33,658 nucleotides of DNA from Alphaproteobacteria bacterium (GTDB lineage: Bacteria; Pseudomonadota; Alphaproteobacteria; Rickettsiales; SXRF01), in assembly GCA_013288305.1 (NCBI GenBank), contig JABDCD010000011.1, positions 1 through 33,658 on the forward strand. The letters are read 5' to 3'. Within the stretch, counting starts at the first letter, position 1, and each line of letters begins with the position of its first letter. Shown here piece after piece: positions 1-33,658 of this stretch. The position numbers were made by a program, and so were the translations under genes. The notes beneath the pieces are model-generated. The model ran no database searches and had not been told where the DNA came from. It saw only the letters and a list, made by a program, of their open reading frames with translations.

Positions 1-1
1 C

Positions 2-810
<809 letters not shown>

Positions 811-814
<4 letters not shown>

Positions 815-1380
815 CTGCGCACACTCTGCTGCGCTTGCGCCAGCAGCTTTTCTTCCAGCGCCTGCTTCGCCCATTCCTTATTATGTTCCATCGTATATTC
901 GACGGCCTGGCCGATTTCGGGGGAAACATTCTGGCTGAGATGCTGGACGATGTGCTGCTGGCGGGCTTTATCCTGTTCAAGCTGCATCTCCTTCTTGCCG
1001 GATTCGCCACCGAGATAGCCGCCGATAAGCGCGCCGCCCAGGGTAGCCCCTAAGAAAGTTGCTAAGGCTATCCCTAAGTTGGGCGCAGTAAAAATAGCCA
1101 GCGTTATTCCCGCCACTTCCCCTAAAAAAGTGCCGAGCAATCCACCAAGCGCAGTAGTTTTATTCCAAAATGTCGGTTCCTTGATTGTTTTTCCATTGCG
1201 ATATTCATTCTCCATGCGCGCTTTGCCGAGAAGCCCGCCGATAATGGCGCCGGTTACTGTAACCAACCCGCCTACCAAAAGGCTGCCCGGCATGACGAGG
1301 CCGGTCAGCATACCGATCGCCATTTCCTTGTTGAAAAAGCTAGGCTTTTGATCTGTTTGCAATTTTAATTCTTCCGACAT
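811..1380 (-). CDS. Glycine-zipper membrane protein of unknown function
   Basis: A 189-residue protein. A short polar N-terminus is followed by two hydrophobic Gly/Ala-rich stretches (about residues 20-52 and 73-123) with small-residue spacing such as GAIIGGLLG and [15 protein letters not shown], typical of glycine-zipper membrane segments. The C-terminal 60 residues are charged and likely helical ([14 protein letters not shown] and onward). No signal-peptide cleavage site is obvious, so it is probably an integral membrane protein with a cytoplasmic or periplasmic helical tail. It lies downstream of carD on the same strand, 166 bases away, with a palindrome pair between them. Function is unknown. 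The gene call is good because the composition is protein-like and the alternative frames are not. Confidence 0.75.
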
Positions 1381-1463
1381 AAATGGCCTCCATTAACGAT
1401 TGCTCATACCACTATAGCTTTTCAGGGCATGGGGGACAAATGAAGCTTTTGTGACAATAAAAA

Positions 1464-1541
1464 ATCCTGTGAGCGCCTTAGGCGCTGCACAGGATCCCAT
1501 TGAAATATATAGATCCTGCGCAGCCTTACGGCTCGCAGGAT
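1464..1541. repeat. Paired palindrome, copy 1 (TG-type then CG-type)
   Basis: Two hairpins lie side by side just downstream of the carD stop. At 1464-1495, ATCCTGTG and CACAGGAT enclose an inner stem AGCGCC/GGCGCT with loop TTA. At 1513-1541, ATCCTGCG and CGCAGGAT enclose AGCC/GGCT. The same pair recurs at 5542-5597 and, in reversed order, at 30672-30757. It is a REP/BIME-like element and could act as a 3'-end stabiliser or terminator; no T-run follows. Confidence 0.85.
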
Positions 1542-1546
1542 TAAAA

Positions 1547-2374
1547 CTAAGCCGCTTCCTTCGCAGCTTCCGCGGCTGCTTCTGCCGCTGCGGCCACCTT
1601 GGCGCGCAGGAGCTTCATCAGCCGGTCGGTTGCCGTTTCGTGCGAAATGGCTTCGGCGGCGGCAAGCTCGCCGACCAGGCGGCTGAGCGCCGATTCATAG
1701 ATCATGCGCTCGGAATAGGAACGCTCGGACTGATCGACGTTCTGGTGCAGGTCGCGCACCACTTCGGCGATGAAAAAGATATTGCCGGAGTTGATCTTCG
1801 TCTCGTATTCCTGGGCGCGGCGCGACCACATGCCCCGCGACGTGCGGGCACGGCTTTTGAGCGTTACGAACACGCGTTTCATCTGGTCGCTTGAGCTGAC
1901 CGGGCGCAGCCCCGCCGCCGTGGCGCGATGCACCGGCACGCGCAGCGTCATCTTGTCCTTTTCGAAGGAAATGACCAACATGCGCAGTTCGACGTCGCCG
2001 ATCATCTGCGTTTCCTCAGCCATGATGCGTCCGACGCCATGCGTCGGATAGACCACGTAATGACCGACCTTATAGGATTTCGGCGCGGCCGGCTTCGCAG
2101 CGGGCTTGACTTGCGCCGGTTTCTGCATGACCGGCTTTTGCGGCGCCGCTTTCTGCAGGGCGGGCTTTACCGCCACGGGTTTTTTGGCCGCGGGCTTATG
2201 CGCCACGATTTTCCGGGCTACGGGCTTCATCACGGGCTTCTTCGCCGGCGTTTTTTTCGCTGCCGGTTTTTTTACCGCCGCTTTTTTAGCGATGATTTTT
2301 TTCGTTGTGGATTTTTTATGTGCCGAGTGCTTTTGTTTTTTAGCCTGGGCTTTTTTAGGTTTATTCTTAGCCAT
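1547..2374 (-). CDS. carD: CarD/CdnL-family transcription regulator with a Lys/Ala/Pro-rich N-terminal tail
   Basis: 275 residues. Residues 1-99 are almost wholly Lys, Ala and Pro with AAKKP/PAKKP-type motifs, like the tail of histone H1 or HU-extended bacterial proteins. From about residue 100 (SYKVGHYVVYPTHGVG) a CarD RNA-polymerase-interacting domain begins, with the beta-strand part (MLVISFEKDKMTLRVPVHRA) and the helical DNA-contacting part that follows. The extreme C-terminus is an Ala/Glu helix. CarD proteins bind the RNAP beta subunit and stabilise open promoter complexes, chiefly at rRNA and growth genes. The ATG is preceded by AAGGA at good spacing. The gene follows fdxA, a pairing common in alphaproteobacteria. 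The long basic tail is the unusual part and probably adds non-specific DNA binding (inference). Confidence 0.93.
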   Translation of the reverse strand: MAKNKPKKAQAKKQKHSAHKKSTTKKIIAKKAAVKKPAAKKTPAKKPVMKPVARKIVAHKPAAKKPVAVKPALQKAAPQKPVMQKPAQVKPAAKPAAPKSYKVGHYVVYPTHGVGRIMAEETQMIGDVELRMLVISFEKDKMTLRVPVHRATAAGLRPVSSSDQMKRVFVTLKSRARTSRGMWSRRAQEYETKINSGNIFFIAEVVRDLHQNVDQSERSYSERMIYESALSRLVGELAAAEAISHETATDRLMKLLRAKVAAAAEAAAEAAKEAA

Positions 2375-2520
2375 AGTTTTTCCTTGAACTCTAGGTTGCT
2401 GCAGTTGCCTGCATAGTTAAACTACTTATAGTGTGTTTTTCCGGGAAAGCACCACTTGGTATGGACGCTGCCCATAAAACAGGCGCCAACATAGCACAAT
2501 TTTAACGGAAAAGAAAGACT

Positions 2521-2853
2521 TTATTTGGATCCCGGCTCCGGGCTGAAGAATTTCTCGAATTTGCCTTCCATGCCCTCATATTCCTTGGCATCGGGCGGGC
2601 CGGGCTTCTTGACGGTGATATTGGGCCATTTGGCCGAGTATTCGCGGTTCTGCTCGACCCATTTGAGCAACTCGTCCGATTCCGGCTTGATGGCCTCCAC
2701 CGGGCATTCCGGCTCGCAGACGCCGCAATCGATGCACTCGTCGGGGTTGATGACCAGCATGTTCTCACCCTCATAGAAGCAGTCTACCGGGCAGACTTCC
2801 ACGCAGTCGGTGTATTTGCATTTGATGCAGGCGTCGGTAACTACAAAAGTCAT
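2521..2853 (-). CDS. fdxA: Seven-iron ferredoxin FdxA
   Basis: 110 residues, usual length for the family. Cysteines at 9, 12, 17, 21, 25 and at 40, 43, 46, 50 match the [3Fe-4S]/[4Fe-4S] pattern of Azotobacter-type FdI ferredoxins, including the [12 protein letters not shown] motif. It is a cytoplasmic low-potential electron carrier; the partner enzyme is not evident here. The start is fixed by the conserved [12 protein letters not shown] beginning. The start codon lies inside one arm of a 24-bp inverted repeat (2851-2874), so the ribosome site could be masked if the repeat pairs in RNA; no strong Shine-Dalgarno is seen. carD follows downstream on the same strand. Confidence 0.96.
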
Positions 2854-2967
2854 GGGTCATGAGTCCCTGGTCATTGGTGAAGGGGAGTGCTTATAAACTA
2901 ATTTTGGTTATCTGGCAATATGGTTGGGGATTTTTTTTAACCCATGACCAGGGACTCATGACCCATG
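2851..2967. repeat. 24-bp perfect inverted repeat spanning the fdxA start and ccmC stop
   Basis: The arm at 2851-2874 is the exact reverse complement of the arm at 2944-2967 (ATGACCAGGGACTCATGACC...). The 69-base loop holds the likely fdxA promoter. One arm contains the fdxA ATG; the other encodes the last residues and the stop codon of ccmC (2956-2958). Confidence 0.9.
2890..2918 (-). promoter_or_regulatory. Putative sigma70-type promoter of fdxA
   Basis: On the minus strand, TTGCCA (2913-2918) and TATAAG (2890-2895) are separated by exactly 17 bases, placing transcription start near 2883, about 30 bases before the fdxA ATG. Pattern match only. Confidence 0.5.
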
Positions 2968-3672
2968 ACCAAACCGCATCCTCCGAACCCGCTGCTCCAA
3001 GAGCGCCGCCTTCACCCGCACCAGCAGCAGCGTAACATATAGCAGTATAAACCCCAATCCCATGGCCAGCAAGGGGGTAAGCATGGCGGCGTCGATGGCG
3101 GGGCCGCCGGCGCGGATGAGGCTGGCCGGCTGGTGCAGGGTGTTCCACCATTCGACGGAAAAGCGGATGATCGGGATATTGACGAAGCCGACCAGCGCCA
3201 GGATGGCGCAGATTTTTTTGCCCCGCTCCTGGGCGGCATAGCTGTCGGAGAGCGCGATATAGCCGATATACAGGAAAAACAGGATGAGTTCGGAGGTCAG
3301 CCGCGCGTCCCATACCCACCACGCGCCCCACATGGGCTTGCCCCAGAGCGAGCCGGTGATGAGCGTCACCAGCGTGAACGCCGCGCCCAGCGGCGCGCTC
3401 TGCCGGGCGGCGACATCGGCCAGCGGATGCCGCCAGATGAGAAACGACGCGCTCGCCGCCGCCATCGCCGTATACACCATCATCGACATCCACGCCGACG
3501 GCACATGCACATACATCATCCGCACCGACTCCCCCTGCTGATAATCCGGCGGCGAAATAAACAGCGCCTCGATGAGGCCGAACGCCAATACGATGACGGT
3601 AGCCGCCACCAGCCAGGGGAGGAGTTTGTCGGAGAGGCGGAGGAAGCGAGAGGGGGATGCGAGGGAGGGCAT
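2956..3672 (-). CDS. ccmC: Cytochrome c biogenesis haem-handling membrane protein CcmC
   Basis: 238 residues, usual length. CcmC binds haem at the periplasmic face of the inner membrane and passes it to CcmE for cytochrome c maturation (system I). Diagnostic features are the tryptophan-rich motif WGAWWVWDARLTSE (residues 115-128), the two axial-ligand histidines expected in VHVPSAW (His56) and WWNTLHQPAS (His180), and six hydrophobic segments. No other ccm genes are visible nearby, so ccmC is detached from ccmABDEFGH, at least within this window. The final few residues and stop codon come from the inverted repeat at 2944-2967, suggesting that the repeat replaced or extended the native 3' end. 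Confidence 0.95.
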   Translation of the reverse strand: MPSLASPSRFLRLSDKLLPWLVAATVIVLAFGLIEALFISPPDYQQGESVRMMYVHVPSAWMSMMVYTAMAAASASFLIWRHPLADVAARQSAPLGAAFTLVTLITGSLWGKPMWGAWWVWDARLTSELILFFLYIGYIALSDSYAAQERGKKICAILALVGFVNIPIIRFSVEWWNTLHQPASLIRAGGPAIDAAMLTPLLAMGLGFILLYVTLLLVRVKAALLEQRVRRMRFGHGS

Positions 3673-3710
3673 GGTGAATAAGCGACTTTCAATATAATAA
3701 AAGAAATAGT

Positions 3711-3740
3711 ATTATAATCACAGATTGGCGTTAGCCACAA
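3711..3740 (-). promoter_or_regulatory. Putative ccmC promoter
   Basis: On the minus strand a perfect TATAAT (3711-3716) follows a TTGTGG (3735-3740) with an 18-base spacer, giving a start near 3704, about 30 bases upstream of the ccmC ATG. Pattern match only; the region is AT-rich, which raises the chance of a false hit. Confidence 0.4.
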
Positions 3741-3741
3741 A

Positions 3742-3761
3742 CCGCTTCCGAAAGGAAGCGG
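3742..3761. repeat. Perfect hairpin with GAAA tetraloop
   Basis: CCGCTTCC (3742-3749), loop GAAA, GGAAGCGG (3754-3761). No T-run follows on either strand, so it is not a classical terminator. It sits just outside the left copy of the 28-bp repeat. Confidence 0.6.
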
Positions 3762-3779
3762 GAAATACAATCCCCTCTT

Positions 3780-3807
3780 GTCATTCCCGCGAAAGCGGGA
3801 ATCCAGT
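3780..3807 (+). repeat. 28-bp palindromic repeat, left copy of an inverted pair
   Basis: Contains TTCCCGCGAAAGCGGGAA, itself a hairpin. It matches the reverse complement of 4750-4777 at 27 of 28 positions. Together the two copies bracket the AT-rich gene at 3883-4743. Read in frame this repeat gives the residues SFPRKRES, which warns against using an upstream ATG for that gene. Confidence 0.88.
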
Positions 3808-3809
3808 CA

Positions 3810-3837
3810 TTGTTTATACGAAAGGCGGTACTATATT
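3810..3837 (+). promoter_or_regulatory. Putative promoter for the repeat-flanked gene
   Basis: TTGTTT (3810-3815), 16-base spacer, TATATT (3832-3837), immediately inside the left repeat and about 45 bases before the chosen ATG. Pattern match only. Confidence 0.4.
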
Positions 3838-3882
3838 GAAAGCAAAGCGAATTGTCATCTAAAACGAAGTTGTAGTGCTAGA

Positions 3883-4743
3883 ATGTCATACAGTAAGATT
3901 AAACGAGGCTTAATTGGCGTATTAGTTATCTTCCTAATGACGGGAAGTGCGATTGCACAATCACAGCAATCCAATAAAAAACAACCATCCCATATTGACA
4001 ATCGCGGAACAACAGCATCTCCACTTGTAGTAAAATTGCTTGATTTTCAAAATGCTCAAGAAGCACAAGAAAAAACATCCAACGATAAGCAGCTTGCTAG
4101 TGCTACTGTTGGATTACTAATTGTTGGTCTCGTTCAGGCAGCATTGTTTTTATGGCAATTAATACTCATCCGTGAAAGCCTTGCCGATGCTAAAGAAGCC
4201 GCTGAAGCGGCTACCATTGGAGCTGCCGCCGCTAAAGAATCTGCTGATGCTACTACTAGTATTGCAAGCATTTTAGAGCGCAATGGAAAAAAACAAATGA
4301 GAGCTTATTTGACTGTTATTACTGGTAGTTGTTTTAAGCAAGACAGAGAGAAAAATACTAGATATGAAATTAGAATATTCGTAAAAAATACCGGATTTAC
4401 TCCGGCTCATGCCGTAAGTTGTCGCATGAAAGCCGATATATTTCCGTACCCTCTTCCAGAAGATATAGATCTCTCTTTGCCTATTGTTATTAATGAAACA
4501 GGTGGATATATCGCTTCGGGACAGAATAACTTTTTCACTACTTGGCTGTCTGATTTTATTGACGATCAAACTATTACGGACATTACCAACATTAATGGAA
4601 AAGCTCTTTATGTATACGGAACCATCAAATATAAAGATGCCTTTGGCGATTCTCATCACACCAATTTCTGTCAATTTGCTCTTTGGGATTCTGGTGGAAA
4701 CTATAGCACCATGAATGCCCATAGGAACAATGATGCAACTTGA
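3883..4743 (+). CDS. Membrane-anchored hypothetical protein, AT-rich, flanked by inverted repeats
   Basis: 286 residues from the ATG at 3883. The frame is open further upstream, but that part only translates the 28-bp repeat. Residues 1-26 look like a signal sequence (KIKRGLIGVLVIFLMTGSAIAQ). A second hydrophobic helix follows at about residues 70-95 (ASATVGLLIVGLVQAALFLWQLILI). Next comes an Ala-rich probable coiled coil (ADAKEAAEAATIGAAAAKESADATT), and then a C-terminal domain starting at MRAYLTVITG with beta-strand character. This layout, a membrane helix, a coiled coil and an RAY-containing C-terminal domain, recurs in many uncharacterised proteobacterial proteins. Base composition is clearly more AT-rich than that of the flanking genes, which suggests recent acquisition. 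Function is unknown. Confidence 0.75.
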   Translation: MSYSKIKRGLIGVLVIFLMTGSAIAQSQQSNKKQPSHIDNRGTTASPLVVKLLDFQNAQEAQEKTSNDKQLASATVGLLIVGLVQAALFLWQLILIRESLADAKEAAEAATIGAAAAKESADATTSIASILERNGKKQMRAYLTVITGSCFKQDREKNTRYEIRIFVKNTGFTPAHAVSCRMKADIFPYPLPEDIDLSLPIVINETGGYIASGQNNFFTTWLSDFIDDQTITDITNINGKALYVYGTIKYKDAFGDSHHTNFCQFALWDSGGNYSTMNAHRNNDAT

Positions 4744-4749
4744 AATTAC

Positions 4750-4777
4750 ACTGGATTCCCGCCTTCGCGGGAATGAC
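4750..4777 (-). repeat. 28-bp palindromic repeat, right copy of an inverted pair
   Basis: Inverted relative to 3780-3807 with one mismatch. Begins six bases after the end of the AT-rich gene and ends 11 bases before the ydfG-like ATG. No target-site duplication is apparent outside the pair. Confidence 0.88.
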
Positions 4778-4788
4778 GGGAAATAATT

Positions 4789-5550
4789 ATGCTCACCAAC
4801 AAAACCATTTTCATCACCGGTGCAACGGCGGGGTTTGGCGCCGCGTGCGCCAGGTTGTTGGTGGCGAATGGGGCGCGGGTGGTTGTCAGCGGGAGGCGGG
4901 TGGAGAGGCTGGAGAGGTTGAAAAAAGAATTGGGGGCGAGCGCCCATACGCTTGCGCTCGACGTGCGCGACAACCATGCGGTGGAAAAAGCCGTCGCATC
5001 GCTGCCCGCGCCGTTCGACAAGGTCGATATTCTCATCAACAATGCCGGCCTCGCGCTGGGGTTGGAATCGTTTGAAAAATTAGCGCTGGGTGACATCCGG
5101 CAGATGATCGACACCAATATCTCCGGCGTGCTTTACTGCACGCACGCGCTGCTGCCGGGGATGATCGCGCGCGACTCGGGCCACATCGTCAATATGGGCT
5201 CCATCGCGGGCACCTATCCTTATCCCGGCGGCAATGTCTATGGCGCGACCAAAGCCTTTCTCGAACATTTCACGCTCAATCTGAAGGCCGACCTGCTGGG
5301 CAGGAATATCCGCGTTACCAATATCGAGCCGGGCATGGCCGAAACCGAATTCTCGCAGGTGCGCTTTCACGGCGATAACGCCAAAGCAAAATCCGTCTAT
5401 GAAAACACCCGGCCATTGACCTCCGAAGACATTGCCGAAACCGTTCTCTGGTGCCTGACGCGCCCGGCGCATGTCAACATCAACCGCATCGAGCTGATGG
5501 CCGCGGAACAGGCGTTCTCGCCGTTTGCGGTGCATCGATCAATCCTGTGA
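4789..5550 (+). CDS. ydfG: YdfG-type NADP-dependent short-chain dehydrogenase (3-hydroxy acid / serine dehydrogenase)
   Basis: 253 residues, classical SDR length. The cofactor motif TGATAGFG is at 10-17, NNAG at 84-87, and the catalytic Ser138, Tyr151 and Lys155 lie in GSIAGTYPYPGGNVYGATKA. The strings INNAGLALGLE, PGGNVYGATKAF and the closing PFAVHRS closely resemble E. coli YdfG, which oxidises L-allo-threonine, serine and other 3-hydroxy acids and also reduces malonic semialdehyde. A GGGA lies about 7 bases before the ATG. The stop codon (5548-5550) lies inside a palindrome of the paired-repeat family, and the 3' end overlaps the convergent gene by 12 bases. Substrate is inferred from family resemblance only. 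Confidence 0.9.
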   Translation: MLTNKTIFITGATAGFGAACARLLVANGARVVVSGRRVERLERLKKELGASAHTLALDVRDNHAVEKAVASLPAPFDKVDILINNAGLALGLESFEKLALGDIRQMIDTNISGVLYCTHALLPGMIARDSGHIVNMGSIAGTYPYPGGNVYGATKAFLEHFTLNLKADLLGRNIRVTNIEPGMAETEFSQVRFHGDNAKAKSVYENTRPLTSEDIAETVLWCLTRPAHVNINRIELMAAEQAFSPFAVHRSIL

Positions 5551-6147
5551 GCCGTGAGGCGGCACAGGATCCTGCGCAGGCTCCCGCCTCGCAGGACTAA
5601 TCGGCGCGCTGAGCACCGTCGGCGGCCTTCTGAATAGCTTATAGTCAACCACGTCGCCGGGGTTGATCGATAACTTCTGGCAACTGCCGCCTTTAAGGAA
5701 CAAAAACGCCAGCACCGGCGACGGCGGCACGATGTCGCGGTCCAGTTCGGATAATGTGATGTTGGGGATAATCTGGGCGATGGTGCCTTCCCCGTCGATG
5801 AGCAAAATATCCAGCGGCGCATATTGCGTCATGGGAATCACCGGCGGCTGGCCGGGCGCGGCAAAGACCATCAGCACGCCGTTTTTCTCCGATGGGCTGC
5901 TCAGGTTGAACCAGCCTTTCTGGTTATACAGCGTCATCCCGTCGCGCACCTCGACGTCGAAACCCACATTGGAAGCCTCGGCCACGACCACCGGCTGCTC
6001 CTTGCTCCATGGCAGCGGCGGAATCGTTTTCTGCGGCGGCGACTTGCGCATGACGGCAATAGTGGCGCGGGTATAAAACAACGGCGAGGATGTATCGGCC
6101 AGCGCCGCTCCCGCCCATAACAAAAGGAAAACGGTGAGAATCCTCAT
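5539..6147 (-). CDS. DUF192-related exported protein, divergent paralogue of the upstream gene
   Basis: 202 residues from the ATG at 6147. A signal peptide is clear (MRILTVFLLLWAGAALADT). The core, from about residue 75 to 185, aligns by eye with the DUF192 protein encoded immediately upstream: PLDILLIDGEGTIAQI against PLDMLFIDRHGKIVYI, and VLAFLFLKGGSCQKLSINPGDVV against AVLELAGGVAELRGIHVGDHV. The family's GLMHR segment is not preserved. The last ~20 residues are encoded by the paired palindrome at 5542-5597, so the tail is repeat-derived. The ATG overlaps the stop of the upstream gene (ATGA), implying translational coupling. Role unknown; presumably periplasmic. Confidence 0.82.
   Translation of the reverse strand: MRILTVFLLLWAGAALADTSSPLFYTRATIAVMRKSPPQKTIPPLPWSKEQPVVVAEASNVGFDVEVRDGMTLYNQKGWFNLSSPSEKNGVLMVFAAPGQPPVIPMTQYAPLDILLIDGEGTIAQIIPNITLSELDRDIVPPSPVLAFLFLKGGSCQKLSINPGDVVDYKLFRRPPTVLSAPISPARREPAQDPVPPHGSQD
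5542..5597. repeat. Paired palindrome, copy 2 (TG-type then CG-type), abutting
   Basis: ATCCTGTG...CACAGGAT at 5542-5570 runs directly into ATCCTGCG...CGCAGGAC at 5569-5597, sharing AT. The pair holds the ydfG stop codon and supplies the C-terminal codons of the convergent gene, so it sits at the 3' ends of both. Confidence 0.85.
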
Positions 6148-6626
6148 GGCATGAAATAGGAATGGACGACATGGTCGCCGACATGGATGCCGCGCAACTC
6201 GGCCACCCCGCCGGCCAGTTCCAATACGGCGCGCACCGGGCGCCCGGCGGTGATGATGGCCTCCGATTCCGGCGTCGCGTTGGCCGCGATATACACAATT
6301 TTGCCGTGCCGGTCGATGAAGAGCATGTCGAGCGGAATCAGCGTATCCTTCATCCACATGCGCATGACGCTATCCTCGGGCATGATGAACAACATGCCGC
6401 GGGCAGGGTCCAGGCTGTCGCGGTGCATCAGGCCCTGCTCCTGCTCCGCCGGCGTTCTGGCGAGCTCGATGGTGAAAAAATACACTCCGCCGCCGGTGCG
6501 GATGGTCAAATCGTCATGGCGGAATTCAGCGATGGGGGGGGCAGCATCGGCGCTGGCCTGCGGCGGCACTGCGGCCAGCAGGCAGAGGATGAGCAAAAAC
6601 CGGGGCAGTATTTCGTTTATTTTCAT
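6144..6626 (-). CDS. DUF192 family exported protein
   Basis: 160 residues from the ATG at 6626, chosen because GGGA lies six bases upstream; an ATG at 6638 would add four residues. A signal peptide (MKINEILPRFLLILCLLAAVPPQASA) is followed by a full DUF192 domain: FTIELARTPAEQEQGLMHRDSLDPARGMLFIMPEDSVMRMWMKDTLIPLDMLFID and the GRPVRAVLELAGG segment. DUF192 proteins are small periplasmic beta proteins without a settled function. The gene has an 8-base G run (6534-6541) just after the signal-peptide region. It overlaps the divergent paralogue downstream by four bases. Confidence 0.93.
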   Translation of the reverse strand: MKINEILPRFLLILCLLAAVPPQASADAAPPIAEFRHDDLTIRTGGGVYFFTIELARTPAEQEQGLMHRDSLDPARGMLFIMPEDSVMRMWMKDTLIPLDMLFIDRHGKIVYIAANATPESEAIITAGRPVRAVLELAGGVAELRGIHVGDHVVHSYFMP

Positions 6627-6705
6627 GGCGATTCCCATTTATTACAGTTTGATGAATTTTATAGCAAAATACCCAAAAGCGCTAGGCCGGGCCATGGATA
6701 TTATA

Positions 6706-6711
6706 TATAAT
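6706..6711 (+). promoter_or_regulatory. Possible -10 hexamer placing transcription start at the next ATG
   Basis: A perfect TATAAT ends eight bases before the ATG at 6719, so the start would fall at about 6718 and the message would be leaderless. There is no recognisable -35 and the surroundings are AT repeats, so this is weak. Confidence 0.25.
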
Positions 6712-6718
6712 AAATCCT

Positions 6719-7738
6719 ATGAGCACGATACGTTTTTTTAGCGGCACAAGAAGTTCCGGCACTGGGATGTCGAGAGAAGACGTCAAGTTTTTTCTCGAAG
6801 CAAGGAAAAAAATGAGCGCCGCCGAGCGCTGGAAACGCCTGCGCGACAGGAAGTTCGTCGAAAACAAGAAAAAGACCATAGGCAAGATGAAGACCTTCGC
6901 CATCCCCGGCACCATCGCCCAAGCCTATCAGATGTCCAAAAAGGCGGAAGAAGCCCTGAAGCAGATGGCCAAGAAAAAAGCCAGCAAGGAGGCCAAGGCG
7001 CTGCGCCAGATGGTCGTGGTGACGCCGCGCACCTATCACAACGGCCGCATCGCCAAGAACGGAAAAATTTACGACATCCAGGGCACCCTCGTCGCCAAGG
7101 TCCATAGAAAAAACGGCAACATGACGACCCTGATGGGCTGGTCGATCGGCAAATACGATCCCAAATCCTATGTCACCAACGGCCTCATTCAGGGCGCCAT
7201 CGACAAATACAGCCCCTATTACATCAACCTGCGCAAAATGCAGGCGATGCAGCAGGGCACGGTGTGGGGTCCCGACCAGGACGTCATCAACATCCCCGGC
7301 CCTGCCGGCAATTACGGTTCCGCCAACGACAGTTCGGTCGCCTTCTCCAGCTACGGCAGCGACGTCGCCGGCCCGCGCCAGAATATCGGCGCCACCGCCT
7401 GGGGCGCCATGAGCGACAATGCCTGGGGCACGTTTACCGACAACGTCTGGGGCACCTCGTCGGATACGGTCTGGGGCACCAATATGAGCGACGTCTGGGG
7501 CGGCATCGGCGGCAATCCGTTCGGCGGCAAAAGCGTCCAGATCTGGGGCACCGGCAACGGCCATAATTACCTCAAAGGCCTGGGCGCGCGCGTGGCGGCT
7601 TTCTTCGGCATCAAAGTGAAATCCGCCGCCAGCCGCGCCGCTTTCCACCAGAGCGTGAGCCAGGTGCGCACGGCGCGCAGCGGCGCAAGCCCCGCCGTCG
7701 CCCCCACCCGTGCGCCCGCTGCGCCAGCGCGGCGCTGA
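6719..7738 (+). CDS. Hypothetical protein with an octapeptide Trp-Gly repeat
   Basis: 339 residues. The N-terminal third is strongly basic and helical (runs of KKK, AERWKRLRDRKF). A middle region (about 100-180) looks globular, including YHNGRIAKNGKIYDIQGTLVAKVHRKNG. Tryptophans at 228, 236, 244, 252 and 260 are spaced exactly eight residues apart, each followed by Gly, with a further W at 276, two periods on; the consensus is roughly WGTxxDNV. The C-terminus is Ala/Pro/Arg-rich. No signal peptide is seen. No Shine-Dalgarno precedes the ATG; the ATG at 6767 (MSREDV) is an alternative. I do not recognise the family. The regular period suggests a beta-solenoid-like or self-assembling segment (inference). 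Confidence 0.75.
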   Translation: MSTIRFFSGTRSSGTGMSREDVKFFLEARKKMSAAERWKRLRDRKFVENKKKTIGKMKTFAIPGTIAQAYQMSKKAEEALKQMAKKKASKEAKALRQMVVVTPRTYHNGRIAKNGKIYDIQGTLVAKVHRKNGNMTTLMGWSIGKYDPKSYVTNGLIQGAIDKYSPYYINLRKMQAMQQGTVWGPDQDVINIPGPAGNYGSANDSSVAFSSYGSDVAGPRQNIGATAWGAMSDNAWGTFTDNVWGTSSDTVWGTNMSDVWGGIGGNPFGGKSVQIWGTGNGHNYLKGLGARVAAFFGIKVKSAASRAAFHQSVSQVRTARSGASPAVAPTRAPAAPARR

Positions 7739-7785
7739 TATTAAATTTTCCTGTATTTTATTGCCGGTATTGTTATGTATGGCGC

Positions 7786-8952
7786 ATGAAACGCCAATAT
7801 ATCAGACTGGGCTGGTGGTACGGTTGCGCCCTCCTCTATTTCTGGTTTTTTGCCGCGGCGGCACTCCACGCTTATCGCCACCCGTTCCTCAACTGGGACA
7901 TGGTCGCGTATATGGGCGTGGCGGAATCGTTCTCGGCCGGTGATCCGCAGAAAATCTATGATACCACCATGACGGAGGTCAGTCAGGTACGATCTCCGGA
8001 GTGGCACTACCAACGCCGTGGGGATATCCTCTCCAACCGTTCGGAGGCGTTTTACCAGCAATTGCCTTTTTACAGCGTCAAGCCCCTATACACCGGCGGC
8101 ATCTGGCTGTTACATGCGCTGGGCATGGCCATGCCGGAAGCGAGTTGGGTGTTATCCATTCTCGGATTCCTTGGTTTGGGTATGGTATGTTATCTTTTTG
8201 TACCCCGGGGGCTGGATGCGGGGATATGGTGGGGAACGGCAGGTTTATTTTGTGCGCTGGGCGCATGGTCCATGTCCGATGTCGCCAGGCTATCGACCCC
8301 CGATACGCTATGCATCGCCTTATCCGCCGCCGGTTATTGCTTATGGATATACCGGCGATCTTTTACCGGGTTTGCCGCCTGCTTCCTGCTGGCGCAACTG
8401 GCGCGTCCGGATATGCTGCTGCTGTCATCGGCTCTGGCTTTGGGCTTTATATTTTTTGCCAGCGGTTCTTACCGCATGAGCGCGCGTCAAGGATGCGGAT
8501 TCATTGCCATGACGATTATTCTTTATATGGCGGTTAATTACCTGGCCGGCAACTACGGTTGGAAGGTACTTTTTTTCTATAAGTTCATCAAGCATCTTTC
8601 CTATCCAGCCCATTTCGAACCGCATTTCGGCTGGGAGCAATATATAGGCATCGTCCGGCATGGAACCCTGCGCATTATGGCCAATGCGCGGCTGCAATTC
8701 CTCCTCGTCACTTCGCTGATGGCGGCCTTATGCCAATCGAGGGAAGAAAGGGGTTTTATCGGCATCCTGGCAGTAACCTGGCTTGCGTTTGCCGTGCGCT
8801 TCGCCCTGTTTCCGGCCTGGGGGGAAGACCGCTATTATTACCCTTATTATTTCATCATGCTGTATGCGATAGCCGAAGCGATCACGCCTTGCCTGTTGCA
8901 GTATTGGAAAATTGCTATTAATAGTGGTCGCCATGAGCAAAATCATCCATAA
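7786..8952 (+). CDS. Multi-pass membrane protein, possible GT-C-type glycosyltransferase
   Basis: 388 residues with about nine to ten hydrophobic segments. The first luminal/periplasmic loop carries NWDMVAYMG and a long soluble stretch ([26 protein letters not shown]). An acidic residue just after the first helix is the layout of GT-C fold enzymes that use polyprenyl-phosphate sugars, but I see no family-specific motif, so the function is a guess. Periplasmic-facing aromatic clusters ([10 protein letters not shown]) are notable. The gene overlaps pyrH by 20 bases and starts the long co-directional run. In many proteobacteria this slot holds rpsB-tsf. Confidence 0.8.
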
Positions 8953-9682
8953 ACCCGCCTGCAAACCCCTCTACCGCCGCGTGTTGCTGAAAATTTCCGG
9001 CGAGGCACTGATGGGCAATGAAAAATACGGGCAGGATTATAAGACCATCGAGCGCATCTGCCGCGACATCAAGAGCGCCCTGGCCATCGGCGTCGAGCTG
9101 TGCCTCGTCGTCGGCGGCGGCAACATCTTCCGCGGCATCGACGGCGCCAATAGCGGCATGGAACGCGCCAGCGCCGATTACATGGGGATGCTGGCCACCG
9201 TGCTCAACGCCCTGGCCATCCAGAATACGCTGGAGCGCATGGGCGTCGATACACGCGTGTTATCGGCGATCAATATGATGCAGGTGTGCGAACCGTATGT
9301 CCGCCGCCGCGCCATGCGCCATATGGAGCGCGGCCGTGTCGTGATTTTCGCCGCCGGGACGGGCAACCCGTTTTTCACCACCGACACCGCCGCGGCGCTG
9401 CGCGCCAACGAAATGGGTTGCGATTTATTGATGAAAGGCACGCAGGTCGACGGCGTCTATTCCGCCGATCCGCGCAAGGACAAAAAGGCAAAACATTTCG
9501 ATACGCTGAGTTATCACGAAGTGCTGGTGCGCGACCTGAAAGTGATGGATCAATCGGCCATCTCGCTCGCCCGCGAAAACAAAATCCCGATCATGGTGTT
9601 TTCCATACATAATAAGGATTCCATCGCCCAGGCTGTATGCGGCAAGGGGAAGTTTACGGTGATTACAGACAAAAAGAGGTAG
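8933..9682 (+). CDS. pyrH: UMP kinase
   Basis: 249 residues, usual length. UMP kinase phosphorylates UMP to UDP as a GTP-activated, UTP-inhibited hexamer. The amino-acid-kinase motifs are present: [49 protein letters not shown]. The start at 8933 (MSKIIHKP) is chosen over an ATG seven codons upstream because it fits family length. It overlaps the end of the preceding membrane-protein gene by 20 bases. frr follows after three bases, the usual pyrH-frr pair. Confidence 0.97.
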
Positions 9683-9685
9683 CTT

Positions 9686-10237
9686 ATGACCGCTGACATC
9701 AATGAACTGCGCCGCCGCATGGATGGGGCGCTGCAATCGCTGCACAAGGAATTCGGAGGGTTGCGCACCGGCCGCGCCAATGCTTCGCTGCTCGACAACA
9801 TCCAGGTCGAGGCGTATGGCAGCATGATGCCGCTCAACCAGGTGTCCACCGTCAGCGTGCCGGAGCCGCGGCTGCTGTCGGTGCAGGTGTGGGACAAGGG
9901 GCTGGTCAAATCGGTCGAGAAGGCGATCAATGCCGCCGGGCTGGGCGTCAACGCCGTGGCCGACGGGCAGCTAGTGCGCGTGCCGATTCCGGGGCTGTCG
10001 CAGGAGCGTCGCGTCGAGCTGGGCAAGGTCGCCAAGAAATACGCCGAGGAGGGCAAAGTCGCCGTGCGCAACGTCCGCCGCGACGGCATGGAAGCGCTCA
10101 AGAAAATGGAAAAAGACGGCGATATCTCCAAAGACGAGCACAAAAAACGCGAGGGCGACATCCAGAAACTCACCGACGAACTCATCAAGAAGATTGATGA
10201 TGCGCTGGCGGTGAAGGAGAAAGAGATTCTGGGTTAG
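9686..10237 (+). CDS. frr: Ribosome recycling factor
   Basis: 183 residues, family-typical. With EF-G it splits the post-termination ribosome. Recognisable are the [21 protein letters not shown] segment near the N-terminus, the hinge region with [14 protein letters not shown], and the helical [24 protein letters not shown] segment at the C-terminus. The ATG is preceded by AGGTAGCTT, a weak Shine-Dalgarno. Its stop codon (10235-10237) is part of the first heptamers of a G-rich repeat, so the repeat begins within the gene. Confidence 0.97.
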
Positions 10238-10331
10238 GGGTTAGGGTTTAGGGTATAGGGTTTAGTGAAAACAGTAGTAGAGATATGCAACCTAACCTTC
10301 ACTATCCCCTATCCCCTATCCCCTATACCCC
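10231..10331. repeat. Telomere-like heptamer array with complementary C-rich arm around the uppS start
   Basis: The G-rich arm (10231-10265) is five heptamers of the GGGTTAG/GGTTTAG/GGTATAG type with five G3-4 tracts. The C-rich arm has four CCCC tracts (10306, 10313, 10320, 10328). The arms pair through GGGTATAGGG (10251-10260) with 10321-10330 and TAGTGAA (10263-10269) with 10298-10304, leaving the uppS ATG in the loop. Confidence 0.8.
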
Positions 10332-11019
10332 GCCACGGCACGTGGCGATCATCATGGACGGCAACGGCCGCTGGGCGAAGTCGCGCGGGCTGCCGCGCAC
10401 GGCGGGGCATAAGAAAGGCGCCGATACGCTGCGCAGTACGCTCAACGCCTGCCGCGACGCCGGGGTAAAATACCTCACCATTTATGCGTTTTCCTCGGAA
10501 AACTGGAAGCGCCCGAGCGATGAAATTTCTGACCTGATGCAACTGTTGCGCCATTACCTCCAAAAGGAACTCGACACGCTGCATGAGAATAAGGTGCGGC
10601 TGCGCTTCATCGGCGATCTGTCGCAACTCGACAAGGATATTCGCGCCAGCATCGACGATGCCATGGAGATGACGGCGCGCAACGGCGCGTTCAATCTCAC
10701 CGTGGCGCTGTCCTACGGCAGCCGCCAGGAAATCGTGCGCGCCGTGCGCCGCATCGTGGAAAAAGGCGTGGCGGCTTCGGATATCACCGAAGAAACGCTG
10801 GCCGAAGCGCTCGATACCGCCGAACTGCCGGAACCGGATTTGCTGATACGCACCGGCGGCGAGCAGCGCCTGAGTAATTTTTTATTGTGGCAGGCAGCCT
10901 ATACCGAGTTTTATTTTACGGATATATTGTGGCCGGATTTCGATACGAAACATTTTACGGAAGCCCTGCAGGATTATGCCGGGCGGGAAAGGCGATATGG
11001 AACCACAGGAGAAGAGTGA
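10285..11019 (+). CDS. uppS: Isoprenyl transferase (undecaprenyl diphosphate synthase)
   Basis: 244 residues. It condenses eight isopentenyl units onto FPP to make the C55 lipid carrier used for peptidoglycan and O-antigen. HVAIIMDGNGRWAKSRGLPRTAGH carries the catalytic Asp25 and phosphate-binding loop. SSENWKRP and LLIRTGGEQRLSNFLLWQAAYTEFYFTD are also characteristic. The first ~17 residues (MQPNLHYPLSPIPYTPP) are encoded by the C-rich repeat arm and are not conserved, so the native start may have been replaced by repeat expansion. There is no strong Shine-Dalgarno before the ATG. cdsA overlaps by 23 bases. Confidence 0.95.
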   Translation: MQPNLHYPLSPIPYTPPRHVAIIMDGNGRWAKSRGLPRTAGHKKGADTLRSTLNACRDAGVKYLTIYAFSSENWKRPSDEISDLMQLLRHYLQKELDTLHENKVRLRFIGDLSQLDKDIRASIDDAMEMTARNGAFNLTVALSYGSRQEIVRAVRRIVEKGVAASDITEETLAEALDTAELPEPDLLIRTGGEQRLSNFLLWQAAYTEFYFTDILWPDFDTKHFTEALQDYAGRERRYGTTGEE

Positions 11020-11698
11020 CGAGGCGATGTCGCGCTGGGAAGGCCTGCAAACACGCGCCATGTACGGCGCGGCGCTGGCCGTGCCGGTATTGGCGGCGTT
11101 GTGGCTGGGCGGATGGCTGTTTACCCTGCTGGTGATGATCGCCGTCATGATCATGATCAAGGAATGGAACGGCCTGACCGAGAACGACAACCGGCTGTGG
11201 CGCGCCGCCGGGCTGGCTTATGTGTCCATTCCCTGCGCGTCGCTGATCTGGCTGCGCGACGCACGGCTGGAAAGCGACGCCTATGCCGGCGCGAAGCTGG
11301 TGCTTTTTCTCCTGCTGGTGGTATGGGCGACCGACATCGGCGCTTATTTCGCCGGGCGCAAAATCGGCGGGCCGAAGCTGGCGCCCTTCATCAGCCCTAA
11401 CAAAACCTGGGCCGGGCTGGGCGGCGGCATCGTCAGCGCCGCGGTGGTCGGCGGATTCAGCGCGTCCTTTACGCCCTACCCGCCGTCGTTCATCGCCTGC
11501 ATGGAGACGGGAATGCTGCTTGCCATCATCGCGCAGGGCGGCGATTTGTTTGAATCCTGGCTGAAGCGCCGCATCGGCGCCAAGGACAGCGGCGATCTCA
11601 TCCCCGGCCACGGCGGCCTGCTCGACCGCGTCGACGGGCTGATTTTCACCGCGCCGATTTTCGCCTGGCTGGTGTATGTTTCAGGCAGCGCCATATGA
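10997..11698 (+). CDS. cdsA: Phosphatidate cytidylyltransferase (CDP-diacylglycerol synthase)
   Basis: 233 residues from the ATG at 10997, chosen because GGGAAAGG lies just upstream. An ATG at 10976 would overlap uppS more and one at 11027 would shorten it. It makes CDP-diacylglycerol from phosphatidate and CTP in the inner membrane. The PROSITE-type signature is complete near the C-terminus (SWLKRRIGAKDSGDLIPGHG followed by GLLDRVD). Upstream, the ATDIGAYFAGRKIGG segment is also typical. It is shorter than the ~280-residue E. coli enzyme, mostly at the N-terminus, with about six to seven membrane helices. It is coupled to dxr by an ATGA overlap. Confidence 0.95.
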   Translation: MEPQEKSDEAMSRWEGLQTRAMYGAALAVPVLAALWLGGWLFTLLVMIAVMIMIKEWNGLTENDNRLWRAAGLAYVSIPCASLIWLRDARLESDAYAGAKLVLFLLLVVWATDIGAYFAGRKIGGPKLAPFISPNKTWAGLGGGIVSAAVVGGFSASFTPYPPSFIACMETGMLLAIIAQGGDLFESWLKRRIGAKDSGDLIPGHGGLLDRVDGLIFTAPIFAWLVYVSGSAI

Positions 11699-12876
11699 AC
11701 ATAAAATCCCGCGTTGTCCCCATACCGGCGGCGCAAAAAAAATCCATTACGCTGCTGGGCGCGACCGGCACCATCGGCCAGAATACGCTCAAGATCATCG
11801 CGGCGCACCCCAACCGTTTTGACATCATGGCGTTGACCGCCGGTGACAACGTCGCGCTGCTGGCCGAGCAGGCCAAAAAATTCCGTCCCAAACGCGCCGT
11901 CATCGCCAACGCGGCGCTGTACGGCGAGCTGAAGGAGTTACTGCAAGGCAGCGGCATTGAAGCCGCCGCCGGGGAGGACGCGGTGTGCGAGGCCGCCGCC
12001 ATGCCGTCGGACCTGGTCATGTCGGCCATTGTCGGGGCGGCGGGATTGAAACCGACGCTGGCCGCCATCCGTAGCGGCGCAACATTGGCGCTGGCCAACA
12101 AGGAATGCCTGGTCTCCGCCGGGGTGGTGATGACCAGGGAAATCAGGAAGTACGGCACGACGCTGATTCCCGTCGATTCCGAGCATAACGCCATTTTTCA
12201 ATTGTTCGATTTCCATCACCCTGAATGCGTCGAAAGCGTGACCATCACCGCGTCCGGCGGGCCGTTCCGCGACTGGACACTGGAGCAAATGCGGGGAGCA
12301 ACGCCGCAGCAGGCGGTGAAGCATCCCAACTGGAACATGGGCGCGAAAATCTCGGTCGATTCGGCGACGTTGATGAATAAAGGGCTGGAGCTGATCGAAG
12401 CCTATTATCTTTTTCCGTTCACGCCCGAGCAATTGCAGGTGCTGATTCACCCGCAATCCATCGTGCATTGCCTGGTGCAGATGATTGACGGCTCGGTGCT
12501 GGCGCAGATGAGCCTGCCCGACATGTGCACGCCGATCGCCCACGCGCTGGCCTGGCCGGAACGCATAGCCGCACCGGTTAAGAAGCTCGATCTCGGCGCT
12601 ATTGGAAGCTTGCAGTTCGAGCCGCCCGATACGGGGCGCTTCCCCGCGCTGCGCATCGCCCGTGACGCGCTGGTGGCGGGAGGCAACGCGCCCACCGTGC
12701 TCAACGCCGCCAACGAAATCGCGGTGCAGCGGTTCCTGAAAGGCGAGATCGGGTTTCTCGACATCGCCAAAATGGTTGAAAAAACCCTGGAAAACGTGGA
12801 TAATACGGTATTGGAAACCATCGACGACGTGCTGGAATGCGATAAGGCGGCGCGGCAATTCGCAGGGAACATATAA
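11695..12876 (+). CDS. dxr: 1-deoxy-D-xylulose 5-phosphate reductoisomerase
   Basis: 393 residues, usual length. Committed step of the MEP isoprenoid pathway, feeding IPP to UppS two genes upstream. The NADPH-binding LGATGTIGQNTL, metal-binding PVDSEHNAIFQ, ITASGGPFRDW, and the substrate loop HPNWNMGAKISVDSATLMNKGLELIEA are all intact. This is the fosmidomycin target. The start overlaps the cdsA stop (ATGA). The extreme N-terminus (MNIKSRVVPIPAAQKK) precedes the first beta strand and is somewhat longer than usual. Confidence 0.97.
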   Translation: MNIKSRVVPIPAAQKKSITLLGATGTIGQNTLKIIAAHPNRFDIMALTAGDNVALLAEQAKKFRPKRAVIANAALYGELKELLQGSGIEAAAGEDAVCEAAAMPSDLVMSAIVGAAGLKPTLAAIRSGATLALANKECLVSAGVVMTREIRKYGTTLIPVDSEHNAIFQLFDFHHPECVESVTITASGGPFRDWTLEQMRGATPQQAVKHPNWNMGAKISVDSATLMNKGLELIEAYYLFPFTPEQLQVLIHPQSIVHCLVQMIDGSVLAQMSLPDMCTPIAHALAWPERIAAPVKKLDLGAIGSLQFEPPDTGRFPALRIARDALVAGGNAPTVLNAANEIAVQRFLKGEIGFLDIAKMVEKTLENVDNTVLETIDDVLECDKAARQFAGNI

Positions 12877-12880
12877 TCAC

Positions 12881-14014
12881 ATGGACATCGCCTTACACTT
12901 CCTCCACACACTCTGGTCATTTTTCATCGTCCTGTCCGTCATCGTATTCATTCATGAATTCGGGCATTATCTGGTTGCCAAATGGTGCGGCGTGAAAATC
13001 GTCGCTTTTTCGATCGGCTTCGGAAAAGAACTCATCGGCTGGAACGATAAGTCCGGCACACGCTGGAAAATTTCGCTGCTGCCGCTGGGCGGCTACGTCA
13101 AGATGTTCGGCGACGCCTCCTCGGCAAGCACCGCCGATGCCGAAGCCCTCACGCGCATGAGCGAAGCCGAGCGCGCCGTGACTTTTCATTATAAATCGCT
13201 GCCCAGGAAAGCCGCCATCGTCGTCGCCGGGCCGCTGGCCAATTTTATCCTGACCATCGCTATTTTCGCCTTCTTCATCATGACTACCGGGCTGCCGTCG
13301 GCCGATCCCATCGTAGGCCAGGTGCTGCCGGATTCGCCAGCACAGGCGGCGGGGCTCAAATCGGGCGACCGTATCCTGCAGATCAATGAGGATAAAGTCT
13401 CCAGCTTCAACGATATTCCCTACCTTATCTCGACCAATCTCGGCACGCCGATCGTGCTGCTGGTCGAACGCGCCGACAAGGACATCACCATGACCATCAC
13501 GCCCAGGGAAGTCGAGGACGATGACGGGCTGGGCAACAAGATCAAGCATCCGCTCATCGGCATCAAGAGCGCCGAAATCAAATACCATGATGTCGGTCCG
13601 GTGCGCGCGCTCAGCGAGTCGGTGCGGCGGACGTATATGTTGTGCGCAACGACGCTTAAGGTCGTCGGCCAGATGATTACCGGCAAGCGCGGTGCGGGCG
13701 ACCTCAAGGGGCCGCTGGGTATCGCCCAATTGTCGGGACAGGCCACTGGCAAGGATTTTCACACGGCGCTGTGGCTAATTGCCATGCTGTCGGCCAATCT
13801 TGGGCTGGTGAATTTATTTCCGATCCCGCTGCTCGACGGCGGCCATCTTGCTTATTATGCCGTGGAAGCACTTCGCCGTCGTCCATTATCTCAACAAATA
13901 CAAGAATACGGTTTCAGGATTGGCTTCGTCATTCTGTTTAGTCTTATGGCGTTCACACTAATGAACGATATATCAACATCCCCAGCAATAATTTATCTGC
14001 GCAAGCTGTTCTAA
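12881..14014 (+). CDS. rseP: RseP-type site-2 zinc metalloprotease
   Basis: 377 residues from the ATG at 12881; an upstream in-frame ATG lies inside dxr. HEFGH (His25, Glu26, His29) is the zinc and catalytic motif in the first helix, and NLFPIPLLDGGHL supplies the third ligand Asp. One PDZ domain is readable (VGQVLPDSPAQAAGLKSGDRILQINEDKV); E. coli RseP has two, and the alphaproteobacterial form commonly has one. It cleaves transmembrane anti-sigma factors and signal-peptide remnants in the inner membrane. Position between dxr and bamA is the standard order. The intergenic gap to bamA (122 bases) holds two structured repeats. Confidence 0.95.
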   Translation: MDIALHFLHTLWSFFIVLSVIVFIHEFGHYLVAKWCGVKIVAFSIGFGKELIGWNDKSGTRWKISLLPLGGYVKMFGDASSASTADAEALTRMSEAERAVTFHYKSLPRKAAIVVAGPLANFILTIAIFAFFIMTTGLPSADPIVGQVLPDSPAQAAGLKSGDRILQINEDKVSSFNDIPYLISTNLGTPIVLLVERADKDITMTITPREVEDDDGLGNKIKHPLIGIKSAEIKYHDVGPVRALSESVRRTYMLCATTLKVVGQMITGKRGAGDLKGPLGIAQLSGQATGKDFHTALWLIAMLSANLGLVNLFPIPLLDGGHLAYYAVEALRRRPLSQQIQEYGFRIGFVILFSLMAFTLMNDISTSPAIIYLRKLF

Positions 14015-14019
14015 ACATT

Positions 14020-14086
14020 GTCACCCCGCACTTGTTGCGGGGTCTTCCGCAAATAGATGGAGATGCCGCAACGAGTGCGGCATGAC
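14020..14086. repeat. Two related hairpins in inverted orientation between rseP and bamA
   Basis: Hairpin 1: ACCCCGCA (14023-14030), 5-base loop, TGCGGGGT (14036-14043). Hairpin 2: ATGCCGCA (14063-14070), 5-base loop, TGCGGCAT (14076-14083). The second is close to the reverse complement of the first, and where they differ both sides of the stem have changed together. Confidence 0.8.
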
Positions 14087-14136
14087 AAACGATTTCCACT
14101 TGATTTAACTCCCCTTTTGCCGCATGACTACTAGCC

Positions 14137-16434
14137 ATGAAAATGCGCGGCTATATCTTTCTTTCCGCCCTGTGCAGCTTTGCGCTGGCCGGGGCGCCTG
14201 CCCTCGCAGCGGCGCCGCAGGCCGGGCAGGCCGTTTCCGGGGGGGTCATCGGCGGCATTGCGGTCGAGGGCAACCAACGCATCGAAAGCGCCACGGTACT
14301 GTCCTACCTGGGCCTCAAACCGGGCGACAAGTTCAGCCAGGACGACATCGACGCCGGCCTTAAAAATCTTTTCGCCACCGGCTTTTTCGCCGATGTCCAA
14401 CTGCTGCGCCAGGGCAATACGCTCCTGGTGCGCGTCGTCGAGAATCCGATCATCAGCAAGGTGGCGTTCGAAGGAAACGATAAAATCGAAACCAAGGACC
14501 TCGAAAAGGAAGTCGAGTTGAAGCCGCGCTCCATCTTCTCGCAGGACAAGGTAGCCAGCGACGTCAAGCGCATCCTCGACATTTACCGCCGCAGCGGCCG
14601 CTACAATGCCGCCGTCGAGCCGAAAATCATCAAAGAGGATCAGAACCGCGTCGACCTCGTCTATGAAATCACCGAAGGCCCCACCGCCAAAGTCGCCAAG
14701 ATCAGCTTCATCGGCAACGATCATTTCGACGGCGATACGCTGCGCAAGACGCTGCGCACCGAGGAAACGCGCTGGTATAAATTCCTCACCGACAACGACA
14801 AGTTCGATCCCGACCGGCTGCAGTTCGACCAGGAACTGCTGCGCCGTTTCTATGCCAACGAAGGCTATGCCGATTTCCAGGTCAAATCGGCCAATGCCGA
14901 ATTGTCGCCCAACCGGGACGCTTTCTACCTGACTTTCGTCGTCGAGGAAGGGCCGCAATATACCTTCGGCGAGGTCAAAGTCGTCAATGAACTGCAGGGC
15001 AAGGACAAGCCGGATTTAGACAAGGTCGTCACCACCAAAACCGGCAAGACCTATGACGGTAGCAAGGTCGAGGACAGCGTCGACGCCATGACCAAGGAAC
15101 TCGGCAATTACGGCTATGCGTTCGTCGACATCCAGCCCAGGCTGGAGCGCGACAAGGAAAAGAAAATCGCCACCCTGACCTACGTTATCAAGCCCGGCCC
15201 CCGGGTGTATGTCGAGCGCATCAACATCACCGGCAACGTGCGCACGCTCGACGAGGTCATCCGCCGCGAGTTCCGCCTGAACGAAGGCGATCCCTATAAC
15301 GCGGCGCTGCTGCAGCGCACCGAGCAGCGCCTCAACAATCTCGGCTTCTTCGAGAAGGTGAACATCAAGGACGAGCCGGGCAGCGCGCCGGACAAAACCG
15401 TCATCAATGTCGACGTCAAGGAAAAATCCACCGGCGAAATCAACCTCGGCGCCGGCTATTCGACCACCGACGGCGCGCTCGGCAATCTCGGCATCAAGGA
15501 GTCCAACCTGATGGGCACCGGCCAGGAACTGAAAGCCAATTTCGTGCTGGCGTCGTTGCGCCGGGATGCCGAACTCAGCTTCACCAACCCGTATTTCATG
15601 GACCGCGAGGTGGCGGCCGGTTTCGATATTTTCAAGACCTATGAGGATTTCAGCAGTGAAAGCTCCTACATCAGCAATATCGAGGGCGTGACGCTGCGCG
15701 GCAGCTATTCCCTGCAGGAAAAACTGCAGCACACCGTGTATTACACCGTCCACCGCAACACCATCAGCGACGTGCCGAGCACGGCGTCGATCTACATCCA
15801 GGAGCAGGCCGGCACCAACACCACTTCCGCCGTCGGGCAGACGCTGGCCTACGACCAGCGCGACAACAAGCAAAGTCCCACCAAGGGTTATTTCGCCAGC
15901 ATCACCCAGGAAGCGGCCGGGCTGGGCGGCACCGACAAATATTTGAAGCATGAAGTGAAGACGAGTTATTATTACCCCATCGCCCCCAAATGGATCATGA
16001 GCGTGCTCGGCTCCGGCGGTTATATTTACGGGTTCAATGGCCAGAACATTCGCATCACCAACCGCTTCTTTCTGGGCGGCAACAGTTTCCGCGGATTCCA
16101 AGAAGCCGGCGTCGGCCCGCACGACATCACCACGCTCGACGCGCTGGGTGGCAACGAATATTACGAAGGCACGGCGGAACTGCGCTTCCCCGTCGGCCTG
16201 CCCGACGAGCTGGGCGTATCGGGCGCGCTGTTCACCGATGCGGGCAGCCTGTGGCACACCGACGATTCCGGCCCGAATGTGGCCGACAGCAACGCCCTGC
16301 GCCTTTCCACCGGCGTCAGCGTGCTGTGGACGTCGCCCTTCGGCCCCATACGCATCGACTTCGCCCATGCCGTGCTCAAGCAATCGGAAGACCGCACGCA
16401 GCTGATCAATTTCAGCTTCGGCACACGATTTTAA
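14137..16434 (+). CDS. bamA: Outer membrane protein assembly factor BamA
   Basis: 765 residues, usual length. Signal peptide MKMRGYIFLSALCSFALAGAPALA. Five POTRA domains fill roughly residues 35-420; starts such as GIAVEGNQRIESATV, KVAFEGNDKIETKDL, KISFIGNDHFDGDTL and RINITGNVRTLDEVI are visible. The Omp85 16-strand barrel follows from about 430, with the lid-loop motif FRGFQEAG and a closing C-terminal Phe (FSFGTRF). It inserts beta-barrel proteins into the outer membrane. It heads the bamA-skp-lpxD-fabZ set. Confidence 0.98.
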   Translation: MKMRGYIFLSALCSFALAGAPALAAAPQAGQAVSGGVIGGIAVEGNQRIESATVLSYLGLKPGDKFSQDDIDAGLKNLFATGFFADVQLLRQGNTLLVRVVENPIISKVAFEGNDKIETKDLEKEVELKPRSIFSQDKVASDVKRILDIYRRSGRYNAAVEPKIIKEDQNRVDLVYEITEGPTAKVAKISFIGNDHFDGDTLRKTLRTEETRWYKFLTDNDKFDPDRLQFDQELLRRFYANEGYADFQVKSANAELSPNRDAFYLTFVVEEGPQYTFGEVKVVNELQGKDKPDLDKVVTTKTGKTYDGSKVEDSVDAMTKELGNYGYAFVDIQPRLERDKEKKIATLTYVIKPGPRVYVERINITGNVRTLDEVIRREFRLNEGDPYNAALLQRTEQRLNNLGFFEKVNIKDEPGSAPDKTVINVDVKEKSTGEINLGAGYSTTDGALGNLGIKESNLMGTGQELKANFVLASLRRDAELSFTNPYFMDREVAAGFDIFKTYEDFSSESSYISNIEGVTLRGSYSLQEKLQHTVYYTVHRNTISDVPSTASIYIQEQAGTNTTSAVGQTLAYDQRDNKQSPTKGYFASITQEAAGLGGTDKYLKHEVKTSYYYPIAPKWIMSVLGSGGYIYGFNGQNIRITNRFFLGGNSFRGFQEAGVGPHDITTLDALGGNEYYEGTAELRFPVGLPDELGVSGALFTDAGSLWHTDDSGPNVADSNALRLSTGVSVLWTSPFGPIRIDFAHAVLKQSEDRTQLINFSFGTRF

Positions 16435-16464
16435 TGTAACCCCTCAACCAAAAGGATAAATGTT

Positions 16465-17043
16465 ATGAAACTACTTCGCCTTCCCCTCCTCGCCGCCGTT
16501 GCCATGCTGGCCACCGCGCCCGCCGCGCTGGCCGACGCTCCGCTCATCGCCACCGTCAACATCCAACAGATCATGCGCGATTCGACGGCGGCGCAGAATG
16601 TGCGCGAGCAGCTGGACAGCAAACAAAAAGCCTTCCAGGCCGAGATCACCAAGAAGCAGGATCAGCTGCAGAAGGAAAAAGCCGAGCTGGACAAGAAGCA
16701 CAGCGTATTGTCCAAGGACGCGTTCGAGGAAAAGGCGCGCGCCTTCAGCAACAAGGTGACCGCTGTGCAGAAGGAAGTGCAGTCCAAGAAATCCCTGCTC
16801 GATAACGCCTTCTCGCGCTCGCTGGGGGATATCCAGAAAGTGGTCACCGACAGCATCGCCGACCTCGCCAAGGAAAAAGGCTTCCAAGTCGCCATCCCGA
16901 CGTCGGAGGTGCTGTACGGCGATCCCAAGCTCGACATCTCGGATGAGGTGCTGAAGCGCCTCAACCAGAAACTGCCGAAGCTGGACGTCAAGTTCGACGC
17001 CGCCGCGGATGCCAAGTCCGACGCCAAGCCGGACAAGGAATAA
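16465..17043 (+). CDS. skp: OmpH/Skp-family periplasmic chaperone
   Basis: 192 residues. Signal peptide (MKLLRLPLLAAVAMLATAPAALA) followed by the family start IATVNIQQIMRDSTAAQNVREQL, a long Lys/Glu-rich coiled-coil (residues about 55-125), and a C-terminal strand segment (FQVAIPTSEVLYGDPKLDISDEVLKRLNQKLP). Skp trimers shield unfolded outer membrane proteins on their way to BamA, encoded 30 bases upstream. A good Shine-Dalgarno (AAAAGGATA) precedes the ATG. The acidic/basic tail (DAKSDAKPDKE) is variable in the family. Confidence 0.94.
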   Translation: MKLLRLPLLAAVAMLATAPAALADAPLIATVNIQQIMRDSTAAQNVREQLDSKQKAFQAEITKKQDQLQKEKAELDKKHSVLSKDAFEEKARAFSNKVTAVQKEVQSKKSLLDNAFSRSLGDIQKVVTDSIADLAKEKGFQVAIPTSEVLYGDPKLDISDEVLKRLNQKLPKLDVKFDAAADAKSDAKPDKE

Positions 17044-17070
17044 CGGCTTCCTCATGACGGAAATTCCCGC

Positions 17071-18087
17071 ATGGTTGATACACGCTTCTTCCGCAGCGCC
17101 GGCTCACTCCGCTTAAGCGAAATCGCGGCGCTGACCGGGGCGTCCATCGCTGCGGACGGCACCCGCGTTTTCTCCGGCGTCGCGCCGCTCGACCGCGCCG
17201 GCGCGGTCGATGTCAGTTTTCTCGACAATGTCAAATATGTCGAGGCCTTCGTTGCCAGCAAAGCGGGGGCCTGTTTCGTGCGGCAGAAATATGCCGGGCG
17301 CGCGCCGCAGGGCATGGCGTTATTGATTACCGAAGAACCTTATTACGCCTATGCGCTGGCGGCGCAGCGTTTTTATCCCGAGCTGCCGCTCGCAGCAGGC
17401 ATTTCGCCGCAGGCGGTGATTGCGGGGAGCGCCGCCGTCGGCAAGGGCTGCCGCATCGACGCCGGGGCGGCCATAGGCGAGCATGTCACCATCGGCAAAG
17501 ACGTGCATATCGGGGCGAACACGGTCATCGGCGATGGCGTGGAGATCGGCGATGGCTGCCGCATCGGCGCATTATGCAGCATCAGCCATGCCATCCTTGG
17601 CAAACGCGTTTTGCTGCACCGCGGCATCCATATCGGACAGGACGGGTTCGGCTTCGCGGCAAGCAAAAAAGGGGCGGTTAAAGTGCCGCAGCTGGGGCGC
17701 GTCCTCATCGGCGAGGACGTCGAAATCGGCTCGGGAACCTGCATCGACCGCGGCGCCGGGCCGGATACCGTCATCGGCAACGGCTGCAAGATCGACAATC
17801 TGGTGCAGATCGGGCATAATGTGCAGCTCGGTTTGGGCGTGATTATTGCGGCGCAATGTGGTATTGCGGGGAGTACCCGCATCGGCGACGGCGCCATGCT
17901 GGGCGGGCAGGCCGGTATTTCCGGCCATGTGCAGATCGGCGCCGGCGCGAAGCTGGCGGCGCAGGTGGGCGTCATGACCGATATCCCGCCGGGCGCAACT
18001 TACGGCGGATCGCCGGCCGTGCCCGCCCGCGACTGGCACCGGCAGACGCTGGCGCTGGCGAAGCTGGCGGGGAAGAAAGAGGAGTAA
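17071..18087 (+). CDS. lpxD: UDP-3-O-acylglucosamine N-acyltransferase
   Basis: 338 residues. Third step of lipid A synthesis, adding an acyl chain from ACP to the 2-amino group. The N-terminal uridine-binding domain (to about 100) is followed by a left-handed beta-helix of hexapeptide repeats ([22 protein letters not shown] and onward). The catalytic His is His249 in [15 protein letters not shown]-terminal helix ends the protein. It is 27 bases after skp and 3 bases before fabZ. Confidence 0.97.
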
Positions 18088-18090
18088 AAC

Positions 18091-18552
18091 ATGGAGTCCG
18101 AAGCAAAAAAACCACAAGGCGTCGTCGCCATCGAGCGCATCATGGAGATGATTCCGCACCGTTACCCTTTCCTGATGATCGACAAGGTCATCGAGATGGT
18201 GCCGGGCGAATATGCCGTCGGCGTCAAAAACGTCAGCATCAATGAACATCATTTCCAGGGGCATTTTCCCGGCAAGCCGGTGATGCCAGGCGTACTCATC
18301 ATCGAGGCGATGGCACAGACCTCGGCGGTGCTCGTCGTCGAAACGCTGGGCAAGGCATCCGAGGGCAAGCTGGTTTATTTCATGTCGATCGACGAGGCGC
18401 GATTCAGAAAGCCCGTCGTCCCCGGTGACGCCCTCCACATCCGTGTCGAAAAACAGCAGAGCCGCAAAAACGTATGGAAATTCGCCTGCACCGCCACGGT
18501 GGACGGCGCCCGCGTTGCCGATGCGGTCATTTGCGCGATGATTTTGGATTAA
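18091..18552 (+). CDS. fabZ: 3-hydroxyacyl-ACP dehydratase FabZ
   Basis: 153 residues, hot-dog fold. Catalytic His58 and Glu72 sit in HFQGHFPGKPVMPGVLIIEA, in the same relative spacing as in E. coli FabZ. It dehydrates 3-hydroxyacyl-ACP in fatty acid elongation and competes with LpxA/LpxD for hydroxyacyl-ACP, which explains its conserved place among lpx genes. Usually lpxA follows directly; here a toxin-antitoxin module and a receiver-domain gene intervene. Confidence 0.97.
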   Translation: MESEAKKPQGVVAIERIMEMIPHRYPFLMIDKVIEMVPGEYAVGVKNVSINEHHFQGHFPGKPVMPGVLIIEAMAQTSAVLVVETLGKASEGKLVYFMSIDEARFRKPVVPGDALHIRVEKQQSRKNVWKFACTATVDGARVADAVICAMILD

Positions 18553-18572
18553 ATAACGCTTGCCTTTTTGAA

Positions 18573-18590
18573 TTATTGTGTCTACAATAA
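18573..18590. promoter_or_regulatory. Candidate BrnA operator: palindrome abutting the brnT start
   Basis: TTATTGT (18573-18579), 4-base spacer, ACAATAA (18584-18590): perfect 7-bp arms ending at the base before the brnT ATG. It overlaps a promoter-like TTGCCT (18560-18565), 17-base spacer, TACAAT (18583-18588). BrnA-type antitoxins autoregulate by binding palindromes at their promoters. Confidence 0.5.
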
Positions 18591-18866
18591 ATGAAGTTAA
18601 TTTACGATCCGGCCAAGAATGCCAAGAACATCGCGGAGCGCGGGCTTAGCTTCGAGCGTGCGGTGGATTTTGACTTCGAGACGGCATTGACGTGGGTGGA
18701 TAACCGGAAGGCCTATGGAGAAACGCGATTATGCTCCATCGGCTGGCTCGATGACCGGCTTCATTCCATCGCCTACACGCCGCGGATGGAAGGTTTACGC
18801 GTGATTAGTTTTCGCAAGGCCAATACCAGGGAAAGGAAACGATATGAGCAAGAAAAAAAAGCCTGA
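18591..18866 (+). CDS. brnT: BrnT-type ribonuclease toxin
   Basis: 91 residues, normal for the family. The opening KLIYDPAKNAKNIAERGLSFERAVDF, the central RLCSIGWLDDRLHSIAYTPR and the ending LRVISFRKANTRERKRYEQ match the BrnT (DUF497) pattern, a RelE-like fold RNase that halts growth when its antitoxin is lost. It overlaps the antitoxin gene by 23 bases, toxin first, the usual brnT-brnA order. No Shine-Dalgarno is evident and a palindrome sits right up to the ATG. Confidence 0.9.
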   Translation: MKLIYDPAKNAKNIAERGLSFERAVDFDFETALTWVDNRKAYGETRLCSIGWLDDRLHSIAYTPRMEGLRVISFRKANTRERKRYEQEKKA

Positions 18867-19173
18867 TCCTTATCTCATTGATGAGGATAATCCGGAATGG
18901 ACGGAGGAGATGTTTAAAAATTCCCGTCCGGCGCGGGACGTGTTGATCGAAATCTGGGGCAAGGAAAAAGCCGAGGCGTTCCTGGCGGAAAATAAAAAGC
19001 ATATCGCCGCGCGCCGCGGCCGCCCGAAAAAAGCCAATCCCAAGGTGCCGACACATATCCGGCTCGACCGCGACGTGAAGCGCTTTTTCGCCTCCACCGG
19101 CAAAGGCTGGCAGACACGCATCAACGCCGCGCTGCGCGAGTGGATCACCGCGCACCAAGACTGCCATCCGTGA
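18844..19173 (+). CDS. brnA: BrnA-type antitoxin
   Basis: 109 residues. LIDEDNPEWTEEMFKNSRPARDVL is the toxin-neutralising N-terminal part, and VPTHIRLDRDVKRFFASTGKGWQTRINAALREWI is the ribbon-helix-helix DNA-binding part, both typical of BrnA. It would bind BrnT and repress its own operon, probably through the palindrome at 18573-18590. AGGGAAAGGAAACGAT just upstream gives a good Shine-Dalgarno inside brnT. Confidence 0.9.
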   Translation: MSKKKKPDPYLIDEDNPEWTEEMFKNSRPARDVLIEIWGKEKAEAFLAENKKHIAARRGRPKKANPKVPTHIRLDRDVKRFFASTGKGWQTRINAALREWITAHQDCHP

Positions 19174-19187
19174 TTCTGGATTGAGCG

Positions 19188-20186
19188 ATGACTGCTGCAC
19201 CAAAAACCATCTTATTCGTTTCCGACCATCTGCATATATATGAGGGAGTGATTACGCACTTAAAAGTCCTTGGCTGTAATGTTATACAAGCGGAAGATGC
19301 TATCCTAGCAGAAGAAGAAATAAAAAAGCTGGCCAAGACCAATGTAAAAGTGGATGCGATTGTAACCGACATACATATGGGCGGAAATTTTCAGTATCCC
19401 GGCTCTGAAAGCGGTCTAGCATTGGCAAAAAAACTAAGATCGGGTGAAATTGTACCTTATGGCAATGATATATACTTAATTGCTTCGACAGCTGACCCTT
19501 CTTTTCATAATCGTCCAGAAGCTAAATTGTTTAGCAAAGTAACGGGTATGGATAACGGAAAATGGCTGCTTTCTTTGCTGACTGAAGCCTTGGACAATCT
19601 TGCCCCCCCCCCGCCAGAGAAGCCGCAGATCATAGTGGCAGGTTGCTATCATCCCAACCTGAGACGAGTATTGCAACAAATGATCGAATCGGAGGGTGGT
19701 GAGATGCGCTGGGCAGCCACACATGAAGCATTAATTGATCACATTGTAAAATCAGGCAGCCAATTAAGCCTGATTATCAGCCAGTTTGATGACAGCAATC
19801 AGTGTAAAACAGTGAATATGGTAGATGCCACGAGCGCAATGCATTTAGATGTCTTTGCAGAACGCATTCCCGAAATTTTAATCGTTGCGCCTGATGATGG
19901 TGATTTATATGTGTTTGATGATCTCATGCGTATGAGCCTGCAAAGTCCGGATGGCTGGACACAATTGATGAACGGCATTGTTGCCGCAATCCACGGTATG
20001 CCTTTGACTTATGATACACTCAATAAAACATCACACGACTCCGTGGAAGTTACCCAACATGTTAGAGAAAAATTAGCCCAGGATGGAACACTTAGACAAA
20101 TTCTCTCTCACGGAGCACAAGCCTGGGCAGACAGAACTTCTGGCAAAACCAATATCGAAACAAATACTGGTTCACCGAATGTCTAA
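19188..20186 (+). CDS. Receiver-domain protein, probably two receivers in tandem, the second degenerate
   Basis: 332 residues. Residues 6-137 look like a response-regulator receiver: first strand TILFVSD, phospho-acceptor Asp61 in AIVTDIHMGG, Ser100/Thr101 in LIASTAD and Lys117 in LFSKVTG. After a Pro-rich linker (APPPPEKP) a second alpha/beta domain begins with IIVAGCYHPNLRRVLQQM; its equivalent site (LIISQFDD) lacks the normal layout, so it is likely a pseudo-receiver. No output domain is seen. The linker is encoded by a run of ten C (19603-19612). The gene is more AT-rich than the lpx genes around it and overlaps lpxA by 8 bases. Partner kinase unknown. Confidence 0.75.
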   Translation: MTAAPKTILFVSDHLHIYEGVITHLKVLGCNVIQAEDAILAEEEIKKLAKTNVKVDAIVTDIHMGGNFQYPGSESGLALAKKLRSGEIVPYGNDIYLIASTADPSFHNRPEAKLFSKVTGMDNGKWLLSLLTEALDNLAPPPPEKPQIIVAGCYHPNLRRVLQQMIESEGGEMRWAATHEALIDHIVKSGSQLSLIISQFDDSNQCKTVNMVDATSAMHLDVFAERIPEILIVAPDDGDLYVFDDLMRMSLQSPDGWTQLMNGIVAAIHGMPLTYDTLNKTSHDSVEVTQHVREKLAQDGTLRQILSHGAQAWADRTSGKTNIETNTGSPNV

Positions 20187-21000
20187 CCTCCACCCCACTG
20201 CCATTATCGCCCCCACGGTGAAACTCGCCGCTAATGTCAGCGTCGGCCCCTATTGCGTGCTGGGCGGCGAAGTGGAGATCGGCGAGGGAACGGAGCTTGT
20301 TTCGCACGTGGTCATCGGCGGGCGGACACGCATCGGCAAAAACAATACAATATTTCCCTTCGCCTCGCTGGGACATGCGCCGCAGGACCTTAAATATAAA
20401 GGTGAGAAGTCACAATTAACTATCGGGGATAACAATGTTATCCGTGAGCATGTGACGATGAATCCCGGCACCGAGGGTGGCGGCATGATGACCACCGTCG
20501 GCAGCCATGGTTTATTCATGGTCGGCTCGCACGTGGCGCATGATTGCCGCGTCGGCGACCATGTCATCCTCGCCAACAATGCCACGCTCGGCGGCCACGT
20601 CCATGTCGGCGACCATTCGATCATCGGCGGGCTGGCCGCCGTGCACCAGTTCGTGCGCATCGGCGCGTATGCCATCGTCGGCGGCATGTCCGGCGTCGAG
20701 CATGACGTCATCCCCTACGGCTCGGTGATGGGGGAGCGCGCCAACCTCGCCGGGCTGAACCTGGTCGGCCTCAAGCGCCATGGCTTCAACCGCGACGCCA
20801 TCCATGCCCTGCGCAACGCCTATAAAATCCTGTTCGAGGAAGAAACCGGCACGCTGGCCGACCGCGCACAGAAAGCCCGCGAGAATTACGCCGCTGTCGA
20901 TGAAGTCATGCAGGTACTGGCGTTCATGGACGACAAGGGCTCGCGCTCGCTGTGCGTTCCGAAATCCTTTTCCAGCCAGAACGCCCCGCAGGCGGCGTGA
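20179..21000 (+). CDS. lpxA: UDP-N-acetylglucosamine acyltransferase
   Basis: 273 residues from the ATG at 20179 (MSNLHPTAIIAP); upstream in-frame ATGs lie inside the receiver gene. First step of lipid A synthesis. The left-handed beta-helix repeats start at once, the catalytic His is His121 in VGSHVAHDCRVGD, and the C-terminal helical part starts at LVGLKRHGFNRDAI. It overlaps the upstream receiver gene by 8 bases, so its translation may depend on that gene. Confidence 0.97.
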   Translation: MSNLHPTAIIAPTVKLAANVSVGPYCVLGGEVEIGEGTELVSHVVIGGRTRIGKNNTIFPFASLGHAPQDLKYKGEKSQLTIGDNNVIREHVTMNPGTEGGGMMTTVGSHGLFMVGSHVAHDCRVGDHVILANNATLGGHVHVGDHSIIGGLAAVHQFVRIGAYAIVGGMSGVEHDVIPYGSVMGERANLAGLNLVGLKRHGFNRDAIHALRNAYKILFEEETGTLADRAQKARENYAAVDEVMQVLAFMDDKGSRSLCVPKSFSSQNAPQAA

Positions 21001-21026
21001 CGGTGTATGAGATTACATCATCGAAA

Positions 21027-21055
21027 TTGACATAATACAGAAAAACCTATAGAAT
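21027..21055 (+). promoter_or_regulatory. Strong sigma70-like promoter of the second toxin-antitoxin pair
   Basis: Perfect TTGACA (21027-21032), 17-base spacer, TAGAAT (21050-21055). The predicted start (about 21062) falls at the ATG at 21063, so the transcript would be leaderless or nearly so. Confidence 0.6.
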
Positions 21056-21062
21056 TTTCATT

Positions 21063-21281
21063 ATGCAGCCCACCGTCTCGAATGATCCCTCTTTTGGTCC
21101 GGTCATTGCGCAATTGAGCGCCTTATCGCCGGACCAGCGCATCGAGGTGCAGGATTTTATCGAATTCCTGCTTGCAAAAAAAGCACATCAGGAAGAGGTG
21201 CGGGCGGCGATGAGCGCCTCCACGCCGGTGCTTGTGCGCTATTGGGACAATGAGGATGATGCCGAGTACGACAAGCTATAA
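21063..21281 (+). CDS. Antitoxin of a MazF/PemK-type module (DUF2281-like)
   Basis: 72 residues. VIAQLSALSPDQRIEVQDFIEFLLAKK resembles the short helical domain of DUF2281-type antitoxins, and the acidic C-terminal tail (WDNEDDAEYDKL) suits binding to a basic toxin groove. The gene overlaps the toxin by 23 bases. A strong promoter ends seven bases before the ATG and no Shine-Dalgarno is seen. It would neutralise the downstream RNase. The assignment leans on both size and partner. Confidence 0.72.
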   Translation: MQPTVSNDPSFGPVIAQLSALSPDQRIEVQDFIEFLLAKKAHQEEVRAAMSASTPVLVRYWDNEDDAEYDKL

Positions 21282-21627
21282 CACCGGCGATATTGTGCTC
21301 GTCCGTTTTCCGTTTACCGATTTCTCCGGCAGCAAAAAACGTCCGGCCTTGGTGGTCAGCGGAGACGCGTATCATGCTTTTCGCGGCGACAGCGTGCTGA
21401 TGCTGATTACCAGCAGAATGCACGGCGAATCTGTCGGCTATAACATTGCTTCCTGGCGCGAGGCGGGGTTGCTCAAACCTTCTTTCGTCAAACCGGTAAT
21501 GATGACGGTGGAAGCCTCTGTTGTAGAGAAAAAGCTGGGGATGCTTTCCTTAAAAGAAACTACTGCCGCCAAGGCGCAATTATTTCCCTTTATATTCGGC
21601 CCGGAACGGCAAAATCATGCCCACTAA
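21259..21627 (+). CDS. MazF/PemK-type endoribonuclease toxin
   Basis: 122 residues from the ATG at 21259; ATGs at 21256 and 21250 are also possible. YNTGDIVLVRFPFTDFSGSKKRPALVVSG is the family N-terminus, with the conserved Arg-Pro-Ala-Leu-Val strand, and LITSRMHG and KPSFVKPVMMTVEASVVEKKLGML follow in the usual places. It is probably a sequence-specific mRNA cleaver held by the 72-residue antitoxin. Its last 11 bases overlap the start of lpxI, so the module is wired into the lipid A operon. Confidence 0.85.
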   Translation: MPSTTSYNTGDIVLVRFPFTDFSGSKKRPALVVSGDAYHAFRGDSVLMLITSRMHGESVGYNIASWREAGLLKPSFVKPVMMTVEASVVEKKLGMLSLKETTAAKAQLFPFIFGPERQNHAH

Positions 21628-22435
21628 CACACTCGGCATCATCGCCGGAGGCGGGCGGCTTCCGGGGCAGTTGGTCGAGGCGTGCCAGGCGGCGGGGCGG
21701 CCGTGTTTCGTGCTGGGGTTCGAGGATGTCACCGATTGCGAGGCCATCGACCACGTTCCCCATGAAGTGGTGCGGCTGGGCGCGGTGGGGGAAGCGCTCG
21801 ATCATTTGAAACTTGCCGGGGCGCGCGACCTCGTGCTGGCGGGAAGTATGCGCCGCCCGTCGCTGCTGTCGCTGCGCCCCGATCTGCTGGGGACACGGCT
21901 GCTGGGGCGGCTGGGCGCGGCGTTTTTTTCCGGTGACGATGCGCTGCTTAAAGCCGTCATCGCCTTTCTTGAAGGGGAAGGATTCCGCGTCGTCGGCAGC
22001 GATGATATTTTGCGTGGGCTGGTGGCGCCGATGGGTATTTTGGGCAACGTCAAGCCCGATGAACGCGCGCAGACCGACATCGCACAGGGCGCCAGAATTG
22101 CCAAAACGCTGGGCGAGCTGGATATCGGGCAGGCCGTCATCGTCGAAAACGGCTATGTGCTGGGCGTCGAGGCCGCCGAGGGCACCGACGCGCTGATCGA
22201 GCGCTGCGGCAAGCTTAGGCGCGAGATGCGAAGCGGCGTGCTGGTCAAGGTCAAAAAACCGGAGCAGGAAGCGCGCGCCGACCTGCCCGCCATCGGCCCG
22301 CAGACGGTCGAAAAAATCCATGCGGCGGGCTTCGCCGGCATCGCCATCGAGGCTGCGGGCGGCATCATCCTCGATAAAGACAAAACCATCGCCGCCGCCA
22401 ATGCGCTGGGCGTGTTCGTGGTCGGCATAAAATGA
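21617..22435 (+). CDS. lpxI: UDP-2,3-diacylglucosamine pyrophosphatase LpxI
   Basis: 272 residues. LpxI (DUF1009) replaces LpxH in most alphaproteobacteria, cutting UDP-2,3-diacylglucosamine to lipid X. GIIAGGGRLPGQLVEAC at the N-terminus, LVLAGSMRRPSL, and the C-terminal active domain with VVGSDDILRGLVAPMG, QAVIVENGYVLGVEAAEGTD and PAIGPQTVEKIHAAGFAGIAIEAGG-like segments are family-typical. It overlaps the toxin gene upstream by 11 bases and lpxB downstream by ATGA. Confidence 0.96.
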   Translation: MPTNTLGIIAGGGRLPGQLVEACQAAGRPCFVLGFEDVTDCEAIDHVPHEVVRLGAVGEALDHLKLAGARDLVLAGSMRRPSLLSLRPDLLGTRLLGRLGAAFFSGDDALLKAVIAFLEGEGFRVVGSDDILRGLVAPMGILGNVKPDERAQTDIAQGARIAKTLGELDIGQAVIVENGYVLGVEAAEGTDALIERCGKLRREMRSGVLVKVKKPEQEARADLPAIGPQTVEKIHAAGFAGIAIEAAGGIILDKDKTIAAANALGVFVVGIK

Positions 22436-23595
22436 CGGCCGCCACGCCGCTTAAAATCTACCTCATCGCCGGGGAAGCGTCGGGCGATGTGCTGGGCGCG
22501 CATGTGATGCGGGCGCTTAAAAGCCAATCGGTGCGGCCGATTATTTTCTATGGCGTCGGCGGCGAAAAAATGGCGGCGGAGGGGCTGGTCAGCCTGTTTC
22601 CCTATTATGAACTTTCGATGATGGGGTTCATCGAAATACTGCCTTATATTTTTAATTTGTCGGCGCGCATCAATCTAACGGTTGATGATATTCTAGCCAA
22701 ACAACCTGATACCGTTGTCACCATCGACTCGCCGGGATTTTGCTTCCGGGTGGTAAAAAAATTGCGCAAGGAAAATCTCAAAGCGAAATTCGTGCATTAC
22801 GTTGCGCCGACGGTGTGGGCGTATAAGCCGCAGCGCGCGCAAAAATGCGCCCAATTATTCGATCATTTGCTATGCCTGCTACCGTTTGAGCCGCCGTATT
22901 TTGAGAAAGTGGGATTGCCGTGCACGTGGGTCGGCCATCCGGTGGTGGCGGAAACTGCCATCGGCGACGGCGCGGCTTTCCGGAAAAAATATGACATTGC
23001 CGCGGAGACGACATTATTCTGCCTGCTGCCGGGCAGCCGCAAGGGCGAGGTCGAGCGGCACATGCCGGTGTTCGCCAAGGCCATCAGCATGATCGCCGCG
23101 CAAACGCCGGATCTGGCCATTGCCGCCGCCGTGCCGAAAAATGTCATGGGATTTATTGCGCCGTATTTTGAGAACTGCCCGTTCCGCGCCGTCATTACCG
23201 CCGACGAGGAGGATAAAAAAAATGCGCTTGCGGGCGCCGACCTGGCGCTGGTCAAATCCGGCACGGTGGCACTGGAAGTGGCGATGGCGGGCGCGCCTAT
23301 GCTCATCGCCTATCGCGTCAATCCTATTTCGGCCTGGTGTTTCCGGCGCATGAGCCTGACCAGATATGTCAATCTGGTCAATATCCTTAAGGGAAAAGAA
23401 GTCATCCCGGAACTATTGCAGGAGCAATGCACGCCGCTTCTGATCGCCAATGCGGCGGCGCATCTGCTATCCAGCCCAGAGCAGCGGCAGCTGCAAAAAA
23501 AGCAATCGGCCTCGGCGCTTGCACAGCTTTTGCCCCCGGGCAACGAGCGCCCCAGCGACATCGCCGCCCGGGCGATTCTGGCGTTGCTCGCCTAG
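22432..23595 (+). CDS. lpxB: Lipid-A-disaccharide synthase
   Basis: 387 residues, usual length. It joins lipid X and UDP-diacylglucosamine into the tetra-acyl disaccharide at the membrane surface. LIAGEASGDVLGAHVM, GVGGEKMAAEGL, VTIDSPGFCFRV, HYVAPTVWAYKPQRA, LLPGSRKGEVERHMPVF and LVKSGTVALEVAMAGAPMLIAYRVNP are all present and in order (GT-B fold, GT19). It overlaps lpxI by ATGA and is the last gene of the lipid A run. Confidence 0.98.
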   Translation: MTAATPLKIYLIAGEASGDVLGAHVMRALKSQSVRPIIFYGVGGEKMAAEGLVSLFPYYELSMMGFIEILPYIFNLSARINLTVDDILAKQPDTVVTIDSPGFCFRVVKKLRKENLKAKFVHYVAPTVWAYKPQRAQKCAQLFDHLLCLLPFEPPYFEKVGLPCTWVGHPVVAETAIGDGAAFRKKYDIAAETTLFCLLPGSRKGEVERHMPVFAKAISMIAAQTPDLAIAAAVPKNVMGFIAPYFENCPFRAVITADEEDKKNALAGADLALVKSGTVALEVAMAGAPMLIAYRVNPISAWCFRRMSLTRYVNLVNILKGKEVIPELLQEQCTPLLIANAAAHLLSSPEQRQLQKKQSASALAQLLPPGNERPSDIAARAILALLA

Positions 23596-23637
23596 ATTCA
23601 CGTCTTTTTCCCCGACTGTCATCATATTGAAACATTC

Positions 23638-23666
23638 TTGCGCTACACTGGAAATATATTTAGTAT
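23638..23666 (+). promoter_or_regulatory. Weak promoter candidate for the giant repeat protein
   Basis: TTGCGC (23638-23643), 17-base spacer, TAGTAT (23661-23666), about 48 bases before the ATG. Only a partial match to consensus. Confidence 0.28.
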
Positions 23667-23714
23667 TGAAAATGGCTTATTCTGTTTATCAACCGCTTTG
23701 CCGTGCCGTAGCCA

Positions 23715-26700
23715 ATGAAACGTACCCGCGGGAAAAACGCCAAGAAAAAAACGCTTGCCCATAAATGGCGGCTGTTCCTGCTGACGTCATGCCTCACCAC
23801 CCTGCCCCAGCAAAGCCATGCCAGCGACATCCGGCACGCTCCCGACCCCGACGGCAGTCACGATCCGTCGGTATTGCCGCGCGATCAGCACACATTGCTG
23901 CAGCTGTCCATCCAGCAGGTCGTCGATGAATTCTTCTCGCTTAAGGAACTCCTCGTCCCCTCCGCGAACGCCCAAAATCCGCCCGTAAATCCACCTGTGG
24001 TAGACCCGAATCCGCCTGTGAATCCACCTGTGAATCCACCTGTAAATCCGTCGCCTGTAAATCCACCTGTGAATCCGCCTGTAGTAGACCCGAATCCACC
24101 TGTGAATCCGCCTGTAAATCCGCCACCTGTGAATCCACCTGTAAATCCGCCACCTGTAAATCCGCCTGTGAATCCGCCACCTGTGAATCCACCTGTAAAT
24201 CCGCCACCTGTAAATCCGCCTGTGAATCCGCCTGTAGTAGACCCGAATCCACCTGTGAATCCGCCTGTAAATCCGCCTGTGAATCCGCCTGTAGTAGACC
24301 CGAATCCACCTGTGAATCCGCCTGTAAATCCGCCACCTGTGAATCCACCTGTAAATCCGCCACCTGTAAATCCGCCTGTAAATCCGCCGCCTGTAGTTCC
24401 GCCTGTAAATCCGCCGCCTGTAGTTCCGCCTAATTCCAATCCCGATAGCCCTTTTACCGTTATCGATCTACCACTTCCGGAGTCCAATCCCGACTCTTTT
24501 ACCATTACCTTTCCTGACTCTTTTCCCGATTCCAATCCTGAACCTTTTACCATTACCTTTCCTGACTCTTTTCCCGATTCCAATCCTGAACCTTTTATCA
24601 TTACCTTTCCCGAGCCCTTTCCGGAAACCCATCCCGATACGCATCCTGATTCCTTCCCCGATAGCATTCACCACCCTGAGCCTCATCCTGAAACGCATCC
24701 CGATACCTACCCTGATACGCATCCCGAGTATTATCCCGACACTTATCCTGAGCACTATCCCGATACCTACCCTGATACGTATCCTGATACCTATCCCGAT
24801 ACTTATCCTGATACTTACCCCGATACGTATCCTGATACGCATCCCGACACCTATCCCGATACCTATCCCGACAACTGTAACGACAGCATTCCTGAGACGT
24901 ACCCCGATACTTCACCCGACTCGGGTCCCGAATCTTCTCCGGAGCGGCTGCCCGACCTGCCTTTCATGGAAGCGCTGCCGATGGATACGCGCTACCGCGA
25001 TATGTGCGTTACGGGGGCGGTGCTGCCGGCCAGCGATTTCGATGCGAAAACCGGCAACCTGACCGGAGCGCCCGGCACCCCCTGCAGCGAGTCGAATCTA
25101 TTTGGCGAGGGCTGCACCGGCACCCTGCTGGGAGCGAAACCGCCGCCCGACGCGGCGGGCAACCGTCAGTGCGTAGCAATGAAGGATACGCCGGTAGTGG
25201 ATATTCCCGCCGCCATCAAAGCGAATCCCAACCTCGCTTTTGCCTCTTACCTGAACATGGACGCTGCGAACCAATATAACCTCGATAACGCCATATGGGG
25301 CTTACCCGACATGTATGGCGCCATCAGCTCTTACCCGAACGTGACGCATGTGGTCGGCGGCAAGGCCGGGTGCCTGGACATCCTTGACTTTGCCCTTCCG
25401 CCCGCCATGGCGCCGTGGAACATCTCCCTGTTCGCCGACCTGGCCCGCGCGAAGTTCTTTAATTGCGACGCCAATTTCACTTTGAGCAATGACCTTTTTC
25501 CCGTTCCAGGCACCAGCCTCCCCGGCCCGGCCTACGTCATGGCACGGCCGGGCGTCCCCGGCCCCGGCGATTTCGGCACGCCCGATCCCCGCTCGAAAGA
25601 CGATCCCAACGGCGCTATCGTCGCCAGCTGCCAGCCGCTGGTAAGCGGTTATTGGGCGCAGATCGCCAAATTAGGCGGGCCGAATGAAACGAAAGGCGGC
25701 GGCGCGCCGGTCTGGCGTTATAGCGGTGAAGGGATAAACGCATTGTGGCCTGAGATCAGCGTTGCCGACGGCAATGTGCTGGCGGCGGTGTATGACGAAA
25801 ACGAATTCCGGTTGAGCACCGGTCTGGCCGGCGGCTTAGGCAATTACCTGTGGAAAGACTGGAAGGCGAACTTCATCGATCGTCCCATCAATCCGCTCTA
25901 TGTATTGACAGAAACGCTGGAGCCAAATCCATTTAAAGACCAAGTCATCGGGCTACCGTGCGTCCAGGATATCGGCTCGGACAGCCCGCCGTCGTCGGAC
26001 AGCCCGGCCACCTCGGACAGCCCGGCCACCGGGGTTTCCCCGCCGCCACCCAAACCCATACCGCCGTTATGCCACGCCCCTCCTGACAGCATTCCCGACA
26101 CCGCCCCCGATTCATGCGCGCTGCCCAGCTTCCCGATCCCGCCGGATTACAATTACCAATCGCCGCCGGTGCCGACCGATTCCAAGGGGAAGAAAATTTA
26201 TTATTGCCCGAACGTCGAGAAAATCATCGATCCGAGCAACCCGTTCTCGCCGCGCCTGGATTTCACCCCCGGCAACACCGACCGCGATACCTATTCCCCG
26301 AAAACTTCGCAAGACCTTAACTCCTGCAGCGCTACCATACTGGGCTACACCGACTACAAGAAGAATCCGGATGATTGGAAAGCGCTCAACGAATTGCCGG
26401 TACAGTGCGCCGACGTTCCCGTCGATATATTGAACGAACGCAAGGCGGCATTCGACAGCTGCATCACGCAGCGCATCAATACTAACTTCAATGCCTGGAT
26501 CGCCGCCGGGTTCCCTGACCCCCAACATGCGGACGGCAGCGGATTCAAGCCGCCGTGCGCCACCCGCTTCTTCGAGACGGATACGACATCGACCTGTCCG
26601 GTGAAGATGAGCATTCAACAATGCTGCCATATTATCCTCAAGGATGTCGTGCCCGCCAATTACGTGAAGCTGCGCAGCTGCGAAGGGCTGCGGCACAAGC

Positions 26701-28160
26701 GCATGGCGGTATTCGGCGCAACGACCATCCTGGATACCGACCCGCGCTATGCGACCAATCCCAAAGAAAAAGGCCCCAACGTGCTGATCAATGAGGCGAA
26801 CTACCAGAAGGCGCTGGCCGATGATGAAATGATGAATCAGCCCCAGTATGACTGCGATAAAACACTGGAGACAAAAGAATCCCACTTCAATAATAATCCC
26901 AATCCTCCCGGCAGCGAGAGCATCCCCTATGTCAGGCCCTATTTCGATCCTTCTACCGGGGCGCTGGTGGGCTATCACAAGCCGTACATGCGCTGGTGGG
27001 ATACCGGCGTTTCGGCAGGCCAGCCGCGCCATGGCGGCAGCTTTCTGGGTACGCTGGGCAGCTACGACGTAGTGATCGGCGTCGGCCGCGAGGAACGCTC
27101 GCCCGAGGATGCCGTGCTGGCTAATAAAAATCCGCCAAACGGCCCCCTGGATCAGACCGCCGACGAACTGAAGAAACCCCAGTTCGCCCAGGAGGGCAGA
27201 TTCGGCGGCTGGACCGAGCTGATGCTTCACCAGCTAAATACCTGGCGCCGCGCCAACCTGGCCTGCATCGGGCGCTATGAAAAACTGGGCAAGCCCTACA
27301 GCGCCGAAGCCCTCGTTCTCGCCAAGGCGGGCGCCGGCTATACCAGCATGGCCGGCCAGCAGAAACCGTGGCCCGAGGGCTGGCGCGGCTATGTCACCGA
27401 TACCCATAAGCAGGGATTCCCGGTAGCCATGCAGGGGCGGCAGGGGCTGGACAACGTGCGTATCGGCGACATCATCAGCTATACCATAGGCGGCGTGCCG
27501 CACATCGCTTTTGTGACCGGCGTCGATTTCAACAAGCCGGGCGCGGAACACGTCAATGTCGTCTTCTGGGACCAGGGCAAATTCCCCGACTCCACCGGCT
27601 TCAGCATCATGGCAGGCCAGCCCACGGAACGCAGTATTTATAAAACGGCCGTGGAGACGCAAATAACGACCGACCATATTTTATTTGCGCTTACCGGCGT
27701 GCAGCCCTCCTGTGAGGATCCGGGCTATGTCGAATGTGTGTTACCTCCCGATAGCGCGGGGAAAGATCAATGGACGACGGCGTGGATTTACCGTCCCCGG
27801 GATGACGTACGCAGATGTCCCCTGCCCCAACTTACCAAGACCTATGATTGGCCAGGCCTGACCTCCCTCTTGCTTCTGCAGCAATTCACCATTCCAGGCG
27901 CCGCGGCCACGGCCGTCGCTTCGAGTTCGCTCGCTCCCCCCGGCGTCATCGGACAAGCGATGACCCAGGATTATCCCACCAATGTATGGGAGTGGTGCGT
28001 CAATAGCGGCTACGATTCGCCAATCACGTGGAGGCCTATAGAAGGATGGACCGGCGCGGGAGCCGGCGCCATTACACCGGTCATCCTGTGCGGCCCGGGA
28101 TGGGAAGGCTGCCTCGCCGCCAGCGAACATACCGAATACTTCACGGGAACCACGCGATAG
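23715..28160 (+). CDS. Giant exported repeat protein (NPPV and PDTY repeats plus Cys-containing C-terminal region)
   Basis: 1481 residues. A basic N-terminus and hydrophobic core (RLFLLTSCLTTLPQQSHAS) make a signal peptide. Residues 88-238 are NPPV/NPPP repeats with interspersed VVDP. About 242-316 hold longer repeats (TITFPDSFPDSNPEPF). About 326-388 hold PDTY tetrads, with a few HPDT/PEYY variants. From about 430 to the end the sequence is non-repetitive, rich in Cys and Pro, with short SDSPA repeats near 755-775. A stretch near 1230-1300 (GLDNVRIGDIISYTIGG and PHIAFVTGVDF) faintly recalls CHAP/NlpC-type folds, but no catalytic triad can be assigned. Probably a cell-surface or secreted stalk-and-head protein; family not recognised. 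No clear Shine-Dalgarno. Confidence 0.85.
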   Translation: MKRTRGKNAKKKTLAHKWRLFLLTSCLTTLPQQSHASDIRHAPDPDGSHDPSVLPRDQHTLLQLSIQQVVDEFFSLKELLVPSANAQNPPVNPPVVDPNPPVNPPVNPPVNPSPVNPPVNPPVVDPNPPVNPPVNPPPVNPPVNPPPVNPPVNPPPVNPPVNPPPVNPPVNPPVVDPNPPVNPPVNPPVNPPVVDPNPPVNPPVNPPPVNPPVNPPPVNPPVNPPPVVPPVNPPPVVPPNSNPDSPFTVIDLPLPESNPDSFTITFPDSFPDSNPEPFTITFPDSFPDSNPEPFIITFPEPFPETHPDTHPDSFPDSIHHPEPHPETHPDTYPDTHPEYYPDTYPEHYPDTYPDTYPDTYPDTYPDTYPDTYPDTHPDTYPDTYPDNCNDSIPETYPDTSPDSGPESSPERLPDLPFMEALPMDTRYRDMCVTGAVLPASDFDAKTGNLTGAPGTPCSESNLFGEGCTGTLLGAKPPPDAAGNRQCVAMKDTPVVDIPAAIKANPNLAFASYLNMDAANQYNLDNAIWGLPDMYGAISSYPNVTHVVGGKAGCLDILDFALPPAMAPWNISLFADLARAKFFNCDANFTLSNDLFPVPGTSLPGPAYVMARPGVPGPGDFGTPDPRSKDDPNGAIVASCQPLVSGYWAQIAKLGGPNETKGGGAPVWRYSGEGINALWPEISVADGNVLAAVYDENEFRLSTGLAGGLGNYLWKDWKANFIDRPINPLYVLTETLEPNPFKDQVIGLPCVQDIGSDSPPSSDSPATSDSPATGVSPPPPKPIPPLCHAPPDSIPDTAPDSCALPSFPIPPDYNYQSPPVPTDSKGKKIYYCPNVEKIIDPSNPFSPRLDFTPGNTDRDTYSPKTSQDLNSCSATILGYTDYKKNPDDWKALNELPVQCADVPVDILNERKAAFDSCITQRINTNFNAWIAAGFPDPQHADGSGFKPPCATRFFETDTTSTCPVKMSIQQCCHIILKDVVPANYVKLRSCEGLRHKRMAVFGATTILDTDPRYATNPKEKGPNVLINEANYQKALADDEMMNQPQYDCDKTLETKESHFNNNPNPPGSESIPYVRPYFDPSTGALVGYHKPYMRWWDTGVSAGQPRHGGSFLGTLGSYDVVIGVGREERSPEDAVLANKNPPNGPLDQTADELKKPQFAQEGRFGGWTELMLHQLNTWRRANLACIGRYEKLGKPYSAEALVLAKAGAGYTSMAGQQKPWPEGWRGYVTDTHKQGFPVAMQGRQGLDNVRIGDIISYTIGGVPHIAFVTGVDFNKPGAEHVNVVFWDQGKFPDSTGFSIMAGQPTERSIYKTAVETQITTDHILFALTGVQPSCEDPGYVECVLPPDSAGKDQWTTAWIYRPRDDVRRCPLPQLTKTYDWPGLTSLLLLQQFTIPGAAATAVASSSLAPPGVIGQAMTQDYPTNVWEWCVNSGYDSPITWRPIEGWTGAGAGAITPVILCGPGWEGCLAASEHTEYFTGTTR
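23976..24430 (+). repeat. Tandem 12-bp coding repeat (NPPV/NPPP array)
   Basis: Units of the form AAYCCRCCTGTR repeated with occasional 3-base CCA/CCG insertions and VVDP spacers. Third-position changes are scattered, so the array is not a recent perfect expansion, but longer blocks (for example around 24069-24180 and 24228-24330) are near-identical, implying block duplication. Confidence 0.92.
24480..24600 (+). repeat. Tandem ~57-bp coding repeat (TITFPDSFPDSNPEPF)
   Basis: Near-identical units encoding ACC-ATT-ACC-TTT-CCT-GAC-TCT, followed by the SNPEPF part, occur at about 24483, 24540 and 24597, the third starting to diverge. Confidence 0.8.
24690..24876 (+). repeat. Tandem 12-bp coding repeat (PDTY array)
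   Basis: Units like CCYGATACSTAY in near-continuous array, encoding Pro-Asp-Thr-Tyr tetrads with His/Glu variants at the edges. Confidence 0.9.
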
Positions 28161-28161
28161 A

Positions 28162-28878
28162 TTATCGGTGCGCCGCCAGCCAGCGCTCGGCCGCGGCCAG
28201 CCCCGGCGGATCGCCGATATGCAGCCAATGCCCGTCATGACGCAAGGCGCGGATGCGCGGCAACGTCCCGTCGCTTTGCATTTCGCGGTTATATAAAACA
28301 TTCAGTGAAAAAGCGCCGTCCGGCGCATGGTCGAACAGGCGCGGATGCAGCAGCTGCACACCGGTAAACACGAACGGCGCCGACGGCGCGTCCAGGCGGC
28401 GGCGTAAAGTGCCGCCCGCGTCCAGGAAAAAATCGCCCGGCCCGTCATAGCCCACGGCAGCGGCGACCGGATGCACCAGCAGCAGCGCATCCGCCGTATC
28501 GTCCCACGCCTGCGAGAGCCGGTGCAATGCCGGAATCTTGCCGTCGATGCAGATCACATCGCTGTTGACGGAGAAAAATGGCGCAGTGCCCAAGAGCGGC
28601 AATGCCTGCCTGATGCCGCCGCCGGTTTCGAGCACCGTTGTTTCCCGCGATATTTGAACCTTCGGCGTAGCGCGCTTGGCTAAATGCGCTTCCAGCAACT
28701 CCGCCTGGTAATAGCTGTTGACCACCGCCTCGCTTATGCCCGAAGCGGCAAGCCAGTCCAGCGTCCGGTCGATCAGAGAAATGCCCGCAACTTTTATCAG
28801 CGGCTTGGGCACATGGTCGGTCAGCGGCCGCATCCGCGTGCCCAATCCCGCCGCCAGCACCATCGCTCCCGGCATCAT
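28162..28878 (-). CDS. murU: N-acetylmuramate-1-phosphate uridylyltransferase
   Basis: 238 residues from the ATG at 28878, which overlaps the amgK stop (ATGA). MVLAAGLGTRMRPLTDHVPKPLIKVAG is the nucleotidyltransferase signature; NSDVICIDG carries the metal-binding Asp; TGVQLLHPRLFDHAPDGAFSLN and GHWLHIGDP follow. With AmgK it recycles MurNAc from peptidoglycan directly to UDP-MurNAc, bypassing MurA and so lowering fosfomycin sensitivity. It is convergent with the giant protein gene, one base apart. Confidence 0.94.
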   Translation of the reverse strand: MMPGAMVLAAGLGTRMRPLTDHVPKPLIKVAGISLIDRTLDWLAASGISEAVVNSYYQAELLEAHLAKRATPKVQISRETTVLETGGGIRQALPLLGTAPFFSVNSDVICIDGKIPALHRLSQAWDDTADALLLVHPVAAAVGYDGPGDFFLDAGGTLRRRLDAPSAPFVFTGVQLLHPRLFDHAPDGAFSLNVLYNREMQSDGTLPRIRALRHDGHWLHIGDPPGLAAAERWLAAHR

Positions 28879-29900
28879 GCCGTGAGCGCCAGTTCTTGCG
28901 ACGTATGGCGGATGGCGATGACGCCGCGCTGGCCTACGGGAACGTGCGTATCCATCCATGCCTTAAGGTCCGCCAATGCCGGATGGGCAAGGTCGCGCCC
29001 GAGATGACGCCATACGCGCGGCAAATATTGAAGATAGGCGAATTTGCCATCGCGCGCGGCGAGGCGCGAAAAAATGCCGACGATCTTGCTGTTGCGCTGC
29101 GTGCCCAGCACGGCGTAGGCCGTCATGAATTGCTCCTTGTCCACCCCGGCGGCGGCGATGTAGCGCTCAAGCATGGCATCCGCCAGTGGCGCGGAAACAT
29201 CGCGCCGCGCATCTTCAAGCAATGATACGACATCATAAGCCGCATCGCCGGTGACGCCGTCCTGGAAATCAAGCAGCCCGACGCGCTTGACGCCCGCCCG
29301 ATCCGGCAGCCACATGAGATTATCGGCATGGTAATCGCGGTGCACCCAGGTACCGGAGGCCAGCGGCGCCTGCGCCAGAATGCTTTGCCACAACGCCATA
29401 TATTCAGGGCGAAGCGCCGCCGCTTCCTGCCGACCCAGTATCTGCGGCAGATACCAATCGGCGAACAGGCTGGTTTCCTGCATTAGCAACGCTTCGCTAT
29501 AGGCAGGCAGCGACATGGTTTTTTCGCCGCGCCACTGCGCCAATACATCGATGGCGGCAGCATATAATTCCTGTTCCATGCCACCGCGCGCTTTCAGCAG
29601 CGAGGTGAAGGAATCGTCGCCCAGATCCTCCAGCAGCAGCAGCCCGCCCGGCACATCCTGCGCCAGCAGCAGCGGCGCGCTGTAGCCGGCCCGGCACAAA
29701 TAATCGGCAATGGCGACGTAGGGGCGGATTTTTTCCTTCTCCGGCGGCGCATCCATCAGCATGGCGGTCTGCCCGTCTTTGCGGATGCGGATGTAGCGCC
29801 TAAACGAAGCGTCGCCCGGCAGCGGGTGCAGCTCGGCATCCTTGTAGCCGCTGCGGCTTAGGAATTCCCTGATCTGTTCGAGCCTGTCCGCGTGAGTCAT
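28875..29900 (-). CDS. amgK: Anomeric N-acetylmuramate/N-acetylglucosamine kinase
   Basis: 341 residues, APH-like kinase fold. PLPGDASFRRYIRI (N-lobe), LLEDLGDDSF, catalytic HRDYHADN at 187-194 and metal-binding DFQDG at 211-215 are all present. Phosphorylates C1 of MurNAc and GlcNAc, feeding MurU. Both ends overlap their neighbours by ATGA (tsaE upstream, murU downstream), so the three are one tightly coupled unit. Confidence 0.95.
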   Translation of the reverse strand: MTHADRLEQIREFLSRSGYKDAELHPLPGDASFRRYIRIRKDGQTAMLMDAPPEKEKIRPYVAIADYLCRAGYSAPLLLAQDVPGGLLLLEDLGDDSFTSLLKARGGMEQELYAAAIDVLAQWRGEKTMSLPAYSEALLMQETSLFADWYLPQILGRQEAAALRPEYMALWQSILAQAPLASGTWVHRDYHADNLMWLPDRAGVKRVGLLDFQDGVTGDAAYDVVSLLEDARRDVSAPLADAMLERYIAAAGVDKEQFMTAYAVLGTQRNSKIVGIFSRLAARDGKFAYLQYLPRVWRHLGRDLAHPALADLKAWMDTHVPVGQRGVIAIRHTSQELALTA

Positions 29901-30376
29901 AGATTCTCTTTTACATTATCAAGCCGCGCCTGCCATGCGGCGGACGACCCGGTGAAGGTAAATCGCCGCTGATGTGGATCGCTGCCTGTTTCAATGGTAA
30001 CGTCAAGCGCGTCCCGAGGCAACAGGCTTTGCACCAGCTCCGGCCATTCGATGAGCGTAATGCCGCTGTGCAGGGCTTCGTCCAGCCCGATTTCCGTGAT
30101 TTCTTCGGGATTTTTCAGGCGATAGAGGTCGAAATGCCAGACCGCTTTGTCGCCCGCCGGATAAGTCTGCACGAGCGTAAAGGTCGGGCTGACTACCTCG
30201 TCATGCGCCGGGTTCAATGCCTGGATAAAGCCACGGGCGAAGGTGGTTTTGCCGGAGCCGAGATCGCCGCGCAGCAGGATGCAGTCGCCCATGCGGCACT
30301 GGCGGGAGAGCGAGGCCGCGAGCCGATGTGTTTGTAACACATCGCTAGATGTCAGATGTCGGATGATTATCCCCAC
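29897..30376 (-). CDS. tsaE: tRNA threonylcarbamoyladenosine biosynthesis ATPase TsaE, GTG start
   Basis: 159 residues from a GTG at 30376, which aligns with the family N-terminus (HLTSSDVLQTHRLAASL). The frame stays open to an ATG at 30439, but that stretch is the repeat at 30370-30440 and its translation (PDPAKACPRAGG) is not family-like. Walker A GDLGSGKT is at 37-44, and SPTFTLVQTY and YHFDLYR-like HFDLYRL segments follow. With TsaB and TsaD it makes t6A37 on ANN-decoding tRNAs. AGGCGGGGAT precedes the GTG. Confidence 0.9.
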   Translation of the reverse strand: MGIIIRHLTSSDVLQTHRLAASLSRQCRMGDCILLRGDLGSGKTTFARGFIQALNPAHDEVVSPTFTLVQTYPAGDKAVWHFDLYRLKNPEEITEIGLDEALHSGITLIEWPELVQSLLPRDALDVTIETGSDPHQRRFTFTGSSAAWQARLDNVKENL

Positions 30377-30458
30377 ATCCCCGCCTGCGCGGGGACAAGC
30401 TTTTGCGGGGTCCGGCGCAATCATAACCGGACCCCGCAATGCGCTACGTTTATGCGGG
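30370..30458. repeat. GC-rich palindromic repeat cluster upstream of tsaE
   Basis: CCCCGC/GCGGGG hairpin at about 30379-30394, then TTGCGGGGTCCGG (30403-30415) facing CCGGACCCCGCAA (30427-30439) with an 11-base loop, then a further TGCGGGGA. It lies between iscX and tsaE and supplies an open frame in front of tsaE. No T-run follows, so it is not a classical terminator. Confidence 0.75.
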
Positions 30459-30460
30459 GA

Positions 30461-30655
30461 TTAGGATCGCTCATCGATCCACGCCATCTGGATGGCTTCG
30501 AGGATTTTTTCGTTGCAGCCGTCGGGGGCGTCGTGGAATTCGGGCAGCGACGTCACCCATGTGCGCAAATCGGTGAAGCGCAGGTTGACGTTATCCGCAT
30601 CAGGATACATTTCCTCCAGACGTATGGCGATTTCCTGTATGTCCAGCCAGCGCAC
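30461..30655 (-). CDS. iscX: Fe-S cluster assembly accessory protein IscX
   Basis: 64 residues, family length. LDIQEIAIRLEEMYPDADNVNLRFTDLRTWV and the closing NEKILEAIQMAWIDE match IscX (YfhJ), an acidic protein that binds IscS and iron and tunes Fe-S assembly. GGAGA sits four bases before the ATG. It stands alone, without other isc genes in the window. Confidence 0.94.
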   Translation of the reverse strand: MRWLDIQEIAIRLEEMYPDADNVNLRFTDLRTWVTSLPEFHDAPDGCNEKILEAIQMAWIDERS

Positions 30656-30671
30656 GATGATTCTCCTATAA

Positions 30672-30757
30672 ATCCTGCGAAGCGCGAAGCGATTGCGCAG
30701 GATCGTCTTTACGGATCTCCTATGATCCTGTGCCGCCGCTAACGCGGCTCACAGGAT
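30672..30757. repeat. Paired palindrome, copy 3 (CG-type then TG-type)
   Basis: ATCCTGCG...CGCAGGAT at 30672-30703 and ATCCTGTG...CACAGGAT at 30725-30757, 21 bases apart: same two hairpins as at 1464 and 5542 but in the opposite order on this strand, i.e. the whole pair is inverted. Lies just upstream of iscX. Confidence 0.85.
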
Positions 30758-30888
30758 TTATACCCTAGCACAATTCCGGCGGCGGGCAATATGCGATGAC
30801 GAATTATTCTCTTTATCCCCGCCCCCGCTTTTCCCTTGTGCTTTGAGGCTATTGTGGCTAAAAAGTCCCTCCACCGTATTCTCCTCAT

Positions 30889-30940
30889 GCCGTTGTAGCT
30901 CAGTTGGTAGAGCGGCGCATTCGTAAGGTTCGGGTCAGCC
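30889..30940 (+). pseudogene. Truncated tRNA-Thr(CGT)
   Basis: Starts GCCGTTG TA GCTC AGTTGGTA GAGC G GCGCA TTCGTAA: acceptor 5' strand, complete D arm, anticodon 5' strand and loop with anticodon CGT. The 3' strand of the anticodon stem is missing; it runs into GGTTCGGGTC, which looks like a T-arm remnant, and no matching acceptor 3' strand or CCA follows. Interpreted as a deletion-damaged tRNA gene, possibly an old integration site. Confidence 0.7.
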
Positions 30941-31038
30941 GTAACATCATATCCGTTTTTCTCATAGGACAGAGGCAGATAGCATTTTATGTCTTCTGCG
31001 CTCGATAGCTACGGGGGAGCATTCGGGGAGCGAAACTG
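30941..31038. other. Non-coding stretch after the broken tRNA
   Basis: No gene recognised. Contains GGGGGAGCATTCGGGGAGCG (31014 onward), a direct near-repeat of GGGAGCATTC/GGGGAGCG. Possibly the remains of an integrated element; nothing decisive. The stretch 30764-30888 before the tRNA likewise shows no gene and presumably held the tRNA promoter. Confidence 0.35.
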
Positions 31039-31164
31039 ATGTTATTGGGAGTGATGGGGTGTTATTCTTTCAATCACATCAGCTTAAGGGCGAAGATTGA
31101 AGATGGCTTTGATGAAATTCACCCAGAAAAATCAGTGACTTTTAGGCGATTCCCGGCTGTATAG
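31039..31164 (+). CDS. Possible 41-residue ORF or gene remnant
   Basis: ATG at 31039 with GGAG eight bases upstream, ending at 31164; reads with protein-like composition toward the end (LRAKIEDGFDEIHPEKSVTFRRFPAV). It overlaps the 3' end of the opposite-strand OB-fold-like gene by 33 bases. Could be a fragment of a lost gene or chance. Confidence 0.2.
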   Translation: MLLGVMGCYSFNHISLRAKIEDGFDEIHPEKSVTFRRFPAV

Positions 31165-31860
31165 CCCTATTTTTTCAATTTTCCCCGCAGTAATGGCGCG
31201 GCTTTCAAAAAAGGAATTGTCGATTTTTCCATAGACCGTCACCACATCGCCACTGACAATGCGGTTATTGTCCGGAATCTTAATACCGGAAGCATCCACT
31301 TGAATTGTACCCCCCTCGTAGTGCAGTGTGAGGCTGCCATCATACGCGACTCCGCTCACTATACCAGTCAGGGCAACCTGGCCATCAAGAAAGAGCGGCG
31401 CTCCGGCAATAGCAGGTGCTTCTGCTGAAGGGCGTTTATAGAGAATAATATAATCATCGCTAATGTGAATGATAGATGAGACAAGAATTTCATGCTTGGT
31501 AAACCAACTATTATCTATCTTACCGGTGACGGTTACTTTATCGCCGGTCTTTATCTTATGGCCATTTTTTTGAAACAGATCATGCAGCGCATCATCGTAA
31601 TCGACCTGAGTCACGCCATTTCCATAGTCCAGTTCAAACTGGTCACCATCGAGAATTTCAGAAACAGTGCCGGAAAGGGTCACATAGCCATATCTGCCTT
31701 CAACATAACTATCAGCCGTTCTTCCTGTCGTAATGTTTGTGCCTGCATTAGTAATTGTCTCCGCAAAAGCATTCAAATCGGAAGTGCTCATCAAGGACAC
31801 TGTAAGCATAATGCAAGAGGTATATCTCCATACTTTCCTACTCTGGCGGCAGTGGATCAT
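31132..31860 (-). CDS. Exported protein with two OB-fold-like repeats
   Basis: 242 residues. A signal sequence lies within residues 1-33 (RKVWRYTSCIMLTVSLMSTSDLNAFA). Residues 60-131 and 163-229 are internal repeats: GYVTLSGTVSEILDGDQFELDYGNG...GDKVTVTGKIDNSWF and VALTGIVSGVAYDGSLTLHYEGG...GDVVTVYGKIDNSFF. The GxV...GDxVTVxGKID pattern resembles periplasmic OB-fold proteins. It is AT-richer than the lpx or murU genes. Last in a minus-strand set behind the 48-residue gene (44 bases) and the histidine kinase. Ligand unknown. Confidence 0.8.
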   Translation of the reverse strand: MIHCRQSRKVWRYTSCIMLTVSLMSTSDLNAFAETITNAGTNITTGRTADSYVEGRYGYVTLSGTVSEILDGDQFELDYGNGVTQVDYDDALHDLFQKNGHKIKTGDKVTVTGKIDNSWFTKHEILVSSIIHISDDYIILYKRPSAEAPAIAGAPLFLDGQVALTGIVSGVAYDGSLTLHYEGGTIQVDASGIKIPDNNRIVSGDVVTVYGKIDNSFFESRAITAGKIEKIGLYSRESPKSH

Positions 31861-31904
31861 ATCTTTAATTTCCTCCCGTGTAGCAAGTATCCATTCACAG
31901 AAAA

Positions 31905-32051
31905 TTATTTTCCCGATATGGGATGCTTGATTTTATGATGGCGGTCGGCGTCCTGGCTATGGCCTTCGGCCAAAGGAAACAATCCCTTTTCCACTAACAT
32001 TTTCGTGGAAGGTTCGTTTTTAACCGGTTTATCTTTTTTCTGTTCTGACAT
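31905..32051 (-). CDS. Small hypothetical protein, 48 residues
   Basis: ATG at 32051 with GGAGC five bases upstream, the best Shine-Dalgarno of this cluster. The protein is hydrophilic and basic: it begins MSEQKKDKPVKNEPSTK and ends HHKIKHPISGK. It has no cysteines or membrane segment. It lies 39 bases after the histidine kinase stop and 44 bases before the OB-fold-like gene, all on the minus strand. No family recognised. Confidence 0.6.
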   Translation of the reverse strand: MSEQKKDKPVKNEPSTKMLVEKGLFPLAEGHSQDADRHHKIKHPISGK

Positions 32052-32090
32052 AAAAGCTCCTATTTTTTGGATCAGTTATCGGCAAGTCCT

Positions 32091-32930
32091 TTACGCTGCT
32101 GCCAATAGTACAATGGCTTTCTGTAATGGCAAGGTTAGGATAAAATGGGAACCCATGCCCGGCCAGCTTTTTACGACGATATTACCGTGCATCAGGCGGG
32201 CAAGTTCCTGGCTTATGGATAGTCCTAAGCCCGTGCCGCCATAATTCCGGCTAACGCTGGCATTGGCCTGTTTATATTTGCCGAAAATCTTTTTAAGCTC
32301 AGTTTCGCTCATGCCAATGCCGGTATCCGCTACCGTGATGCATAGCTGATCGTTCCCATGTCTATCGAGTTTTGCATTCACGTAGAGTGAAACCTGCCCT
32401 TTTTCCGTGAACTTTACGGCATTGCTTAAGAGGTTCAGCAGAATCTGGCGTATGCGCAACGGATCACCAATCCATTGCGGGGGAAGTCCATTGGTAATAT
32501 GCACATGCAAATGCAGGCCTTTCGCCGCTGCCTTGACCGCGATGATATGCACCGCTTCCTGCACAAGCGCAACCAAGTCGAAATCTATATCCTCTATTTC
32601 GAGCATATCCGCGTCGATCTTGGAAGAGTCGAGCATGTTTTTCATCAAGTCCATCAGCATATGGGAACTGTCGCGCAGCATTTCGGCACATTCCGTTTTT
32701 CTTTGTGGACTGCACTCCATATCGGAAAGAATATGAGAAAGGCCAATGATGGAATTGAGCGGCGTACCGATTTCGTGGCACATGATGGCCAGATAATCGG
32801 CATCTCCAAATTTTGAGCGTAGCGTTGCCGCAGGAAGAATGCCCGGAAAATCCTTGATTTGAGCGACTAATTGCATAACAGTCTCCATAATTAATGGTTG
32901 GTTGCGTAATTTCTTCTTTTGCTCTAGCAT
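32091..32930 (-). CDS. Soluble histidine kinase without a recognisable sensor domain
   Basis: 279 residues. The H-box is CHEIGTPLNSIIGLS with His52; the ATPase boxes are LLNLLSNAVKFTEKG (N), VADTGIGM (G1), YKQANAS (F) and GGTGLGLSI (G2), like those of hybrid kinases. Only ~45 residues precede the H-box, with no membrane segment or PAS domain visible, so the input must come from another protein or from the short N-terminus. No receiver follows. Start at 32930 is uncertain; 32888 is an alternative. Divergent from the Crp/Fnr gene across a region with two FNR-type boxes. Confidence 0.88.
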   Translation of the reverse strand: MLEQKKKLRNQPLIMETVMQLVAQIKDFPGILPAATLRSKFGDADYLAIMCHEIGTPLNSIIGLSHILSDMECSPQRKTECAEMLRDSSHMLMDLMKNMLDSSKIDADMLEIEDIDFDLVALVQEAVHIIAVKAAAKGLHLHVHITNGLPPQWIGDPLRIRQILLNLLSNAVKFTEKGQVSLYVNAKLDRHGNDQLCITVADTGIGMSETELKKIFGKYKQANASVSRNYGGTGLGLSISQELARLMHGNIVVKSWPGMGSHFILTLPLQKAIVLLAAA

Positions 32931-32982
32931 GGGAAGAATTTACCTAGTTAGGGACTAATTGCACGAATCAAGCGCGCCCGCT

Positions 32983-32996
32983 TTGATTTGCATCAA
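32983..32996. promoter_or_regulatory. FNR/Anr-type box, perfect
   Basis: TTGATTTGCATCAA, exactly TTGAT-N4-ATCAA, between the divergent kinase and Crp/Fnr genes. Centre 32989.5. Confidence 0.75.
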
Positions 32997-33018
32997 AGAG
33001 CAAAAAGAAAATGGGTTT

Positions 33019-33032
33019 TTGACTTAAGTCAA
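33019..33032. promoter_or_regulatory. FNR/FixK-type box, perfect palindrome
   Basis: TTGACTTAAGTCAA, a 14-bp perfect palindrome fitting TTGAC-N4-GTCAA. Centre 33025.5, exactly 36 bases from the other box. Confidence 0.7.
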
Positions 33033-33054
33033 ATAATGAAGCCACAGCAGACTG

Positions 33055-33060
33055 TATAGT
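33055..33060 (+). promoter_or_regulatory. -10 hexamer of the Crp/Fnr gene
   Basis: TATAGT. If transcription starts at 33067, the box at 33019-33032 is centred at -41.5, the class II activation position, and no -35 would be needed. Confidence 0.5.
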
Positions 33061-33092
33061 GCGCAAAATTTTATCAAAAGGTATGTGTGCTT

Positions 33093-33658
33093 ATGCCGGT
33101 AATCAAAGAACGGGAGGTCGATCCAAAGCATTGCACATCGCCCGCTTTTTTTAAAAAAATCCCTTTATTCGATAACCTCCCCGCTGTTGATGTGGCGCGT
33201 TTCGCCGATGCCACTCATGTAAAATCCTATAAGAAGGGGCAGCTTGTTTACATGGAAGGTGAACAGGCAGGTTTCTTCTATGTAATTTGCACCGGCTGGC
33301 TGAAATTATTCCATACTACGGAAGAAGGCGAAGAGGTTATCCTGGCAATGCTCACAAAAAACGGCATCACGGGGGAGAACTCTATTTTTAATCAGCGACA
33401 CTATACGAGCAGCGCGCAGGTGGTGGAAGATGCGCATATACTGAGTATGCCGCTTTCTCTATTGCAAGAGCAGTTAGGCGTGAATAATCAGTTGCTGTAC
33501 AACATGGTAAGTTATATGGCGCAGGATCAACGCCGCCATGAACAGCAATTGGAGCAATATCTTCTCTACAGCGCGCCTCAGCGTATTGGATGCTTTTTGC
33601 TGGGACTCTGCCCCGTTCTAGATCAAAAAGATGGCGTGATACTTAACCTTCCATACGA
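33093..33658 (+). CDS. Crp/Fnr-family transcription regulator, 3' end outside window
   Basis: 188 codons present. After a short tail, the cyclic-nucleotide-binding-like beta-roll begins with FFKKIPLFDNLPAVDVARF and continues YKKGQLVYMEGEQAGFFYVICTGWLKLFHTTEEGEEVILAML. The dimerisation helix (LYNMVSYMAQDQRRHEQQLEQ) follows, and the window ends before the recognition helix. Only one N-terminal Cys (Cys14), so it lacks the FNR iron-sulfur cysteine set and is closer to Dnr/NnrR-type members, which sense NO through haem; that is inference. AAAAGG lies 11 bases before the ATG. Probably autoregulated through the boxes upstream. Confidence 0.88.
   Translation, partial: MPVIKEREVDPKHCTSPAFFKKIPLFDNLPAVDVARFADATHVKSYKKGQLVYMEGEQAGFFYVICTGWLKLFHTTEEGEEVILAMLTKNGITGENSIFNQRHYTSSAQVVEDAHILSMPLSLLQEQLGVNNQLLYNMVSYMAQDQRRHEQQLEQYLLYSAPQRIGCFLLGLCPVLDQKDGVILNLPY

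Follow-up and report, generated by a model that had tools for sequence, protein, structure and literature searches.

The junction of frr and uppS in the 33,658-nt stretch of DNA analyzed here (the window) raises the question of what an array of G-rich heptamers, followed by a complementary C-rich array, is doing around the start of the reading frame for undecaprenyl diphosphate synthase. The preliminary description had read the two arrays as a quadruplex-or-hairpin choice in the mRNA that could set uppS translation, and had called the heptamers telomere-like. The features of the locus are as follows.

9686..10237, + strand: frr, ribosome recycling factor (ORF; PF01765, 1.2e-64; TIGR00496)
10231..10269, + strand: 5′ (G-rich) arm, approximately five heptamers, inner end TAGTGAA (from the sequence, TRF and model R1)
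10270..10297, + strand: loop of 28 bases (from the sequence and folds)
10285..11019, + strand: uppS, undecaprenyl (polyprenyl) diphosphate synthase (ORF; PF01255 at residues 23-239; TIGR00055 at residues 17-239)
10298..10331, − strand: 3′ (C-rich) arm, G-rich on the − strand (from the sequence, TRF and model R1)

The 5′ arm overlaps the last codons of frr, whose TAG stop (10235-10237) lies within it, so that the heptamers do not simply follow frr as first described; the five G-tracts (3, 4, 3, 3 and 3 bases, with loops of 3, 3, 4 and 4 bases) and the quadruplex (G4) motif that they form on the coding strand are nevertheless there, as are the four CCCC tracts of the 3′ arm, which lie in the N-terminal codons of uppS and represent a G4 motif on the other strand. 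TRF reports period 7 for both arms (TTAGGGT x4.6 in the 5′ arm, CTATCCC x4.1 in the 3′ arm), the units of this copy being TTAGGGG/TATAGGG and GGGGATA. The pattern GGGN4GGGN4GGGN4GGG matches twice in the whole window, both times in this element, with an average of 0.02 matches in 100 shuffles, and a general G4 pattern also matches at 7690-7717 on the − strand. The proposed pairing of the two arms around the uppS start is borne out by the predicted RNA fold of 10225-10340 (−50.4 kcal/mol, z −4.3), which none of 200 shuffles equals in stability; folded as DNA, the same region gives z −2.2, with 6 of 200 shuffles as good. The uppS ATG (10285-10287) lies in the loop, which also carries AGTAGTAGAGAT, judged by eye to be weakly SD-like. 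The 3′ arm codes for approximately residues 5-16 of UppS, the ATG and codons 2-4 being derived from the loop, and thus the array has written most, though not all, of the 17 N-terminal residues attributed to it; the conserved domain starts at residue 17-23.

A BLAST search of the own genome (G000; partial, 1.04 Mb in 52 contigs, approximately 55% complete) with the uppS-junction region returned 21 matches at E ≤ 10, self included. R1, an arm model made from 27 arm sequences, returned 36 arm matches at E ≤ 1, which make up 17 inverted pairs and two single, unpaired arrays (C1:4175 and C37:2348). Most of the matched arms served as the training set, and the R1 scores are therefore partly given by construction, as with both arms of the window copy (10236-10269, E 6.9e-7, and 10298-10330 on the − strand, E 8.9e-5), which belonged to the building set; R1 had not met the pairs at C6 and C10 in training, and the weakest of the 36 arms have E values of 0.1 to 1. 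The genome search for the heptamer that the preliminary description had proposed thus uncovers a dispersed element, and regulation specific to uppS was dropped as a candidate once these further copies turned up.

The copies measure about 70-130 bp in all, and in 17 of 17 pairs the G-rich arm is followed by the C-rich one. Their units are of the types GGGATTR, GGGGTTA/GGGTATA ending in TAGTGAA, and GGCATTA, many copies having the inner end TAG[TG]GAA in common, and both arms fall into one group in all 17 elements when the GGGATTR and GGCATTA types are pooled. The likeness to telomeres is therefore confined to a resemblance of the unit, which is one of several in the genome, and a telomere relation was rejected on polarity and location, as the elements lie within contigs, beside ordinary genes, with the G-rich arm 5′ on both strands. 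The pattern GGGATTNGGGATTNGGG has 16 matches in the genome vs 5 for the reversed control, and it finds the unit GGGATTG, which equals the GGGGATT of Nostoc. Of 289 genomes from the class, 4 contain the pattern GGGATTRGGGATTRGGG, and a different, wider pattern, GGGDWTRGGGDWTRGGG, is present in 21 of 106 from the order, the own genome being included in both counts; patterns of this kind overlook other units, and their controls are not clean, because backward controls match the same arrays (e.g., 1 forward vs 11 control matches). In Rfam nothing came close to the gathering score, the hits to mir-H1 (E 0.065 and 0.76) and M23 (0.29) being taken as chance. A plasmid BLAST with heptamers as the query returned no match, which is unsurprising for simple repeats when the filter is on. 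Two of the copies have peculiarities of their own: at C8:9020-9107, arms of 34 nt match perfectly while being made of non-identical heptamers, which perhaps makes this the youngest copy, and at C4:42572-42702 a loop of 66 nt seems to code for a part of the adjoining protein that resembles a signal peptide.

The history of the junction itself was followed in a family set of 16 genomes, of which 15 have uppS and 14 have frr just upstream, the frr ends having been read from the sequence; G002 has uppS without frr just upstream. An inverted array is present at the junction in 8 of the 14 genomes, with eight different units as read by eye.

G000: TTAGGGG
G001: CGGTCAG
G004: GGGTCGG
G006: AGGSATT
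G007: AGGCACT
G009: a 13-nt unit
G011: GGATGAC
G014: AGGCTCT

Six of these eight junctions score best at a lag of 7; G014 does so at 14, with 7 a close second, and G009 at 13. The element is absent from the junctions of G003, G005, G008, G010, G013 and G015, where no lag scores above 6.4, and its absence from 6 of 14 junctions implies that no indispensable control of uppS rests on it. In a tree of PolA, UppS and RsmI, the genera g4 and g7 form a single clade with a support of 0.999, which lies among genera that carry elements; the order within g4/g7 is weakly supported (0.40). Junction elements are found in the genera g1, g3, g5 and g6 and in none of the four placed g4/g7 genomes, and by eye no element is seen in g4+g7 at either the junction or polA. 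This agrees with a site that was occupied early and lost once in that clade, together with single losses such as that of G015 at uppS; the junction of G003, which lies outside the g4+g7 clade, is element-free too.

What is common to the elements can be defined without reference to their bases. An ungapped inverted-repeat census proved too strict, and a period detector was used in its place, which calls tandem arrays at each period from 4 to 15 and then inverted pairing, with no base preference. At the uppS and polA loci of the family (140 kb), it called 48 arrays of period 7 and, from these, 16 inverted pairs, while periods 4-6 and 8-15 gave no pair; these loci are a non-random choice, the two genes having been picked for the own genome's copies there, and 2 of the 16 pairs come from the own genome (the window copy and its polA). 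In 502 kb from other bacteria, comprising 80 uppS loci, period 7 has 11 arrays and no inverted pairs, and period 8 has one pair. The 80 best UppS relatives kept are a mixed set, with many Alphaproteobacteria near the top. A less selected sample (8 relatives and the window, 589 kb) gave five pairs at period 7 (G001, G004, G006, G015 and the window), two at period 8 and none elsewhere, with no pairs in the samples from G007, G008, G009 and G011. The period-8 pairs, of the GATAACC/GATGAC type, lie at L267:6474-6549 (G006) and L279:2111-2192 (G015), and G and C in their 5′ arms, counted by eye, are equal in one and in favor of G in the other. Together with the period of 13 in G009, these pairs indicate that the step is not strictly 7.

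With the two period-8 pairs left out, G exceeds C in 70 of 70 arms (35 pairs), 36 of these arms being from relatives and found without base preference and 34 from the own genome and found with the G-rich model. Where two arrays lie within 150 bp of each other in the relatives (812 kb), 17 are ordered G-then-C, none C-then-G, none G-G and one C-C, a count that omits arrays with equal G and C and includes some loci picked by a G-rich pattern, which leaves the order free. Since a palindrome reads alike on both strands, this polarity belongs to the element and not to the neighboring gene. The two arms of an element are also more alike than arms of different elements, both in the relatives (mean score 17.5 within vs 6.4 between) and in the own genome (20.3 vs 15.1), with 0 of 5000 permutations in each case. 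Within the own-genome subfamilies, an element's two arms resemble each other no more than they resemble the arms of other elements (the observed mean is reached in 639 and in 1472 of 5000 permutations), so that a shared unit can explain the pairing without any copying from arm to arm, the exception being the perfect palindrome at C8:9020.

Copies also lie within protein genes. Five of the 17 pairs are internal to ORFs and in frame, in the genes for pyruvate dehydrogenase E2, where the copy is taken to sit in the linker of the protein, and for a glutamate-synthase-like protein, in polA (twice) and in mutY. Counted by eye, MutY has 34 residues at this place in the own genome and 15 in all eight relatives for which mutY could be matched, the other 7 of the 15 relatives giving no match; the element has 78 nt and the net gain is 57 nt, and going by these lengths approximately 21 nt of native sequence appear to have been replaced. 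The resulting MutY scores 278.8 bits, the curated cut-off being 286.5. In rsmI, a single array of approximately 29 nt stands in place of native codons with the protein length unchanged, as judged against six relatives placed by motif (7 of 13 could not be placed).

The two polA sites could be followed further. At site 1, in the linker, G000, G002, G006 and G015 have inverted heptamer pairs according to the detector, and such pairs are seen by eye in G004, G007 and G009 as well; none is visible by eye in G008, G010, G012 and G013, while G011 and G014 are not classable and G001, G003 and G005 were not placed by motif. At site 2, placed in 15 genomes, inverted arrays are present in G000, G002 and G004, single arrays of TCAG-type heptamers at native length (13-15 residues) in G007, G014 and G015, and an unclassified long insert in G001, with no array in G005, G006, G008, G010, G011, G012 and G013. 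The polA locus of G009 (L245) has additional palindromes, an unrelated second one nested within the heptamer element at site 1 and a further one at site 2.

Sequence comparison shows that, within one family, the same sites are occupied in several genera, with differing units. Probably the best account of this is a dispersed inverted-heptamer repeat, composed of G-rich 7-mers in tandem, a loop, and a complementary array of like 7-mers. In this model, the occupied site would be inherited for the most part, and the unit would be replaced through 7-mer slippage and through ectopic conversion by other arrays of the genome. All that selection would then demand is that the frame stays open, that the length and fold of the protein are tolerated, and that a start or stop can still be used. 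At frr-uppS, the copy provides the stop of frr, the start and N-terminal codons of uppS, and a strong predicted mRNA hairpin with the ATG in its loop, and we take it to be tolerated there and not to serve as a dedicated switch.

The main rival of the inherited-site model is recurrent insertion driven by a transposase, in which the element is a mobile palindrome of the MITE or REP type, permissive sites are hit again and again, and the differing units mark separate insertions. Such insertion would produce much of the same picture, and we regard it as a possible but doubtful account. It would agree with the dispersal of the own-genome copies, with their common units and inner ends, and with the mutY copy, which is missing in all eight relatives compared. 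It would also agree with arrangements in G089 and G105 of the same kind as terminal repeats, where inverted heptamer arrays 0.63-0.94 kb apart surround whole genes (L165:1673-2388, L166:1375-2109 and L167:1295-2312); the genes between the arms, which look like cargo, are one for a DUF6680 protein in L166 (the same gene by sequence in L165), which is followed by a nucleotidyltransferase gene, and one for an AbiU2-like HEPN protein in L167. Against it stand the variable length and unit of the arms, the distribution of the junction element, with its single empty clade, and the flanks of the 17 pairs, where direct repeats within 20 nt average 3.41 nt vs 3.52 nt for re-paired flanks (213 of 300 re-pairings reach the observed mean), a target-site duplication not above chance, with element edges that are approximate.

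The search for a transposase, which covered Y1_Tnp (PF01797) alone, found the domain in 2 of 16 family genomes, G001 (as fragments) and G015, both of which carry elements, and not in the element-bearing G000, G002, G004, G006, G007, G009, G011 and G014, of which G007 is listed as 100% complete. RAYT/REP mobilization was rejected on this absence from most element-bearing genomes and on the missing target-site duplication. As a separate observation, G026, of the same order, has at least 64 matches to the Y1 transposase, of almost the same score, on one contig of 2.0 Mb (64 of 148 candidates were scored). In a 20-kb sample of it (GC 0.31), 5% of the length, at the Y1 gene, aligns with Candidatus Megaera plasmids at 90-91%, which suggests that the order may be Rickettsiales; a sample from G048, again of the same order, has only a weak match to a Legionella plasmid.

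A bolder form of the inherited-site model, which we put forward tentatively, is that fixed sites (among them the frr-uppS junction and a linker and a loop of DNA polymerase I) keep an inverted array of 7-nt period with the G-rich arm 5′ while the repeat word is rewritten, i.e., a heritable structure that is independent of its sequence. If true, this would call for template switching or conversion by which 7-mers are copied from array to array and codons can be overwritten with the protein length unchanged, as in rsmI of the own genome and at polA site 2 of G007, G014 and G015.

It is also conceivable, though unlikely, that what is selected at frr-uppS is an intercistronic RNA hairpin of any sequence, which would tune translation or mRNA decay and hold the uppS start in its loop. 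The loop does hold an ATG start at seven of the eight junctions with the element, which may simply reflect where a start can lie; the exception is G007, whose nearest in-frame start, a GTG, falls within the arm. The RNA fold z values of the junctions point in the same direction, since 7 of 8 with the element range from −1.9 to −8.2 (G000 −5.3, G001 −7.0, G004 −3.5, G006 −1.9, G007 −3.7, G009 −8.2, G011 −2.5), and the six without it from −1.0 to +1.5 (G003 −1.0, G005 +1.5, G008 −0.2, G010 −0.9, G013 +0.5, G015 +0.2). However, the fold is at chance level in G014 (z −0.7) despite the element, and is weak in G006, six junctions do without the element, and the same elements occur inside proteins, where no start is concerned.

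The quadruplex-or-hairpin switch for uppS is very improbable, for although the G-tracts on both strands and the strong predicted hairpin around the start speak for it, and (GGGGATT)n oligonucleotides form K+-dependent quadruplexes in vitro (PMC4692102), the element is missing at 6 of 14 junctions, a G4 motif is found at only 2 of the 8 element-bearing ones (G000 and G004), 16 other own-genome pairs lie elsewhere, and four uninterrupted G-tracts, present in 10 of 17 5′ arms and 9 of 17 3′ arms of the own genome, occur in 0 of 18 and 0 of 18 arms of the relatives. The traits that are kept are thus period, inversion and polarity, and not the quadruplex.

Of the known systems, the heptamers of Xanthomonas (GGGAATC) and Nostoc (GGGGA(C/T)T) described by Rehm et al. 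in 2015 (PMC4692102) come closest; they most often occur as four units and, in the parts of that text available, have no function assigned. As here, they are 7-nt G-rich units, and convergent inverted pairs are known for them (70 in Xcc and 75 in Xac, few in Nostoc); the unit GGGATTG of the own genome is the Nostoc unit. In Xcc and Xac the positions are mostly common to both, while length and sequence vary. The differences are that the Xanthomonas heptamers are 89-93% intergenic with a nearly fixed unit, whereas here the units vary by locus, and by genus at one site, and ORFs enclose 5 of the 17 pairs, these in frame, and one of the two single arrays, as raw fractions more than the 7-11% intragenic in Xanthomonas. 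The absence of a G4 motif from 18 of 18 5′ arms of the relatives also sets them apart from the Xanthomonas and Nostoc arrays.

A swap of units at one position has a parallel in the P6b stem of the Nostoc trnL intron, which is built of 7-nt repeats of Class I (TDNGATT) or Class II (NNTGAGT; PMC4476775) and has changed class repeatedly with the structure remaining alike; it differs in being a single intron site, with two classes only, outside protein genes. The Rickettsia palindromic elements (RPE), which form families with a conserved peptide and a length of about 105-150 bp, resemble the present element, by description alone, as dispersed palindromes in frame in conserved housekeeping proteins, and their hosts perhaps belong to the same bacterial order as the own genome; heptamer arrays are not part of their description in the accessible text (PMC2229807, PMC10969869). 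In Cyanobacteria and Beggiatoaceae, the STRRs, which can form hairpins (PMC2670836), and the TAACTGA heptamers, which are direct repeats of fixed unit with one indirect repeat and 2-6 copies in the Beggiatoa genome (PMC4679880), are likewise 7-nt arrays dispersed patchily near genes, with no mechanism given, and differ in that coding copies are not the focus of those sources, going by the sections available. A partial search of the literature yielded no description of heptamer-armed in-frame palindromes in proteins, nor of a single site, intergenic or in a protein, that holds differing heptamers in different genera. New here are the in-frame copies in housekeeping enzymes and the different repeat words at one fixed site.

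With period, inversion and polarity persisting and quadruplex capacity not, attention shifts from the quadruplex to a DNA process with a step of approximately 7 nt. For the cyanobacterial, Xanthomonas and Beggiatoaceae arrays, the cited papers, in their available parts, give neither a mechanism of spread nor a settled function, and the orthologous sites at frr-uppS, polA (two), mutY and rsmI offer a ready test set for such a process, at which short repeats are shown rewriting parts of housekeeping proteins. Repeats of another sort are found elsewhere in the window, at 23715-28160, where an ORF of 1481 residues, without a Pfam match at 1e-3, carries many tandem repeats of 12-27 nt.
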